The notes under the pieces are model-generated. The model saw only the letters and a program-made list of their open reading frames with translations, was not told the origin of the DNA and did not search any database. From contig NZ_CP119147.1 of assembly GCF_029167645.1 (NCBI RefSeq), positions 6,962,501 through 7,026,500 on the forward strand: DNA of 64,000 nt, given 5' to 3'. The stretch is from Streptomyces sp. AM 2-1-1 (GTDB lineage: Bacteria > Actinomycetota > Actinomycetes > Streptomycetales > Streptomycetaceae). The translations under genes were made by a program, and so were the position numbers. Shown here one piece after another: positions 1-64,000 of this stretch. Within the stretch, counting starts at the first letter, position 1. Every line of letters begins with the position of its first letter.

Positions 1-1383
1 GTCCTCCCGCGCCGAACGGGCGCACTCCTCGCCGACCCCGGAAGCCGCCCCGTGGTCACCCTGCAGGGTGAGGGTGATGCCCAGTGCCCACAGGGCCCGC
101 GTCCGGTCCCTGCCGCCGGCCGGGTGCAGCGCGAGCACCCTCTCCAGGTACGTACGGGCCTGGTGGAGGTGGCCGCAGCAGCTCCAGAAGAGCCCGGCCT
201 GCCCCGCCATGCGCAGCGCGAGGGCCGGGGACGCGACCAGGAGGTGGTCGAGGGCGGCCGACAGGTCCGTGTGGCTCTCGTCGACGCGGCGGTAGCGCGC
301 CAGCTGACGAGGCCCGAGCCACCCGGCGTGCGACCGGTCGGTGACGTCCGCGAAGTGGGCGGCGTGCCGGTCGGCGAGCACTCCTGCCTCCGCGAGTTCC
401 CCGAGCCACATGGCACCGTACTCGCGCAGGGTGTCGAGCATGCGGTAGCCGGCGCCGTCCCGCTGGAGCACCGACTGGGCGGCGAGCCGCTCCAGACCGC
501 GGGCCACCCCGTCCGCGGTGAGGGGCCCGCCGGCGCAGACCGCCTGTGCGTCCGCCGGCCGGATCACTCCGCGGAAGACGGAGAGCCGGGCCCACAACAG
601 CCGTTCGATCGGTGAGCACAGCTCGTGACTCCAGCCGATCGTCGTGCGCAGCGCCCGGTGGCGCCGGGGCCACGTGGTGTCGTCCACCAGGGTGCCGAGC
701 CGCGAACCGAGCCGGTCGAGGAGTTCCTCCACCTCCGACTCCCGCAACCGGGCGCAGGCGAGTTCGACGGCGAGCGGGATCCCCTCCAGACGGCGGCAGA
801 TCTCGCCCACCGCCGCCGCCGCCACCGGCAGGTCGAGCCGCCGGTCCGGCGCGGTGAGCGCGGCCCGTTCCCGGAAGAGGCGCTGCGCGTCGCTCCCGGG
901 CGCCAGTGGCGGTACCTCCACGGCACACTCGCCGACCACGTCGAGGGGCTCCCGGCTGGTCGCCAGCACCCGGAGCCCCGGCGCCGCGGCGAGCAGCTGC
1001 TCCACCAGGTCGCGGCAGGCGGCCAGAACCCGCTCGCAGCAGTCCAGGACGAGCAGCAGCCGCTGGTCGGCCAGCCACTCGCTCAGCGCCTCCACGGGAC
1101 GGCGCCGGCTGTGGTCCAGCAGACCGACCGCGTCGCAGACGGCCGTGGTCAGCGACGCGTCACCGTGCAGGTGCGAGAGGTCGGCCCAGCAGACACCGCC
1201 GGTGTACCGGCCGGCGGTCCGGTCCGCGACGTGGAGCGCGAGACGGCTCTTGCCTATGCCGCCGGGCCCCGTGAGAGTGACCAGCCGGTGTTCGTCCAGT
1301 GCCCGCTCGGTCCGGTCCAGCTCACCGCTTCTGCCGATGAAACTGGTCGTGACGACGGGTGGGTTGCCCATCACGGGGGTCAT
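1..1383 (-). CDS. STAND/NB-ARC-type ATPase regulator (LuxR/AfsR-like), 3' end outside window
   Basis: The frame is open from an ATG at 1383 (a second ATG lies at 1371) to the left window edge, so 461 codons are visible and the C-terminus is missing. An FIGR segment near residue 15 is followed by a Walker A motif, GPGGIGKS, at residues 39-46 and a Walker B motif, LLLVLD, ending at Asp114, then TSREPL and an LAVELACARL block. This order is typical of signal-transduction ATPases that sit in front of TPR repeats and often a LuxR-type helix-turn-helix. The last visible part (TYLERVLALHP, ALGITLTLQGD) looks like TPR repeats. No DNA-binding domain is present in the visible part; if there is one it lies beyond position 1. 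The ligand and target genes cannot be inferred. Confidence 0.8.
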   Translation of the reverse strand, partial: MTPVMGNPPVVTTSFIGRSGELDRTERALDEHRLVTLTGPGGIGKSRLALHVADRTAGRYTGGVCWADLSHLHGDASLTTAVCDAVGLLDHSRRRPVEALSEWLADQRLLLVLDCCERVLAACRDLVEQLLAAAPGLRVLATSREPLDVVGECAVEVPPLAPGSDAQRLFRERAALTAPDRRLDLPVAAAAVGEICRRLEGIPLAVELACARLRESEVEELLDRLGSRLGTLVDDTTWPRRHRALRTTIGWSHELCSPIERLLWARLSVFRGVIRPADAQAVCAGGPLTADGVARGLERLAAQSVLQRDGAGYRMLDTLREYGAMWLGELAEAGVLADRHAAHFADVTDRSHAGWLGPRQLARYRRVDESHTDLSAALDHLLVASPALALRMAGQAGLFWSCCGHLHQARTYLERVLALHPAGGRDRTRALWALGITLTLQGDHGAASGVGEECARSARED

Positions 1384-1539
1384 CCTGCCTCTCCCGGCGG
1401 CGCGCCTCCCCGCCTTGGGGAGAAGCAGTCAAAAAAGGCCGACATGTGATGCTCCGGCCGACGGTAATTGGCGTGAATGTCCGTGGCGCTGCGCGACCGG
1501 AGGACTCCCACGGAGCCGGCCGCGCCCCGGCCCCGGCCC

Positions 1540-1558
1540 CCACCACCGCGGGTGGTGG
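1540..1558 (-). terminator. hairpin downstream of the oxidoreductase gene
   Basis: CCACCACC and GGTGGTGG form a perfect 8-bp stem around a 3-base GCG loop. It lies 17 bases beyond the stop of the leftward oxidoreductase gene, in a 191-bp gap before the next gene. There is no T-run, which is usual for Streptomyces. Confidence 0.5.
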
Positions 1559-1574
1559 TCCCGGGCGGAGTTCA

Positions 1575-2492
1575 TCAGGGCCGCAGCACGAGCTTCCCGA
1601 CGGTACGGCGCGCGAGCAGGTCCTCGTGCGCCCGCCGGGCCTCGGCCAGCGGGTAGTCGCCGCCGGTGAGAGGCTTCAGGCGGCCCCGCGACAGCAGGTC
1701 GAGGAGCTCGCCGAGCGCCGTGGAGAACGCATCCGGACGGGAGAGCGACCTGCCCAGCTGGAACCCGGTCACCGACGCGTTCAGCATCAGGAGCCGGCCC
1801 GTGTCCAGCGGCGCCGGCGCGGACCGCGAGGCGTTGCCGTAAGTGACGATCCTGCCGTGCTCCGCGAGCGAGGCCAGTCCCTGGTCGAAGAGCGCGCCTC
1901 CGGAGGCGTCCAGCACGATGTCCGCCTTCCCGGTGAGCGGATACTCCACCGCCTCGTCCGCACCCGCCTCCAGGGCGGCGGCCCGTTTCGCGGACGTCGA
2001 GGCGACCGCCACCACCCGGCCGGCGCCGAACTCCCGGGCCAGCTGGACCGCCAGATTCCCCACCCCGCCCGCGGCGGCGTGCACCACCACCGTCTCGCCC
2101 GGCACGAGCCGGGCCGCCGACTTCAGCAGGTGCCAGGCGGTGAGACCCTGCATCAGCAGGGAGAGCGCCTGTCCGGCGTCGACCTCCTCGGGGAGAACGA
2201 CCATGGTGGCGGGATCGGCGCTCACCCGCTCCGCGTATCCCGACCGCACTCTCGCCAGGACCCGTCGGCCGTCCTCGGCGCGTGCGACGACTTCGGTACC
2301 CGGGATGTACGGATGGCCGCTCGGCGCGGGGTACGTACCGTCGGTGACGAGGGTGTCGACGAAGTTCACCCCGGCCGCTTCGACCTCGAGGAGCACGCGT
2401 CCCGGCGCGGCGACCGGGTCGGGTACCTCCGCGTACTCGAGGACCTCGGGGCCACCGGTCGTGCGGACGTGGATCGCGTGCATGCGGGTCAC
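1575..2492 (-). CDS. zinc-independent quinone oxidoreductase (MDR/QOR family)
   Basis: A 305-residue NAD(P)H-dependent oxidoreductase of the medium-chain dehydrogenase superfamily. The N-terminal GroES-like part has the usual GVNFVD segment, and the Rossmann part carries AAAGGVG at residues 139-145, the nucleotide-binding motif of quinone oxidoreductases. Structural-zinc cysteines of alcohol dehydrogenases are absent, consistent with the QOR branch. The ATG at 2492 overlaps the stop of the upstream ScbR-like gene by four bases (ATGA), so the two are almost certainly co-translated. The natural substrate is unknown. In Streptomyces such reductases can act on quinones or on polyketide or signalling precursors, but nothing here selects between these. 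Confidence 0.9.
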   Translation of the reverse strand: MTRMHAIHVRTTGGPEVLEYAEVPDPVAAPGRVLLEVEAAGVNFVDTLVTDGTYPAPSGHPYIPGTEVVARAEDGRRVLARVRSGYAERVSADPATMVVLPEEVDAGQALSLLMQGLTAWHLLKSAARLVPGETVVVHAAAGGVGNLAVQLAREFGAGRVVAVASTSAKRAAALEAGADEAVEYPLTGKADIVLDASGGALFDQGLASLAEHGRIVTYGNASRSAPAPLDTGRLLMLNASVTGFQLGRSLSRPDAFSTALGELLDLLSRGRLKPLTGGDYPLAEARRAHEDLLARRTVGKLVLRP

Positions 2493-3214
2493 CGTTTCGA
2501 CGGGGGAACAGGAGCCTCCACCTGCCCGGACGACACCGGGAACGAGGCACCGGGCACGTTATCGAACGTCACCGGCAGGTCCCAGCCGGGCTGTCCCAGC
2601 ACGTCGAACACGTGATGCGCGCGGTCCGGACCGGTGGAGAGCACCCGCAGGACTCCCGGCACGGCTATGCCCGGCAGGACCAGGCGGTACAGGTCGGAGG
2701 CGAGGAGGAGCAGGCTGTCCGGACCGTCCGCCACGGTGGACACCAACTGTAATCCGGTGAACGCACCCACCAGTACGTTCGCGGTCTCGAGCGGGTCGAT
2801 GTGCTCGAACACCTCGCCCTGGGAACGCCCTTCGGCGAGCAGGGTCGCGATGACGTCCCGCCACTGCGGCCACGGTCCACCGAAGAACGGCCGCGCGTTC
2901 TGGTCGGCGGCCAGCCGTGCCGCGCCCCTGAGCAGGGGCTCGCGGGGCAGCCGGTACGCCAGGAGCAACCCCAGGTCCACCACGGCCTGCATCTTCACCG
3001 GGTTGTCCGGCTTGACGATGACCGCGTGCTGGAGCACCGCGTGCGCGAGCGCCTCCTTGCCGGAGAAGTGGAAGTAGAGAGACCCCTTGGTGACCCCGGC
3101 GAGGGACATGATCTCGCTGATGGTGGACGCTTCGTACCCGTTCGACGCGAACACCTCGGCCGCGGCCTCCAGCACGGTGTATCGCGTTCTGATGGCCCGC
3201 TCCTGCTGCGCCAT
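2489..3214 (-). CDS. TetR-family regulator resembling gamma-butyrolactone receptors (ScbR/ArpA type)
   Basis: A 241-residue protein. The N-terminus (QERAIRTRYTVLEAAAEVF, then the helix-turn-helix around residues 28-50 with GVTKGSLYFHFSGKEAL) closely follows the ArpA/ScbR family, which binds DNA until displaced by a gamma-butyrolactone. The region GGPWPQWRDV is where receptor proteins carry a ligand-pocket tryptophan, but whether this is a true receptor or a pseudo-receptor cannot be decided by eye. I chose the ATG at 3214 because AAGGAG precedes it by six bases and the HTH starts right after; upstream codons look non-coding. It is coupled to the oxidoreductase by a 4-base overlap. An ARE-like operator about 70 bp upstream suggests autoregulation. 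No AfsA-like synthase gene is present in the window. Confidence 0.88.
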   Translation of the reverse strand: MAQQERAIRTRYTVLEAAAEVFASNGYEASTISEIMSLAGVTKGSLYFHFSGKEALAHAVLQHAVIVKPDNPVKMQAVVDLGLLLAYRLPREPLLRGAARLAADQNARPFFGGPWPQWRDVIATLLAEGRSQGEVFEHIDPLETANVLVGAFTGLQLVSTVADGPDSLLLLASDLYRLVLPGIAVPGVLRVLSTGPDRAHHVFDVLGQPGWDLPVTFDNVPGASFPVSSGQVEAPVPPSKR

Positions 3215-3284
3215 GGCAGACTCCTTCGGTCCGTTCGCCCGGTCGCCCTGCCGCGCGGCGCGTCTCGTGACGAGGCGGGCGCGA

Positions 3285-3304
3285 AACAGACGCGCCGGTA
3301 TGTT
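3285..3304. promoter_or_regulatory. ARE-like operator for the ScbR/ArpA-type regulator
   Basis: The sequence AACAGACGCGCCGGTATGTT is an imperfect 20-bp palindrome (14 of 20 positions symmetric). Its right half, CGCCGGTATGT, matches the ArpA half-site GGYCGGTWYGK at 10 of 11 positions; the left half matches at 8 of 11. It lies 71-90 bp upstream of the regulator's ATG, in the 313-bp gap shared with the divergent SDR gene, so either gene or both could be controlled. The remainder of that gap shows no gene. Confidence 0.6.
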
Positions 3305-3527
3305 ACCCCTGCTCACGGGCCCCGACTCCCGTGCTTGAAACGGGGACTGACGGACCGGCACTCCCCGCGCGAGGCGCCACCCCACACATGCCTCGACGCG
3401 CCCCCGGCCCCGGCCCCGGACCCGCGTCCGGGCCCTCGCTGCGCCGACCGACCGCCCCGGGGACGGCTGCCTGTACGGTTTCCGGGACCGTACGGACGGG
3501 CCGTCGGGTGAACGGAGCTGGGCACAC

Positions 3528-4292
3528 ATGGGATCGCTCACCGGCAGGACCGCACTGGTGACCGGCGCGAGCCGCGGTATCGGACGCGGGATCGCCAGGC
3601 GCCTCGCCGCGGACGGCGCACTCGTCGCCGTCCACTACGCGAGCAACGAGGAAGCCGCCGCGCGGACGGTCGCCGACATCCGTCAGGCCGGCGGGCGCTG
3701 CTTCCCGGTGCGGGCCGAACTCGGCGTCGACGGGGACGTGCGGACCCTGTTCGACGCCTTCGACGCCGGTGCCCATGAGCAGGGGGACGGCCCGCGGCTC
3801 GACATCCTGGTCAACAACGCCGCCGTCAGCATCTCTTCGCGCATCGAGGATCTACGGGCCGAGGACTTCGACCGGCTGATCGCCGTCAACACCCGGGCCC
3901 CGCTCTTCGTCACCCAGGAAGCGCTGAAGCGGATGGGGGAGGGCGGACGCATCATCAACCTTTCCTCCGCCGCCAGCAGGAAAGCGCTCCCGCGCACCCT
4001 CGCGTACTCCATGAGCAAGGGAGCGGTGGACTCCCTGACCCGCACCCTCGCCGAGGAGTTGGGGCCCCGCGGCATCACCGTGAACGCCGTGGCACCGGGC
4101 TTCGTCGAAACGGAGATGAACGCCGCACGGCGCGCCACCGAAGAGGCGCGGCACGCGATCGCCGCACTCTCGGTCTTCCGTCGGATCGGCCGTCCCGACG
4201 ACATCGCCGGCATCGTCGCCTTCCTGGCGTCCGACGACTCCCGGTGGATCACCGGCCAGTACATCGACGCCACGGGCGGCAGCGCGCTCTGA
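3528..4292 (+). CDS. short-chain dehydrogenase/reductase
   Basis: A 254-residue classical SDR. TGASRGIG (residues 12-19) is the NAD(P)-binding glycine motif, NNA at 96-98 is the structural motif, and Ser146/147 with Tyr160 and Lys164 (YSMSK) form the catalytic set. The C-terminal GQYIDATGG is typical of the FabG-like branch. The ATG at 3528 has GGAG about ten bases upstream. The gene is divergent from the ScbR-like regulator, and the shared upstream region contains the ARE-like palindrome, so regulation by that protein is plausible but inferred. The substrate is unknown. Confidence 0.9.
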   Translation: MGSLTGRTALVTGASRGIGRGIARRLAADGALVAVHYASNEEAAARTVADIRQAGGRCFPVRAELGVDGDVRTLFDAFDAGAHEQGDGPRLDILVNNAAVSISSRIEDLRAEDFDRLIAVNTRAPLFVTQEALKRMGEGGRIINLSSAASRKALPRTLAYSMSKGAVDSLTRTLAEELGPRGITVNAVAPGFVETEMNAARRATEEARHAIAALSVFRRIGRPDDIAGIVAFLASDDSRWITGQYIDATGGSAL

Positions 4293-4297
4293 GCGGG

Positions 4298-4333
4298 CCG
4301 GTGCGAGGCGGTCCGGGTGCCCCGCCTCACCGG
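4298..4333. terminator. bidirectional hairpin between convergent genes
   Basis: CCGGTG-C-GAGGCGG pairs with CCGCCTCACCGG, giving a 12-bp stem with one bulged C and a 10-base loop. It starts five bases after the SDR stop and overlaps the last codons of the convergent cupin gene, so it could end transcripts from both sides. Confidence 0.6.
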
Positions 4334-4857
4334 CTCCCGGGGTCCGGATCTCCGGTGCCGGCGAGCGCGTGGAGGCCGGGCAGGTTGACGACGATCGCCT
4401 CCTGGGTGCTGCGGGCGATGACGACGACCGCCTCTTCGGCGGGATCGGGGTTCTCCTCGCGGTGCGGTACGTACGGGGGTACGAAGACGTAGTCGCCCGG
4501 TGAGGTACGCAGACGTACCTCCCGCGTCCCCCCGTCGTCGGCCGGTTCGAGGAAGACGAACTCCGGGTGCCCGCTGACCACGTGGATGGCGGTCTCGGAC
4601 GCGCCGTGGTGGTGGTCCGAGGACGCGGTCGCGGGCGCCACGTGCGTCTGCCCCATCCACAGCTTCTCGGAGCCGGTGGTGCTCCCGCTGATGGCGGCGA
4701 ATCTGCGCATGCCGCCGGACTGCGCCGTGTCGCCGTCGAGCCGACCGGCGCGGACGTGGTGCAGACGGGTGCGCGGGGAGCCCGCTGCCGGGTGGTCCGG
4801 TGCGCCGGCCAGGTGCGGGTGGAAGCCCTCGCCGGGGTGGGTCAGCGGATCGCTCAT
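4327..4857 (-). CDS. cupin-domain protein
   Basis: A 176-residue single-domain cupin. A histidine-rich stretch (His82-84) with Glu88 fits the first cupin motif, and GDYVFVPPYVPHREEN with His132 fits the second, so a bound metal is likely. The ATG at 4857 was chosen because the encoded protein starts right where the plausible sequence begins; upstream codons look non-coding, and the ribosome-binding site is weak. It may be a small dioxygenase, an isomerase or a sugar-binding protein; the cupin fold alone does not say which. It faces the SDR gene and shares a terminator-like hairpin with it. Confidence 0.75.
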   Translation of the reverse strand: MSDPLTHPGEGFHPHLAGAPDHPAAGSPRTRLHHVRAGRLDGDTAQSGGMRRFAAISGSTTGSEKLWMGQTHVAPATASSDHHHGASETAIHVVSGHPEFVFLEPADDGGTREVRLRTSPGDYVFVPPYVPHREENPDPAEEAVVVIARSTQEAIVVNLPGLHALAGTGDPDPGSR

Positions 4858-5094
4858 GCGCGCGACTCTATGCGGTCCGCCCCCGGGCGGGGCGGCCCGG
4901 GCCGGACGACGGGTTCCGCGCCGGGCCCTCCGCGTGATCCGAGGCGGACGGAAGCCGCTTCCGCACGTGTACACGGGGGCTTCGGCGGAGAGTTGCGTGC
5001 CCGGGGGAGGTGTCGGGCGCGCACCGGGAGCGGCGACGCCTGGAAGGCCGAGCCGTTCCCCGGCGCCGTCGAGGGTTCGCAGGCCCCGTCGAAG

Positions 5095-5130
5095 GCCCGT
5101 GAGGCGCGCGTCAGGACGCGCCTCACGGGC
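5095..5130 (-). terminator. strong hairpin after the TetR gene
   Basis: GCCCGTGAGGCGCG and CGCGCCTCACGGGC form a perfect 14-bp stem with an 8-base loop. It lies about 83 bases downstream of the TetR stop, in the 355-bp gap before the cupin gene. It would end the acetyltransferase-TetR transcript. Nothing else is seen in that gap. Confidence 0.65.
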
Positions 5131-5212
5131 AGTTCTGGGGACGGGCCGACCGGGCCGGAGCCGAGCGGAGCCGGTGATCCGTGCCGCGGCCGCTCGCGCG
5201 CGGACGGCAGAA

Positions 5213-5761
5213 CTAGGCCGCACCCGCGGTGAGGCGGCCGACCGCCTCGCGCGTCAGCGCGCGCGGATGCGGTTCGGGGTCGAGGGCGCGGTGCAGGGCC
5301 ATTCCCTCGATCAGGGCGTCGACCTGACGCGCGGTGTCCGGGTCGAAGCACCGCTCCAGGAGGCTCCGGCTGCGGAGCATCCAGGCCCGGGTCAGTTCCC
5401 GGTACTCGGGGCGGCGGGCGGCGAGGGTGTAGAGCTCCTGGGCGAGGACGAGATCGCGCTGCGGTCCCTGCGAGAGCGCGTGGATGAGGTCGGTGACCGC
5501 CTCGCGGGCCTGTTCGACGGAGGCCACCCCGGTGAGGTGGTGCTCGAAGACGGCCACGATGTGGCCGGCGAAACGGCCGAAGGCCTCGCGCAGCAACCCG
5601 TCCATGCCGTCGAAGTGGTACGTCATCGAACCGAGGGGTACCCGGGCCCGTGCCGCGATCTTGCGGTGCGAGACGCCGGCCACGCCGTCGTCGGCGATCA
5701 GATCGAGCGTGGCGGCGAGGATCCGCTCGCGCCGCTCCGGATCCGCCTGCCCGGTCGCCAT
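5213..5761 (-). CDS. TetR-family transcriptional regulator
   Basis: A 182-residue repressor-like protein. The N-terminal segment RRERILAATLDLIADDGV and the helix-turn-helix VSHRKIAARARVPLGSMTYHF (about residues 29-50) are standard TetR_N features; the C-terminal helical part would bind an unknown ligand. Its ATG at 5761 overlaps the stop of the upstream acetyltransferase by one base (TGATG), so the two are translationally coupled. A 12-bp palindrome just upstream of the acetyltransferase start is the best candidate operator, implying autoregulation of the pair. Confidence 0.87.
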   Translation of the reverse strand: MATGQADPERRERILAATLDLIADDGVAGVSHRKIAARARVPLGSMTYHFDGMDGLLREAFGRFAGHIVAVFEHHLTGVASVEQAREAVTDLIHALSQGPQRDLVLAQELYTLAARRPEYRELTRAWMLRSRSLLERCFDPDTARQVDALIEGMALHRALDPEPHPRALTREAVGRLTAGAA

Positions 5762-6345
5762 CAGATGTCGCGCACGGGGCGGGCGGGATTGCCCACCGCG
5801 ACGACGTTGGCGGGGACGTCCCTGGTGACCACGGAGCCGGCGCCGACGACCGCGTTGTCACCGATCGACACGCCGGGGCACACGATGACGCCGCCGCCGA
5901 GCCAGACGTTGTCACCGATGGTGATGGGGAGCGCCGCTTCCAGCTTGTCCCGGCGGGGCTGCGGGTCCACCGGGTGCGTGGGGGTGAGGAGTTGTACGTT
6001 CGGACCGATCTGGCAGTCCTCACCGATCGTGATCCGGGCGACGTCCAGGGCGGTCAGATGGTAGTTGATGAAGGTGCGGGCTCCGACGGTGATGTTGCTG
6101 CCGTAGTCGACGAAGAGGGGCGGTCGCACGTCGACGCCTTCCCCCACCGAACCGAGCAGCTCGGTCAGGACGGCCCCGGCCCGCTCGGTGTCCGCGAGGT
6201 ACGCCTGGGTGTAGGAGGCGGCCAGCCGCATCGCGTGCCGTTGGCGCTGCGCGATCTCGGGGTCGTCGGCGATGTACAGGTCCCCCGCGAGCATGCGCTC
6301 CAGCGGGGTGCGCGGGTCGTCGGCAAAGTAGTCCGTCGTCGTCAT
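5761..6345 (-). CDS. maltose/galactoside-type O-acetyltransferase (left-handed beta-helix)
   Basis: A 194-residue acetyl-CoA-dependent acetyltransferase of the LacA/Maa/NodL type. The N-terminal helical part (RMLAGDLYIADDPEIA) is the Mac domain. From about residue 80 hexapeptide repeats build the beta-helix, and His114 in LLTPTHPVDP matches the catalytic histidine. The C-terminus AVGNPARPVRDI is the usual family ending. The acceptor sugar is unknown. A -10-like TACGAT lies seven bases before the ATG at 6345, so the mRNA may be leaderless. It is the first gene of a pair with the TetR regulator. Confidence 0.9.
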   Translation of the reverse strand: MTTTDYFADDPRTPLERMLAGDLYIADDPEIAQRQRHAMRLAASYTQAYLADTERAGAVLTELLGSVGEGVDVRPPLFVDYGSNITVGARTFINYHLTALDVARITIGEDCQIGPNVQLLTPTHPVDPQPRRDKLEAALPITIGDNVWLGGGVIVCPGVSIGDNAVVGAGSVVTRDVPANVVAVGNPARPVRDI

Positions 6346-6347
6346 GC

Positions 6348-6359
6348 GTACGATCGTAC
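6348..6359. promoter_or_regulatory. 12-bp palindrome over the acetyltransferase-tetR promoter
   Basis: GTACGATCGTAC is a perfect palindrome ending two bases before the acetyltransferase ATG. Read leftward, it contains TACGAT followed by seven bases and then ATG, the spacing of a leaderless Streptomyces promoter. A repressor bound here would cover the -10 and the start. It is also within 125 bp of the divergent mycosin gene. Confidence 0.5.
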
Positions 6360-6471
6360 ACCTTGTCGGCCGTTGTCCGGCGACCGCGGTCCACGGCTTC
6401 GGCCCTCCTCGGGGCGCAGGCGAACACCAGGTGAACGGGCCTGCCCCGCGGCGTCGCGCGGGCCGCCTATC

Positions 6472-7698
6472 ATGCGCCGCATGCGACGTCACGTCACCAC
6501 GCGCCTGCTGCTCGGATCGGCGGCAACACCCCTTCTGGCCCTCGGACTCGCCGTCCCCGCCGTCGCGGACGGACCTCCCGCCCCGGCGGCCCCGGCGGTC
6601 ACCCTGCTGCCCCCGCTGCCGTTGACGCTGGGGGACGGGGCTCCGTGCACCGCCGCCTCCGAGCGCACGGCGTCGAGCGGATCGTGGGTGCGCAGGACGC
6701 TCGGCTACTCCCGGGCGCAGGAACTGAGCCGCGGGGCCGGAGTGACCGTCGCCGTCGTGGACACCGGGGTGGGCGGCGCGGTACCCGTCCTGGCCGGGCG
6801 GGTGTCCGCCCTTGCGGGCGCGGGCACGGACTGCGTCGGGCACGGCAGCTTCCTGGCCGGCGTCATCGCCGCCGCCCCCGCCGAGGGGTCGGGTGTCGTC
6901 GGTATCGCCCCCGCGGCCGACGTGCTGGCCGTCTCCGGCACGGACGACCGCGGCGCGTGGGAAGCGGCCCTGGTGGCGGACGGCATCCGCAGCGCGGTGG
7001 ACGCCGGTGCGGACGTCGTCTGCACGGGAGCCGCGTTGCGTTCCGGGAGGGGCGTACTGACGGCCGCCGTGAGGTACGCGACCGCGCACGACGTCCTCGT
7101 CGTCGCACCGGCGGCGCCGGACCTCGCGGCGGACACCCGGGGCGACGCCCCGCCCCCGTCAGGACCGTACTGGCCCGCCGCCGTACCGGAGGTGCTGGCC
7201 GTCGTCGACTTCGGTCCCGACGGCTCCCGCCCGGCGGAGGCGCCGGACGCCTACCGGCCGGACCTGGCCGCGCCGGGCGACCAGGTCGTGGGCGTCGGAC
7301 CGCGCGGCCAGGGGCACTGGATCGGTTCGGGTTCCTCCATAGCCGCCGCGACGGCGGCGGGCGCCGCGGCCCTCGTACGCGCCCGCCACCCCACGATGCC
7401 CGCCGCCGAGGTCTCCCGTCAGCTCACCGAGGCCTCCTACCCGGCGGACGTGCCGCGCCTCGACCCGTACGCCGCACTGGCCACCGTGCTGCCGGAGGGG
7501 CGCACCGCCGCGGCGGCCCCCGCGGCGCCGGTGCGGATGCCCGCGGCCGCTGACCCGCAGCCCGGCAGGCGGGCGCTGGTGGTCGCCGGCGCGGGCCTGG
7601 CCGTGGTGCTGCTGGTCGCCGGGGCGCTGGCCGTCGTCCCGCTCGGCCGTGCGCGCAAGTGGGTTCCGCAGGGGCGCCGGCTCCCCGGCGGCCGGTGA
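6472..7698 (+). CDS. mycP: type VII secretion-associated subtilisin-like protease (mycosin)
   Basis: A 408-residue S8-family protease; the start could be the ATG at 6472 or 6481. A signal peptide ends near AVAD (about residue 29), and a C-terminal membrane helix (ALVVAGAGLAVVLLVAGALA) is followed by basic residues, so the catalytic domain faces outside. The triad is visible: Asp97 (VAVVDTGV), His124 (GHGSFLAG) and Ser289 (GSGSSIAAA). The oxyanion-hole asparagine, normally in an AAAGN-like strand, is not evident; the segment reads VVAPAAPDLA. Mycosins cleave or stabilise ESX/T7SS components at the membrane. It converges with eccC across a hairpin-rich 51-bp gap. Confidence 0.9.
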   Translation: MRRMRRHVTTRLLLGSAATPLLALGLAVPAVADGPPAPAAPAVTLLPPLPLTLGDGAPCTAASERTASSGSWVRRTLGYSRAQELSRGAGVTVAVVDTGVGGAVPVLAGRVSALAGAGTDCVGHGSFLAGVIAAAPAEGSGVVGIAPAADVLAVSGTDDRGAWEAALVADGIRSAVDAGADVVCTGAALRSGRGVLTAAVRYATAHDVLVVAPAAPDLAADTRGDAPPPSGPYWPAAVPEVLAVVDFGPDGSRPAEAPDAYRPDLAAPGDQVVGVGPRGQGHWIGSGSSIAAATAAGAAALVRARHPTMPAAEVSRQLTEASYPADVPRLDPYAALATVLPEGRTAAAAPAAPVRMPAAADPQPGRRALVVAGAGLAVVLLVAGALAVVPLGRARKWVPQGRRLPGGR

Positions 7699-7707
7699 CG
7701 CGGCGAC

Positions 7708-7748
7708 CCGCCCGCGTGGTGGCGGGCGGTGAGCCCGGGCCCGCTCAC
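7708..7748. terminator. two tandem hairpins between mycP and eccC
   Basis: CCGCCCGC/GCGGGCGG (7708-7729, 6-base loop) and GTGAGC/GCTCAC (7729-7748, GC-rich loop) lie back to back between convergent stops, so the element can work in both directions. Confidence 0.6.
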
Positions 7749-7749
7749 C

Positions 7750-10700
7750 TCACTCAGGCTCCTCCAGCACCGGGGTCTGGATCTGGACGGTCTTGCGGCG
7801 GTGCAGCCGTACGGCCCGTCCGGGCGGCAGGATGCGGCCTTTCACGTTGCCGAAGAGGTACCCCTCGCTGGGCGGGCAGGACATCAGCAGGGCGGGTGTG
7901 TTGACCTCCTGCAGCCGCCGCATCAGCCCGTCGTTGAGCGCCCGTCCCGCGCCGGCGGCGGAGCGCGCGACGATGACGTGGAGGCCGGTCTCCCAGCCCA
8001 GTGCGAGGTGGTCCAGGAGCGGAGCGAATGGCTGGGTGACGTTGTTCGCGCCGACCATGTCGTAATCGTCCACCAGAACGAACAGCCGGGGCCCGGTCCA
8101 CCAGTCGCAGAGCTTCATCCGGGACGGAACGATCTCCTGGCCCGGCACCCGGCGCTTGACCGCGCGGGACGCGCCGTCCACCAGGTCCTTGAGCACGTCC
8201 ATGGAGACCGCGTGACCCAGCCGGTACTCGGCCGGGACGCTCTCGACCAGCTCACGGCGGTAGTCGACGACCATGATGCGCGCCTCTTCGGGCGTGTAGC
8301 GGTCGGTGATCGCCTTGGCCATGAGCCGCAGCAGGTTGGTCTTGCCGCTCTCCGAGTCTCCCACCACGATCATGTGCGGGTTCTCGGAGAAGTCGTGCCG
8401 CACGACGGAGAGCTCATCCTCCTCCAGGCCGATCGCCACCCTGAAGTCGCCTTCGGGTGAGGGAAGTTCCGCAAGGGGAAGTCGGGTCGGAAGCATCCGG
8501 ACGGGGGGTGCCGGCTCGCCCGTCCAGTTCTCCGCGACCGCCGCGACCAGCGCGGCGACCCCGTCCGTGAGATCGTCGCCGTCCCGCACCCCGTCGACGC
8601 GGGGGAGCGCCGCGAGGAAGTGCAGTCTGCCCTCCTGCGTGAGTCCGCGCCCGGGACTGCGGGGCACCCCGGCCGCCTTGCGGGTGTCGATGCCCGAGTC
8701 CATCGGATCGCCCATCCGCAGCTCCAGACGGGTGCCCGCCTGGTCCCGCACCGCCGCGGACAGCTCCACCCACCGCGCCGTGCTGATGACCAGGTGGACC
8801 CCGTAGTTCAGACCGCGGGCCGCGATGGCGTTGAACGTCTGGAGGTGCCGGTCGAAGTCCTGGCGCAGGGTGGACCAGCCGTCCACGACGAGGAAGACGT
8901 CGCCGTGCGGTTCGTCGTCGAACTCGCCCGCCGCCCGCCGCCGGCGGTAGGCCGCCATGGAGTCGATCCCGTGGTCGAGGAAGAACTGCTCGCGCCGGCC
9001 GAGCAGCGAGGTCACCTCGGAGACGGTACGGCCGACCCGCTCGGTGTCGAGCCGTCCGGCGACGCCGCTCACGTGCGGCAGACCCGCCAGGCCGGTGAGC
9101 GTGCCGCCGCCGAAGTCGAGGCAGTAGAACTGGACCTCCCGCGGGGTGTGGGTGAGCGCGAGAGCGGTGATCAACGTGCGTACGAGCGTGCTCTTCCCGC
9201 TCTGCGGGCCGCCGGCGATCGCCAGATGGCCACCGGCGCCGGAGAGGTCGACGGTGAGCGGGTCGCGGCGCTGGTCGAAGGGCCGGTCGACGATCCCCAC
9301 CGGCACCCGGAGCGAGCCGCCGCCGCGGTCGAAGAGCGCCGGGCGACCGCCGCCCGGCGCCGGCCGGGGGAGGAGCTGGTCCAGGGTGGCGGGCAGATCC
9401 AACGGCGGCAGCCACACCTGGTGCGCCGGCGGACCCGCGTCGCGCAGCCGGCCGAGAGCGACCGACAGCAGCGTCTCGCTCTCCTCCTCGGTCTCCGCGC
9501 TCTCCTCGGGGGCGTCCGGCAGCTCCCGGGGCACCACCCAGCCCGACGTCCACGGCATGATCTGACTCGCCACCCGCGCCCGGACGACCGCGCCCCGACG
9601 CTGGTGGTACGGCCCCGACACGTAGGCGGCCTGGAACCGGGTGAGGGCCTCCACCCCGCTCTTGAGGAAGCCGCTGCCCGGCTGGGGCGGCAGCTCGTAG
9701 GCGTCCACGACCCCCAGCACGCCGCGGCTCTCCATCGCCGAGAACGTCCGCAGCCCGATCCGGTACGAGAGATGGCTCTCCAGCTGGTGCATGCGGCCCT
9801 CGTCGAGCCGCTGGGAAGCGAGCAGGAGGTGCACGCCCAGACTCCGCCCGAGCCTGCCGATCATGACGAACAGCTCCATGAACTCGCGATGGCTGGAGAG
9901 CAGTTCGCTGAACTCGTCGACCACGACGAAGAGACTCGGCAGCGGGGCGAGCGACACGCCGGACAGCCGCGCGCGTTCGTACTCCAGCGCCGAGGTGTAG
10001 TTGCCCGCGGCCCGCAACAGCTCCTGACGCCTGATCAACTCACCGTGCAGGGCGTCCTGCATGCGGGCGACGAGCGCCACCTCGTCGGCGAGGTTGGTGA
10101 TGACCGCCGAGGTGTGGGGGAGTTCGTCCAGCCCGAGGAAGGTCGCGCCCCCCTTGAAGTCGACCAGGACGAAGTTGAGGGTCTCGGAGGAGTTGGTGAG
10201 CGCGAGCCCCAGGACCAGCGTGCGCAGCAGCTCGCTCTTGCCCGAGCCGGTCGCGCCGATGAGCATGCCGTGCGGGCCCGTTCCACCCTGCGCGGACTCC
10301 TTGATGTCGAGCATCACCGGGCGGCCCTCCCGGCCCACGGCGATCGGTACCCGAAGACTCGCGGCCCCGGTGCTCCGCCTCCACAGCTCCACCGGCTGGT
10401 GCCGGTGCAGGTCCGGTATCCCCAGCAAGGTGCTCAGCTCGACGTCTCCGGTGACCGCCTCGCCCGCGTCGTCGCCGAGACTGGTACGGAACGGGGCGAT
10501 CAGTTTGGCGAGGGACCGGGCGCCGACGGGGCCCAGGCGGTCCGGCGTGCCGAGCGAGGTGGACTGCTCCTTGCGGTCCCGGTCGGTCCGCACCAGACAG
10601 ACGGTCCCGCCCCGGACGTCGAGACGCAGGGTGGTGCGCCCCGGGCTCCAGTCGAGCGCACCGGAGAGATCGAGAACCACGGCGTTGCGGTATCCGTCGC

Positions 10701-11703
10701 GGTCCAGGCGGTGGCCGGCCGGCACCGCGCACCCGTCGACCACGATCACGGTGAAGGGCTCGTCACGGCCGGGCGCAGCCTCCGGATCGCAGGAGGGCCG
10801 CTCCTCGAACTCCGCCCCGAGCATGTTCTCCAGCTCGTCGAAGGCCGAGACGATACGGCGGGCGGGCCCGGCGCCGTCCTGTTCGTGCGGATGCAGCGTG
10901 TGCGGCAGCCACTTCGCCCACTCCCAGGCGGACCGCCGCTCGTCCGCGACACAGAACGCCAGCCACAGGTCGTCGGGGGAGTGGAACACCGCCAGCTGGG
11001 CGATCAGGCTCCGGACGGCGGCGCGCACCTCCTCTTCCTCACCGCGCAGCAGCACCTTCGACCAGGCGCGCAGATAGACCGCGATGGGCTGCTCCGGCAC
11101 GGTCGAGTAGGCCCTGATGAAACTGCGCAGCGCGTGGGCGGTCAGCGGTTCGAGGTCCTCGACCGGCTTCGTGGTCAGCGGAGTCAGCCGCAGTCCGAGG
11201 CGCTGCTCGCCGACGCCGATGCGGACCTCCGCGAAGTCGGCGTCCGAGGAACGCCGTTCCCAGAGACGGCTGGTGCGCGCGACGGCCGCCAGGGCGTCCG
11301 GCGCCGGGTGCCGCCAGGCCAGAGCCTCCTGCTGCTCGACCACGGCCGCACGGACGGTGCGCCGGGTCTGCGCCAGGTAGCGGAGGTAGTCCCGCCGCTC
11401 CCCCTTCAGCCGCTGCTTGCGTTCGGCGCTGCGGCGCATGACCTGACCGAGCATCATCGCCGCCGACGCGAGCACCATGAGGCCGAGCGCGAGGTACATG
11501 AAGCTTCCGCCGCTGCCCGACCCGGGCCGCATGAACATCAGCATCATCGAGACCGACATCATGGCCATCGGGAGGTAGGTCCAGATCGCCGAGGAGTCCG
11601 GAACCGTCTCGGCCAGCGTGGGCGGCTCCTGGAGGTCCAGCTCTCCCGAAGGCACTTCGGGACCGCGTCGGCGAGCCGGTCTGCGGAACAGCACCACGGT
11701 CAC
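7750..11703 (-). CDS. eccC: type VII secretion ATPase EccC (FtsK/SpoIIIE family, three ATPase domains)
   Basis: A 1317-residue protein: two membrane helices near residues 40-90, then three tandem FtsK/SpoIIIE ATPase domains as in fused EccCa-EccCb proteins. Walker A motifs are GATGSGKS (483-490), GGPQSGKS (831-838) and GDSESGKT (1115-1122). Walker B-like strands are FVVVDEFSEL, FLVVDGWSTL and FVLVDDYDMVG. EccC is the motor that binds WXG100 substrates and drives export. The start is a GTG at 11703 with GAGGAG about eight bases upstream. A tiny reading frame whose stop overlaps this start by four bases precedes it. The gene is divergent from eccD. Confidence 0.95.
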   Translation of the reverse strand: MTVVLFRRPARRRGPEVPSGELDLQEPPTLAETVPDSSAIWTYLPMAMMSVSMMLMFMRPGSGSGGSFMYLALGLMVLASAAMMLGQVMRRSAERKQRLKGERRDYLRYLAQTRRTVRAAVVEQQEALAWRHPAPDALAAVARTSRLWERRSSDADFAEVRIGVGEQRLGLRLTPLTTKPVEDLEPLTAHALRSFIRAYSTVPEQPIAVYLRAWSKVLLRGEEEEVRAAVRSLIAQLAVFHSPDDLWLAFCVADERRSAWEWAKWLPHTLHPHEQDGAGPARRIVSAFDELENMLGAEFEERPSCDPEAAPGRDEPFTVIVVDGCAVPAGHRLDRDGYRNAVVLDLSGALDWSPGRTTLRLDVRGGTVCLVRTDRDRKEQSTSLGTPDRLGPVGARSLAKLIAPFRTSLGDDAGEAVTGDVELSTLLGIPDLHRHQPVELWRRSTGAASLRVPIAVGREGRPVMLDIKESAQGGTGPHGMLIGATGSGKSELLRTLVLGLALTNSSETLNFVLVDFKGGATFLGLDELPHTSAVITNLADEVALVARMQDALHGELIRRQELLRAAGNYTSALEYERARLSGVSLAPLPSLFVVVDEFSELLSSHREFMELFVMIGRLGRSLGVHLLLASQRLDEGRMHQLESHLSYRIGLRTFSAMESRGVLGVVDAYELPPQPGSGFLKSGVEALTRFQAAYVSGPYHQRRGAVVRARVASQIMPWTSGWVVPRELPDAPEESAETEEESETLLSVALGRLRDAGPPAHQVWLPPLDLPATLDQLLPRPAPGGGRPALFDRGGGSLRVPVGIVDRPFDQRRDPLTVDLSGAGGHLAIAGGPQSGKSTLVRTLITALALTHTPREVQFYCLDFGGGTLTGLAGLPHVSGVAGRLDTERVGRTVSEVTSLLGRREQFFLDHGIDSMAAYRRRRAAGEFDDEPHGDVFLVVDGWSTLRQDFDRHLQTFNAIAARGLNYGVHLVISTARWVELSAAVRDQAGTRLELRMGDPMDSGIDTRKAAGVPRSPGRGLTQEGRLHFLAALPRVDGVRDGDDLTDGVAALVAAVAENWTGEPAPPVRMLPTRLPLAELPSPEGDFRVAIGLEEDELSVVRHDFSENPHMIVVGDSESGKTNLLRLMAKAITDRYTPEEARIMVVDYRRELVESVPAEYRLGHAVSMDVLKDLVDGASRAVKRRVPGQEIVPSRMKLCDWWTGPRLFVLVDDYDMVGANNVTQPFAPLLDHLALGWETGLHVIVARSAAGAGRALNDGLMRRLQEVNTPALLMSCPPSEGYLFGNVKGRILPPGRAVRLHRRKTVQIQTPVLEEPE

Positions 11704-11744
11704 TCTTCAGTCTCCTCGTCGGCCATCAAGAATTCACCTTCCAT
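11700..11744 (-). other. possible leader peptide frame upstream of eccC
   Basis: A 14-codon frame (MEGEFLMADEETEE) ends in a TGA that overlaps the eccC GTG start as GTGA. Its internal ATG at 11726 has GGAAGG about ten bases upstream. It may be a leader that couples ribosomes onto eccC, or simply chance, as 14 codons carry little statistical weight. Confidence 0.3.
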
Positions 11745-12022
11745 ACGTTCCGGCGACAGGGAAACTCTTCTTTCCCGGATGCCCGCAGGGCCCGCGCCGT
11801 CCCTTTCCGGCGATTTCCGCCGGGTGAGAAGACACGACACCTGACCGCGCCGTGGCGCCTTTTCCCGCGCCGGATTGCGGATTCACCCGGCGAACCGTCA
11901 AACTCATCGGCGCGTACATCTTTTCGCATGCGCGGCAGTAGTTTGCAGTTGATCGGCGCGCACGTCCAACACCACCCCCCGGGCGGGCGCCCATTCCCGC
12001 GAGGAAACGCGAGCCACCACAC
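11745..12022. promoter_or_regulatory. divergent promoter region of eccC and eccD
   Basis: About 280 bp without a plausible gene between the outward-facing eccC and eccD starts. It is visibly more AT-rich than its neighbours, with AAACTCTTCTTTCCC, TCTTTTCGCATG and GTAGTTTGCAGTTG tracts, as expected of promoters, but I cannot place -35/-10 pairs with confidence. Confidence 0.35.
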
Positions 12023-13423
12023 ATGACCGACACCCGGGCGGCGCATCTCTGCCGCCTCACCGTCCACGCCCCCGGCAGGGTCGTCGACCTGGCCGTGCCC
12101 GCCGACGTCCCGGTCGGCGATCTCCTGCCCACCCTCGTCGGTTACGCCGGCGACGACCTGGAGGAGAGTGGCCTGGAACACGGCGGCTGGGTGCTCCAGC
12201 GGCTCGGCGAGCCGCCCCTCGACCCCGAACTCACTCTCGACGCGCTCGCACTGCGGGACGGCGAGACCCTCCACCTGCTGCCCCGTGCCGAAGCGCTCCC
12301 CGAGGTACGTCTCGACGACCTGGTGGACGGGATATCCAGCACCCTGACCCGGCAGCCGCACGGCTGGAGTCCCGATGCGGGCCGCCGGCTGCTCAACGGC
12401 CTGGCCACCGCGACCCTGCTCCTCGGGCTCGTGCTCATCGCGCTGCCCGGCGGCCCGGCCGGCCGGCGGGCCCTGGCAGCCGCGGTCGCCGGGCTGCTGA
12501 TAGCCGCGGGCGCCGGGGTGGCGAGCCGGGCCGTCGGCGACGGCGCCGCCGCGGCGACGCTGGGCCTGATGGCCGGCCCCTACCTCGCGCTCGCCGGATG
12601 GCTGGTACCGGGCGGTGAACTCGCGGGCCCGGACGGCCACGAGGTGCTCGGCGCCCGGCTCCTCGCCGCGTCCGCGGCGGCCGCAGGCGGGTCGGTGCTC
12701 ACCCTCGCCGCTGTGGGCGTCCGCCCCGCCCTCTTCCTGGGATCGGCGATCGTCGCCCTGGCCGGCGCGCTGGGCGCCGTACTGATGACCACCGCCGCAC
12801 TCCGCCCCGCGCAGGCCGCCGCCGTGGTGGCGGTGGTCTTCGTCCTCTTCGGCGGCTTCGTCCCCTCGCTCTCCTTCCGGTTCTCCGGCATGCGGATGCC
12901 CCCGTTGCCCGGCAACGCGCAGCAGCTCCAGGAAGGCATCGGCCCCTACCCCGCCGCCGACGTACGGGAGCGCGCGATCGTCGCCGACGGCTGGATGACG
13001 GCCCTGTTCGCGGCCGTCGGCACCGTCGGGCTGGTCTGCCTCACGGCGCTCTCGCTCGCCGGGACCCTCGCCGCGACCCTGACCGCCGCGGTCCTCGCCC
13101 TTCTCCTGCTGCTCCACGGACGCGGTCTCGGAAACGTGTGGCAACGCCTGGCGCTGACAGGGGCCGGGGCGGCGGGAGCCGCCCTCCTGCTGCTCGCGGC
13201 AGCGGTACGGATCTCCTCGACGGACCGCCTCGTACTGCTGGCGGGCCTGCTCGCGACCGCCGCCGTCATCGCGATCGCCTCCTGGACCGTGCCCGGCAGG
13301 CGGCTCGTGCCCTACTGGGGCCGTGCGGCCGAACTGCTGCACTCCACGGCCGCGATCGCCGTCCTCCCCCTGGCGCTGTGGACGCTCGGCGTCTACGACT
13401 TCCTGCGCTCCCTCAACGGCTGA
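12023..13423 (+). CDS. eccD: type VII secretion integral membrane protein EccD
   Basis: A 466-residue protein. Residues 1-90 form a ubiquitin-like (YukD-type) cytoplasmic domain (RLTVHAPGRVVDLAVPADV, then LRDGETLHLLPR). The rest is about eleven hydrophobic helices, matching EccD, which builds the membrane channel. The ATG at 12023 has GAGGAAA some 16 bases upstream, a rather distant ribosome-binding site. It is followed 19 bases later by eccB and is divergent from eccC. Confidence 0.92.
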   Translation: MTDTRAAHLCRLTVHAPGRVVDLAVPADVPVGDLLPTLVGYAGDDLEESGLEHGGWVLQRLGEPPLDPELTLDALALRDGETLHLLPRAEALPEVRLDDLVDGISSTLTRQPHGWSPDAGRRLLNGLATATLLLGLVLIALPGGPAGRRALAAAVAGLLIAAGAGVASRAVGDGAAAATLGLMAGPYLALAGWLVPGGELAGPDGHEVLGARLLAASAAAAGGSVLTLAAVGVRPALFLGSAIVALAGALGAVLMTTAALRPAQAAAVVAVVFVLFGGFVPSLSFRFSGMRMPPLPGNAQQLQEGIGPYPAADVRERAIVADGWMTALFAAVGTVGLVCLTALSLAGTLAATLTAAVLALLLLLHGRGLGNVWQRLALTGAGAAGAALLLLAAAVRISSTDRLVLLAGLLATAAVIAIASWTVPGRRLVPYWGRAAELLHSTAAIAVLPLALWTLGVYDFLRSLNG

Positions 13424-13442
13424 CCGAAGGAGCCGAGCAGTC

Positions 13443-14909
13443 GTGCAGTCCAAACGTGACCAGGTCCAGGCCCACATGTTCGTCATGCAGCGGCTGGCCT
13501 CCGGCATGCTGCGCGCCGACCCCGACGCGCCGGAGAGTCCGTCCGGGCGGACCAACAGGGGCGTGGCCATCGGTCTCGTCGTCGCCGTGCTGGTGTGCGC
13601 CGGGACCTTCGTGATCGGCCTGATCAAACCGGGAGGCAGCGACTCCTGGAAGACCGCGGGCGACCTCATCGTCGACAAGGGCACCGGCGCCCGGTACCTC
13701 TACCTGGAGGGGCGACTGCACCCGGTACGCAACTACGCCTCCGCGCGCCTCCTCGGTGGCAAGGACCTCGGCACGACCACCGTGGGATCCTCCTCGCTGG
13801 ACGGCACGCCCTTCGGCAGCCCCGTCGGCGTGCCCGGGGCGCCGGACACCCTGCCCCCGGCCTCCGGACTGGACACCGGCAGCTGGCAGGTGTGCTCGGG
13901 GCTGGCCGCCACACCGTCCGGGGAGGTCTCCGGCACCACCGCGCTGGCGATCGGCGCGACGGCCGAGGGTGGCGCGCTCGGCGCGGGGCAGGCGGTGCTG
14001 CTCGCCGGCCCGGACCGCAGCCGGTACCTCCTGTGGCAGGGCAGCAGGCTCCGCCTCGACGCCGAGGCGGGAGCGGCCGACGCGCTGGGCTACGGCTCCG
14101 CCGTCCCCCGGCCCGTGACCGCGGCGTTCCTGGACGCCCTGCCCGCCGGCCCCGACCTGGCGCCGCCCGACGTCCCGGGCCGGGGCTCGCCCGGCCCGGC
14201 GCTGGGGAACGGGAGCACCCGGCTCGGCCAGCTCTTCCGGGTCGACGTCCCGGGCACCGCACCCCGCTACCACCTGCTGACCGCGAAGGGCCTGGTGCCC
14301 CTGACGGAGACCGGAGCGGCACTCGTCCTGGGCGACCCGCAGACGCGCACCCAGGCGTACGCGGGGCGCGCGCCCACCGCGCGGCCACTCGGATCCGACG
14401 TCCTCGGCCGGCACCTCGCCCCGGCGACCGACGCCTTGGCGGCTCTGCCCGCCGCACCGCCCCGGCTGGTGGACATCCCCCGGGACTCGGTCGCCTGCGT
14501 CGGTGTCGACGGAACACCGGGCCGTACCCGGGTCAGCGCCGCGGTCCTTCCGGGTGCGGTGCTCGGACCCGCCGTGCAGCCGGCACCCGAGGCACGTCCC
14601 TCCTGCCTGGCCGTCGACACGGTCAGTGTGGCTCCCGGCCGAGGCGCCCTGGTCCGCGCCGTGAGCTCCGGCGGCGCCGCGCTGGGGGACACCACCTATG
14701 TGGTGGACGGCACGGGAGTGAAGTACCGCGTCGGCTCGTCCACGGCTCTGGAAGCGCTCGGATACGCCGGTGCCACGGCCCGGACCCTGCCGGCGATGCT
14801 GCTCGCCATGCTGCCCACCGGCCCGGACCTGACGCCGGAGGCCGCCGAGCGGGGAGCCGCGGAGGTGTCGGCCGGGCAGTGCTCCACCGTGCCCCCCGCC
14901 CGCCGGTGA
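13443..14909 (+). CDS. eccB: type VII secretion protein EccB
   Basis: A 488-residue EccB: a short cytoplasmic N-terminus (QSKRDQVQAHMFVMQRLASG, the family hallmark), one membrane helix (GVAIGLVVAVLVCAGTFVIG, about residues 41-60), then a large periplasm-side repeat domain with paired cysteines. EccB is part of the core ESX complex and links it to the cell-wall side. I chose the GTG at 13443, with AAGGAG about ten bases upstream; it lies 19 bases after eccD. Length is close to that of mycobacterial EccB proteins. Confidence 0.93.
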   Translation: MQSKRDQVQAHMFVMQRLASGMLRADPDAPESPSGRTNRGVAIGLVVAVLVCAGTFVIGLIKPGGSDSWKTAGDLIVDKGTGARYLYLEGRLHPVRNYASARLLGGKDLGTTTVGSSSLDGTPFGSPVGVPGAPDTLPPASGLDTGSWQVCSGLAATPSGEVSGTTALAIGATAEGGALGAGQAVLLAGPDRSRYLLWQGSRLRLDAEAGAADALGYGSAVPRPVTAAFLDALPAGPDLAPPDVPGRGSPGPALGNGSTRLGQLFRVDVPGTAPRYHLLTAKGLVPLTETGAALVLGDPQTRTQAYAGRAPTARPLGSDVLGRHLAPATDALAALPAAPPRLVDIPRDSVACVGVDGTPGRTRVSAAVLPGAVLGPAVQPAPEARPSCLAVDTVSVAPGRGALVRAVSSGGAALGDTTYVVDGTGVKYRVGSSTALEALGYAGATARTLPAMLLAMLPTGPDLTPEAAERGAAEVSAGQCSTVPPARR

Positions 14910-15084
14910 GCCGAAGAATGCGCGAAGAGCCGGCGAAGAACACGGAAACCGTGCCGATCCGATGTTCACGAGAAATTCGAGAAGAGCGGCGCATTTGCCC
15001 GATTCATGATCGTTATGCATTTCTCCCGGCGTGTGACCGCCGACGGGAAGAGCGAACGGCGGCGTGGACTCCGGTTCGGGGCCG

Positions 15085-15112
15085 TTTACTCATCGACGCG
15101 CGACTGTCTAAT
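15085..15112 (+). promoter_or_regulatory. promoter for the esx operon
   Basis: TTTACT and TCTAAT, 16 bases apart, resemble -35 (TTGACA) and -10 (TATAAT) boxes at 4/6 and 5/6. The expected start near 15119 would give a leader of about 34 bases with AGGAGG before the ATG at 15153. The 243-bp gap after eccB is AT-rich for this genome. Confidence 0.5.
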
Positions 15113-15152
15113 CTTCTGACCCGTCGGTTCGATTCAAACCCAGGAGGATCTG

Positions 15153-15485
15153 ATGAGCGGAGTGCAGTCCGAGGCCGGTGCCACCCAGAATGGCATCAGG
15201 GCCCTCAAGCAGGCGTTCACCGGAATCCTCAACTCCAGGCAGGACGTCCAGAACACCCGGACCGATCTCTCCTCGACCTACGCGGGATCCGACGGAGGGA
15301 AGTACGGCGAGCTCCTGGACAAGTGGGACGACCAGGTCGACATCATCCTGACCAACCTCCAGTCGATGGTCGACGAGCTCACGGAGACGGCCAAGCAGCA
15401 CCAGTTCGCGCAGGACACCGCGGGCCAGGACATCAACACGGCGTACAGCCAGGCCGATGCGGTCTTCGACGCCCTCAGCGCCTGA
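15153..15485 (+). CDS. WXG100-type secreted protein with YAG in place of WXG
   Basis: A 110-residue all-helical protein without signal peptide, the size and helix-turn-helix layout of WXG100 (ESAT-6-like) T7SS substrates. The turn between helices reads TYAGSDGG, so an aromatic-x-Gly (YAG) replaces the usual W-x-G. AGGAGG precedes the ATG at 15153. It is first in a run of T7SS genes and is followed by a second WXG100 protein with which it probably pairs. It corresponds in position to the EsxA/EsxB pair of other Streptomyces, but I cannot say which member it is. Confidence 0.85.
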   Translation: MSGVQSEAGATQNGIRALKQAFTGILNSRQDVQNTRTDLSSTYAGSDGGKYGELLDKWDDQVDIILTNLQSMVDELTETAKQHQFAQDTAGQDINTAYSQADAVFDALSA

Positions 15486-15537
15486 CATCACGCCCCCACC
15501 GTTCCACCGGCTTCCGTTCCAGCGAGAAGAGGACTCC

Positions 15538-15861
15538 ATGCCCGACTACTCCGACGGTTTCATCAAGGTCGACTACAGCCACGCCGACAACGCGGCCGAC
15601 GACATGGTCCTGCAGACCGCGGCCATCAAGCGCACCCTCTCCGAGCTCGAGATGGAGCTCCAGACGCTGAAGCAGTCGTGGATCGGCGACGACGCCGACG
15701 TCTACACGGGCAAGCAGGCCGCCTGGGACGAGGCGGTCACCCGGATGGAGACGCTGCTGAAGTCTCACGCGTCCCTTCTCACGGACGTTTCCCAGAACTA
15801 CCGCTGGACCGAGAACTCCCTGTCGCAGCAGTGGTCCGAGATCAGGATCGGCGTGCGCTGA
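15538..15861 (+). CDS. WXG100-family (ESAT-6-like) secreted protein
   Basis: A 107-residue helical protein with the classic turn motif W-I-G (KQSWIGDDADVY), preceded by a heptad-patterned helix (RTLSELEMELQTLKQ) and followed by a second helix. The ATG at 15538 has GAAGAGGA about seven bases upstream. Its stop overlaps the next gene's start (TGATG). It is the likely heterodimer partner of the upstream YAG protein and a T7SS substrate or helper. Confidence 0.9.
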   Translation: MPDYSDGFIKVDYSHADNAADDMVLQTAAIKRTLSELEMELQTLKQSWIGDDADVYTGKQAAWDEAVTRMETLLKSHASLLTDVSQNYRWTENSLSQQWSEIRIGVR

Positions 15862-16304
15862 TGGCGGACGTCACCGTCCTCGACAAGGCCTGGCTCAAGG
15901 GTTTCATCGAGAACCAGTTCGAGAAGTTCAGTGGCTCGCTCGACCGGGTGATCAAGAGCGATCCCGACGCCGATGTCGACTCGATCAAGGACATCGCCGA
16001 GGGAGTGCCGACCAACATCACCCTGGCGTCGACGAAGCCACTGATCATCGGCGCCATGGCCGGCGACGCCAAGACGAACGGCGGGCCCCTGAACACGCTG
16101 GTCGGCGAAGCGGCCGGGGAGCTGGACCGCGTCCTCACCCACCACGACCTCCTGCTCGACACGGTTCTGGACGCCCTGAACGAGACGCTCGAGAAGTTGG
16201 GGAAGACGCAGGGGGACAACCTCACCCTCATCTCCGGAAGCGACTTCCTGGAGATCTTCGAGGACGTCGAGAGCGACTTCGCCGGCGAGGGCGACGACAC
16301 CTGA
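15861..16304 (+). CDS. small T7SS-locus protein of unknown function
   Basis: A 147-residue acidic, mostly helical protein starting at the ATG that overlaps the previous stop by one base, so it is translationally coupled to the WXG100 gene. It has no signal peptide or membrane helix. The C-terminus is strongly acidic (EIFEDVESDFAGEGDDT). I recognise no domain. Position suggests a chaperone or co-substrate of the esx pair or of the following coiled-coil protein. Confidence 0.75.
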   Translation: MADVTVLDKAWLKGFIENQFEKFSGSLDRVIKSDPDADVDSIKDIAEGVPTNITLASTKPLIIGAMAGDAKTNGGPLNTLVGEAAGELDRVLTHHDLLLDTVLDALNETLEKLGKTQGDNLTLISGSDFLEIFEDVESDFAGEGDDT

Positions 16305-16347
16305 CGTCCTCGAAGACCACCCTTCCCGCACGATTCCGGAGACCGAC

Positions 16348-19300
16348 GTGTCCGTCGACGGCAAGACGAACAACGACTACTGGAAAGACGCGGTCACCCT
16401 TCTGACCGGCTATCCCCTGGAGGGCCAGGACAAGATCTTCGACAGCCTCAAGGGGAACGACGACATCCCCCTGATGCACGTCGAGATCAAGTCGGCCGGA
16501 AGCCTGCACGATCTGCTGAACGACGGCTCGGGCGGCTGGCGCAAGGAGAACACCGACTTCGTGGTCCCCTTCATGGTGGACAGCGGATCGAGTGTCAGCT
16601 TCCGCAAGGCCTACATCACCCTCCTCGTCACCTACGACGGCAAGGTTCCGGACGGCGCGACGAGGTTCGAGGGGGGTGTGGTCACCAGCAAGGTGCACAA
16701 GAAGGGCAAGGACTACGAGTCCTACGACACGACCCGTCTCGCCCAGTACGCCCAGGGCGCCGGCGACGCGTTGCAGGCCCTGCTGGACCCCCCGTACAGC
16801 ACCCAGGGCTTCGTCAACCGCGGTCTGTCGGTGAGCGACGAACAAGCGGTCGACCTCCTCTCCCTCACCCGGGTCGCCCGGTCGTTCGAGCGGGTGGTCG
16901 AGTTCTTCGAGTACGCCGCCAGGGAGACGGAGAACTGGGAGAACACGGTCGTCGGCGAGGGGAACGAGAGCTGGCAGGGCACCGGAGCGAGCCTCTTCCG
17001 GGCCTTGGTGCACAAACTCCGCCGCAACTACGAGGGTTACGTCAGCCAGCTCGGCAAGGGCACCCGGGTGGAGGCCATCACCCTGGACAACTACTGGCTC
17101 TACTCCCTGGCCGGCCGTTCGCTGGCCCAGGCCCAGGTCGAGATCCACCGCGCCGTGCAGAGTCTGCACACGGCATGGAAGGCGTGGGAGCCGATGAGCT
17201 CCCCGCAGCGCTGGGTGTACGACATGCTGCTCGACGCCCGGATCGCCCTGCTGGACCAGATCGATCACGTGGAACCGGTGGTGCCCATCAGCACCTTCGG
17301 GTATCCGCAGGCTCCCTACTGGGAAGCCACCCCCGGCTTCTTCGAGGACCTCACTTTCGGAGGGACCACCTACGGTCCGCCCAAGGAGATGGCCACCTGG
17401 AAGAAGCTCGGCGACGAAGCGGTGAAACGCTGGCGCGACGCTGTCGACAACGCGTTGGGGACCGCCGGGGCGGACGCCATCGTCGCCGTCAACAAGGCGC
17501 TGTCGGCGGCGAAGGACGGTTTCGACAAGAAGCTGACCGACCGGGACGGGACCTCTCTCAGCGAGACCCTGACCAGCGACAAGAGCAAGATCGACGAACG
17601 CAAGGCGGAAGAGGAACGCAAGGAGGCGGAGAAGGAGAGGGAGCGGGCCAAGGCGGAAGCCGCGGCGGCCAAGGCCGAGTACGAGAAGGACAAGGCGGAA
17701 GCGAAGGCGGAAGCCGAGAAGGAGAAGGCCGAGGCCAAGGCGGAGCAGGCCGCGGCGAAGGCGGAGGCGGAGAGGGAGAAGGCCGAGGCCAGGGCGGAGG
17801 CGGAGAAGGAGAAGGCCGCAGCGAAGGCGGAGCAGGAGGCGGCGAAGGCGGAGGCCGAGAAGGAGAAGGCCGAGGCGAAGGCGGAGCAGGAGGCTGCCAA
17901 GGCAGAGGCGAAGGCGGAGCAGGCCGCGGCGAAGGCGGAGGCGGAGAACGCGAAGGCCGAGGCCAAGGCCGAGCAGGAGGCTGCCAAGACGGAAGCCAAG
18001 GCGGAGCAGGAGGCGGCGAAGGCGGAGGCCGAGAAGGAGAAGGCCGAGGCCGAACAGCGCTACCAGCAGGACAAGGCCGAGGCGGAGCAGGAGAAGACCG
18101 CGGCCAAGGCGGAGGCGGAGCAGCAGCAACTTCTCGTCGCGCAGCAGCAGGCGGCAGCCAAGAAGGAGGCGGAGAAGGAGCGCGAACGCGCAACCGCCGA
18201 ACAGGACGCCGCCAAGGCCGAGGCGGAGCAGGAGAAGGCGGCGGCCGAGGCTGAGCAGGAAGCCGCGAAGGCCGAGGCCAGGGCTCAGCAGGACGCGGCG
18301 AAGACGGAAGCCGACGAGGAGAAAGCGGCGGCCAAGGCCGAGCAGGACGCGGCGAAGGCCGAGGCCAGGGCTCAGCAGGACGCGGCGAAGACGGAAGCCG
18401 ACGAGGAGAAAGCGGCGGCCAAGGCCGAGCAGGACGCGGCGAAGGCCGAGGCCAGGGCTCAGCAGGACGCGGCCAAGGCCGAGGCGGAGCAGGAGAAGGC
18501 GGCGGCCAAGGCTGAGCAGGACGCGGCGAAGGCCGGGGCCGAGGCGGAGCGCGCCGCTGCCCAGGGCAAGGCGGACCAGGTCCAGGCGGATGTCAAGGCC
18601 GAACAGGACGCCGCCCGGCAGACGGCCGAGCGGGAGAAGTTCGAAGCGGCTCAGCAGGCCTCGGAGGACCGCGCCGAGGCGCAGCGGGAGTACGAGGAGG
18701 CGCGGGCCCAAGCGCAGGAGGACCGGGCGGCCGCCGTGGACGACGCGAGGCAACAGGAGGCGGAGGCCCGCGCCGAGTACGAGAAGGAGCGCGCCGAGGC
18801 CGATGGACTGCGGGACGACGCCCGGGAGCGCGCCGACTCGGAACGGGCGGCCGCCCGCGCCGAGTACGACCGGGAGATCGCCGACGGGAGGGACCAGAGC
18901 GACGCACGGGCCGACTACGAGAAGCAGCTCGCGGACATCGACCGCCGCGAGGCCGATGCCCTCCAGCGCGCCGACGACCTGGAGGAGCAGGCCCGCGCCG
19001 ACTACCAGGAGGCCAAGGACGAGGCGCGCGCCGACCGGGACGCGGCCAGAGCGGAAGCACAGCGGCAGATCGCGGAGGCCCAGGCCGACTACGACGGACG
19101 CAGGGACGAGATCCAGGCCGAGTACGACCGGCTGACGGCCGACGACTACAGCCGGGAGAACTACCTCCAGGACCGTCTCGACGGCTACACGGCTTCCGTG
19201 GGGACGAGCGCCGGACCTCTGGCCGACGGACTCCTCACCGACGGGTCGCCCTTCACGAGCGACTTCTCCGAAGGCACGTTCGCGAACGACTACGGAACGC

Positions 19301-19707
19301 TCGGCGGCCCTTCCGCCTCCTCGGCCCAGTCGGGCCAACAGGCGCCGGCGCAGCAGTCGTCGAGCCCGATGGGTCCCTCGCCGCACATGCCCCGGATGGG
19401 CGGCGGAGAGAACGGCAACGCCGCCTCCGAGCGCACCCGGTCCGTGATCGGGCCCGCGACGAGCCGTTCCCGGGGGAGGGGCGCGATCCGGGAGCGCGGG
19501 ACCGAGGAGAACACCGTACGGACCGGTTCGGTGCCGGTCACCAGTGGCAGCAGCCCCTTCCTGCCTCCCATGGCCGGGGGAGGGGCGTCCGGCGGGAGAC
19601 AGCAGCAGACGCAGAGCGCCGACCGTGAACGCAACGCGTGGATCACGGAGGACGAGGACGTCTGGGGTACGGACGAAGGCGGCGCCCCCCAGGCGCTCGG
19701 CCGCTGA
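16348..19707 (+). CDS. long coiled-coil T7SS-locus protein (AAWKG-like)
   Basis: A 1119-residue protein from a GTG with GGAG upstream. Residues 1-410 form a folded domain that includes SLHTAWKAWEPM; I recall similar Streptomyces proteins being named AAWKG family, a name I could not check. Residues about 412-934 are an almost uninterrupted Ala/Glu/Lys/Gln-rich coiled coil (AEKEKAEAKAEQ-type repeats). As one helix it would be roughly 75-80 nm long. An exact 87-bp tandem duplication lies inside it. The C-terminal 185 residues are Gly/Ser/Gln-rich and disordered-looking. No signal peptide or membrane helix is visible, so export by the neighbouring system or a cytoplasmic scaffold role are both possible. 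Confidence 0.8.
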   Translation: MSVDGKTNNDYWKDAVTLLTGYPLEGQDKIFDSLKGNDDIPLMHVEIKSAGSLHDLLNDGSGGWRKENTDFVVPFMVDSGSSVSFRKAYITLLVTYDGKVPDGATRFEGGVVTSKVHKKGKDYESYDTTRLAQYAQGAGDALQALLDPPYSTQGFVNRGLSVSDEQAVDLLSLTRVARSFERVVEFFEYAARETENWENTVVGEGNESWQGTGASLFRALVHKLRRNYEGYVSQLGKGTRVEAITLDNYWLYSLAGRSLAQAQVEIHRAVQSLHTAWKAWEPMSSPQRWVYDMLLDARIALLDQIDHVEPVVPISTFGYPQAPYWEATPGFFEDLTFGGTTYGPPKEMATWKKLGDEAVKRWRDAVDNALGTAGADAIVAVNKALSAAKDGFDKKLTDRDGTSLSETLTSDKSKIDERKAEEERKEAEKERERAKAEAAAAKAEYEKDKAEAKAEAEKEKAEAKAEQAAAKAEAEREKAEARAEAEKEKAAAKAEQEAAKAEAEKEKAEAKAEQEAAKAEAKAEQAAAKAEAENAKAEAKAEQEAAKTEAKAEQEAAKAEAEKEKAEAEQRYQQDKAEAEQEKTAAKAEAEQQQLLVAQQQAAAKKEAEKERERATAEQDAAKAEAEQEKAAAEAEQEAAKAEARAQQDAAKTEADEEKAAAKAEQDAAKAEARAQQDAAKTEADEEKAAAKAEQDAAKAEARAQQDAAKAEAEQEKAAAKAEQDAAKAGAEAERAAAQGKADQVQADVKAEQDAARQTAEREKFEAAQQASEDRAEAQREYEEARAQAQEDRAAAVDDARQQEAEARAEYEKERAEADGLRDDARERADSERAAARAEYDREIADGRDQSDARADYEKQLADIDRREADALQRADDLEEQARADYQEAKDEARADRDAARAEAQRQIAEAQADYDGRRDEIQAEYDRLTADDYSRENYLQDRLDGYTASVGTSAGPLADGLLTDGSPFTSDFSEGTFANDYGTLGGPSASSAQSGQQAPAQQSSSPMGPSPHMPRMGGGENGNAASERTRSVIGPATSRSRGRGAIRERGTEENTVRTGSVPVTSGSSPFLPPMAGGGASGGRQQQTQSADRERNAWITEDEDVWGTDEGGAPQALGR
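18271..18444 (+). repeat. two perfect 87-bp tandem repeats in the coiled-coil gene
   Basis: Copies at 18271-18357 and 18358-18444 are identical and encode a 29-residue unit beginning AEARAQQDAAK; a third partial copy starts at 18445. Related degenerate units surround it. Such exact repeats allow copy-number change without breaking the frame. Confidence 0.85.
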
Positions 19708-19716
19708 GGAGAGACC

Positions 19717-20184
19717 GTGAGGGAATCGATCGACGACCGCGTCGCCCGGGCGATGGCGGAACTGGCGGCCACCGAGGCGGCCGTGGGCCGGGCGGAGGAG
19801 CGGTTGCGGCAGGTGTCCGTGACCGTGAGTTCGAAGGACCGGTCGGTGCGGGTCACCGTGGGACCCCAGGGCGAGGTGACGCACCTGGAGTTCCTGGACG
19901 GCAAGTACCGGACCATGGGCGCCACCGGTCTGGCCGCCGTGGTGATGGAGGCGTTGCGGGAAGCCCGCACCCGGATGGGCCGGGAGGTGGTCGACACCCT
20001 GCGACCGCTCGTCGAGTCCGCACCGGGGCGGCCCGCCTCCGCGCGCCTGGACGTCGACTGGGAGAAGCTGTTCGGTTCCGAGGCAGCCGGGGCGGGCGAG
20101 ACCGCCGCCGGCGCTGCGCCCCCATCGCCGAGCCGCTTCCGCGACGAACTCTACGACGACGACGGTTACGGGAGGACACGCTGA
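19717..20184 (+). CDS. YbaB/EbfC-like protein
   Basis: A 155-residue protein from a GTG at 19717 with GGAGAGA upstream. The segment VTVSSKDRSVRVTVGPQGEV and the following helix resemble YbaB/EbfC proteins, small dimers that bind nucleoid DNA; members also occur inside actinobacterial ESX loci (EspL-like), where they act as cytoplasmic helpers. The C-terminal tail is low-complexity. Its stop overlaps the next start by one base (TGATG). A role in T7SS assembly is inferred from context only. Confidence 0.75.
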   Translation: MRESIDDRVARAMAELAATEAAVGRAEERLRQVSVTVSSKDRSVRVTVGPQGEVTHLEFLDGKYRTMGATGLAAVVMEALREARTRMGREVVDTLRPLVESAPGRPASARLDVDWEKLFGSEAAGAGETAAGAAPPSPSRFRDELYDDDGYGRTR

Positions 20185-20528
20185 TGTCCGGAAGCGGTTA
20201 CGAGGCGAGCCCCGCGCACATCGCCCGTGAGGCGCAGGCCTTCTCCGACCTCGCGAAGAAGGCGACCAGCTCCAGTGAGTCCTTCACGTCCGAGGTCGAG
20301 CGGTACTCCTCCTGGTACGGCTACGGCGACGACTACGCGGACGCGCAGGGACCGGAGTACGAGGCGACCCTCCGGCAGATAGAGGACACCGCCGCCCTGA
20401 TAGCCGACTCGCTGGCAGCGGTGTACGAGGCCGCCGCGGGCCTTAGCGACCGGGTCCGCCGGCCGCAGGACGAGGCGATCGACGCGATCGGCAGCCACGA
20501 CCGGGGCGAGACGGGATCGAAGCGCTGA
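20184..20528 (+). CDS. small WXG100-like protein with WYG motif
   Basis: A 114-residue helical protein with a central SSWYGYGDDY turn, an aromatic-x-Gly arrangement like WXG100 proteins. The start overlaps the preceding stop, and it ends one base before the giant gene begins, so all three are co-translated. It may be the export partner of the giant protein, as small WXG100 proteins often pair with large T7SS toxins encoded next to them. That role is inferred. Confidence 0.7.
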   Translation: MSGSGYEASPAHIAREAQAFSDLAKKATSSSESFTSEVERYSSWYGYGDDYADAQGPEYEATLRQIEDTAALIADSLAAVYEAAAGLSDRVRRPQDEAIDAIGSHDRGETGSKR

Positions 20529-20529
20529 C

Positions 20530-23500
20530 GTGAAGGCCCTCGTCTTCAACGAAGAGCAGCGGACCATGCTCCTCATCCTCATCGGCGAAGTGCCACTCAC
20601 CGCCAACGAGGAGGACGCATGGAACAGCCGTCTCCCCTACAGGGACCTGGCGAAGAGGAACCGCTCGCTCGCCACTGAGATCGAGACGGTGGTGAACAGG
20701 CTCGCCTACTCGCTCCCCGGCGACGTCGGGAAGCAGTTCGCCGGTGCTCTGAAGACGCTCGTCGACGACGGTGGTGTCAACCACCTGGGGAAGTTCTCCG
20801 ACGCGCTGGACGCGGTGAGCGAGCGCCAGGTCGACAACGCCCTGGAGATCCAGGAGGGCAAGCGGGAGATCATCGCGGAACTCGTCTCCCTCATGATCGA
20901 GATCGCCCTCCTGATGGCCCTCGCCTACTTCACGGGCGGCACCTCCCTCACTCAGATCGCGCTGGCCAAGGCCCGGAGCGGGCTGGCGATCCTGCTTGTC
21001 CTCCAACGGCTGATGCACAGCGGCCTCCCGCTCTTCGGCGCGGCGCTCGAAGCGCTCCAGGAGGCCTTCATGAGCTTCTGGGTGCGGGTCTCGATGCTCG
21101 CCAACCGACCGGGGGAGCGGCCCGACGGCTTCGACTGGGGGAAGATCGGCCGGGACGCCGTCTTCGGGGCGTTCGCCGGACTGCTCGGGGGCGTCGGCGA
21201 GATGCTCGGCCACACCTTCAAGAACAACTTCAAGAAGCTCTTCGACAACAAGTGGCTCGGCGAGTTCCTCGATCTTTCGGGGAGCTTCGTGAACGAGGGT
21301 TTCGCCGAGTCGGTGGGGGAGACCCTGACCAACGGAATCTACGACAAGACCTGGCAGTGGAAGCCCGACACCTTCTGGCACGCGGGAGTCAGCGGCGCCT
21401 CCAACGACCTGCTCTTCCACGGCGCCGGCTCGGGCAGCCTCTGGCTGCGCGACCTCACCTTCACCGGCCCCGACCCGAACGTCGGCCTCCACTCGGGAGC
21501 CGGGGGCGGTGCCCGTGCCGGAACGGCCGGCCCCGGCCCTTCGACCACGCACGGCCCGGGGCCCGGCGCGGAGCCGGGGGCGGATCCGCCGCCGCTGCCG
21601 TACGTCCCGCCGCCGCTGGTGGGGCACGCACCGCCGGTGGCGTCGACGTACGAGCCGCCGCCGGTGGTGGCGCCCGTACCGACGCCCACCACCGCCCCGT
21701 TCCCGGCCGTCCCGCTCCCGTCCGCGCCGGCACCGCTCCCCACCCCGGCTCCGGCCCCGGTCCTGACGACGCCACCGGATCCCGCTCACCCGCGGGTACC
21801 GGCGCCCTTGGTGCCCGCACCCGCGCCGCCCGTCCCGGCGCCCCCGCTCCCCGGCGCGACGGCGTCGCCGACCACGGCTTTCACCACCCCGCCGCCGGCC
21901 CCGACACCGCCCACCCCGTCTTCCCCGGATCCGCTCCCGCTGGCGACCCGAACGGTTCAGCCGGCGCCCGCGGCGACGACCGAGCCCTCCGCCGCAACGA
22001 CGCAGCCGCCCGGGGCCTCCACCGAACCGACCGGCGTGGCGTCCGGGCCATCCGGGGTGTCGTCCGTGTCGTCCGACCTGCCCGGTGGGACGACCGAGGC
22101 GTCCTCCGCGCCGATGGTCCCTCCCGCGAACACCGCCGCGCCCGGCCGTCCAGTCCCCACGACGAGTGGTCCGGCTGCGTCCCAGTCCGGCGCCCCGACG
22201 CCGCCCGGCCCGACGAAGGCGGCGGTCACGAACCCGGCCGGTGCCACGGACGACGCGGCGGACGCGCGGCCGTCCCGGCAGGAGGACTCTGCGGCGAGCC
22301 CGGAAGCCGGCACGGCCGACTCTCCCGCAGCCGACGACGAGGGAGCGGATACCCCGGCGAACGGTCCGGGCGTGGAGACGGAGACACCCCGCGCGGAAGA
22401 CCCCGAGAACCCGGCGAACCCGGACCTTCCGTACCTGCGGCCGCCCGTCAGTTCCTCCGCCCCGCCGAACGGCCCGGACTTCCTGGCCGGCGCGTCCCAC
22501 GGGACGGACGCGGAAGACGTGGAGATGGAGGAGGGCGGTGACGACGACTTCCGTTCGGACACCGCATCCGATGCCGGGTCGGTCGACTCGGTCGATCTCA
22601 TCTCGCTGGAGGACTCTGACGACAGCCGCTCCCTCTCGCCGGAGGCGGACGAGGAGAGCGCGTACGGGACGGACGACGAGGCGGACCCGCTCCCGGCGCA
22701 CCACCCCGTCGACCCCCTCGCCCACCAGCCCCTGCTGGAATCCGTCTTCGGGCCCCGCATCGCCGAGAACCGCATCCACCCCCGGTTGGCGGAGGCCGTC
22801 AGCACCCTGGACCACCTGCGTCTGGCCGACGCCGCTCTGGGCCCGATGCCGTTGGACGTGAACACGCTGGCGGCCAGGGTGCTCCACCTGGACCCCGGTG
22901 CGCCGGTGGGCTCCGCCGCGCACGGCGAGCTCTTCCGGACGGTGATCGGCGCACTCGACGACGGCCGGGCGCAGAGCCTCGACTCCCTCGCCGCGTACGC
23001 GATGGAGGTCGGGGGCGCCCTGTCCGTCTCCCGGGCCCTGCCCCCCGTGAACGGTGTCCCCGCCGGCCGCGACTGGTCGAACTCGCCCCCGCCGTCGGTG
23101 CACCCCCACGCGGTGGCCGTCAAGCACGCACCCATGCCGGCGCACATCGTCCAGCCCGCCGACGTCACCGGTGCGGCGCCCTGGCGGGGGAGCCGGCCGT
23201 ACTACGTCGTGGCCTCCGCGGACGCCGGCGGCATCGTCGTCCGAGGGAACAGCGGTCGCTCCTACCGGGCCTCGGCGGCGGAGTTCGTCGAACTCCTCGC
23301 CCACGATCCCGCGTTGACCGGCCTCGCTCCCGGCACGCCGATCGTCCTCGTGGTGCCCTTCGCGGGCGCCGGCGGTCTGGACCTGCCGCGCTCCCTCGCC
23401 CGGCGGACCGGCCGTACGGTCTGGTCGTCCAGCGGCCGTGCCGTGCTGCTGCCCGATCCGGCCGGTGGCCCCGCCCTGGTGGCCACCTACGACAGCCACC

Positions 23501-26500
23501 CCGGTGTGATGCCGGTCGGCGCCTGGATACCCAGCCGCCCGGACGATCTCGACACGGCCCCCGACCCGACGCGGGCCCCTGCCCGGATCCGAACAGTCGA
23601 CGGCTCATGGGTGCGGGACGCGGACGTGCTCACCCACACCGTGGTCGACGAGTCGAACCGGCCGGCCGGCCGGGCCTCGATGACCCATGCCGACTGGAGC
23701 CGGCACTTCGGGTACGTGCCGCTGGGGAGGGAGGCCGGCCACCGGGCCGTCCCGGGCATCACCCACTTCCACCACTGGAACGATGCCCAGCAGCGTGCGG
23801 CGAGGAGCCAGGCTCCGCTCTCCGGCCCCGAACCCCTGCCCTGGACCGGCCGGTTCGGCGGCGCCACCCCGTACTTCTGGGGCGGCCACGGGAGCAGCAG
23901 CGTGTTCGAGCTGGCCCTGCGCGACGGGCGCCGTGTCGGCGTGGACGGCACCGAGTTCGGCGGCTACCTCCGCCGCCGGCCCAGCGTCTCGCGGCTGGAC
24001 CGGCGGGCGCCGATCGTGGCGCTCAACTGCATCACCGCCAATGTCCCCGCGGGCGGCGATCCGCTGGAATCCCTGGCCCCGGCCCAGTTGCTCGCCAACG
24101 AGACGGACCGCACGGTCTTCTCGCCCACCGGTGAGTTCGGCATCACGCCGCCGATCGGCTCGTTGCCGACGCTCGTGACGCTGCTGACCGACGGCGAAGG
24201 CAACCGGGAGGCGTGGGGGGAGTTCCGGCCCGAGCCGATCGGGGACGCGCTCGACACGGTCGCCCGCACCGCCGGCTTCCACACCGCCGCCGGACCGGCC
24301 CCCCGCCACGTACGCGAGCGGGCGCTGCGACTGGTGCGCGCGCTACGGCTGAGCGCCGGACCCGACGCCGACGAGGACCCCACCCTGGTCCGCGCGGCGG
24401 CTTCGCTCGACCTGTTGCGCGATGACGGGACCTTCCCGGACGGGGCGTCCATGACGGCGCTGGACGTGCTGGACGCGGTGGTGCCGGGAGGGTCACCCGG
24501 AAGGATCGCCGGGTACCTGGCGGCCGACCGGCAGGCGCGCGTCCGGGCGCTGCTGTTCGGCGTGGCGGAACAGCCGGGCGACCGTCCCGTTCCGGTGGTG
24601 ACGACGGGGACGGACTCGCCGCTGCCGGGGACCTCGCAGCCTGGCCGCACATTCCCGGCAACGGAGTCCTCGGGCCGTCCCCCGTACCCGGGCACGGAGC
24701 AGCCGGAGCCCGGGTCGCAGGTGCTGGAAGCGGGCGAAGCCGAGGTCTTTCCCCACCTGCCTCCCGCGACGTCCGCCATGGCCGCTCCCGAAGCGCCGGA
24801 TCCCGTCGTGTCGGCCTCCCGAGTCCCGGCCCCCGTCGTGCCGGTCACCTGGGCGCCACACACCGCCGCGCCGGGCGAGGCCTTGTTCCCGACCACTCCC
24901 TCCACCCCCTTGGAACCGATCCCCGAGGAGCCCATGCCCCACGAGGGAATCGTCGGGACTCACACGCCGGAGGCCGCCGGGGGAGGCACCACCCCGGAGA
25001 CCACCGGGTCCGCCGTGAACGCCCCACCGCCGGCCCCCTCGGACCGGATCCGTCCGCGCCGCGCACCGGACGTCGGACACATCCGCGTCGAGGCGCATCT
25101 CGACCGCCGACGACCGCCCCGCATCGATCCTCAGCTCCCGCCACCGCCCTCCGTGTTCGCCGGGACACGCTTCACGGACGGGACGGCTCTGCCGCCACCG
25201 CCGGGCCCGGCCGAGGTCATCGCGCCGGACGTGATCGGTGGCGGTAGCGGCCAGCACCGTCCGCAGCTGCGCGCACCCGACGACGTGGTGGCCGAGATCC
25301 TCCGGCGACTCGACGCGCAGGCGTCGACCCGGCCGGCGCCCGGCGCCGCGGACGCCCCCGAAGGCACCGGACCGGCGTCCGACATCGCGCGCGCACTCCG
25401 GTCCACGCCGGGCGACTTCTCCGGGGACGGTCTCAGCTTCTCGTACAGGACTTCCCGGACACGCACCGGCTGGAAGGTGTGGCGGCGGTCCGCCGCCGAC
25501 GACGCCGCGCAACGGATCGTTCATGTGCGGGCCCGGCCCTACGGCGCGTGGGAGCGGTTCGCGGACGGTGCGGGCGGCCCGACCAAGTTCGACAGCATGC
25601 ACCGCACCACCGTCACCACCGGCCAGGTCCATCAGCAGAGCCAGAGCATCAAGATCGGATCCTTGTCCTCCGTGGGGCCCACGTCGCTGATGGGCGCGAA
25701 GGGCTTCGGCCGTCTGCAACTGCGCGCCGGCTGGTCGCGCACCGCGAAGTACGGGACGTACGACCAGACCGTCAACCAGACGGAGACCCGCACCCTCGAC
25801 AGCTCCCACCTGTATCTGGACGACGTCTACTACGAGGTGACGGTCACCGCCCCGCACGACGGCACCGCCCCGCCCACCTCCTTCGGCTTCGGGGTGCGCG
25901 ACGGGGTCGTGGTGCGGCTGCCGGAGAGCGCCGTCAAGAACGCGGGCCCGAACCGGATGCCGGAGCGGATCCCCCTCGACGCCGCCTCGGACCAGCGGCT
26001 CTTCCACACCGAGAGCTACGGCCCCGTGGCCCACCTCCGCGACGCGGCGGCCCGGCACGTCGGAGCGAAGCCCGGGGACACGGCCTACCAGGAGCTGACG
26101 TCCTTCTTCTCGACCCGGGGCTTCAACGAGCGGGCCGGAATGCTCGCGGCGGGCCGCGTCGTGACGCCCGTGCTGTTCGACGCCGAGAACGAGCCCCTGG
26201 GAGTCTTCTCCGTCCGCGCGACGCCCCGGCGCGCCCTTCTCCTCGGCGAGACCGACAAGGCCGAACTGCGCGACATGGTCCAGTCGGGGTTGCGGAACGA
26301 CGTCACCCACACCAAGAAACACAGCGAACAGGTACTCGTCGCGGCCGGCCCCGCCTTCAACTCCACCGTGCTGGCGGGCGGCCTGTTCAGAGTCCGCCTG
26401 ATGGCGGGGCTCAACAGCCGGTTCGGGCGCTCCCGGGGCCGGTCCCGGACGACGGGCGGTACGGGTGCGTTCCGGGCCGGCGGACAGGTGAAGGGGGACC

Positions 26501-29500
26501 GGACCGGCCTGTACTGGGTGGAGAGGTCGGTCTCGCTGCGGCTGAGCGGAGACCCGGAGGGCCTCGTCCCGGAGCAGACGGTGTGGAGTCTGGAGCGCAT
26601 GACGCGCACCGAGGCCCGGCGCCTGGCGGGCTTCGACGACGGAACGGCCCGGCTCACCGAACCGTTCGCGCCGGCCTACCTGACCCGCGACGCGCCGCCG
26701 ACGCTCGGGATGAGCCGCGTGGAGTCGTTCGCCCACCCGGCGGGCGCGCACACCCGGCACATCGGGAGTGCGGGACGGAAGACCTTCCTCGATCACGTCA
26801 CCGACGAGGTGATCGCGTCGCTGGCGAAGGCCTATCCGAACGCCGTGGCGCCGCTCGACGAACTCGGTCCCCGACGCGCCGGGGTACGGAGCTCCCGCCA
26901 CTACCGGATCATGCTGGAGAACACCCTCGGCGTGGTCAACGTCCTGTCCCGGCACAGCATGGCGAGCAATCTGCACACGCTGACGACGACCGGTATCCCG
27001 GTCCGGCTCACCGACCCGAGCCGGTTCCGCCGCGGCCACCGCTACGTCATGCTCCGGGGCAGCCTCACCAACCGGCGGTACGAGGGAACCCAGAACGACC
27101 TCAAGATCCGCTTCAGCCCGCCGGGGAGCCAGCGCCTGGACGGGGCGCAGTCGGACACGCGGGAGTGGCAGGGCGGCATCGAGGGCGTGCTGGCCGGACG
27201 GTCCACCAAAGTCGACGACACCAGCGCCCCCCAGCACGTCCTGGCACTCTCGGCGGGAGCACGCGGCGGTCTCGCGAGCACCGTCGAGAGTGCCCACGGG
27301 CTCGGCGCCACGCACGAACCCCTGGCGTTCAGTACGAAACCCTCCCACCTGTTCCGCTACGACCTGTCGGTGACGGCGACGGGCGGAGGGTACTGGCGCT
27401 TCCGCAGCTGGCTCCGCGGCATGCCCAGCTTCGGTCTGCTGGGGCTCCCGGCCTTCGTCTTCCACGAAGGGGCCACCACGCTGATACCGCCCGGCTCGCT
27501 CCAGGGCGAGGTCCTGCTCAGCGTGCCCGGGGAACACGCACCGAAGACCGATCCGCACGCCCCGGGCGCGGTCAACCCCTACCTGCCCACCGCGCCACCG
27601 GTCGTCTTCGCCGCCATGGAGCCGGAGCGGGCCGAGGAACTCCTCGCTTCCGACACATCCGTCCCGACCACCGGGCCCGGCGACCAGGACCTCCGGATCC
27701 ACCCCCACATGGTGTTCAACACCGTGACGCCGCCCGGCATGGGCACCGCCGTGGCCGAGGCGGTCGGCGAGGCGTCCCACGGCTCCTGGGCCCTGACGAA
27801 CCAGGCGGCCCCGCAGCTCACCACGGTGACGGCCACCCTCCGGCCGTCCTGGGGGACCGCCGACCTCGACAACACCTCGGCCCCCGGAGGAGCGCCCCTG
27901 GACGGTCTGTGGGTCGACCGGCTGGGGGTCCTCGGCACGTACGTGCAGCTCACCCACAAGACCGCGTACACCCGCCTCACCCCCCTCACCGGCGCGGTGC
28001 CCGTCCAGACGGAGACCACGGTCGGCGGGAGCATCGTCGTCTCGGGCCGGATGACCAGCACGGTCTCCCTCTCCGTGGGCGGGCAGCTGACGACCCTCCA
28101 GGCGCACACGCCGGACCCGGCCAAGGAGGGGTTCAACGGTGCCTACGGGGTCGTCGCGAACCCCTACGCGAAGTCGAAGGCCGTCAGCGTCGAGGTGGTC
28201 CGGAGCGTCGTCGCCGAGATCAACCGCAAGGACCAGGGCCACCACGTGGTGGTGGCCGCCGACATCACGCACTACTTCCTCACGGCCGCGGGTTCTCCGG
28301 CCGCGCCGCGGCGGGTGCGTGGCAGAGAGGGCACCGTACCCGGAGGCGTGCTCATGCACCTGCCGGAGAAGACCGCCCATCGTCTGAAGGTCCTCGACGA
28401 CGGTCTGGGGGACGTGCCGATGTACGCCGAGAGCCCCTGGACCTCACAGCCCTGGATGGACGACGACCCGTTCGGAGGGTTCCCGGTCAACTCCCTGGAC
28501 ACTGCGGAGGTCCTCGGCCGCTTCGCCAGGGCGCTGCACGGCAGCGGGATGGACACGACCAGCGCGCAGTCGATCAGGGCCCTGGTCTCCGCCCGGATCG
28601 GCCGGGCGCTCGGCAAGGAGATGATCGGGGCGGGCACCTCGGTCCTGATCAGGAGCGGACGGTACGGCTGGGGGACGGTCAACATCGGCGGGCGGTCGCT
28701 GCGCGTGCGGGCCCGGCTCATCGCGGTCGGCTCGGAGTTCCACGGACTCGGCCACAGTGTCGAGTTCGAGGAGAACCGGCACGCCGCCGAAGGGGAGCAG
28801 CACGCCGAGCGGCGGGCGAGCGGGCCCGACTTCGGCACGATGGTCGCGGAGACCGCGCACACCCAGGATCCGGTGGCCAAACGGGCCGGACTGACGTACA
28901 CCGAAGTCGCCTCGGTCCGGCGGATCGTCACCAGCCAGCGGTCGGACGGAACCGTCGGCATCCACACGGCGACCACGACCGAGCCGTACGCCGAGTACTC
29001 CACGCGATACCGGCTGAGGATCACCCTGGACGTCGTCGAGGGCGGAGCCGACGAGGAGGAGAGCGCCTGGGAGGCGTTTCGGGGGAAGCGGCGCGTCTCC
29101 GAGGAAGGCGACGCCGGTGTACTGCGGGAGCACATCCCCCTCAGCCTGATGCGTCCCACGGCTCCCGGCACCGGCCAGGAGTCCGACGTGCTGGAACCAC
29201 CGGCGATCACCGCCGGCTCCACCTCGCGACCCCTGGGACGGATGACCCCCGCCGCCCTCGAGGAATGGCGCGCCACCCCACTGCCGGACGGGACGAGCGG
29301 CCCCTTCACCCTGCCGGAGAGCGGCTTTCTGGTCAGGCGGATCGCGGGGCTGGAGAACATCCGGGGCGCCGGGACCCTCGCCCTCGGCGACGCGTACAGG
29401 CGCCGGACCCCGGGGCCCCCGTCCAAGGCCCTGCTGGAGGCCGGCAACACGGGGCTCACCCGCGCGGGCACCCCGGCGGCCCAGGCGCTGGAGCGGGGCA

Positions 29501-32500
29501 CCGCGAACGCCATGCTCTCGACCTTCTACGGCGACACCCTGGGGCCGAAGGGTTACCGGCCCCACGGACTGACCGAACGAAACTTCCTCGGAGCCGCGGA
29601 CGGAACCCTCGCGCTCCACTCGAAGCCGGACTTCGGCCGGGCCAGGCTGTTGACCGTGTCCTACGGCATGAAGACCGAGGAGTCGAGACGAACCACCCAC
29701 GGCAGCGGCTCCGGGGTGGAGAACGACACCTCCCACGACGTCTCCCTGGGTGCGGGTCCGGTCGTCTCCTCGCCGTCGACGGGCACCAACCCTCACACGG
29801 CGGCGCTCACACCCGTCGACACGGGCACGGCCGGAGGACCGTCCGACGCCGCGAACACGGTCAGTTCCCTCAACGTCAAACCCGATCCCGGCAGGACCTT
29901 CCTCTTCGCGATCCCGACCACCTGGCTCAGCGTCGGCGAAGTACGGCGCCATCTCACGGACGCCGCGCCGGTACGGAACGTCCGCGGTCCGCTCGGCCTT
30001 CGGCTGGACCCCGGCCCCCAGGCGATCGAGACGGAGGCCACCGTCATGGCGTGGATCCGCGAGGACGTCGCCCGTGACCTCGGCCTCATCGACGCCACCT
30101 CGTTTCCCCAGGACGTCGCGTCGTCCTGGGACGCCGCCGACGCGGCGGCGAAGGCGTGGGTCGCCGCCGACAACGCCTACTGGAAGGTCCGGCGACCCGA
30201 GCTGGACCTGCGCGCCCGTCGTGACACGGCCGAGGAGGAGTTCACGAGCCTGCGGGAGGAGCTGCCCGCGGCCCTGCGGGCCGAAGAGACCGCCCACGAG
30301 CCCCTCGCCACCGCCGAACGGGCGCTGCGCACGGCGGAGGAGGCGGACGCCGATGCGCGGACGGAAGCCGAACGCGTGAAGAAGCGGGTGGACACGCTCG
30401 AAGGAGCCGGCCGCCGGCCGGTGCCGACGGACCCCGGCAGCGGCCAGGACGAAGCCGACCGGAAACTGCTCTCGGCACGCCTGCTCGCCGAACTCACCGC
30501 ACGGGTGGCGGCCGGCCGAGTCCGCGCGCTCGCCGACGCGCGGACCCTGCGCCGCGAGACCGAGGCCGCGACGCGGGAAGCCAGAGAAGCGGCCACCCTG
30601 CACCGGGAGGAAGTCGAGCGGCGGCTACCGCTGGCCCGGAAGAGGGCCGAGGCGGTCCGGGACACCTGGCGCGACGTGACCGAGCGCTTGGCAGCGCTGA
30701 AGAAGGCGGCCGACACGGCCGCCGCGGAACACCACCGGGTGCGCCGTGCGGCCGACCGGATCACCCGGTGGTACCAGCTCAACGCCACCGAAGAAGGCAG
30801 GGCACAGCTGGGCGCACTGGAGGCTCCCGCCGCCGCGACCTTCGCCCCGGCCCCGAAGAAACCGACCGGGCAGAAGAGCACGGCGCGCTTCAGCACACCG
30901 GCCAACACCCCCGGCGCGACCCGGCTCACCGCACCCAGGGGGGAGACGGCGCCACCGCCGTCCTTCGTCCTCCAGCCGCCCTCGGCGAACGGTGACGGAT
31001 TCTTCCGCTCGCTCGCCGAAGGGCTGGGCCACCACGGTCCCGAGCTGCTGGGCGCCCACTCCCTGGACCCCGCGGCCCCGTCCTTCACCTCCGACCTCCT
31101 GGAGCTGCTCGCCGGGCGGCTGCGGACCGAAGTCGCCGGCGACCCTTCGCTGCAAGCGTTCTTCGCACCGGACGAGACCGACACCTTCACCCAGGAGGAC
31201 CTCGACGCCGCGGGCATCGACCTTCCCCCGCACAGCCCGGAACGCATCGAGTTCGAGGCCACCGGGCGGCTCTCTCCCTACCGGGAGTTCCTCCCCGCCC
31301 AGCTCGCCGAGCTGGCGGCGCGGCAACTGCTCCGCTCGGCCGGGCTGACCGGTGAGAGCCGCTGGAACCACGCCGCGTCGGACGTACTGCCGCTCCTCGC
31401 CGCACGTACCTTCCACGTCGCCGTCACCGTCGTCACCGGACGCGGCGGCTTCCAGGAGTTCCGGCCGCACCCCGACACAGGAGCGGCCGTCCCCCAGGTG
31501 GTGATGTACCTGGACGGCGGACGGTACCGGTACGCGCGGCCCTCCGGCGACGCCCCGGCCACCACGCTCCCCGCTCCCGCGCCGGAGACCACCGCCCCGG
31601 TCCCGCCGGCCGACGGGCCGGCACCGCGGCCCGCCCACACCGCACCGCCCTGGTACCCGTCGACCTCCGGCGCGCCGGTGTTCGACGCCTCGGGGGACCA
31701 CCGCCTCCTGGTCGGACCGGACGAGGACGCGACCGTCTACGACCTGGTGGCCCCCACCGCCGACGGCAACCGCTTCTTCGCCGCCGTCGTGGAGGCCCTC
31801 CGCGGCCCGGACACGCCGGCGGACCCGGCACGTGCGGTGGGCGGACCGGGCGAGGGGGCCGGGGGAGTGGAGCTGCGGGCGCTCAGCGGAGCGGGGAGGC
31901 TGCGCGGCCAGGTGTCGAGCGCCCCGCTGCCGGACACCGCGCGGCTGGATCCCGGCGCGGTCTTCCGGCCGGACGAGATCCGGGCCGCGGGGATCGACCT
32001 CGACGAGGACGGCGAGCGCGCCCTGCGGCTCAGGGGCGGCGTGCTTCCCGCCGATCTCGCCGTCTCCCTCACCCCGGACGAGCGCATGGCCCTGATCCGC
32101 TCGCAGTTGCGCTCCGCAACCGCCTGGAACCGTGAGACCGCCGACCTCGCCGCCGAACTCGCCGCGAGGGCAGGGAACCTGACGCTGACGCTCGTACGCG
32201 AGGACGGTACGTACCGGACCTTCCGTGGAGCACCGAGCGCCACCGCGACCCCGGTCGTGCTCTACGAACGCGGCGGAGAATATCTCGCCGCCCGTCCCCG
32301 CACCCCTGCCGCCGTGCCACCGGACCCCTCGCCGAACAGCGCCCTGCCGCCCGTTCTGCCGGTGCGGCCCGACCCGCTCGACCCGCCCGTGCTCCCCGAC
32401 CCGCTCGACCCGCCCGTGCCCGCATCCGCTGTCCCGCTGCCGGTCCCCGCGACGGAGAGGCCGGAGAAGCCCGCGGACACGAAGCCGCGGAAGAAGCCCG

Positions 32501-33915
32501 GGGAGAGGGAGCCGGAGCAGCTGGGGAAGATGCCGGCCCCCACGGAGGGGCAGAGGGCCGAGTCCCTGCGCGTCGGAGAGCGGTCCTTCGCCGTCCGGCC
32601 GGTGCGGGGCGACGGAGACTGCCTCTTCGCCTCGGTTCTGACCGGTGCCGCCCTCGACACGAGCGCCGCGCGGCTCCGGGCCGACACCACCAGGTGGCTC
32701 CAGGAGGAGAGCGGAGACTCGACCAGGGCCGAGATCGATCTGGGCGGCACCCCGCTGGAATGGCTCCTGCAGGACCGGTTCCGGAGCGCGGAGCGGCTGC
32801 GGGAGCTGCTGGGGCTGTCCGGTGCGCGACGCCGGACCGAGCTGTCGGAGCTGCTGGCGAGCGGCAGGCGCGCCGCGCCGCGCGGCGAGACACCCGAACG
32901 ACGCGTCCGGCGGGAGAGACTGGAGGACGAGGCGACCCTGCGGGAGGAAGTGCTCAGGCGCCTCAGGGTGCCCGAAGGCGCGCCCGGGCACGCGGAAGCG
33001 GATCGCCTGTGGTCCCGGGTACTGGCCGTGGCGGCGCCCGCCGTCCAGAAGATGGGTCCGCTGCGGAGCCGGATCTCCGCCGACCGTACGCCACTCAGCG
33101 ACCTCGTCGTTCTGGCCCTGCGGAACACCGATCTGTGGCACACGCCCTTCTTCGACCAGGCACCCCACATCCTCGCGCTCGCCCTCGGGCGCCCTCTGCG
33201 TGTCGTCACCCGGCACGCAGAGGGGGCCGTGCACGTCGACGAGCTCAACCCCTCGGCACCGGGCGCGCCTCTGTACGTCCTCCACAACGGCACGGACCAC
33301 TACGACGCCCTGGTCCCCGACGACACAGCCCCAGGCAGCGCCGTTTCCGACAGCGCCGTTTCGGGAGCGACAGCAGACCCCACCGCACCCGTCCCGGCTC
33401 CCGAGGTGAACTTCCTCCGGACGGCCGACCCCTCCGGTTTCGCGGCCTCCCTCGCCTCCCTCGCCGCCCGTTCGGGCCGTCCGGAGCTCTCGAACCCCGC
33501 CCCGGGAGGGACCACGACCCCAGACGGCCCGGTGCGGGGCTTCGCACGATGGGCGGCGGATCACCTGCTCGCCGGTGACGTACCGGACGCGGAGTTCGGC
33601 CCTGCTCAGGTGACTCTCCTCGAACTCAGGGCGCTGAAAATGGATCTGACGGAGGGACAACTCGCAGAGATCACGCTCTCCGGTGAACTGCCGACAACCT
33701 CACTGAACCTTGACCGTTCGCAGAGACTGCGGCTCCTGCTGCTCCGGCTGTCGGACCCGCTGGATCCCGCGGACCCCGCGCACCTCGTGGCCCTCCGGGC
33801 GTTGCTGGCCGTGGCGGCACGGGAGCTCCGCACGCGCATGTGCCTGATCCTGCCGGACGGGGAGGAGTTCCGCTTCGAGCCGCCCGCTGCGCGTGGCAGT
33901 ACCGGCAGCGACTGA
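20530..33915 (+). CDS. 4461-residue putative T7SS effector with CpnT-like N-terminus, His/Cys module and OTU-like repeats
   Basis: GTG start one base after the previous stop. Residues 1-315 are helical and resemble the WXG100-like N-terminal domain of CpnT-type toxins. Residues 320-680 are Pro/Ala/Thr-rich linker. A module near 880-970 is repeated near 1110-1200; the second copy carries FWGGHG (His1120) and VALNC (Cys1167), a clan CD/CHAT-like pair, while the first has Ser896 and Pro943 at the same 47-residue spacing. About 1690-3200 is beta-rich and unrecognised. A coiled coil spans about 3210-3420. Three OTU-like modules follow; only the last (GDGDCLF, Cys4031; HYD, His4257) keeps catalytic residues. 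The whole protein has only three cysteines. I recall giant Streptomyces proteins named lonely Cys domain that look alike. Likely a secreted polymorphic effector; target unknown. Confidence 0.85.
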   Translation: MKALVFNEEQRTMLLILIGEVPLTANEEDAWNSRLPYRDLAKRNRSLATEIETVVNRLAYSLPGDVGKQFAGALKTLVDDGGVNHLGKFSDALDAVSERQVDNALEIQEGKREIIAELVSLMIEIALLMALAYFTGGTSLTQIALAKARSGLAILLVLQRLMHSGLPLFGAALEALQEAFMSFWVRVSMLANRPGERPDGFDWGKIGRDAVFGAFAGLLGGVGEMLGHTFKNNFKKLFDNKWLGEFLDLSGSFVNEGFAESVGETLTNGIYDKTWQWKPDTFWHAGVSGASNDLLFHGAGSGSLWLRDLTFTGPDPNVGLHSGAGGGARAGTAGPGPSTTHGPGPGAEPGADPPPLPYVPPPLVGHAPPVASTYEPPPVVAPVPTPTTAPFPAVPLPSAPAPLPTPAPAPVLTTPPDPAHPRVPAPLVPAPAPPVPAPPLPGATASPTTAFTTPPPAPTPPTPSSPDPLPLATRTVQPAPAATTEPSAATTQPPGASTEPTGVASGPSGVSSVSSDLPGGTTEASSAPMVPPANTAAPGRPVPTTSGPAASQSGAPTPPGPTKAAVTNPAGATDDAADARPSRQEDSAASPEAGTADSPAADDEGADTPANGPGVETETPRAEDPENPANPDLPYLRPPVSSSAPPNGPDFLAGASHGTDAEDVEMEEGGDDDFRSDTASDAGSVDSVDLISLEDSDDSRSLSPEADEESAYGTDDEADPLPAHHPVDPLAHQPLLESVFGPRIAENRIHPRLAEAVSTLDHLRLADAALGPMPLDVNTLAARVLHLDPGAPVGSAAHGELFRTVIGALDDGRAQSLDSLAAYAMEVGGALSVSRALPPVNGVPAGRDWSNSPPPSVHPHAVAVKHAPMPAHIVQPADVTGAAPWRGSRPYYVVASADAGGIVVRGNSGRSYRASAAEFVELLAHDPALTGLAPGTPIVLVVPFAGAGGLDLPRSLARRTGRTVWSSSGRAVLLPDPAGGPALVATYDSHPGVMPVGAWIPSRPDDLDTAPDPTRAPARIRTVDGSWVRDADVLTHTVVDESNRPAGRASMTHADWSRHFGYVPLGREAGHRAVPGITHFHHWNDAQQRAARSQAPLSGPEPLPWTGRFGGATPYFWGGHGSSSVFELALRDGRRVGVDGTEFGGYLRRRPSVSRLDRRAPIVALNCITANVPAGGDPLESLAPAQLLANETDRTVFSPTGEFGITPPIGSLPTLVTLLTDGEGNREAWGEFRPEPIGDALDTVARTAGFHTAAGPAPRHVRERALRLVRALRLSAGPDADEDPTLVRAAASLDLLRDDGTFPDGASMTALDVLDAVVPGGSPGRIAGYLAADRQARVRALLFGVAEQPGDRPVPVVTTGTDSPLPGTSQPGRTFPATESSGRPPYPGTEQPEPGSQVLEAGEAEVFPHLPPATSAMAAPEAPDPVVSASRVPAPVVPVTWAPHTAAPGEALFPTTPSTPLEPIPEEPMPHEGIVGTHTPEAAGGGTTPETTGSAVNAPPPAPSDRIRPRRAPDVGHIRVEAHLDRRRPPRIDPQLPPPPSVFAGTRFTDGTALPPPPGPAEVIAPDVIGGGSGQHRPQLRAPDDVVAEILRRLDAQASTRPAPGAADAPEGTGPASDIARALRSTPGDFSGDGLSFSYRTSRTRTGWKVWRRSAADDAAQRIVHVRARPYGAWERFADGAGGPTKFDSMHRTTVTTGQVHQQSQSIKIGSLSSVGPTSLMGAKGFGRLQLRAGWSRTAKYGTYDQTVNQTETRTLDSSHLYLDDVYYEVTVTAPHDGTAPPTSFGFGVRDGVVVRLPESAVKNAGPNRMPERIPLDAASDQRLFHTESYGPVAHLRDAAARHVGAKPGDTAYQELTSFFSTRGFNERAGMLAAGRVVTPVLFDAENEPLGVFSVRATPRRALLLGETDKAELRDMVQSGLRNDVTHTKKHSEQVLVAAGPAFNSTVLAGGLFRVRLMAGLNSRFGRSRGRSRTTGGTGAFRAGGQVKGDRTGLYWVERSVSLRLSGDPEGLVPEQTVWSLERMTRTEARRLAGFDDGTARLTEPFAPAYLTRDAPPTLGMSRVESFAHPAGAHTRHIGSAGRKTFLDHVTDEVIASLAKAYPNAVAPLDELGPRRAGVRSSRHYRIMLENTLGVVNVLSRHSMASNLHTLTTTGIPVRLTDPSRFRRGHRYVMLRGSLTNRRYEGTQNDLKIRFSPPGSQRLDGAQSDTREWQGGIEGVLAGRSTKVDDTSAPQHVLALSAGARGGLASTVESAHGLGATHEPLAFSTKPSHLFRYDLSVTATGGGYWRFRSWLRGMPSFGLLGLPAFVFHEGATTLIPPGSLQGEVLLSVPGEHAPKTDPHAPGAVNPYLPTAPPVVFAAMEPERAEELLASDTSVPTTGPGDQDLRIHPHMVFNTVTPPGMGTAVAEAVGEASHGSWALTNQAAPQLTTVTATLRPSWGTADLDNTSAPGGAPLDGLWVDRLGVLGTYVQLTHKTAYTRLTPLTGAVPVQTETTVGGSIVVSGRMTSTVSLSVGGQLTTLQAHTPDPAKEGFNGAYGVVANPYAKSKAVSVEVVRSVVAEINRKDQGHHVVVAADITHYFLTAAGSPAAPRRVRGREGTVPGGVLMHLPEKTAHRLKVLDDGLGDVPMYAESPWTSQPWMDDDPFGGFPVNSLDTAEVLGRFARALHGSGMDTTSAQSIRALVSARIGRALGKEMIGAGTSVLIRSGRYGWGTVNIGGRSLRVRARLIAVGSEFHGLGHSVEFEENRHAAEGEQHAERRASGPDFGTMVAETAHTQDPVAKRAGLTYTEVASVRRIVTSQRSDGTVGIHTATTTEPYAEYSTRYRLRITLDVVEGGADEEESAWEAFRGKRRVSEEGDAGVLREHIPLSLMRPTAPGTGQESDVLEPPAITAGSTSRPLGRMTPAALEEWRATPLPDGTSGPFTLPESGFLVRRIAGLENIRGAGTLALGDAYRRRTPGPPSKALLEAGNTGLTRAGTPAAQALERGTANAMLSTFYGDTLGPKGYRPHGLTERNFLGAADGTLALHSKPDFGRARLLTVSYGMKTEESRRTTHGSGSGVENDTSHDVSLGAGPVVSSPSTGTNPHTAALTPVDTGTAGGPSDAANTVSSLNVKPDPGRTFLFAIPTTWLSVGEVRRHLTDAAPVRNVRGPLGLRLDPGPQAIETEATVMAWIREDVARDLGLIDATSFPQDVASSWDAADAAAKAWVAADNAYWKVRRPELDLRARRDTAEEEFTSLREELPAALRAEETAHEPLATAERALRTAEEADADARTEAERVKKRVDTLEGAGRRPVPTDPGSGQDEADRKLLSARLLAELTARVAAGRVRALADARTLRRETEAATREAREAATLHREEVERRLPLARKRAEAVRDTWRDVTERLAALKKAADTAAAEHHRVRRAADRITRWYQLNATEEGRAQLGALEAPAAATFAPAPKKPTGQKSTARFSTPANTPGATRLTAPRGETAPPPSFVLQPPSANGDGFFRSLAEGLGHHGPELLGAHSLDPAAPSFTSDLLELLAGRLRTEVAGDPSLQAFFAPDETDTFTQEDLDAAGIDLPPHSPERIEFEATGRLSPYREFLPAQLAELAARQLLRSAGLTGESRWNHAASDVLPLLAARTFHVAVTVVTGRGGFQEFRPHPDTGAAVPQVVMYLDGGRYRYARPSGDAPATTLPAPAPETTAPVPPADGPAPRPAHTAPPWYPSTSGAPVFDASGDHRLLVGPDEDATVYDLVAPTADGNRFFAAVVEALRGPDTPADPARAVGGPGEGAGGVELRALSGAGRLRGQVSSAPLPDTARLDPGAVFRPDEIRAAGIDLDEDGERALRLRGGVLPADLAVSLTPDERMALIRSQLRSATAWNRETADLAAELAARAGNLTLTLVREDGTYRTFRGAPSATATPVVLYERGGEYLAARPRTPAAVPPDPSPNSALPPVLPVRPDPLDPPVLPDPLDPPVPASAVPLPVPATERPEKPADTKPRKKPGEREPEQLGKMPAPTEGQRAESLRVGERSFAVRPVRGDGDCLFASVLTGAALDTSAARLRADTTRWLQEESGDSTRAEIDLGGTPLEWLLQDRFRSAERLRELLGLSGARRRTELSELLASGRRAAPRGETPERRVRRERLEDEATLREEVLRRLRVPEGAPGHAEADRLWSRVLAVAAPAVQKMGPLRSRISADRTPLSDLVVLALRNTDLWHTPFFDQAPHILALALGRPLRVVTRHAEGAVHVDELNPSAPGAPLYVLHNGTDHYDALVPDDTAPGSAVSDSAVSGATADPTAPVPAPEVNFLRTADPSGFAASLASLAARSGRPELSNPAPGGTTTPDGPVRGFARWAADHLLAGDVPDAEFGPAQVTLLELRALKMDLTEGQLAEITLSGELPTTSLNLDRSQRLRLLLLRLSDPLDPADPAHLVALRALLAVAARELRTRMCLILPDGEEFRFEPPAARGSTGSD

Positions 33916-34036
33916 CCCCCCTGTGTTCAGGGCCCGTTCACCGGAGTGCGCGCGAGCCATGAACCAATGAGGGACGTAGCGACGACGCGTTGAGCGTCCC
34001 GAGGCACCAGAAGTCATTGCCGGGGAAGGACAACTG

Positions 34037-35461
34037 ATGGCAGGCCCACAGAACCGCGACGCCGAGGCCCGGAGCTCCGGCGAACCCGCCGTTCGTCCTT
34101 CGGGTTCCGCAGGGGCGGTCGAAGAACCGACGTCCGGGGCGGCGGCCGATGCGCGGGGCCGGGGAGACGTCTCCGTACCCGGAGTAGGACTGGGCGCTCC
34201 CGGTTCTCCCCGGGAGGAGCCGCCCGCGGCCGCCGCTCGCGGGGAGACGGCGGAGGCTGCCGGGGCCGGACCCTCCCCGGCGACGGGGGAGCCCGCTCCG
34301 CCGAGTGCCGCTGCTGCCACGGCCTCCGGAGAATCCGGCGGCGAGGAGCCGGCGAACGCGGCCGATGCGAACACGGCGGAGGGGAGCGCCGAAGCGGCGG
34401 AGCGGGCCGGCGGTGCGGCGCGGGCGGAAGGCGCGGCTGCGGCAGGAGCCACCGCGCCGGCAGCCGCGACGGCGACCGCCGCCCGCGTCGGGGCGGTCGG
34501 CGAAGGCGCCCTCGCCGCCACCGGCACCGGAGCGGACCGGGAGGGGTCCGCACACCGTCCGCGCAAGGCGATGCTCGCCGCGGCCGCCCTGGCCGGCTCG
34601 GTGCTGCTCGCCGTACCGTTCCTGCTCGCCGGTGACAAGCACGACCACGACCACGACAACGTCGAGTCGGCGGACTACCAGGCCGGCACGACCCTGCAGG
34701 ACCGGCTGCCCGACGACGGCGCCGGAGTGCCGGGCGCGTATGCGGCCGAGTCGCCGAAGCCCAGTGTGCTGCCCTCCTCCTCGGCCTCCCCGACCGCGAA
34801 GGCGCAGACCGGCGGGGAGCTCCCCGTCGTCCATCCGGGCGGGGCGGCGGACCGGCAGGAGCCGATCGGGGCCGCGAGCCCCTCCCCGTCGCCGAAGGCC
34901 GCCGCCGCTCCGAAGGCGAAGGCGAAGGCGGCGGGCACGCCGAAGGCCGAGCCCACGACCGAACGGAAGGCGGCGACCGTCGCGGCGCACCCCAGCATCT
35001 CCCGGGTGCTGATCAAGAACCTGAAGACGCAGATGTGCGCGGACCTGCCGGCTTTCGGCAAGGGCACGTCCACGGGCCCGGTGAACCAGTCGACCTGCAA
35101 CAGCAACAGCGACGACAACCAGATCTGGACGCTGGACATGAGGTACCCCCACACCAGCCCCAAGGGCGGGGATCTCTACCAGATCCGGAACGTCACGGAC
35201 GGACTCTGCATGGACCTGCCGGGGTACGGGTCGAACGGCATCACCACCCCGATCAGCGAGTACCCGTGCAACGGCACCACCGCCGACAACCAGCTCTGGT
35301 GGCTGGACCCCCGGGCCGGCGGCTACTACTGGATCCGCAGCTTCTCCAGCAACGGGCTCTGCCTGGACGTCGCGTCGGCGAACGGGACCGGCCGGGACTC
35401 CCGGCTGACGATCTTTCCGTGCAGCGACTCGGACGACCACCGCTGGTCCTTCGTCGGCTGA
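34037..35461 (+). CDS. membrane-anchored ricin-type beta-trefoil lectin
   Basis: A 474-residue protein. Residues 1-175 are Ala/Gly/Glu-rich and cytoplasmic-looking; a membrane helix spans about 179-199 (MLAAAALAGSVLLAVPFLLAG is its extent); a His/Asp run (KHDHDHDN) follows directly outside. A Pro/Ala/Lys linker leads to a ricin B-type trefoil from about 320 to the end, with three QxW-like repeats (DNQIW, DNQLW, DDHRW) and cysteine pairs. Such domains bind galactose-type sugars. The ATG at 34037 has GGGGAAGG upstream and lies 121 bp after the giant gene, so it may be co-expressed. It could dock a secreted effector or the cell wall, an inference from position. Confidence 0.85.
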   Translation: MAGPQNRDAEARSSGEPAVRPSGSAGAVEEPTSGAAADARGRGDVSVPGVGLGAPGSPREEPPAAAARGETAEAAGAGPSPATGEPAPPSAAAATASGESGGEEPANAADANTAEGSAEAAERAGGAARAEGAAAAGATAPAAATATAARVGAVGEGALAATGTGADREGSAHRPRKAMLAAAALAGSVLLAVPFLLAGDKHDHDHDNVESADYQAGTTLQDRLPDDGAGVPGAYAAESPKPSVLPSSSASPTAKAQTGGELPVVHPGGAADRQEPIGAASPSPSPKAAAAPKAKAKAAGTPKAEPTTERKAATVAAHPSISRVLIKNLKTQMCADLPAFGKGTSTGPVNQSTCNSNSDDNQIWTLDMRYPHTSPKGGDLYQIRNVTDGLCMDLPGYGSNGITTPISEYPCNGTTADNQLWWLDPRAGGYYWIRSFSSNGLCLDVASANGTGRDSRLTIFPCSDSDDHRWSFVG

Positions 35462-35505
35462 GGACGCGGAAAGAGCGTCGTGCGATCTCGGCCGCCCGGG
35501 TCGGG

Positions 35506-36135
35506 TCAGTCGGAACGGGAGCGCCGGTGGGCGGCCACCCGTTCGCGGGTGGCACACCGGCGGGAGCAGTAGCGCCGCTCGGGGCCGCGGCCCCCGGTGA
35601 GGTAGACGTTGCGGCAGCCGGGAGAGGAGCAGACGCCGCCGGGCGGCCGTTGCGCATCCCAGAGCAGGACGGCGAGGGCCATGCACGACGAGGCGAGGAA
35701 CCACTCGTTCCACGGGGCCTCGTCGTCGTGGTCGAGATGGGGGTGCCAGGGGCTGCCGCCGCCGTGGGAGGTGAGCCGCAACCCTCCGGTGTGCTCCCGC
35801 AGGAGGCGGTTGAGCACCCCCGCGGCGGCATCGGTGTGCTCGGCGGTGAACACCTCCCGCACCAGGCCGGCGACATCGCGCATCGCACGGACGTCCTGCG
35901 GGGCGAGGACGACCGGCTCCCTCTCGCCGAAGGCGCGGAGCACACCGGCGATCCCGGCCGCGTCGGCGCGTGGATCGGTGCCCTCGCCGACGAGCGCGTT
36001 GACCAGCGCGACCGCCCGCCGGGCGGAGCTGAGGACGGAGTGCCGGGTGGACCAGTCCCCGGCGGACGACGATGACGACGGGGGAGACGGAGAGGAGGCG
36101 GCGGACATCCGCCGAATGTAACGCATATTGCGCAT
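35506..36135 (-). CDS. CGNR zinc-finger (ABATE-type) regulator
   Basis: A 209-residue protein; ATGs at 36135, 36126 and 36108 are possible, and the first has GAGG at suitable distance. The N-terminal two-thirds resemble the ABATE stress-sensing-like domain (LVNALVGEGTDPRADA onwards). The C-terminus holds a zinc-finger with CSSPGCRNVY and RRYCSRRCATRERVAAHRR; the CGNR signature has become CATR-type here. Such proteins are treated as transcription factors. It is divergent from an MFS pump, and a GTTACC-GGTAAC palindrome lies between them, a common repressor-pump layout. Confidence 0.82.
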   Translation of the reverse strand: MRNMRYIRRMSAASSPSPPSSSSSAGDWSTRHSVLSSARRAVALVNALVGEGTDPRADAAGIAGVLRAFGEREPVVLAPQDVRAMRDVAGLVREVFTAEHTDAAAGVLNRLLREHTGGLRLTSHGGGSPWHPHLDHDDEAPWNEWFLASSCMALAVLLWDAQRPPGGVCSSPGCRNVYLTGGRGPERRYCSRRCATRERVAAHRRSRSD

Positions 36136-36141
36136 GTTTGA

Positions 36142-36157
36142 GTTACCTCGGTAACGT
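36142..36157. promoter_or_regulatory. palindromic operator overlapping the MFS -10 box
   Basis: GTTACC-TC-GGTAAC (36142-36155) is a perfect inverted repeat. TAACGT (36152-36157) is a TANNNT -10 box seven bases before the GTG of the MFS gene, so that transcript is probably leaderless. On the other strand the repeat covers the GAGG ribosome-binding site of the CGNR gene. Confidence 0.55.
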
Positions 36158-36164
36158 CCCGCGG

Positions 36165-37376
36165 GTGAGGAGAAGTCGTTTCCCCGCGGTCTTCCTCGTC
36201 GGGGCTTTCGTCGCCCGGACCGGCGAGGAGACGTCCGGGCCCGCGCTGCTGCTGGCCGGCGCCGCGCTCACCGGGTCGGTCACCGAAGGGTCCTCGCTGC
36301 TCGCGGGCGTCACCGTCGCCGCCGTGGCGGGGGGACCGGTGACCGGCGCGCTGCTGGACCGCTCGCGGCGTCCCGGCCGGATGCTCGCCGTCGCCCTCGC
36401 CGTGCACGCACTGGGGCTCGGGGCGGTCCTCCTGGCGCTCGGGCGGCTGCCGTTCGCCGCCGTGCTCCCGATCGCGGTCTGCACTGGGCTGACGGGGCCC
36501 GCCCTCTCGGGCGGATGGACCGCCCGACTGCCGGAGACGACCTCGCCCGACCGTCTGCACCGGGCGAGCACGTACGACGCCATGACCATCGGCGCGGCAG
36601 GTCTGGCCGGCCCGGCGCTCGCGGGCGGCACCGCCGAGGTGTGGGGCGCCCCGGCCGCCCTGGTCGTCGCGGCGGCACTCGTCGGCTCGGCGCTGCCCGC
36701 CGCGTGGGCGCTGCCCGCCCGCGCGGGCGGGGGAGGGCGGGTCCGGGCGTCCTCCCTCCGCGGTGACCTCGCCGCCGGAGCCAAGGCCGTGCTGCGTACT
36801 CCCGCCTTGGCCCGTGCCACCCTCACCTCGACCCTCAGCTGCGCTGCTCAGGGCATGCTGGCGGCCTGCGCGGTGCCCCTGGGCGAACGCGTCCTGGGAG
36901 GAGCTGGCCGAGGTGCCATGCTCCTCGCCTGTTCGGCGATCGCGGCGCTGGCGGCCAACGCCGTCCTCGCGAGGCACCCGCGCCCTCTCGCCCCCGACAC
37001 GATCGTCTGGGCCGCGGCACTCGTCCAGGCGGCAGCCCTGACCCTCGCCGCCTGGGCTCCTCCCGCCTTGCTCCTCGGAGCCGTACTCCTGGCGGGTGTG
37101 GGTGAAGGCCCGCAGCTCGCGGCCGTGTTCGCGATCCGGCACCGCGAGTCACCACCCCGTCTGCGCGGCCAGGTCTTCACCACCGGCGCCGGAGCGAAAC
37201 TGACGGCGTACGCGCTGGGAGTCGCCGTCGCCGGACCGGCCGCGAGCCGGTCCCTCCCGGGCACGCTGCTCCTCGCGGCGAGCGTGTCGGTCGTCGCGGC
37301 GCTCTGCTTCTTCATGGTGCCGTCGGCGGCGCCGTTCCCGACGCCGGACCGGACGGCGAACCGGCCCCGCCCCTGA
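36165..37376 (+). CDS. MFS-family transporter
   Basis: A 403-residue protein with about twelve hydrophobic helices in two bundles, and the loop GALLDRSRRPGR after the second helix, which is the MFS motif A region. I chose the GTG at 36165 (VRRSRFPAVFLVGAF) because a -10 box lies exactly seven bases before it, as in leaderless Streptomyces mRNAs; longer upstream starts give a non-membrane Arg/Cys-rich extension. Probably a drug or metabolite exporter under the adjacent CGNR regulator; the substrate is unknown. Confidence 0.85.
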   Translation: MRRSRFPAVFLVGAFVARTGEETSGPALLLAGAALTGSVTEGSSLLAGVTVAAVAGGPVTGALLDRSRRPGRMLAVALAVHALGLGAVLLALGRLPFAAVLPIAVCTGLTGPALSGGWTARLPETTSPDRLHRASTYDAMTIGAAGLAGPALAGGTAEVWGAPAALVVAAALVGSALPAAWALPARAGGGGRVRASSLRGDLAAGAKAVLRTPALARATLTSTLSCAAQGMLAACAVPLGERVLGGAGRGAMLLACSAIAALAANAVLARHPRPLAPDTIVWAAALVQAAALTLAAWAPPALLLGAVLLAGVGEGPQLAAVFAIRHRESPPRLRGQVFTTGAGAKLTAYALGVAVAGPAASRSLPGTLLLAASVSVVAALCFFMVPSAAPFPTPDRTANRPRP

Positions 37377-37476
37377 CCGGTGACCGGCAAGAAGCGCCAT
37401 GTGCCTGTGCGTCGGTGCGCCGGTGTGCCTGGGTGACTGCGCGTCCGTGCGGGCGGACCGGGGGGCCGGACGCACC

Positions 37477-37513
37477 GACGCCCCGGCCGGCCCTACGGGC
37501 CAACCGGGGCGTC
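37477..37513. terminator. strong nested hairpin between convergent MFS and gap genes
   Basis: GACGCCCCGG pairs with CCGGGGCGTC (10 bp) and encloses a second stem, GGCCC-TAC-GGGCC. It lies between two convergent stops, so it likely ends both transcripts. Confidence 0.75.
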
Positions 37514-37555
37514 CACCGACCGCGTGCGTCGACCGGGCGCGCTCCCGGCTCGCGG

Positions 37556-38554
37556 TCAGCCCGCCGCGAGAAGTTCGAGCGTGTCGATCACGCGGTTCGA
37601 GAAGCCCCACTCGTTGTCGTACCAGGCGACCACCTTGACGTGGCGGCCCTCGACCCGGGTGAGGGCCGAGTCGAAGATCGAGGACGCGGGGTTACCGGTG
37701 ATGTCGGACGACACGAGCGCGTCCTCCGAGTACTCGAGTACCCCGGCGAGGGGACCGGCGGCCGCGGTGCGGTACGCCTCCAGCACGTCCTCACGGGTCA
37801 CGTCACGGGCGACGGTCGTGTTGAGCTCGACGATCGAGCCGACCGGGACCGGAACCCGGATCGAATCGCCCGACAGCTTGCCGTCCAGCTTCGGCAGCAC
37901 CAGGCCGATGGCCTTGGCGGCACCCGTGGTGGTCGGCACGATGTTGACGGCCGCCGCGCGAGCGCGCCGGGCATCGCGGTGCGGGCCGTCCTGCAGGTTC
38001 TGCTCCTGCGTGTAGGCGTGCACCGTCGTCATGAAACCGTGTTCGATACCGGCGAGGTCGTCGAGCACCGCGGCCAGCGGCGCGAGCGCGTTGGTCGTGC
38101 ACGAGGCGTTCGAGACGATGGTGTGCGCGTCCGGGTCGTACGCGTCGTTGTTGACGCCGAACGCCAGGGTCACGTCCGCACCGCTCGCGGGGGCGCTGAC
38201 GAGCACCTTCCTCGCACCCGCGCCGATGTGGGCGCGGGCGGCGTCCGCCGAGGTGAAACGGCCGGTCGCCTCCAGTACGAGGTCGACACCGAGCTCACCC
38301 CAGGGCAGCCGTGCCGGGTCGCGCTCGGCGAGCACGGCGATGCGCCGGCCGTCGACGACCAGGGTGTCGCCCTCGGCGGACACCGGGCGGCCCAGCCGGC
38401 CCGACGTCGTGTCGAAGGCGAGCAGCCGCGCCAGAGTGGCGGGCTCCGTGAGGTCGTTGACGGCGACGATCTCCAGCTTGCTGTCACGTTCGAGGAGGGC
38501 GCGCAGCACATTGCGTCCGATGCGGCCGAACCCGTTGATGGCGATGCGAGTCAT
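37556..38554 (-). CDS. gap: glyceraldehyde-3-phosphate dehydrogenase
   Basis: A 332-residue, full-length phosphorylating GAPDH. NGFGRIGR (residues 7-14) binds NAD, SNASCTTN holds catalytic Cys152, and His179 lies in TTVHAYTQ; WYDNEWGFSNR near the C-terminus is the family signature. It converts glyceraldehyde-3-phosphate to 1,3-bisphosphoglycerate. Streptomyces usually have an additional gap gene in the chromosome core, so this copy in an accessory setting is probably an extra isozyme. It lies 205 bp downstream of a GlxA-type regulator in the same direction. Confidence 0.96.
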   Translation of the reverse strand: MTRIAINGFGRIGRNVLRALLERDSKLEIVAVNDLTEPATLARLLAFDTTSGRLGRPVSAEGDTLVVDGRRIAVLAERDPARLPWGELGVDLVLEATGRFTSADAARAHIGAGARKVLVSAPASGADVTLAFGVNNDAYDPDAHTIVSNASCTTNALAPLAAVLDDLAGIEHGFMTTVHAYTQEQNLQDGPHRDARRARAAAVNIVPTTTGAAKAIGLVLPKLDGKLSGDSIRVPVPVGSIVELNTTVARDVTREDVLEAYRTAAAGPLAGVLEYSEDALVSSDITGNPASSIFDSALTRVEGRHVKVVAWYDNEWGFSNRVIDTLELLAAG

Positions 38555-38759
38555 GAGCGGTGTCCCTTGTCCCTAGGTCGTTCCTGCTCCCGTTCACCAC
38601 CAGGTTCGCGCGCCGCCGGGACCGGTGACAGCGGCTCGATCGCCACGGTCCGAAAGGATCGTGCCACCGGATCCGACCGCCCTGTTCGCCCTGTCCTCCC
38701 CGGTTGTCCCGCTCGCCCTGTCGCCCCGCTCACCCCCTCGCCCCGCTCGCGCCCTCTCC

Positions 38760-39716
38760 CTACTCGCCCCGGGCGAACGTCCGGCGGTACTCGCTCGGCG
38801 TCGTCCCGAGGATGCGCTGGAAGTGCAGCCTCAGGTTCGCGCCCGTACCGAGCCCGACATCGGCGGCGATCTGCTCGACGCTCCGTTGCGAGGCCTCCAG
38901 CAGTTCGCGGGCGACATCGACACGGGCGCGCATCACCCACTGCATCGGCGTGTACCCGGTGTCCTCGACGAACCGCCGGGAGAACGTGCGCGAGGAGACG
39001 GCCGCGTGGCGGGCGAGCACATCGAGGGTGAGCGGTTCGCCGAGCCGGCGCAGCGCCCACTCCCGGGTCGAGGCGAACCGCTCCCCGAGCGACTCCGGCA
39101 CACTGCGCGGCACGTACTGCGCCTGACCGCCGCTCCGGTACGGAGCGGCGACCAGGCGCCGGGCGGCGTGGTTCGAGGCCGCGACCCCCAGGTCACCCCG
39201 GAGGACGTGCAGGCAGAGGTCGATGCCCGAGGCGGCGCCCGCCGAGGTCAGCACGGTGCCCTCGTCGACGAAGAGGACGTTCTCGTCGACCCGGACCTCG
39301 GGATGCTTCGCCGCGAGGGCCCGCGTGTAGTGCCAGTGGGTCGTGGCGCGCTTCCCGTCGAGCAGGCCGGTCGCCGCGAGGGCGAAGGCACCGGTGGAGA
39401 TGGCGGCGAGCCGCGCCCCGCGCTCGTGGGCCGCGACCAGCGCTTCGATGACGGCCCGGGGCGGTTCGTCGCGGTCCGGGAACCGGTAGCCGGGGACGAA
39501 GACGATGTCGGCCCGGGCGAGCGCGTCGAGGCCGTCCGCGACGTGGTACGACAGGCCGTCGCCACCGGTGACCAGACCGGGTCGCGCCCCGCAAACCCGT
39601 ACCTCGTACGGCATGCTCGCCCGGGTCGTGAACACCTGGGCGGGGATGCCGACATCGAGCGGCTTCGCGCCTTCGAGCACGAGGACGGCGACACGGTGCG
39701 GAAGCGAGGCGGCCAC
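38760..39716 (-). CDS. GlxA-type AraC-family transcriptional regulator
   Basis: A 318-residue two-domain regulator. Residues about 8-180 form a DJ-1/PfpI (class I glutamine amidotransferase-like) domain; residues about 220-315 form an AraC DNA-binding domain with two helix-turn-helices (LTLDVLARHAAVSSRTFSRRF and EQIAADVGLGTGANLRLHF). The position of the amidotransferase cysteine is Ser107 (AAISTGAF where relatives have CTGAF), consistent with a sensor rather than an enzyme. It precedes gap in the same direction and might control it. Confidence 0.88.
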   Translation of the reverse strand: MAASLPHRVAVLVLEGAKPLDVGIPAQVFTTRASMPYEVRVCGARPGLVTGGDGLSYHVADGLDALARADIVFVPGYRFPDRDEPPRAVIEALVAAHERGARLAAISTGAFALAATGLLDGKRATTHWHYTRALAAKHPEVRVDENVLFVDEGTVLTSAGAASGIDLCLHVLRGDLGVAASNHAARRLVAAPYRSGGQAQYVPRSVPESLGERFASTREWALRRLGEPLTLDVLARHAAVSSRTFSRRFVEDTGYTPMQWVMRARVDVARELLEASQRSVEQIAADVGLGTGANLRLHFQRILGTTPSEYRRTFARGE

Positions 39717-39961
39717 GGGGGACAGGTTACGTGGACCGGCGGACCCGGCACCGGACCGGAGGGCGGCGCCGTCGGCGGGGCGGTCCGACGGCGCGCACCC
39801 GCGCGGCCGGGCGGATCCGCGCCGCCTGTCCTCCGGAAGAGTGGAGGGGCGGACGCGGGTGCCTGCATCCGCTGGGCGGGGGCAGGAGAAAGACAGGACC
39901 CCGCACGCCGCGGGACCCGGACCGTACCTCCTCCCTCCGGACGAGGGAGCGGAATGGAGTG

Positions 39962-40081
39962 ATGATGTCTTCGTTGACGAGCGCCGCCGACGCGTCGGCC
40001 GCCCCCGCCTGGTTACACGTCGCGGTCATGGTGATCGCCGTCCTGGTGCTGATGTACAGCCTTTCCAAACGCAGGAGTTGA
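39962..40081 (+). CDS. possible 39-residue single-helix membrane protein
   Basis: A 39-residue frame starting MMSSLTSAAD, with one hydrophobic helix (WLHVAVMVIAVLVLMYSL) and a basic tail KRRS, so it would insert with the C-terminus inside. GAGGGAG lies about ten bases upstream of the ATG. It is the only plausible gene in the 724 bp between the GlxA-type regulator and the secreted pyrophosphokinase. No homologue is recognised; a chance frame is possible. Confidence 0.45.
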   Translation: MMSSLTSAADASAAPAWLHVAVMVIAVLVLMYSLSKRRS

Positions 40082-40152
40082 CCGATCGGGTCCGAGCACG
40101 TCCGCCCCGTCGCGGACGCCCGCCGCGAGGTCGCGGACCGGCTCCCCGCACG

Positions 40153-40283
40153 GCCGGTACGGACCGCATGACCGGTCCGACGCACGTGGCGGGCCGACGC
40201 GTGCGTCGGTTGACCAGGGCCGGTACCGACCGCACGACCGGGTACGACCGGTGACGGTGGCAGGACCCGAACGACCGGTGACG
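40153..40283. repeat. imperfect direct repeats in a gene-free stretch
   Basis: A 23-bp unit starting GCCGGTACGGACCGCATG (40153-40175) recurs at 40219-40241 with 21 of 23 bases identical. A 13-bp unit, ACGACCGGTGACG, occurs at 40244-40256 and 40271-40283. The surrounding 40082-40440 holds no convincing gene. Several short hairpins are possible within it. Confidence 0.5.
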
Positions 40284-40440
40284 CCCCGTAGGGCTCGGTC
40301 ACCCGACGACGAGGGCCCGAGGCCGCGCAGCGCGGTCCCGGGGAACGACGCCACCACCTGCCGGAAATCGGCCCGGGGTCCGGCGGCCCACCGGTGTACG
40401 GGCGCCCGGTGCCGGAGAGCCCGGAACGGGGCCCGGGGGG

Positions 40441-41184
40441 TTACGCGGGCGCCGGCAGCGTCCGTACACCCGGGGCCGTGAGGGTGGCGGCGCCGCTCGG
40501 CACGGGCACGGCGGCGAAGAGGGCGTCCTGCTCCCGCTGCAGCTGCTGCTTGCGCTCGGCGCCGGTGGAGGGGAGCCGCTGCTCCTCGTAGAGCCTGTGC
40601 GTCACCTCCTGCGCGTGCTTGCTCGCGGGGGTGTGGAACTGGACCTCGAAGAGCTGCCCGGAGCGGGGAGCGCGCCAACCCGTGTTGAGCGCCCGGTACC
40701 CCTTCGCGCGGCCCCATGTGTTCGACCACTTGGTGGAGTCGTTGCCCCAGCCGTCGAGGGTGTGCGAGGCCTGGACGACGCCCGCGGTGTAGGTGGAGTC
40801 CTGCCACTGGAGGGTGTACCGCACGGCGTCGGTGATACCGGCCAGCACGGTGTCGACATTACGGCCCGACTCCTCGACGAGCGCCGTGGCGACCTTCCGC
40901 TTGAGGGAGTCGGGCGATTTCAGACGCTGGTCGAAGGCGACGAGCTCGCCGCCCGCGAGCGCGGCGGCGGTGCGTACCTGGACGCTGATGGTGCGTTCTG
41001 CCTTCCGGGCGCGGTCCAGGTAGGCGTCGACCCGGTTGTTCTCGTCGGCCGTCAGGGTGAGGCCGCCCTCGCCCTTCCAGCCCTGGGGCTCGTCCGCCGC
41101 GGCCGCGGACCCCAGGGACAGGACGGCGGCGACGGTGACGGCGACGGCCGTGCGGCTCACGACGGGACGGATGCTGGTGTTCAT
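40441..41184 (-). CDS. secreted RelA/SpoT-like nucleotide 3'-pyrophosphokinase
   Basis: A 247-residue protein with a signal peptide (basic start, AVAVTVAAVLSLGSAAAA, cleavage near residue 30). The mature part carries the (p)ppGpp-synthetase fold motifs: KSPDSLKRK (89-97), the Mg-binding Asp119 in ITDAVRYTL, YRALN (163-167) and FEVQFHT (179-185). This matches the extracellular ATP nucleotide 3'-pyrophosphokinases known from Streptomyces such as S. morookaensis, which transfer pyrophosphate from ATP to the 3'-OH of nucleotides. No HD hydrolase or TGS/ACT regulatory domains are present. Its biological role outside the cell is unclear. Confidence 0.82.
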   Translation of the reverse strand: MNTSIRPVVSRTAVAVTVAAVLSLGSAAAADEPQGWKGEGGLTLTADENNRVDAYLDRARKAERTISVQVRTAAALAGGELVAFDQRLKSPDSLKRKVATALVEESGRNVDTVLAGITDAVRYTLQWQDSTYTAGVVQASHTLDGWGNDSTKWSNTWGRAKGYRALNTGWRAPRSGQLFEVQFHTPASKHAQEVTHRLYEEQRLPSTGAERKQQLQREQDALFAAVPVPSGAATLTAPGVRTLPAPA

Positions 41185-41390
41185 GCGGCGCTACCGGTCT
41201 CTCTGCTGCGGGTCGGGCGATCCCCTACGGCACGTGGATCGCCCCCTGCGAACGATCACGACCGCCGCCCGTCACGTCCCGCCCCCTCCCGCCACCCGCC
41301 CGGCCCCGTCCGACCGCGCGGGGCGTCCGACGAGCCCGCCCGACCCCCGTCCGCCGAGCCGTCCGACCCGTGGGCCCGCCCGGCCGGCAC

Positions 41391-42449
41391 TCATCCGGTG
41401 TCCCAGTCCCAGGTGTCGAAGTACGCCGTCTCGCCCGACCGCCGGGCCCGGTCGACCGCCAGCAGCCTGCGGTAGTCGCCGGCCGGCATGAGGCCCCGCC
41501 ACTCCTCCAGCGGCAGGACCCGCGCCTCGTCGTGCTCCGCCGGATCGAGCACGAGAGCGTCGATCTGCCGGCGTGTGAGGCGTCCGCCGTCGAAGATGCA
41601 CCCGAAGGTGCTGTACGGCCACTGCGCGCCCGGCAGCCCGTAGACGGCGGCGAGAAGACGCCGGGGAGGCCCCTCGACCACGATCCCCGTCTCCTCCAGA
41701 CACTCCCGCACGGCCGTTCCCCACGGCCGTTCGCCCGGGTCCATGGTGCCGCCCGGCACCTGCCACGGGTGCGTCGAGGAGTACACCGCGTGGAGTTGGA
41801 GGGGATGGCCGTCCTCGTCGGTGAAGTACAGACCGGCGAAGCCCGTGGCGCGCATGACCGTCTCGGCGAACTGGGCGGTGGACAGGCCCGCCGTGTGCGC
41901 GGGCCGCCGGCCGGGGACCCGGGTCATCCGCAGGAGCGCCGCATCGCGGTGGAAGCCGAACCGCTCGTAGAACGACACCGGTTCACCGCCGGCGTACAGC
42001 GCGTACTCCGCGACGCCCAGCCCTTCCAGGTGCCGCAGCAGCGCGCCCAGCGCGGCGGTCGCGTAACCCCGCCCGCGGTGAGAGGGCTCGGTCGCGACGA
42101 CGTCCACCTGCGCCGCGAGACCTTCGGGCGCCTCGGGCGACGGGAACACCGGGTGGACGAGGGCGAGCGCGCAACTCGCCAGCCCGCCACCACCCGGGGC
42201 GTCGACGACGAAGGCCACCGCACTGCCGACCGGACCCAGACGGGCCGCCAGGAGGGTGCGCGTCGGGCCGAGCCGCTCCGGTGACAGCGCCCCGGAACCC
42301 GTCAGCACCGACTTCAGCCGGGCGATCTCCGCGGCGTCACCGGCCACCGCCCGACGGAGGCCGGGGACGACCGAACTCCACGCGGGCGAGGCGGGGGCCC
42401 ACCGGTGCGCGGCATCCTGCGTGCGGTGCTCCCCGGCCTCCACCGGCAC
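41391..42449 (-). CDS. GNAT acetyltransferase-NUDIX hydrolase fusion
   Basis: About 352 residues. The N-terminal half is a GNAT domain ([15 protein letters not shown] start, acetyl-CoA loop [15 protein letters not shown], then FYERFGF). The C-terminal half holds a complete NUDIX box: GGTMDPGE, seven residues, then RECLEETG. The start is uncertain: GTG codons at 42449, 42443 and 42347 are in frame, and only the first two keep the whole GNAT beta-strand; 42449 is used here. The fusion suggests one enzyme acting on a small aminoacyl or nucleotide substrate, but neither is predictable. Confidence 0.83.
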
Positions 42450-42523
42450 CCGCCCGCCTTGCTGGGGGAAGGCGGAAGGGGCGTGCTCCTGCAGGGCGGG
42501 CCGCTCACCCCCGCTCCCGCCCC

Positions 42524-42604
42524 TCACGCGAGGCCTCCGGGCCGCCGGGCGAGCCGGACGGTGAACACGCTCTCGGCGCGGCGGGCCGCGTGGTCTTCCG
42601 TCAT
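42524..42604 (-). CDS. possible 26-residue small protein
   Basis: A short frame starting [16 protein letters not shown] with AAGGAG eleven bases before the ATG at 42604. It runs in the direction of, and 74 bp ahead of, the GNAT-NUDIX gene. It may be a leader frame for that gene or the remnant of a former N-terminus. The good ribosome-binding site is the only support. Confidence 0.35.
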
Positions 42605-43025
42605 CAACGGTGTCGCTCCTTCGGGCAGTTCGGCGCCGGGTGGACGAGCGGCCCGGCGAGACGCGGATCAGCGGGAGGCCCCGCGCCGCGCGGACCGTGC
42701 TCCACGGCCGTCGACGGGTGAGGGTCACCCACTGCCCTGTGAACGCGTTTTCCCGTCCCACGGTCACGGACGCCCGCCCGGTCGCCCCGGCAAAGGCCCG
42801 GGAACCGGCCGGTGCACGGCGTGCCGTCCGCCGTACGGGCCCGGTCCACCACCACCGCGGGGGACACCGATCTACCGTTCGACGGGCGCGGCCGTCAACC
42901 CGTTGCCCGTGTGCCGATCCACGCCCCGACACGGTCTGGTGCACTCCCAGGGGAACGGGCAGCATCAGACCTCCGCCCCTCACCAACCGTGCGCGGTGGC
43001 CCACGTTCGAGAAGGAGTCCTTTCC
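42605..43025. other. gene-free stretch upstream of pntA
   Basis: 421 bp with no convincing coding frame on either strand. GAAGGAG eight bases before the pntA ATG is clear. I see no strong palindromes or consensus promoter boxes. Confidence 0.5.
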
Positions 43026-44576
43026 ATGCGCATCGGAGTGACCCGTGAGCCGGCCGGGGAGACCCGCGTGGCCGCGACACCCGCGACAGTCAGGCAACTC
43101 ACCGCCCTCGGCTACGCGTTGACGATCGAATCCGGTGCAGGTGAGCTCTCCGCGTTCACCGACACCGCGTACGCCGAAGCCGGGGCCGCCCTGGGCACCG
43201 CCGACGAAGCGTGGAGCGCGGACATCGTCCTGCGCGTCAACAAACCCTCACTCGACGACATCGCCAGGCTGAAGGACGGAGCCTGGCTCGTCGCCATCCT
43301 GGCCCCGGCACACAACCCGGAACTCGTGGACGTCCTGTCCGACCGGGACATCACCGTACTGGCCATGGACGCCGTGCCGCGCATCAGCCGCGCCCAGTCC
43401 CTGGACGTCCTGTCGAGCATGGCCAACATCGCCGGCTACCGCGCGGTGATCGAGGCGGCCCACGAGTTCGGCCGGTTCTTCACCGGCCAGGTGACCGCCG
43501 CCGGAAAGGTACCGCCGGCCAAGGTCCTGGTGGCCGGCGCCGGCGTCGCGGGACTCGCCGCGATCGGCGCCGCGTCGAGCCTGGGGGCGGTCGTACGGGC
43601 CACCGACCCGCGCCCCGAAGTCGCCGACCAGGTCGGATCCCTCGGGGGCGAGTACCTCCCGGTCGTCGTCGAGGAGGAGGTGCAGCAGTCCGGTGACGGC
43701 TATGCCCGAGCCACCTCGGACCTCTACGACGCCGCTGCCGCCGGGCTCTACTCCGCACAGGCCGCCGACGTGGATATCATCATCACCACCGCGCTGATCC
43801 CCGGCCGCCCGGCGCCCACGCTGATCACCGCCGCCGACGTCGCCTCGATGAAGGCCGGCTCCGTGATCGTCGACATGGCCGCCGCGCAGGGCGGCAACGT
43901 CGTCGGCAGCGTCGAAGGCCGGAAGGTCGTCACCGACAACGGCGTGACCATCCTCGGCTACAGCGACCTGGCGGGCCGACTGCCCACCCAGGCGAGCCAG
44001 TTGTACGGCACCAACCTCGTCAACCTGCTGAAGCTGGTCACCCCGGAGAAGGACGGCGAGGCCGTCCTCGACCTCGCCGACCCCGTCCAGCGAGGCATCA
44101 CGGTGGTCCGTGCCACCGGCGACGGGCGGGGCGAGAAGCTCTGGCCGCCGCCCCCGGTCCAGGTCAGCGCGGCCCCCGCGACCGCACCGGCCGCCTCCGT
44201 CCGTCCGGCGCCGGAGAAGAAGACCCTGGCCGCCGCCACGAGGCTCGCGCTCGTCCTGACCGGGATCGCCCTGCTCTGGCTCGTGATCGCGTTCGCCCCG
44301 GCGCCCATCCCGCAGAACTTCACCGTACTCACCCTCGCCGTCGTCATCGGCTACTACGTCATCGGCAAGGTCCATCACGCACTCCACACACCCCTGATGA
44401 GCGTCACCAACGCCATCTCCGGAGTCATCGTCGTCGGCGCGATGATCCAGGTCGGGCTCGGCGGCCACACGATCCAGGCACTGGCCGGCCTCGCGACCCT
44501 GCTCGCCTCCGTCAACATCGTCGGCGGCTTCGCGGTGACGCGCCGCATGCTCGCCATGTTCAGCAAGGGAAACTGA
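43026..44576 (+). CDS. pntA: proton-translocating NAD(P) transhydrogenase subunit alpha (fused alpha1-alpha2)
   Basis: A 516-residue protein. Residues 1-380 are the NAD-binding domain I ([19 protein letters not shown] start, [15 protein letters not shown] dinucleotide loop, and [14 protein letters not shown]). After an Ala/Pro linker, four membrane helices follow (about 400-510), so both alpha parts are fused as in E. coli PntA. The ATG has GAAGGAG upstream. pntB starts two bases after the stop. The complex uses the proton gradient to pass hydride from NADH to NADP+. Confidence 0.95.
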
Positions 44577-44577
44577 C

Positions 44578-46035
44578 GTGACCGCAGCCTCGATCTCCAC
44601 CGCGGCGTACCTCGTCGCCGCTCTGCTCTTCATCCTCTCCCTGGCAGGCCTGAGCAAGCACGAGACGGCCCGGCAGGGCTGGACGTACGGCGTGGCCGGT
44701 ATGGCCGTCGCCCTCTGCGCCACCATCGGCCTGACCCTTCACGACAGCCACGTACGCGGCGCCACCGCGCTCGTCCTCGCGGTCTCGCTCGTGGCCGGCG
44801 CCGTCATCGGACTGTGGCGCGCCCGCGTGGTGCGGATGACCGGTATGCCCGAACTGATCGCGCTGCTGCACTCGTTCGTCGGCCTCGCCGCCGTACTGGT
44901 CGGCTGGGCCTCCTACATCGAGGTCGAACGCGACGGCGAGGGCGGCTTCTCCGGAGCCCTCCTGAACATCCACCACGTCGAGGTCTCCCTCGGCATCTTC
45001 ATCGGCGCGGTCACCTTCACCGGCTCGATCGTCGCCAACCTCAAGCTGAGCGCCAGGATCAAGTCGTCCCCGCTCGTGCTGCCCGGGAAGAACCTCCTCA
45101 ACCTGGGTGCGCTGCTCGCCTTCGTCGTCCTCACCGCTCTCTTCGCGGCCCGCCCGACCCTCTGGCCGGTCATCGCGGTGACCGTGATCGCCCTGCTCTT
45201 CGGCTGGCACCTGGTCGCCTCCATCGGCGGCGGCGACATGCCGGTGGTCGTCTCGATGCTCAACAGCTACTCCGGATGGGCGGCGGCCGCGAGCGGCTTC
45301 CTGCTCAACAACGACCTGCTCATCGTCGTCGGCGCGCTCGTCGGCTCCTCGGGTGCCTACCTCTCGTACATCATGTGCAAGGCCATGAACCGCTCCTTCG
45401 TCTCCGTCATCGCGGGTGGTTTCGGGATCGAGGCACCCGCGGGCGGCGACGGCGGCGCACAGGGCGAGCACCGGGAGACCACCGCCGACGCGACCGCCGA
45501 ACTGCTGGCCGGCGCCTCCCGGGTGGTCATCACCCCCGGCTACGGCATGGCGGTGGCCCAGGCCCAGTACCCGGTCGCCGAACTGACCCGGATCCTCCGG
45601 GCCCGGGGCGTCGAAGTGCGGTTCGGGATCCACCCGGTCGCCGGCCGCCTGCCCGGCCACATGAACGTCCTGCTGGCCGAGGCCAAGGTGCCCTACGACA
45701 TCGTGCTGGAGATGGACGAGATCAACGACGACCTCGCCGCCACCGACGTCGTCCTGGTCATCGGTGCCAACGACACCGTCAACCCGGCCGCCCTGGACGA
45801 CCCGGGCAGCCCGATCGCCGGCATGCCGGTCCTGCGCGTATGGGAGGCCGCGAACGTCGTCGTCTTCAAGCGTTCGATGGCCAGCGGGTACGCCGGCGTG
45901 CAGAATCCCCTCTTCTTCCGCGACAACACCGCCATGCTCTTCGGCGACGCGAAGACGAGGAGCGACGAGATCGTGTCCGCTCTGGCCGCCCTCGCCGCTC
46001 CGGCCCCCCAGCGCACCGCGCCCGCGCTCGCCTGA
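44578..46035 (+). CDS. pntB: NAD(P) transhydrogenase subunit beta
   Basis: A 485-residue protein from a GTG two bases after pntA. About nine membrane helices occupy residues 1-270 ([12 protein letters not shown] is conserved), followed by the NADP-binding domain III with [40 protein letters not shown] and [12 protein letters not shown]. Complete and typical. Together with PntA it supplies NADPH, useful for secondary metabolism, and sits with an extra gap gene in the same accessory region. Confidence 0.95.
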
Positions 46036-46170
46036 CCGGGGGATCGGCCGCGCGTCCCGGCGCTCCACCTCGTCGAACGCGCGGCCGGTGGGCCGGCATC
46101 GACCTGCTCGGGTCACTCCGTCGGCCGGTTCTCGGGACGCGGGGCAGACGACGAGCCCGGCACCGTTCTC

Positions 46171-46205
46171 AAGATCCTCACCGCGCGCCGCGGAAGATCC
46201 TCACC
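46171..46205. repeat. 12-bp direct repeat in the pntB-epimerase gap
   Basis: AAGATCCTCACC occurs at 46171-46182 and 46194-46205 (23-bp period). The 334-bp gap 46036-46369 holds no convincing gene; the repeat could be a binding site or the result of slippage. Confidence 0.4.
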
Positions 46206-46369
46206 CCGTCGCAGCGGTCCGGTCGCCGACCCACCTGCATCCTCGACCGTGTTCCGGTGCCCCGGCGGGGCGACGTGGTCGCCCAGGGACCGGGGCGACC
46301 TGACGGACACTCATCTGCTGTCAGCGAATCGGCCTGGCCGGGCGGTGATCCGGCTGCTTGTGTGTCGGG

Positions 46370-47359
46370 ATGGAGATCCTGGTTCTGGGCGGAACGGCAT
46401 GGGTGGGTCGGGAAGTGTCGCGACAGGCGATCGAGCGCGGGCATCGGGTGACCTGCCTCGCGCGGGGTGAGAGCGGAGAAGTGGTGGCCGGAGCGACGCT
46501 GGTCCCCGCGGACCGGCGCGACCCCTCGGCGTACCAGCCCTTGCTGGACCGGGTATGGGACGCGGTCGTCGAGGTGTCGTGGCAGCCGGGCTTCGTCCGT
46601 GGAGCACTCGACGCCCTGGGCGGTAAGGCCCGGCACTGGGTGTACGTCTCGTCCGTGAACGCCTACGCCTCCCACGCCACGCCGGGGGCGGACGAGGCGG
46701 CGGCTCTGCTCGCCCCGACCGACAGGAGCGAAGTCGACCGCGAGCTGTACGGCGAGGCGAAGGTCGCCTGCGAGCAGGCGTCGACGGCCGCTGTGGGCGA
46801 CCGCCTCCTCATCGCCCGAGCCGGACTCATCGGCGGCCCGGGCGATGGCAGCGGGCGCTCCGGCTACTGGGTCGCCCGCGCCGCACGTGATCCGCGAGGG
46901 CCGATGCTGGTCCCCGACACACCGGCCATGCCCACCCAGGTGGTCGACGTGCGGGACCTCACCACCTGGCTGCTCGACGCCGCGGAGACGGGAACCACCG
47001 GCACGTACAACGCCGTCGGCCCGCTCGTTCCGTTCGAAGAGTGGATCGAACTGTCCCGTGCCGTCGGCGGGCACACCGGCCCGGTGGTCACCGCCGCCTC
47101 GGCGTGGCTGCTCGCCCAGGGGGTCGCCGAGTACATGGGGTCCGAATCGCTGGCGATGTGGCTGGTGGAGCCGGGCTGGGAGGGGTGGGCGGCCCGGGAC
47201 GGTTCCTCCGCGCGGGCCGCGGGGCTGCGTCACCGGCCGTCGGCGGAGATGCTCGCCGACACGCTGCGCTGGGAGCGCGAGCAGGGGCTGGACCGGGAAA
47301 GGCGCGCGGGCCTCAGCGCGCGGCGCGAACGCGAGTTGCTGGCCGCCCTCACGTCGTGA
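46370..47359 (+). CDS. NAD-dependent epimerase/reductase-like protein
   Basis: A 329-residue extended-SDR-like protein. [14 protein letters not shown] gives the N-terminal GGTxxVG nucleotide loop, VYVSSVNAY the serine strand, and [12 protein letters not shown] takes the place of the YxxxK region. The central and C-terminal parts ([18 protein letters not shown]) follow the family. I chose the ATG at 46370; no strong ribosome-binding site is seen. The substrate is unknown. Confidence 0.85.
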
Positions 47360-47462
47360 CGTCCCGATCCCCGTGGACGGAGGGGCCGTCGGTGCGACCG
47401 AGATTTCTGCTTGGCGGACGAGCGCAGTAGTTGGCGAATCTTGCTTTTGTAACGCTGTGTTG

Positions 47463-47579
47463 TCAAGCGTGCTCGTACGCCGTCTTCAACCGCTCGGTGT
47501 ACTCCTTGACGCAGGAAACGTCCTCGATCCCCAACTGCGCCGCCAGGTGCTCCACCACCCACGGCACGGGCCAGCTCAC
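47463..47579 (-). pseudogene. fragment of the N-terminal part of a Tn3-family transposase
   Basis: A 38-codon frame reads VVEHLAAQLGIEDVSC and KEYTERLKTAYEHA, which matches the N-terminal domain of Tn3-type transposases (QLGI ... Y..R..T.YEH pattern). It stops after this point and has no proper start. It points opposite to the C-terminal fragment that begins close by, so the element has been rearranged. Confidence 0.6.
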
Positions 47580-47599
47580 TCACCCCAGGCAGCAGCACC

Positions 47600-48359
47600 C
47601 GGTGCCGGCGCAGGCAGCCCACCGAGTGATCGAACAACGCCTTCGGGAGGCGCCCACCCGGGCCCGGCTCGTCCACGTCGACCAGCACTACCTGCGCGCG
47701 GAGACCATCGCCGCGGCGAACGCCGCCCTGATTGAGGCCCGGGCGAAGGTGCCGATCGTCCAGCACTGGGGCAAGGGCCTGCTCGCCTCCGTCGACGGCC
47801 TGCGCTACGTCGTCCCCGTCCGCACCATCAACGCCGCCCCCAGCCCCAAGTACTCCGCGAAGAAGAAGGGCATCACCTGGCTGAACGCCATCAACGACCA
47901 GGTCATCGGTATCGGGCAGATGGTGGTGCCCGGTATCCCGCACGACTCCCTGTTCATCTTGGACGCCCCTGCTGCGCCTGGACGGCGGAGTGAAGCCGGA
48001 GATGGCTCACTGTCCAGGAGTCCCGCCACAAGCTCGCCCGTGACCTCTGCCACGGCAAGAAGGGCACCATCCACCAGGCATACCGGGACGGCATGGAGGA
48101 CCAGCTAGGTGTCCTGGGCCTGGTTCTCAATGCCGTAGTGCTCTGGACCACGAGATACATCGACGCCGCCGTCGCCCAGCTCCGCGCCGAGGGCTACGAG
48201 ATCAAGGACGAGAACATCGCCCGGCTCTCCCCGCTCAAGCACAAGAACCTCAACGTGCTCGGCCACTACAGCTTCACCGCCTCCACCCCGGCCGGCGGCG
48301 GCCTGAGGCCGCTGCGCGACCCGGACACGGTCGAACCGGACGAGGATGACGAGGCGTAG
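47600..48359 (+). pseudogene. frameshifted C-terminal part of a Tn3-family transposase
   Basis: The frame up to about 47970 encodes VHVDQHYLRAETIAAANAAL, IVQHWGKGLLASVDGLRYVV, and AKKKGITWLNAINDQVIG, conserved in the catalytic part of Tn3-type (DDE) transposases. The frame is then lost, and a different frame from about 48000 continues with KKGTIHQAYRDGMEDQLG, NAVVLWTTRYIDAA and KHKNLNVLGHYSF, the family C-terminus. So at least one frameshift disrupts it and the N-terminal two-thirds are missing. It cannot be active. Confidence 0.85.
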
Positions 48360-48518
48360 AGGCCTGGCCGCTCCACACCGCCGTCTGCGACCCGCATGCG
48401 GCCGCGCGCTCCTATCGGGCTGTCCCGGGCCCTCGCCCGTCTGATGACCCCGCGGCCCGCCCGCGGCAACGGCCGGCCACTGTCACCTGCGCCGTCGGCT
48501 ACCGATGCTGTGCGGGCG

Positions 48519-49442
48519 TCAGGATGTGAAGGCTTCTACGCGGGTCAGTTGGGTGCTTGCTGTCCAGAGGGCTTGGCCGGTGGGCTGGTCGGTCATGTGG
48601 GGGTGGGGTGTTTCGAGGTGGGGTTTGCCGCTGAGGCCGAGCCTGCTGGGGCCCCACAGCTGGCCGCCCTGGACGTCCGGGTCGATGGTGGCGCGGACGG
48701 CGGGCCAGGCGCCGGCGTCTTTGCCCTGGACGAGGAGTTTCGCCGGCAGGGTGAGGAGGTGCTGGGATCCGGAGCGCTGGTGGATGCCGGGGCGGGGCGG
48801 GGTGAGGGCGTCCAAGGCGCCGCCGGGGTGGGCGATCACGCTCATGCAGGTGCTGCCTGCGGCGCGCAGCCGGCGGTCGAGTTCGAAGGCGAAGGTCATC
48901 TGGGCGAGTTTGGAGCGGCCGTAGGTGCGCTTGGGGTCGTAGTCGCGTACGGATTGCAGGTCGTCGAGGTCGAGGCGCTCGGAGCGGGCGGCGAAGCTGC
49001 CCATGGTGACGATCCGGGCTGCCGGAGCCGCCTCCAGCCAGGGCGCCAGCCAGTGCACCAGGGCGAAGTGGCCGAGGTGGTTGGTGGCGAACATCAGCTC
49101 GTGGCCGCGCCGGTTCTGCTTGCGGGGCGGTTCGTCCAGTGCGATGCCCGCGTTGAGGACGACGGCGTCCAGGGCGTCGGTGTCCAGCTGGCTGACGGAC
49201 GCCCTCAGGGAGGCGAGGTCGGTCAGGTCCAGGGGTATGTGCTGCACCTGGGACCCGCGGACGCGGGCGGTGATGGCTTCCACGGCGGCGGCGGCTTTCG
49301 CCGGGCTGCGGCTGCCGATGATGACGGTTGCTCCGGCGGTGGCGAGTTGCTCGGCGATGAAGTAGCCGATGCCGGCGTTGCCGCCGGTCACCAGCACGGT
49401 GGTGCCGTCGGCGCGCAGGGGCTTGTGAACGTTCCAGGCCAC
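48519..49442 (-). CDS. short-chain dehydrogenase (retinol dehydrogenase-like)
   Basis: A 307-residue SDR with TGGNAGIG (19-26), NAGIA, and a YGRSK active-site motif; length and the HPGGALDAL segment fit the longer RDH/WWOX-like branch that reduces or oxidises hydrophobic alcohols. It is 56 bp downstream of a TetR gene in the same direction and is probably controlled by it. Substrate unknown. Confidence 0.88.
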   Translation of the reverse strand: MAWNVHKPLRADGTTVLVTGGNAGIGYFIAEQLATAGATVIIGSRSPAKAAAAVEAITARVRGSQVQHIPLDLTDLASLRASVSQLDTDALDAVVLNAGIALDEPPRKQNRRGHELMFATNHLGHFALVHWLAPWLEAAPAARIVTMGSFAARSERLDLDDLQSVRDYDPKRTYGRSKLAQMTFAFELDRRLRAAGSTCMSVIAHPGGALDALTPPRPGIHQRSGSQHLLTLPAKLLVQGKDAGAWPAVRATIDPDVQGGQLWGPSRLGLSGKPHLETPHPHMTDQPTGQALWTASTQLTRVEAFTS

Positions 49443-49498
49443 GGGGGCTCCTTGCAGGGTGTCGCGGGTGGGGCCCGTAGGCGGCGGTGGGGGCGTGA

Positions 49499-50092
49499 TC
49501 AGAGTTCGGGCCAGCCCAGGTGGAGGCGGTGGAAGGCCTCGGCGAGGGAGGCCTTGCGGTCGGGGCGGCTCGATGCCAGGTCGGGGGTTTCCAGTACGTA
49601 GCGGGCCAGGAGGCGGTGGGATTCGTCGGGCTCACTCTGGCCGGCGGCCTCCGCGAGCAGGAGGGCGAGCGGCTCTTGACAGGCCACCCAGACCTGACGT
49701 GCGTAGGCCCACAGCGCGGGAGTGTCCATGATCAGTTTTGACGCGCGCCGGTAGCGCTCGGGCAGGTCGTCTTCGTCGGCGAAGGGGGCCCGGCCGGCGA
49801 AGAAGGCGTGCAGGGCGTCCAGGGCCGAGCTGCCCTCGGGCCGGTTGCGGACCGCGTCGACCAGGGCTCCTTCCCGCTCCCCGCTGTCGTCGAGGATCAG
49901 GGCTTCCTTGCCCGCCGGGAAGTGCGCGAACAGGGTCGTGGTCGCGGTGTCCGCGGCCTCGGCGATCTGAGCGATCGTCACTTTCTCGTAGCCGTGCTCC
50001 AGGAAGAGTTCCAGGGCCGCGTCGGCCAGGGCCTTGCGGGTTGCCGCCTTCTTGCGTTCGCGCCTGCCGGGCGCGGCTCCAGTGGTCGCCAT
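49499..50092 (-). CDS. TetR-family regulator
   Basis: A 197-residue protein. The helix-turn-helix (KVTIAQIAEAADTATTTLFAHF) follows a strongly basic N-terminus (GRRERKKAATRKALADAAL). I chose the ATG at 50092. It is divergent from a DHA2-type exporter and upstream of the SDR, the standard layout of an efflux regulator. TTTCAGTC repeats in the intergenic region are candidate operators; one overlaps its own start codon. Confidence 0.87.
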   Translation of the reverse strand: MATTGAAPGRRERKKAATRKALADAALELFLEHGYEKVTIAQIAEAADTATTTLFAHFPAGKEALILDDSGEREGALVDAVRNRPEGSSALDALHAFFAGRAPFADEDDLPERYRRASKLIMDTPALWAYARQVWVACQEPLALLLAEAAGQSEPDESHRLLARYVLETPDLASSRPDRKASLAEAFHRLHLGWPEL

Positions 50093-50162
50093 GACTGAAA
50101 GGTAGCACCACATACTTCAAAACACTACTCGTTGCAGTTTCAGTCATAGTTGTGTTTCAGTC
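50091..50162. promoter_or_regulatory. repeated TTTCAGTC sites between tetR and the DHA2 exporter
   Basis: ATGACTGAAA (50091-50100) and TTTCAGTCAT (50138-50147) are perfect 10-bp inverted repeats 37 bases apart; TTTCAGTC recurs at 50155-50162. The stretch is AT-rich and lies between divergent starts, as expected for operators of the TetR protein. Confidence 0.5.
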
Positions 50163-50202
50163 TGCGTAGGAAATCCGATGCTGTTCACTCTTGGAGGCCG
50201 TA

Positions 50203-51636
50203 ATGACCATCACCACCGAAGTCCGGCCTCCGACAGGAGCGGCACGGCCCGGCAAGCTCGCGATGTGGGCGGTCCTGCTCCTGGTCCTGCTCGCCGACGC
50301 GCTCGACATGATCGACGCGACGGTCACCAACATCGCGGCGCCCACGATCGTGGACGACATCGGCGGCGGCGCCGGTCTGATCAAATGGCTCGGCGCGTCC
50401 TACGCCCTGGCCATGGGCGTCCTGCTCGTCATCGGAGGACGCCTCGGTGACCGCTACGGTCAGCGCCGCCTCTTCCTGATCGGCATGAGCGGCTTCACCC
50501 TCGCCTCGGCGGCCTGCGGACTGGCCGGCGGATCCGGCGTGATGATCTTCGCCCGGATCCTGCAGGGCGCCTTCGGCGCGCTCCTCATCCCCCAGGGCAT
50601 GGCGATCATCACCCGCCACTTCACGCCCGACATGCGACGTACGTCGTTCAACCTGTTCGGGCCGCTCCTGGGCATCGCCACGATCGGCGGCCCGGTCCTG
50701 GCCGGGTTCGTCATCGACGTCGACTTCGCCGGCCTGTCCTGGCGGCCGATCTTCCTGGTCAACCTGCTCCTGGGCACCATCGGCGTCGCCTTGGCTGCCC
50801 GCATCCTGCCCCGCGACAACGCCGACCCGGCCGTCACCGTGGACGGCGTCGGCGCGGGCATCCTCGCCCTGGCCATGTTCGGGACGATGTTCGGGTTGAT
50901 CGAAGGCTCCGAGTCCGACTGGAGCATCCTCTCTATCGCGGCCCTGACCCTCGGCGTGGTGTTCCTGCTGCTGTTCGCGCGCCGTCAGCGCACCGCCGCC
51001 GCGCCGCTCATCGAGCCCTCCCTGTTCCGCAACAAGGGCTTCACCTCAGGACTGCTGGTCGGGCTGATGTTCTTCGCCGTCACCAACGGACTGGCCTTCG
51101 TCATCTCCCTGTTCATCCAGCAAGCCCTGGGCGCCAGCCCCGGCAGCGCGGCCGTGGGCATGCTCCCGCTGACCCTCGGCATTATCGCCGGAGCCGGAGC
51201 CGGCATGGCCCTGACCAAGAAGCTGGGCCGCCTCCTCATCCTCGCGGGCATGCTGGTCACCCTCGCCGGCGCCGGCTGGCTCCTGGCCCTGGTGGTCACC
51301 AGCGGCACCGACGTCACCCTGCTCGCCCTGGCACCCGCCAGTGTCCTGGCCGGCATCGGCATGGGCGCCTGCTTCGGCACCCTCTTCGACATCACCATCG
51401 GCAACACCGACCCCGCCGAAGCAGGCAGTGCGAGCGGCACCCTCACCGCCGTCCAGCAACTCGCCACCGCGCTGGGCTCCGCCACCGTCACCACCGTCTA
51501 CCTCCACGGCGGAGCCCCCGACCACGCCATGACCCTCGCCATCATCACCGTCATGACCGTCACCGTCATCTGCCTGCCCTTCCTCGGCCTCCTGCCCAAG
51601 ACCGCACCCGCCGACAGCCCGACCCCCGGCCACTGA
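50203..51636 (+). CDS. DHA2-family MFS drug exporter
   Basis: A 477-residue protein with about fourteen membrane helices. DMIDATVTNIAAPTI in helix 1, GGRLGDRYGQRR (motif A) and the motif C-like segment GPLLGIATIGGPVLAG identify a proton-coupled drug antiporter of the EmrB/QacA type. The ATG at 50203 has GGAGG six bases upstream. Regulation by the divergent TetR protein is likely. The exported compound is unknown. Confidence 0.92.
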   Translation: MTITTEVRPPTGAARPGKLAMWAVLLLVLLADALDMIDATVTNIAAPTIVDDIGGGAGLIKWLGASYALAMGVLLVIGGRLGDRYGQRRLFLIGMSGFTLASAACGLAGGSGVMIFARILQGAFGALLIPQGMAIITRHFTPDMRRTSFNLFGPLLGIATIGGPVLAGFVIDVDFAGLSWRPIFLVNLLLGTIGVALAARILPRDNADPAVTVDGVGAGILALAMFGTMFGLIEGSESDWSILSIAALTLGVVFLLLFARRQRTAAAPLIEPSLFRNKGFTSGLLVGLMFFAVTNGLAFVISLFIQQALGASPGSAAVGMLPLTLGIIAGAGAGMALTKKLGRLLILAGMLVTLAGAGWLLALVVTSGTDVTLLALAPASVLAGIGMGACFGTLFDITIGNTDPAEAGSASGTLTAVQQLATALGSATVTTVYLHGGAPDHAMTLAIITVMTVTVICLPFLGLLPKTAPADSPTPGH

Positions 51637-52201
51637 ACGCTCGGACGCATCCACCCGGCGACGGCAGACCTTCGCCACCCCAGCCGGTCCGCGCTCACCC
51701 GCAGCGCAGACCGGCGCCGCTAGTCACCGTGGTGTTCGCCATGCGGTCCGCCGGCCCGGGGCGACCCGACGGGGCCATCAGTCGGACCCTCTGCCTTCGG
51801 CGGGGTGTCCGCAGGTTCGACGGTTGCTGTCGGACCCTCCGCCACTCTCACAAATGACCATCTGTGACAGTTCTGCGAGAGCGCCGGAAGTGATTACGTT
51901 TCCGCAGGTCGCTACTCGCAAAAGTGCGCTCGAAACCCGCGTGTTGTGCGAGGCACTTCTGCGAGACTCCCCGCATGGATCTCACGCCCGATCAGGCCGC
52001 ATTAGCGGTATAACGTCACAACTGCCCGAACTGTGACGCGCCTGCTGGCAGTCCCTGCCGCACCCGGGGCGGGAAGACCGCCGCGAAGTCCACACCCCGA
52101 GGTTCGTCCTTGTCCCCGCACTCCGCGAGGCACTGGAGATCCCGGAGCCCGCCGACCGCGGCCCCGGCCGCGCGTGGAAGCAGGGCCCGGCGCTCGCGGT
52201 C
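51637..52201. other. gene-free region with resolvase-site-like inverted repeats
   Basis: 565 bp with no convincing gene. CTCTCACA/TGTGACAG (51845-51870) and CGTCACA/TGTGACG (52014-52038) are two related inverted repeats with 10-11 base spacers in an AT-rich stretch just upstream of a serine resolvase gene, so they may be res subsites. GTCGGACCCTC also occurs twice, at 51781 and 51829. The resolvase frame stays open leftward to about 52038 but without a better start codon. Confidence 0.4.
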
Positions 52202-52993
52202 GTGCCCGCGCCCCGCACGGAGCGGCCGATCCGGACCGGGTACGCCCGCACCTCGACGGCCCGCCAAGAACTGGCGAGCCAGCTCGAAGCCCTTCACCGG
52301 GCGGAGTGCCACAAGGTCTTCAAGGAGCAGATCAGCACCCGCATCAAGGTCCGGCCCGAGCTGGAGAAGGCTCTCGCCCTGGCCCACCAGTTCGAGGAGG
52401 CCGCGCCCGAGACGCCGGTCATCTTCACCGTCCATGAGCTGAAGCGTCCGGCCAGGAACGCGGCCGAGCTGATGACCCTTTCCGCCGAGCTCCAGGACGG
52501 CGGCATCCAGCTCGCACTCCTCACCGGGCCGCTCGCGGGGATCTACGACCCCAATGGCATGGGCGCCTTGTTCTTCGCCGTGCTCGCCGTGGCTGGGCAG
52601 ATTGAGCGCAACTACATCCGGGAGAAGACCCTCGAAGGCCAGGTCATCGCCGCGTCCAAGGGAAACCGCGGCGGGCGCCCGAAGGTCATGGACGACGACA
52701 TGCTTACCTTCGCCGCCGCACTCAAGGACAAGGGCGTCCCCGTCCCCGACATCGCCAAGAAGCTCACCATCAAGGTCGGGAAGAACGCGGGCAAGTCCCC
52801 CTCGGTCGCCTCGCTCTACCGGGCGCTCGCGGAAGCCGAGGCCGCAGCGGTGGACGATGACCTGCCGCTGCGGCCCAAGCCCGTCCACATCCGTCGGCCC
52901 GAGGACCCGCTCACTGCCGAGGAGATCGGCCTCCGCGAACGGCTCCAGTCCCAGCCCCATCCGAACGCCGAGATCCGCAACTGGCAGCCGTGA
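52202..52993 (+). CDS. serine resolvase/invertase (Tn3-type)
   Basis: A 263-residue site-specific recombinase from a GTG. GYARTSTARQELASQLEAL carries the catalytic serine (Ser18); the middle holds FTVHELKRPARNAAEL and LAVAGQIERNYIREKTLEG, the resolvase core and long helix; the C-terminus after KGNRGGRPKV is a helix-turn-helix. Tn3 resolvases resolve cointegrates at res sites. With the transposase fragments 4 kb away it probably derives from the same or a related transposon, now split by the SDR/TetR/MFS module. It appears intact, although its true start is uncertain. Confidence 0.85.
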   Translation: MPAPRTERPIRTGYARTSTARQELASQLEALHRAECHKVFKEQISTRIKVRPELEKALALAHQFEEAAPETPVIFTVHELKRPARNAAELMTLSAELQDGGIQLALLTGPLAGIYDPNGMGALFFAVLAVAGQIERNYIREKTLEGQVIAASKGNRGGRPKVMDDDMLTFAAALKDKGVPVPDIAKKLTIKVGKNAGKSPSVASLYRALAEAEAAAVDDDLPLRPKPVHIRRPEDPLTAEEIGLRERLQSQPHPNAEIRNWQP

Positions 52994-53091
52994 TCAAGGC
53001 TTAGCGCCAACGGCTGTACCGCAGGTCCCCATGGCCGGGCCCACACCGCCCCGGATCTTGAAGTCCCTGAGCTGGGCGTTAGCCTCGGCGG

Positions 53092-54099
53092 ATGATTCCT
53101 GAGCCGCCACCGAAGGTCATCACGCGTTTCCGCGACGGGCGGATCGACGCCTACGTCGTGGGCGCCGGCGTCTACGGGCGGCTGGAGCCCGCAGCGGTTT
53201 TCCAGCCGCGGGAGGGCGATGAGGTCGTAGCGTCGGTGGTCCGGCAGGATCTGGAGCGGGTCGTGTACACGACGCTGAACGGAGCGGTCTGCCGTACGCG
53301 CGCCGGCGACCTCCTGTGGGCCGCGGACTTCGAACCGCACTCCGACGTACGCCATGGCCACCGGCCTGACTGCGTGCTGTCCCGGGACGGCCGGACGGTG
53401 TGGGTCTACCGGCCCGACGCGATGGCGGGCTGCGGGGGTGGGGACCAGTGGGTCGTGCACGACGCCGACAGCGGTGTGGTACTCGCCCGCCACGAGCTGG
53501 AGACGGTCGGGCACGGCGCCTTCCACCGCGTGCATCCCGTGGACGGCGGCATCTACCTCGACATCGGTGAGGGCCAGGACGGCTCCGTCATACTCCGGGG
53601 CACGATCAAGGCGGACAGCGAACCGGAGTTCGTGACGTATCCGTGGCAGGACCGCTGCCTGATCGACCTGGCCCCGTCCGGGCACCAGTTCATGACCGTG
53701 GACCACGGCCAGGCGGACGTCGCCTTTCACGACCATCCCAGCGGGGACGTGCTCTTCACCCTCCCCGTCGAAGCCTTCGGATACGACCCGGAGGAGTCCT
53801 TCGTGGAATGGAGCGGCGGCTACCTGACCGAGGACACGGCCATCGTCACCCTGGGCGGTCAGAGTGAGGACGAGGAGGAGTGGTTCCGTCACCACCTGGT
53901 CGACGTACGCACGGGCACCCTCAGCGGCGAGTTCACCGTCGAGGCGAGCAACCCCTACGAGCTGGTGCCCCTGGGCGACGGTTCCTGGCTCACCCGCGGC
54001 GCCGGCGGCTACCCCGTCCGTTGGTCCAGCGCTCCACAGCCCCCTGCACCGCCGCACCCAGCTGCACCAACCTCTCCAAACGAGAGGCAGCAACCGTGA
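53092..54099 (+). CDS. hypothetical protein, beta-propeller-like
   Basis: A 335-residue acidic protein without signal peptide or membrane helix. Recurrent strand patterns of the type WVYRPDAM, WVVHDADSG, DVAFHDHPSGDVLF and HHLVDVRTGTLSGEF suggest blades of a beta-propeller. The C-terminus is Pro-rich. The stop overlaps the next gene's GTG start (GTGA), so they are coupled. No specific family is recognised; position between a resolvase and immunity-like genes suggests accessory cargo. Confidence 0.75.
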   Translation: MIPEPPPKVITRFRDGRIDAYVVGAGVYGRLEPAAVFQPREGDEVVASVVRQDLERVVYTTLNGAVCRTRAGDLLWAADFEPHSDVRHGHRPDCVLSRDGRTVWVYRPDAMAGCGGGDQWVVHDADSGVVLARHELETVGHGAFHRVHPVDGGIYLDIGEGQDGSVILRGTIKADSEPEFVTYPWQDRCLIDLAPSGHQFMTVDHGQADVAFHDHPSGDVLFTLPVEAFGYDPEESFVEWSGGYLTEDTAIVTLGGQSEDEEEWFRHHLVDVRTGTLSGEFTVEASNPYELVPLGDGSWLTRGAGGYPVRWSSAPQPPAPPHPAAPTSPNERQQP

Positions 54100-54761
54100 C
54101 GGCAGACCCCCGAGCGCCGCTGATTCCTCAGGCGCCTGAAGGCTTGAGCCGACGAGCTCGGTACTTCGTCGAGGGGCACGGGCTGCGTGTTCCCCACCGC
54201 GACCTCGCGCTTTTTCGGGAGGCATGGCTCAGGCAAGGGATTCCGGATGCCGAGATCGACCGGGCTTTCGCCTTCCAAAAGCGCTGGGGCGGTCTCGCCC
54301 TGCCCCCGGCCCCCGAGTACGAGGGCGGCCCGCGCGTTCTGGAAGCCGATGCCCCCGAGGGCTCGGCCGCGAACGGGTGGCGGTTCCCGGCCGGCAGCTG
54401 TCGCGTCTCGATGGCCCACGGGTTCATGATCGGACCAGGAGGTGAGTTCGGGATCGACGCTGACCACTGGACGCCGCTGCACGCCAGCACAGAGGGGTGG
54501 GTGGAAGCCCTGGCACTGGCCAGCCACGCGGGCTACTGGGCCAAGACCATCACGAAGATCAAAGGCAGTGCCGTCGAGGACCTCAACCTCGACGGATTCG
54601 AGCCGGTGCCCGAAGTCCAGGGACTCGCTGACACCTGGTGGCGGGGCAAGGACTCGCTCATCGCCGTCTACCGCGGCGAAGCCTCCGGCTTCAGCGCCCC
54701 CCATTGCGTGAGGGCCCATGTCTACGGCGGGCTCGATACATGGGGCCTGGCCGCCAACTGA
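54096..54761 (+). CDS. hypothetical protein, possibly SUKH-like immunity protein
   Basis: A 221-residue cytoplasmic protein starting at a GTG overlapping the previous stop. The pattern FQKRWGGLALPPAPEYEGG, later FMIGPGGEFGIDADHWTPLHASTEGWVE and ending with DTWWRGKDSLIAVYRG resembles SMI1/KNR4 (SUKH) proteins, which serve as immunity factors against polymorphic toxins. The match is by eye and weak. It precedes the Imm21 cassette by 170 bp. Confidence 0.6.
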   Translation: MTADPRAPLIPQAPEGLSRRARYFVEGHGLRVPHRDLALFREAWLRQGIPDAEIDRAFAFQKRWGGLALPPAPEYEGGPRVLEADAPEGSAANGWRFPAGSCRVSMAHGFMIGPGGEFGIDADHWTPLHASTEGWVEALALASHAGYWAKTITKIKGSAVEDLNLDGFEPVPEVQGLADTWWRGKDSLIAVYRGEASGFSAPHCVRAHVYGGLDTWGLAAN

Positions 54762-54930
54762 CTCCCGAAACACGCCAGGCAGGTGATCGTCATCATCAGT
54801 CGGGCATCGTGACCAAGACGGATCCCGGCCCGCCCACTATCGCCCTCGGGATCCGCCAACCAGTTCCCTCCACCTGCCGACGACCTGCACCGAAGAGAGC
54901 ATCACCGGCCAACTGCGTTCTTCGGCCACA

Positions 54931-55692
54931 GTTGTCCTGTGTCATCGAACTTTGAGCGATTGCCACCGAAGCTTGAGCGGTGGGAGGTCGGCCAGGCTCT
55001 GGCCGCCGAGTGGTGTCAGTGGTGGGCGGCAGACTGCGCGCATGGATGCCTCTCATGACACTGATCGCTGTGACCGCACTGGGCTGGTGTGGGTTCGGTC
55101 GATGGGCGGCCCCTTGATCGTCGTTCCGGAGTCTTCGGTAGGCGCCTGGGGTGGATGCACGGAAGACGGTTCTGTCCTTGGTGACGCCGATGGCCGTGAT
55201 GACTACGACCGCGCCTGTGAGGTGGAGGACTTGGCCGGTGTGATCGCCGTGGGAACGGGCACCGCTACTGCTCTTGTCCTGGCCGATGAACCTGCCAAGA
55301 CGTGCTTCCTGCCGGAGACACTGCTGTTCGTGCGGTGGCTGGCCGCAGACTCCGAGGCCGAGGTGTTCACGGCAGCCGCGGCGGTTCTGGCCGATCCGGA
55401 CACCGCGTGGGAGGACAGCGGACTGTGGGTCACTGACGGCCCGGCAGTGTTGATGGACTCGGCCGAAGCGGGTGCCGATCCGGGAGTGAACTATCCCCAC
55501 GGGGGCCACTCGGATCAGGCCCCCGTGCAGCTCCCGGCAGGTCAGTGGAAAGTGCGCGCGGTCCATAGAAGCGGCGACTTTCCATGGGTCGGCTTGGTGC
55601 AACTCGTCGTCGACAACGGTCGCTCCTGACGCTCGGCCCCTACCGCTCAGACTTCGGTGACAATCGCTCAAAGTTCGGTGACACAGGACAAC
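54931..55692. mobile_element. transposon-like cassette with about 56-bp inverted repeats around an immunity gene
   Basis: Left end 54931-54986 and right end 55637-55692 are inverted repeats with 50 of 56 bases identical, starting GTTGTCCTGTGTCA. Each end contains two copies of a 20-bp motif of the form GTCACCGAA--TGAGCG, like the tandem transposase-binding sites of IS21- or Tn5053-type ends. TCGGCC occurs just outside both ends (54922-54927, 55695-55700), a possible target duplication. The 762-bp interior has only the Imm21-like gene and no transposase, so it would have to be moved in trans. Confidence 0.75.
55042..55629 (+). CDS. Imm21-family-like immunity protein
   Basis: A 195-residue acidic cytoplasmic protein. 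VRSMGGPLIVVPESSVGAW, DDYDRACEVEDLAGVIAVG and LVLADEPAKT with FLPETLLFVRWLAAD match the Imm21 immunity family, whose members neutralise polymorphic toxins; the family match is from memory. No toxin gene is adjacent, so it is an orphan. The ATG at 55042 is chosen because the family similarity starts about 20 residues in; upstream sequence is the inverted repeat. The stop lies eight bases before the right inverted repeat. Confidence 0.75.
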   Translation: MDASHDTDRCDRTGLVWVRSMGGPLIVVPESSVGAWGGCTEDGSVLGDADGRDDYDRACEVEDLAGVIAVGTGTATALVLADEPAKTCFLPETLLFVRWLAADSEAEVFTAAAAVLADPDTAWEDSGLWVTDGPAVLMDSAEAGADPGVNYPHGGHSDQAPVQLPAGQWKVRAVHRSGDFPWVGLVQLVVDNGRS

Positions 55693-55739
55693 AGTCGGCC
55701 TCCCGCGCGCCCCGCTGCCACCCACCCAATCTCCTGATC

Positions 55740-55782
55740 GGGTTAAATTACGAGTTAAATGACGGGGTAACTCTGCTACTCT
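55740..55782 (+). promoter_or_regulatory. tap promoter with three iteron-like 12-bp repeats
   Basis: GGGTTAAATTAC, GAGTTAAATGAC and GGGGTAACTCTG follow head to tail (55740-55775), then TACTCT (55777-55782) as a -10 box and GGAGG before the GTG at 55804. The repeats cover the -35 position, so a protein bound there, possibly Tap itself, could regulate the operon. Confidence 0.5.
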
Positions 55783-55803
55783 CCGGGGCGGAGGTGCACC
55801 CCT

Positions 55804-58020
55804 GTGGCGAGTGAAGAAGAGCTGTTCGCGAACATCGACGCCCTGCTGGAGGAGGAGCCGCAGCTCCCGCCCCCGGCGGAACGTGCCCGGCTGCGCGAGG
55901 CCGCCGGCATCACGCAGGCTCGTCTCGCGCTCGCGCTCAAGACATCGACGCAGACGGTGAAGAACTACGAGAACGGCCGCTCCGAGCCCAAGTCGCCGCG
56001 CCTGGAGGCGTACCAGCGACTGCTGAACGGGTGGGCGGCGAGGTACTCAGCCTCCAGCGCATCGGCCACCGCCCCGCCGGCGGCACCACAGCCGAAAGCG
56101 CCCGACGCGTCCGGCATTCCGGCGTCCGGCACTCCGGCGTCCGCCGCTCCCGGCACCGTCGAGCCGGAGGTCGCCACGCAGGTCCGAACCGCGCCCGACG
56201 CGTCCGGCATTCCGGCGTCCGGCACTCCGGCGTCCGCCGCTCCCGGCACCGTCGAGCCGGAGGTCGCCGCGCCGGCCCGAACCGCGCCCGGCACTCCTGC
56301 GCGCCCGCCCGCGCACTCCCGTCACCCGGAACCCCGTAAGGCGAACACCTCGATCGACCCCAGGTTCCCGCACGGCCCGCTTGTGGTGCTGGACGGCGAC
56401 GGATCCGCGTACGGCGTCGACGGGATCGTGCTCGACTGCCCCGCCACGACCGTCCCGGATCTGGTCGAGTGGACCCTCGAGGAGTCCGGCCTGGGGGCCG
56501 CGAAGCTCAACCGGTACGGCACGGACTCCGATCCGCTGATCGTGCTCACGGCGGCGGCCGCGGTGAAGCTCGGGCTGCCGGAACGTCTGGAGGGTCCGGA
56601 GCAGCGCCGCTCCCTGCGCCTCCCGGACGACCACCCGGTCGTCAAGCAGGTCGCGAGGGCGAAGTGGCAGCTCACACGGCGCGGCTTCGGCCCGTGGGCG
56701 CGGATCTACCGCAAGGCTCAGGGACGTGAGCGGCAGTGCGTACAACTGGCGGTCCTGTCGTGGGACGCCCTCGACGAGCGGTCCTGGTCCGGCGTGAGCG
56801 AGATGGAGCCGCCCGACATCGCGCGGGTGTTGGGCCTCTACGCCCAGCGGGTCATCACCCCACGCGGTTCGACCGCCGTGTGCGGCCTGGAGCTGATGAC
56901 GGCCCTGCGCCCACCGACGAAGCCGGAACGCGACACCGAGACCGGCAACTGGGTCTCCGGCCGCAACCCGGGGTCGCTCGGGACGGAACCGATCGACCCG
57001 GCGCCTCCGGAGGCCACCCCCGAGCACCCCGTCGTCGTGGACAGCGGGTGGACCGGCGGGTTCCTCGACGAGGAGGCGTACCAGTGGGTGCGGCCGGTGG
57101 ACTCGCTCAGCGACGAGGAGTGCCTGCTGCCCTTCGCGGTCGGCCTGGACCTCAACACGGCGTTCCTCGCGGCGGCGGCGCGCCTGGTCGTCGGCCTGTC
57201 CGCCCCCGACCATTTCCACGCCCCCACGTTCAACCCGAAGATCCCCGGGTCCTGGCTGGCCGACCTGAGTGGCATCGAGCCGGACCCGCGCCTCCCGTCG
57301 CCGTTCACGCCCGACGGCGCCCGTCCGACGGGTCCGGCCTGGTACCAGACGTACACCCTCGCCTACGCCCAGGAACTCGGCCACGACGTCCACCCGATCG
57401 AGGCGTACCTGCGCCGCGAGACCGGTGCCTACCTGGACCCGTGGCACGACCGGCTCAAGAGCGCGTACGTCGACACCCTCGCCGACCTCGGGGTCACCCG
57501 TGACCTGGACGACGCGCGGTTCCTCGCCGCCATGGAGCGGCACAAGCAGACCGACCCCGCCCTGGCCGCCGTCCTGTCCGCCATCAAGGCCACGGTGAAG
57601 GGCGGCGTCGGCAAGCTCCGCGAGCGCCCCCAGGGCAGGAACTATGAGGACGGCGAGAGGTGGCCCGCCCTGGAACGCCCGACCTGGCGCCCCGACATCC
57701 GCGCCGCCGTCATCGCCAAGGCACGGGTCAACATGCACCGCAAACTGGTCAACATGGCGAAGATGACGGGTCTCTACCCGCTCGCCGTCCTGTCCGACTG
57801 CGTCGTCTACCCCTCGCCGGGCGAAAGCCCTCTCGACTTCCTCCCGTACGCAGCCTCCGGCAAACCCCAGCCCGGCGGCTTCCGGCTCGGTCTCAGCCCC
57901 GGCCTGGCAAAACTGGAGGGCGTCCAGTCGATGCTGTGGGCGGTCGACCTGATGGAACGGGGACTCAACCCCGCCCGGCACATCAAGGGCGGCGACGCCG
58001 TCTTCGACGAAGGCGAATGA
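55804..58020 (+). CDS. tap: telomere-associated protein Tap
   Basis: A 738-residue protein, close to the usual Tap length. Residues 27-70 form an XRE-type helix-turn-helix (LREAAGITQARLALALKTS). A Pro/Ala linker with a 31-residue tandem repeat follows (from residue 100). The large C-terminal part resembles Streptomyces Tap, which binds telomere 3' overhangs and recruits the terminal protein to patch chromosome ends. Two acidic motifs, DLNTAF (Asp449) and LSDCVVY (Asp665), look like polymerase A and C motifs. GTG start with GGAGG nine bases upstream. A small gene and tpg follow in the same direction. Confidence 0.9.
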   Translation: MASEEELFANIDALLEEEPQLPPPAERARLREAAGITQARLALALKTSTQTVKNYENGRSEPKSPRLEAYQRLLNGWAARYSASSASATAPPAAPQPKAPDASGIPASGTPASAAPGTVEPEVATQVRTAPDASGIPASGTPASAAPGTVEPEVAAPARTAPGTPARPPAHSRHPEPRKANTSIDPRFPHGPLVVLDGDGSAYGVDGIVLDCPATTVPDLVEWTLEESGLGAAKLNRYGTDSDPLIVLTAAAAVKLGLPERLEGPEQRRSLRLPDDHPVVKQVARAKWQLTRRGFGPWARIYRKAQGRERQCVQLAVLSWDALDERSWSGVSEMEPPDIARVLGLYAQRVITPRGSTAVCGLELMTALRPPTKPERDTETGNWVSGRNPGSLGTEPIDPAPPEATPEHPVVVDSGWTGGFLDEEAYQWVRPVDSLSDEECLLPFAVGLDLNTAFLAAAARLVVGLSAPDHFHAPTFNPKIPGSWLADLSGIEPDPRLPSPFTPDGARPTGPAWYQTYTLAYAQELGHDVHPIEAYLRRETGAYLDPWHDRLKSAYVDTLADLGVTRDLDDARFLAAMERHKQTDPALAAVLSAIKATVKGGVGKLRERPQGRNYEDGERWPALERPTWRPDIRAAVIAKARVNMHRKLVNMAKMTGLYPLAVLSDCVVYPSPGESPLDFLPYAASGKPQPGGFRLGLSPGLAKLEGVQSMLWAVDLMERGLNPARHIKGGDAVFDEGE
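56101..56286 (+). repeat. 93-bp tandem repeat inside tap
   Basis: Unit one at 56101-56193 is repeated at 56194-56286, with identity for most of the unit and divergence only at its end. Each unit encodes a 31-residue stretch starting PDASGIPASGTP, in the linker between the helix-turn-helix and main domain. Confidence 0.8.
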
Positions 58021-58107
58021 AGCCGCTACCACCGCACCGGCACGGAGCGATCCCGCACCGGGCCGGACGACGAAGCCGCACCGCACCGAAGGAGCCGGCA
58101 ACCACCG

Positions 58108-58500
58108 ATGAGCACTCCCGACGCCCCGCCCCCGCGGTGGCCCCTCCCCACTGCCCCACACACCCATGACCCGGTGCTGTTCGCACGGGCGATGCGGGAC
58201 ATGCGCCTGACCTGGCGCGCCCGCGGGATCCTGGCCGAACTCGCCACCGGCTACCCGCCGGGCCAGGAGCCCAAGATCGGTGACCTGGTCTCCCTCAACC
58301 GTGACCAGCGTGTGGCCGCCGAAGGCCGCGCGGCCTTCAGCAAGGCGGTCGGCGAGTTGCGCGCCGTCGGCTACCTCGTCCTCGCCACCACCAGAGCGTC
58401 GGGTGTCGGCGAGCGCCTGGTCGTGGACCTCACCCAGGCCGCGGACGCCCGGATGATTTCTGAGGGTGCCGGGTGGAGTTCGTACACCGACGGGAGCTGA
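58108..58500 (+). CDS. small winged-helix-like protein between tap and tpg
   Basis: A 130-residue protein with a predicted winged-helix pattern: DMRLTWRARGILAELATGYPP, then AFSKAVGELRAVGYLVL as recognition helix and wing. AAGGAG lies about 15 bases upstream of the ATG. It stands between tap and tpg in the same direction, and tpg starts five bases after its stop, so it is part of the end-replication operon. A regulatory or DNA-binding helper role is inferred. Confidence 0.72.
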   Translation: MSTPDAPPPRWPLPTAPHTHDPVLFARAMRDMRLTWRARGILAELATGYPPGQEPKIGDLVSLNRDQRVAAEGRAAFSKAVGELRAVGYLVLATTRASGVGERLVVDLTQAADARMISEGAGWSSYTDGS

Positions 58501-58504
58501 CGGG

Positions 58505-59059
58505 GTGGGGGAGATCGAGGAAGCCATCGAGCGGGCGGACCAGGAGACGTTCACCCGCGAACCGCCCAAGGGACTCCCGGCGCGTATCAACTTCCTGCTG
58601 GGACGGTTGAAGACCACCCAGGCCGTCGCGGCGGAGATCGGAGTGAGCAGGCGCTCGGTGGAGCGGTACCGCACCGGCGAGCGCAAACGCCCGCCCCGAG
58701 CCATCGCCGAGCGGATCGATGCGGCCGTCCGTGCCCGTTGGCAGCCGAGGGTCCGGGGGCGCCGACGGAAGCGGGCCGGGACCGCGACCGGCATCACCGT
58801 CGAGACCCGGGCCCGTTTCGGTTACACCGCGCCGGTCGGCACCACCGACGACGGCCGGATGCGCCGCCTGACCGTCCACCTCCCCCCGGAGCGCGCCCGC
58901 CGGCTGCTCGACGCGCAGCAACAGGGCGCCACCGACCAGCAGATGCGGGAGATCGTCGCCGAGGGACTGCAGGAGGTGTACTTCAAGGACGGCGGACGCC
59001 GCGCCGCGGGCCTCGAAGTCGCCCTCACCGACATCGACTACTTCGACGTCTCCTACTGA
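58505..59059 (+). CDS. tpg: telomere terminal protein Tpg
   Basis: A 184-residue protein, the standard size of Streptomyces terminal proteins, which attach covalently to chromosome 5' ends and prime fill-in synthesis. A helix-turn-helix (TTQAVAAEIGVSRRSVERYR) is followed by a very basic stretch (RVRGRRRKRAG) and a helical C-terminus ending DIDYFDVSY. The GTG at 58505 is chosen because it gives the exact family length and has GGGAG eight bases upstream. The attachment residue cannot be chosen by eye. Confidence 0.9.
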   Translation: MGEIEEAIERADQETFTREPPKGLPARINFLLGRLKTTQAVAAEIGVSRRSVERYRTGERKRPPRAIAERIDAAVRARWQPRVRGRRRKRAGTATGITVETRARFGYTAPVGTTDDGRMRRLTVHLPPERARRLLDAQQQGATDQQMREIVAEGLQEVYFKDGGRRAAGLEVALTDIDYFDVSY

Positions 59060-59149
59060 CCACTGCGCCCTCTCGCGGGGTGGGCGGGCATACGGGTCGA
59101 TCGGATACGTGCGAGGGGGCCGGATCCGCTCGAAAGTCTCCCGTTCCTC

Positions 59150-59434
59150 CGAAAGTCAGGTCCCGGCCGTGGGAGGCGGCGAAGATCAGTCGTTCCACCC
59201 GCAGATCCGTCGGGGACCGGGTGGGGTTGATGCCGTCCACCCCATGAGGTTCCTCGCAGTGCGGCCACGGTTCCTCGGCGGGCCACAGCAGCGGCCCGCC
59301 GATCGAGCTGTCGTACCAGTCGGGGCCCCGGGGCGCGGGTGCAGGCGGGTCGCCGTGCGGGCCGGCGGGGCCAGTCCGGGAAAGACCGCGACAACGTCGA
59401 CCGGCCGTGGCGGAGTGACAGGGGTGACATACAT
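59150..59434 (-). pseudogene. frameshifted remnant of a DUF1963/YwqG-like gene
   Basis: From an ATG at 59434 one frame reads VVAVFPGLAPPARTATRLHP; the adjacent frame continues with YDSSIGGPLLWPAEEPWPHC, a pattern seen at the N-terminus of DUF1963-like proteins. The frame changes near 59330, and no further similarity follows. The rest of the 686-bp gap between tpg and the next gene shows nothing else. Confidence 0.5.
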
Positions 59435-59745
59435 GGCCGCAACCTTGCCGATCGCTTCTGACAGCGGCCCGCGCAGCCACCCCATGAAGAGCCCCGCCGC
59501 GAGCGCCGCCCGGGAGAGCCCTGCCGCCGGTCCGTCGCCGGTCGTTGACCGTCCCGTACGCACGAGGCTGCTCGTCCGTCGGAAACTCCACCGGCACCCG
59601 ACGGACCGTATCCGGCACCCTCGCCCCTCCGGTGCCCTTTCCGCGAGATCCGGCGGAGCCGGTGGCCGGTGTGCCGGCCGACCACGATCGTTCGACCCCG
59701 CGGAGCCGGCTCCGCGCGCCGCGGTCCGGCTCCCGCGCCCCGCAG

Positions 59746-61659
59746 CTACGCGACCGGAATGGCCCCCGGCCGAAGGCTGACGAGGAGGCCGTCGTCCGTC
59801 GCCGCCAGCAGTCGCCCGGCGTACGCGGCGAGAGCCGTGGCGGCGGGGAGGGCACCGGTCGGGACGAACGGGGCCTCGGTGGTGACCGGCGTGCGGGTGG
59901 ACAGCCCGTCCGGCCCGGCCGCGTACAGCCGCGCGTCGAGCACGGTCAGGGAGGAGGCCTTGCCCGCCGGGCCCAGTGCGGTCCACGGGGCCTGCGGGTG
60001 CAGGGCGGGCCGGTGGTGCAGGGTGTCGTCGTGGGCGGTCACCGCGAACAGCGTGTTGTCGCACATCGCCAGCGCGGTCGTGCCTGCGGGGACCTTCCCC
60101 GCCGGGCACCAAGGGGACGGGCCCGCCACCGGGGCGCGTACGAGGAGCCGGTCGTCCGCGTCGACGGCCAGCAGGGCCAGGGGCACGGGGTGGCACGCCT
60201 CGCGGGGTGCGGTCAGGCACCGGATCTCCGGCGCGGGGCCCGGGGCCGGCGGGCAGACGGACCACGGCAGGTTCTGGTCGGAGGGCTCGCGCCGGAGCAG
60301 GGACCTGCCGTCCTCGGACACCGCGAAGAGCAGCCCTTCGCAGGCGGCGAGCGCCCGCAGCCGGGGTGCGCGCCCGACGGTGTGCCAGGAGGGTCCGGGA
60401 GCCGTGCCACCGAGCCGGTCCAGTACGTTGCGGGTGATGCGGTCCACCACCGGATCGGGCAGCGCACGCGCCCAGTTGATGGTGGCCGCGTTGAAGACGG
60501 TGCCGGCGCCCAGGCGGAAGACGCCCATAGTGGCCCAGCCGCCCTGCCCGTACGCACGCCAGTGGCGCAGGTCGGCGGTGGCGAGGACGGCGAAGGAGCG
60601 CGGGGTGCCGTCCCGGCCCGTGGCACGGGGGACACCGGCCGACCAGTCGAGTTCGGCGGCATCCGTCTCGTACCCGAGGGCGCCCCGGGCGAAGGTGTCC
60701 CCGTCGCGGAGTCCGGTGCCCTCGAAGACCCAGTGGTCGGCGAACCGGACCGTGTAGGACTCCCGAGCCGTGAGGGCCATGCCCTCACCCCACGCACCGG
60801 CGCCGTTGCGGAAGCTGACACCGGTCATGGAGTTCTCGGGACGGTCGACGGGCGAGCTCGACCACTCCACGGTGGTGCGCCGCGGGTCGACGGCGGAGAC
60901 GGGGTCGGCGGCCGCGTCGCGGTGGCAGACCATCGTGCGGCCGCCGTCCTCCAGGCGCATCTGCCACCACGCCGTGTTGCCGGCGAAGACGGCCAGGTTG
61001 CCGCCCTTGCGGACGAAGGTCTCGACGCTGTCGCGCATCCCCGCGGACCAGTACTCGTCGTGGCCGTTGACGACCAGCAGCCGGTAACGCGACAGCAGCC
61101 CGTCGCCGTCGTCCAGATCCAGGCCGGAGCAGAACTCGACCGGGTATCCGGCCCCGGGGAGCCAGCGCAGCAGTGGTTCCTCCCAGCGCTCGGGCGGCGG
61201 CCCGCCCCCGGGATCGGTGAAGGAGACCCGTGCGGCCCGGCCCGGTTCCTCGGCGTAGTAAATGCTGCGGCCCGGCTGTCCCGCGCGGTGGTAGGCGCGC
61301 CAGGTGGCGAAGGGGACGGAGACGAGTACGGACGAGGTGGCCGCCGGCCGCGCCGCCCGGACGACGAACCACACCTCGTGTTCGGCGTCCCGCTCCGGCT
61401 CCGGCGTCTCGGGGCGGTCGTCGTGGAAGCGGGCCACGTACAGCGAACTGGGCCAGTGGTACGGGATCTCGAGGGTCCATTCGATTCCGTGCACGGATGC
61501 CCGTGTCACCGGACGCTCGGTGACGACGTCGGTGACGACGACGTGACCTCTCAGAGGTCCTCCGTCGCCCGCGGTCACCCCGAAGCGCATCCTCCCGCCC
61601 TGCGGGCAGGACGTCCTCCCGGCGCGGGCGACGGGTCGCGGAGTGAGGTGGTCGCTCAT
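59746..61659 (-). CDS. N,N-dimethylformamidase beta-subunit-like protein with beta-propeller tail
   Basis: A 637-residue protein. Residues about 80-390 match the large-subunit C-terminal domain of N,N-dimethylformamidase (RAYHRAGQPGRSIYYAEE, VEFCSGLDLDDGDG, VVNGHDEYWSAGMRDSVE, NLAVFAGNTAWWQMRLE). The last 240 residues contain repeated GxLYAAGPDGL-type strands, suggesting a tachylectin-like propeller. Its ATG overlaps the stop of the condensation gene by four bases, so it is the last seen gene of the NRPS operon. It may cleave or form an amide on the peptide product; this is inference. Confidence 0.82.
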   Translation of the reverse strand: MSDHLTPRPVARAGRTSCPQGGRMRFGVTAGDGGPLRGHVVVTDVVTERPVTRASVHGIEWTLEIPYHWPSSLYVARFHDDRPETPEPERDAEHEVWFVVRAARPAATSSVLVSVPFATWRAYHRAGQPGRSIYYAEEPGRAARVSFTDPGGGPPPERWEEPLLRWLPGAGYPVEFCSGLDLDDGDGLLSRYRLLVVNGHDEYWSAGMRDSVETFVRKGGNLAVFAGNTAWWQMRLEDGGRTMVCHRDAAADPVSAVDPRRTTVEWSSSPVDRPENSMTGVSFRNGAGAWGEGMALTARESYTVRFADHWVFEGTGLRDGDTFARGALGYETDAAELDWSAGVPRATGRDGTPRSFAVLATADLRHWRAYGQGGWATMGVFRLGAGTVFNAATINWARALPDPVVDRITRNVLDRLGGTAPGPSWHTVGRAPRLRALAACEGLLFAVSEDGRSLLRREPSDQNLPWSVCPPAPGPAPEIRCLTAPREACHPVPLALLAVDADDRLLVRAPVAGPSPWCPAGKVPAGTTALAMCDNTLFAVTAHDDTLHHRPALHPQAPWTALGPAGKASSLTVLDARLYAAGPDGLSTRTPVTTEAPFVPTGALPAATALAAYAGRLLAATDDGLLVSLRPGAIPVA

Positions 61660-63116
61660 CGGCCGGCCTCCCCGGTGGCGAGGAGCGCCGGCAGTTCCGT
61701 CAGCCTGGGCGGGTTTCCGGCCGCCGCGTTCACGACGACCCCCTCGATGGCCCGCAGATGGGCATGGATGGATTCCGGCGGGAGGAACGCGGTGTCGGCG
61801 GTCAGCGTGACGGTGAGTGCGCCGTCGTCGCCGCTGACGTGCAGGCAGTACCGGCAGGCGACCCGGTCCTGGGTAGCGGGGAAGTCGAGCACGCTCCGGC
61901 GGCGGAGCGCGTCGAGTTCGTCCGGGCGCGGCGCCGGGCGGGGCGCCGACGGCCGCTGCGCGAGGCGCATGTCGTTGAAGCAGCAGTAGGGGTGCACCTC
62001 CACGCCCCGCTCGACGGTCATCCGGTCCAGCAGGGCGTCCCACTCGGCGGGGTCGTACGCGGCAGCCCGGTATCCGGCGAGCGCGGCCGGCCAGCCGTCC
62101 GCCAGCAGAGCGGTGAAGTCGGTCTCCGGGCCCGCGACTGCGTCCATGCGCAGGACGAACAGTGCGTCCTGGGAGAGCGTGGTGACCAGGGTGCGGTGGC
62201 CCTCAGCCGCACGATTGCCGGCGATGGGCATGACCGCTGCCACCGAGTGCCCCTGACCGGCGGCGACCAGGGCGGCCGAGGCGGTCAGCAGCACCGTCGA
62301 ACCGCTGACCCGGTGCGCGGCGGCCAGCGCGTCGACGGCCCGGGGAAGCGCCGCCGAGATCAGCCGGCCGGTCCAGAAACGAGGGGTGAGCGGCTCCGCG
62401 ACCGGTGCCGGAAACATGGTCGGGGGCGCCGCCCGCAGCCCTCGCTCCCAGTGGTCGAGCGCGGCCCGGCCGGAGCGGCGGCCGGCCGGGGACGCCTGAT
62501 GGCGCGCCAGGTCGAGAGGGTTCTCCGCGCACGCCGCGCCGGCCGACCCGCGGCGGGCCAGCAGCCGCAGATCACGGACGAGGAGCTCCGCGGCGTGACC
62601 GTCGGCGGCCAGGTGACACAGCGCCAGCACGACGTGCGTGATCCGCCCTTCGTGGCGGACGGCACCGAACCGTACGGGCCACTCGCACGCATAGTCGAAA
62701 CAGTGGGAGGTCAGGGACGACAACAGGTCGTCGGCGGCCTCCGCGGCCTCGGCCGGATCAGTCACCTCGCGGACGCGGACGTCCGCCACCCCCTGGTCGA
62801 AGAGGAGTTGACGCGCCTCGCCACCGTCACCGCACACGATCCGGGTGCGCAGCGCCTCGTGGCGGACGAGGAGCGCCGCGAGCGCGTCGGCCAGCCGGGG
62901 CAGGTCCACCGGCGCGCCCCGGTCGGCGAGGGTCAGGACGCGGCCGATGTTGAAGTAGTGGTCATTGGGCGCGGTACGCCGGATGGCGTGCCAGATCGCA
63001 CGCTGGCCCCACGTGAGAGGGGCGTCGCCGCTCCGGCCGCCCGCGAAGGGAACGGCCGCGGTGACGACCGCCGTCGCCGTCCCGTCCGCCGTCGTATCCG
63101 CGATTGCCCCCGTCAC
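61656..63116 (-). CDS. stand-alone NRPS condensation-type protein
   Basis: A 486-residue condensation-domain protein, with TWGQRAIWHAIRR as the first core motif and LALCHLAADG as the active-site motif. In the usual HHxxxDG pattern the second histidine (His168) and Asp172-Gly173 are present, but the first is Cys167, as in atypical C domains. The GTG at 63116 overlaps the carrier-protein stop (GTGA). It probably joins or releases an acyl or peptidyl group carried by the neighbouring carrier protein. Confidence 0.85.
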   Translation of the reverse strand: MTGAIADTTADGTATAVVTAAVPFAGGRSGDAPLTWGQRAIWHAIRRTAPNDHYFNIGRVLTLADRGAPVDLPRLADALAALLVRHEALRTRIVCGDGGEARQLLFDQGVADVRVREVTDPAEAAEAADDLLSSLTSHCFDYACEWPVRFGAVRHEGRITHVVLALCHLAADGHAAELLVRDLRLLARRGSAGAACAENPLDLARHQASPAGRRSGRAALDHWERGLRAAPPTMFPAPVAEPLTPRFWTGRLISAALPRAVDALAAAHRVSGSTVLLTASAALVAAGQGHSVAAVMPIAGNRAAEGHRTLVTTLSQDALFVLRMDAVAGPETDFTALLADGWPAALAGYRAAAYDPAEWDALLDRMTVERGVEVHPYCCFNDMRLAQRPSAPRPAPRPDELDALRRRSVLDFPATQDRVACRYCLHVSGDDGALTVTLTADTAFLPPESIHAHLRAIEGVVVNAAAGNPPRLTELPALLATGEAGR

Positions 63117-63391
63117 GGTGTGCCCTCCGCCACCAGGTTGCGTACACGGGCGGTGAGGCCGGCGAGCCCTTCGGTGTACAGCGTCCGGTCGCCGAGGTCC
63201 ACCAGGACGCCGTATTCCGCCTCCAGGCTGTCGGCGAGCCGCAGCAGCGCGAGCGAGCTGACACCGAGCGCGGCCAGGGAGGCGGGGGAGTCCACGATGT
63301 CGGCGGCGGCGAGCCGGCCGTCGGTGGCCCGCTCGACCAGTCCGGCGAGGCCCTGAAGGCTGGGGATACGGCTGGGGGCGGGCACGGTCAC
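63113..63391 (-). CDS. free-standing acyl/peptidyl carrier protein
   Basis: A 92-residue helical protein from a GTG overlapping the MbtH stop by four bases. LGVSSLALLRLADSLE resembles the phosphopantetheine site, with Ser46 as the likely attachment residue. It would shuttle an intermediate between the NRPS and the stand-alone condensation protein that follows. Confidence 0.8.
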   Translation of the reverse strand: MTVPAPSRIPSLQGLAGLVERATDGRLAAADIVDSPASLAALGVSSLALLRLADSLEAEYGVLVDLGDRTLYTEGLAGLTARVRNLVAEGTP

Positions 63392-63612
63392 CGGGCACTC
63401 CCGTCCTGCCCGGCGGCCTCGTCGGCCAGCCGGCGGCGCAGGCTGAGCGGCCGGATGTCCGGCCACACCCGGTCGACGTGCGCGACGCACTCCTCCTCGG
63501 TGCCGCTGAAGCCTTCGGGCCGCCACCCGGCGGGCAGCGGGGTGCCCTCCCGCCAGAGTGCGTGCTGCTCCTCGTCGTTGACGGCCACGAGGTAGGGGGT
63601 CGGATCGGTCAT
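63388..63612 (-). CDS. mbtH: MbtH-like protein
   Basis: A 74-residue protein with the full MbtH signature: NDEEQHALW, PAGWRPEGFSGTEEECVAHV and W-x-D-I-RP-SLR. Such proteins bind and activate adenylation domains, here presumably in the NRPS encoded immediately upstream. AAGGAG lies inside the end of the NRPS gene, and four bases separate that stop from this ATG. Confidence 0.95.
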   Translation of the reverse strand: MTDPTPYLVAVNDEEQHALWREGTPLPAGWRPEGFSGTEEECVAHVDRVWPDIRPLSLRRRLADEAAGQDGSAR

Positions 63613-63616
63613 GGGG

Positions 63617-64000
63617 TCACTCCTTGCGCAGTGCGGTGACGGCGGCGGTGATGCCGTGCACGGTGGGGGCGTCGAAGAAGACGTCGAAGGGGAGGTCCAC
63701 GCCGAGGGCGCGGCGGATGCGGGCGGCGATGGCGGTGATGGTCAGCGAATGGCCTCCCAGGTCGAACAGGTCCTCGTCGGGGCCGAGGTCGTCCAGCTCC
63801 AGGACCTCACGCCAGATGCCGAGCACCACCTCGGCGGTGGGACCGAGCGCCGCCCTCTCGTCGCGGCCCGCCACGGCCCCGCGCTCCGGGGCCGGCTCCG
63901 GCAACGCGGCCCGGTCCAGCTTGCCGTTGGGTGTGAGCGGAAAGGCGTCCAGCACCGTGTACGAGGCGGGAACGGCGGCGGCGGGGAGCACGGCGGCGAG
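63617..64000 (-). CDS. NRPS, C-terminal end (adenylation end and carrier domain), continues beyond window
   Basis: The visible 127 residues are the C-terminus of a larger protein that runs past position 64000. LTPNGKLDRAALP is the last core motif (A10) of an adenylation domain, and DLFDLGGHSLTITAI the carrier-domain motif with its phosphopantetheine serine. The protein ends just after the carrier domain, so no thioesterase is attached; the stand-alone carrier and condensation proteins downstream probably continue the assembly. Substrate specificity lies outside the window. Confidence 0.93.
   Translation of the reverse strand, partial: LAAVLPAAAVPASYTVLDAFPLTPNGKLDRAALPEPAPERGAVAGRDERAALGPTAEVVLGIWREVLELDDLGPDEDLFDLGGHSLTITAIAARIRRALGVDLPFDVFFDAPTVHGITAAVTALRKE

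Follow-up and report, generated by a model that had tools for sequence, protein, structure and literature searches.

An imm21 cassette inserted upstream of tap is a probable member of a non-autonomous Tn7-like element family common in Streptomyces

Mobile insertion cassettes (MICs) are exemplified by MIC231 of Bacillus cereus, and integron gene cassettes form a pool of varied single genes. The MICs of qnrD and qnrS2 are treated in PMC3913671 and PMC5444012. For Tn7-like transposons, the sections of PMC8649781 on which we draw describe a clade dominated by actinobacteria and without a characterised member, and those of PMC7188733 give a TnsA-like gene in a table and nothing on tap-site insertion. 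The main text of PMC10293859 does not mention telomere, recA, Actino, linear plasmid or non-autonomous, and a search of the open-licence literature turned up no account of Tn7-like elements at tap or of Tn7-like cassettes with a single gene. Here we describe a short cassette in a stretch of 64,000 nucleotides from Streptomyces sp. AM 2-1-1, analysed as a whole and called the window. The cassette is one of a family of small non-autonomous elements, Tn7-like in kind, that is widespread in Streptomyces, and we consider it very probable that the unit is a non-autonomous Tn7-like mini-transposon moved in trans.

The element proper is 758 bp long (54933-55690), slightly shorter than the 762 bp given by an earlier sequence-only reading; its outer sequences are TGTCCTGTGTCA...TGACACAGGACA, with TGTCC...GGACA as outermost bases. 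The inverted repeats which that reading had noticed are real, the arms (54928-54984 and 55639-55695) being 57 nt long, 89% complementary and 654 nt apart, and the two motif copies reported for each end correspond to two repeat units of ~20 bp, 21 bp apart. The features of the locus are as follows.

54928..54932, no strand: left copy of the 5-bp target duplication ACAGT (flank comparison)
54933..55690, no strand: non-autonomous Tn7-like cassette, 758 bp (arms, ends, duplication)
54933..54980, plus strand: left end, 2-unit L-type, repeat units at offsets 0 and 21
55042..55629, plus strand: imm21, 195 aa, product matching the Imm21 immunity-protein family (Pfam PF15589, E 4.1e-52)
55643..55690, minus strand: right end, 2-unit L-type
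55691..55695, no strand: right copy of the target duplication ACAGT
55691..55803, no strand: 113-bp spacer from the insertion to the tap start codon (102-142 bp at ten other tap loci)
55804..58020, plus strand: tap, telomere-associated protein gene, the target gene (NCBIfam NF047542 equivalog, 1103.8 bits, cut-off 600)
58466..59059, plus strand: tpg, telomere terminal protein gene (NCBIfam NF047541 equivalog, 284.7 bits, cut-off 90)

The ends appear Tn7-like, with several ~20-bp repeats of putative transposase type and outer TG...CA, and a 5-bp target duplication, as in the Tn7-like family, abuts both of them. The hexamer TCGGCC, which had been proposed as the flanking sequence, does occur near both sides, but it was ruled out as the target duplication, because ACAGT abuts the ends, a second copy of the cassette has ATGAA instead, and the length of 5 bp recurs in the family. 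As had been stated before, imm21 is the only gene inside and the list of open reading frames (ORFs) holds no transposase ORF there, so that the cassette, like a MIC, carries a passenger gene between transposon ends without a transposase. The TnsB, TnsC, TnsA and TniQ/TnsD genes that define an autonomous Tn7-like member are absent from it, and it is therefore filed as a non-autonomous Tn7-like derivative. A serine resolvase-type gene (PF00239) lies at 52202-52993, ~2 kb from the cassette, with no link to it shown.

The genome of the strain consists of two contigs of 7.13 Mb and 81,774 bp, in which four matches to the end (E ≤ 0.001) form two elements, one in the window and one on the small contig; the repeats of the window are thus not due to chance. 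Between the two copies there are 8 differences over 757 compared bases, and the small-contig copy, flanked by the duplication ATGAA, has the opposite orientation relative to its neighbouring tap. Its imm21 is split by a ~12.3-kb insert with 5 bp (GGAAG) common to both sides of the break. This insert carries TniA/TniB-like genes, and it was rejected as a helper of the cassette because its right-hand end is unlike the family ends. Resolvase-like and alkyl-sulfatase-like ORFs were also read by eye in it (within 53961-67014 of the 81,774-bp contig).

With a strict end pattern (31 bases, at most 3 mismatches), the own genome was the single match among 295 genomes, which first suggested a private repeat, a finding that the sequence-only reading had named as evidence against itself. 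The suggestion was overturned by a looser pattern (at most 1 mismatch), which matched 104 of the 295 genomes of the genus, the own genome included, with 0 matches of the reversed-pattern control. When genomes were sampled across the class, 6 of 197 matched, all from the own genus (16 sampled), and none of the 181 genomes of 89 other genera did. Plasmid records with similar ends came from Streptomyces (13/14) and Embleya (1/14), and viral contigs had no match to a related exact end pattern. A repeat model was built from 118 sequences (1.51 Mb), namely 100 loci taken among the looser-pattern matches listed, 15 plasmid loci, two stretches of the small contig and the window; loci are numbered with the prefix L below. 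At threshold 10 it found 459 units, compared with 8 in the reversed sequence, the model having been trained on the same loci. Most family ends have two units or three, placed at offsets 0, 20/21 and 50-52. Identical 5-bp flanks were present in 25 of 62 nearest opposed end pairs and lacking in 37, and when any opposed pair within 15 kb was allowed, 33 perfect 5-bp duplications were obtained, the window's included, with a cross-locus chance of 32/12,399. These 33 pairs span 246 to 4342 bp (median 761 bp), and 20 later loci, 17 from the looser-pattern listing and 3 from the class-wide sample, added 4 more perfect pairs.

Most of the 33 perfect pairs enclose a single likely gene; there are several in L016, L019 and L090, and the cassette of L127 has no ORF of 50 aa. 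We selected 30 other cargo ORFs by codon-position GC, one of them from L189, in a set that leaves out the ORFs of L090, L119, L024 and the repeat copy L154 as well as ORFs resembling IS transposases in L087 and L122 (recognised by eye). The Pfam cut-off was reached by 9 of the 30, with epimerase, thioredoxin, NAD-binding, DUF4238, glyoxalase, Gly-rich, methyltransferase, YjbR and HAD matches; four stayed below it, and 17 had no match at E ≤ 0.01. The same YjbR cassette occupies two places in one genome (L153:5995-6624 and L154:5988-6616, with duplications GTACG and CGACC), which looks like recent movement, and three adjoining cassettes within one outer duplication GTCAC (L016:9001-13342) may be mobile together, as one array. 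A plasmid of Streptomyces anulatus has family ends, the left one less clear, around an annotated aminoglycoside phosphotransferase family gene (L012:10055-11117).

The varied cargo bears on the proposal of the sequence-only reading that the cassette is a mobile immunity unit. The motifs WGG and YDRAC in the imm21 product, residues read by eye, fit the WxG and YxxxC signature of Imm21 given in PMC3482391, and the sections of that paper used here associate Imm21 with polyimmunity loci and with a toxin of the HNH fold. The Imm21 of the cassette would presumably guard against an HNH-type nuclease toxin. In a dedicated immunity-gene cassette system, selection would collect orphan immunity genes as protection against rivals; in keeping with this, the cargo here is Imm21, a Pfam scan of the five neighbouring ORFs of the window gave no toxin family match, and imm21 is present twice in the genome. 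The second copy is, however, interrupted, none of the other 30 cargo ORFs, including the nine above the cut-off, matches an immunity family in the Pfam scan, and no terminal family end surrounds the Imm21 relatives in the three plasmid records read out of 30. We therefore judge such a dedicated system very unlikely and regard the immunity cargo as incidental on present evidence. What stands of the proposal is the transposon-like, non-autonomous nature of the cassette, and its dedication to immunity is not supported; likewise, the ends do recur elsewhere, as the proposal foresaw, around other genes and around full TniA/TnsB-type transposons, and no other immunity gene was recognised between them.

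Many of the insertions recur at nearly constant distances upstream of four genes, namely tap (102-142 bp), recA (203-234 bp), a DUF6233 gene (52-62 bp) and a small unnamed gene (62-74 bp), with autonomous elements present at the tap and recA sites; the last three of the four genes emerged when the flanks of 37 complete elements were compared for common neighbours. The window cassette sits at the recurrent tap site: its 113 bp to the tap start codon compare with 123 bp for the small-contig copy, 116 bp in L074 and 118 bp for the autonomous element L160. These four are the loci with an element at this spot among the 12 loci of the first set with a tap match; the other eight (L014, L090, L099, L139, L146, L149, L156, L159) have none there. 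From a tap alignment scan of genome contigs, the best 80 of at least 514 loci were kept, nearly all of them from Streptomyces, and 54 were scorable, having the start together with 200 bp or more of upstream sequence. Six of the 54 carry an end 115-142 bp upstream (L164, L165, L175, L186, L189, L237), those of L165, L175 and L186 being weak matches; the scorable loci otherwise showed an inner unit of L164, the far end of L189 and three weak, unrelated ends (L170, L173, L198). Among tap loci whose start was not scored, three ends occurred, all in L239, whose insertion lies 102 bp upstream of tap, and the reversed control gave 3 ends over all 80 loci. Within the stretch examined, L074, L164, L165, L186 and L237 showed no partner end. 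For the site of the L164 insertion, L170 and L174 have an uninterrupted stretch with one TCAGG (by eye, compared with the tap side of L164 alone). For the window insertion itself, the empty site by which the sequence-only reading proposed to check it was not found among the loci compared, where the left flank gave short matches only and no contiguous relative.

Insertions upstream of recA lie at 222, 228 and 234 bp (L022, L085 and the autonomous L117); four loci match recA, and these are three of them. The small unnamed gene has an element upstream in 7 of 11 matching loci (not in L020, L116, L136, L137), and the DUF6233 gene in 6 of 15, seven of the 15 being without an end nearby; in L071 and L072 the distances to the DUF6233 gene are 23 and 84 bp, with uncertain gene starts. 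Among the 20 later loci, recA and the small unnamed gene have one insertion each, at 203 and 74 bp respectively, and L271 has a partial tap match with no end there. Single cassettes were also seen 152 bp upstream of a lon-like gene (L147) and 195 bp upstream of an aconitase-like acnA (L114), both named by eye, and these genes are possible further sites.

In Tn7, the tnsA-side end adjoins glmS. We typed the ends of 28 elements, with L165, L186, L071, L072 and L273 left out, as two-unit or as three-unit with one unit at offset 50-52; the three-unit end is on the tnsA/tnsB side in L160, L158, L117 and L164. Fourteen asymmetric elements lie at the four recurrent sites, and in 12 of them this tnsA-type end adjoins the target gene, the exceptions with a distal three-unit end being L022 and L122, and the lon and acnA cases raise the count to 14 of 16. 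The family thus shares with Tn7-like elements a preferred attachment site, expressed in four recurrent sites and a fixed proximal end. The imm21 cassette has two like two-unit ends, which agrees with its opposite orientations at the two tap sites of the strain, and it gives no information on which end faces the target.

The autonomous relatives indicate what kind of machinery could serve these ends. L117 is an 8.2-kb stretch between family ends whose 5-bp flanks are not identical; inside it lie a GNAT gene, a weak match to TniQ, and genes for a TniB ATPase and a Mu-transpos_C transposase, the last interrupted close to its start by other insertions. A plasmid protein search, in which seven loci were read from 40 of 1,074 records listed, yielded six annotated Tns loci, each with a TnsA-like protein and a Mu transposase C-terminal protein and five of them with an ATP-binding or TniB protein; the seventh, L160, carries no annotation. 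Among the seven loci, both ends with identical flanks were present in L160 (CTGGG) and L158 (GCCGG), one end in L156 and L159 and none in L157 and L161; L162 has two ends with three or more units each, at the start of the record. The TnsA-like Actin match in L160, whose tnsA forms two ORFs in the ORF list, scored 177 bits (cut-off 110), and L160 is 85%, 82% and 44% identical to L117 in TnsB, TnsC and TniQ, respectively. The tap scan added L164, in which one end was seen and which encodes TniB, a TnsA-TnsB fusion and a TniQ that passes the cut-off. Mu-transpos_C and TniB are over the cut-off in L117 and L164, whereas TniQ is below it in L160, L117 and L158, over it in the Rhodococcus locus L161, and without a profile match in L156 and L162. 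Two TniQ-like frames seem to follow TnsC in L164:1-890, the first matching the TniQ profile and the second with zinc-finger-like cysteines (by eye). Sorting of TniQ by target was not seen, the TniQ proteins of the tap-site elements L160 and L164 being 34% identical, below the 44% between L160 and the recA-site L117; TniQ is the selector to be expected, and we infer its tie to the site.

The Tn7-like genes inside family ends with perfect duplications in L160 and L158 support the earlier view of a non-autonomous mobile unit. They also count against a mobile insertion cassette moved by an ordinary IS, with an IS21-type IstA/IstB or a Tn3-type transposase, and not by Tn7-like machinery. Members of the IS21 and Tn3 families can have 5-bp duplications and repeated or inverted ends, which agrees with such a helper, and one locus, L020, holds an annotated istA/istB pair; no terminal family end adjoins this pair, which was ruled out as helper, and the fixed upstream sites and the end orientation fit Tn7-like elements, so that we hold this explanation to be very unlikely. 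The IstA helper with family ends suggested by the sequence-only reading was thus not found, and the helpers that were found are Tn7-like. No relative of the L117 transposase was detected in the own genome (E ≤ 1e-5, a search without a positive control), and the helper is accordingly absent, diverged or lost. That no helper was found there would suit a decayed former full transposon, its tns genes deleted internally and the remnant now immobile. Against this, two near-identical copies on two contigs with different 5-bp duplications suggest that the small form itself moved, which makes decay very improbable.

Our preferred explanation thus remains the Tn7-like mini-transposon moved in trans. The comparison of ends shows that those of the window cassette and those of the transposons with TnsA-TnsB-TnsC and TniQ-like genes form one end family, and from the sequences we infer the movement of the cassette. 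TnsB from an autonomous relative would bind the ~20-bp repeats in trans, TnsA and TnsB would excise the cassette by cut-and-paste, and TnsC with a TniQ-type selector would direct its insertion to a site upstream of the target gene. The gene carried, here imm21, would ride as a passenger, as would unrelated genes in other cassettes. We lean slightly towards a wider proposal, in which Tn7-like cassettes, mobilised in trans and mostly with one gene each, form a pool common to the genus Streptomyces, and TniQ-type selectors deliver them to a few upstream harbours, among them the telomere-maintenance gene tap of linear replicons. If this is true, the pool would in effect be a Tn7-based system for sampling genes, resembling integrons, and through a tap harbour genes could hop between linear plasmids and chromosomes.

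The end signature in about a third of the sampled genomes (104/295) often surrounds short cassettes of varied genes, elements without a transposase that transposase-first surveys of Tn7-like transposons would miss, and the recurrent tap site ties cassette mobility to linear replicons. It can now be tested which selector chooses which gene and how single genes spread among antibiotic producers. The cassettes resemble integron gene cassettes in holding varied single genes, sometimes side by side (L016), and differ from them in their ends, their 5-bp duplication and the class of enzyme. With the actinobacterial Tn7-like clade, as far as the sections of PMC8649781 used here describe it, they and their relatives share a TnsB-type transposase, a TnsC-type ATPase and ~20-bp site arrays at both ends. 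The elements in those sections were delimited on contigs with a Tn7-like transposon and have median lengths of 14-29 kb, whereas the Streptomyces pairs have a median of 761 bp and mostly lack tns genes; no tap, recA or DUF6233 upstream site is named there for the clade, of which the helpers are candidate members. In comparison with MICs, the Streptomyces cassettes share inverted ends, a passenger gene, no transposase and a presumed movement in trans, and they are set apart by Tn7-like ends with repeated ~20-bp units, a very varied cargo and many fixed upstream sites.
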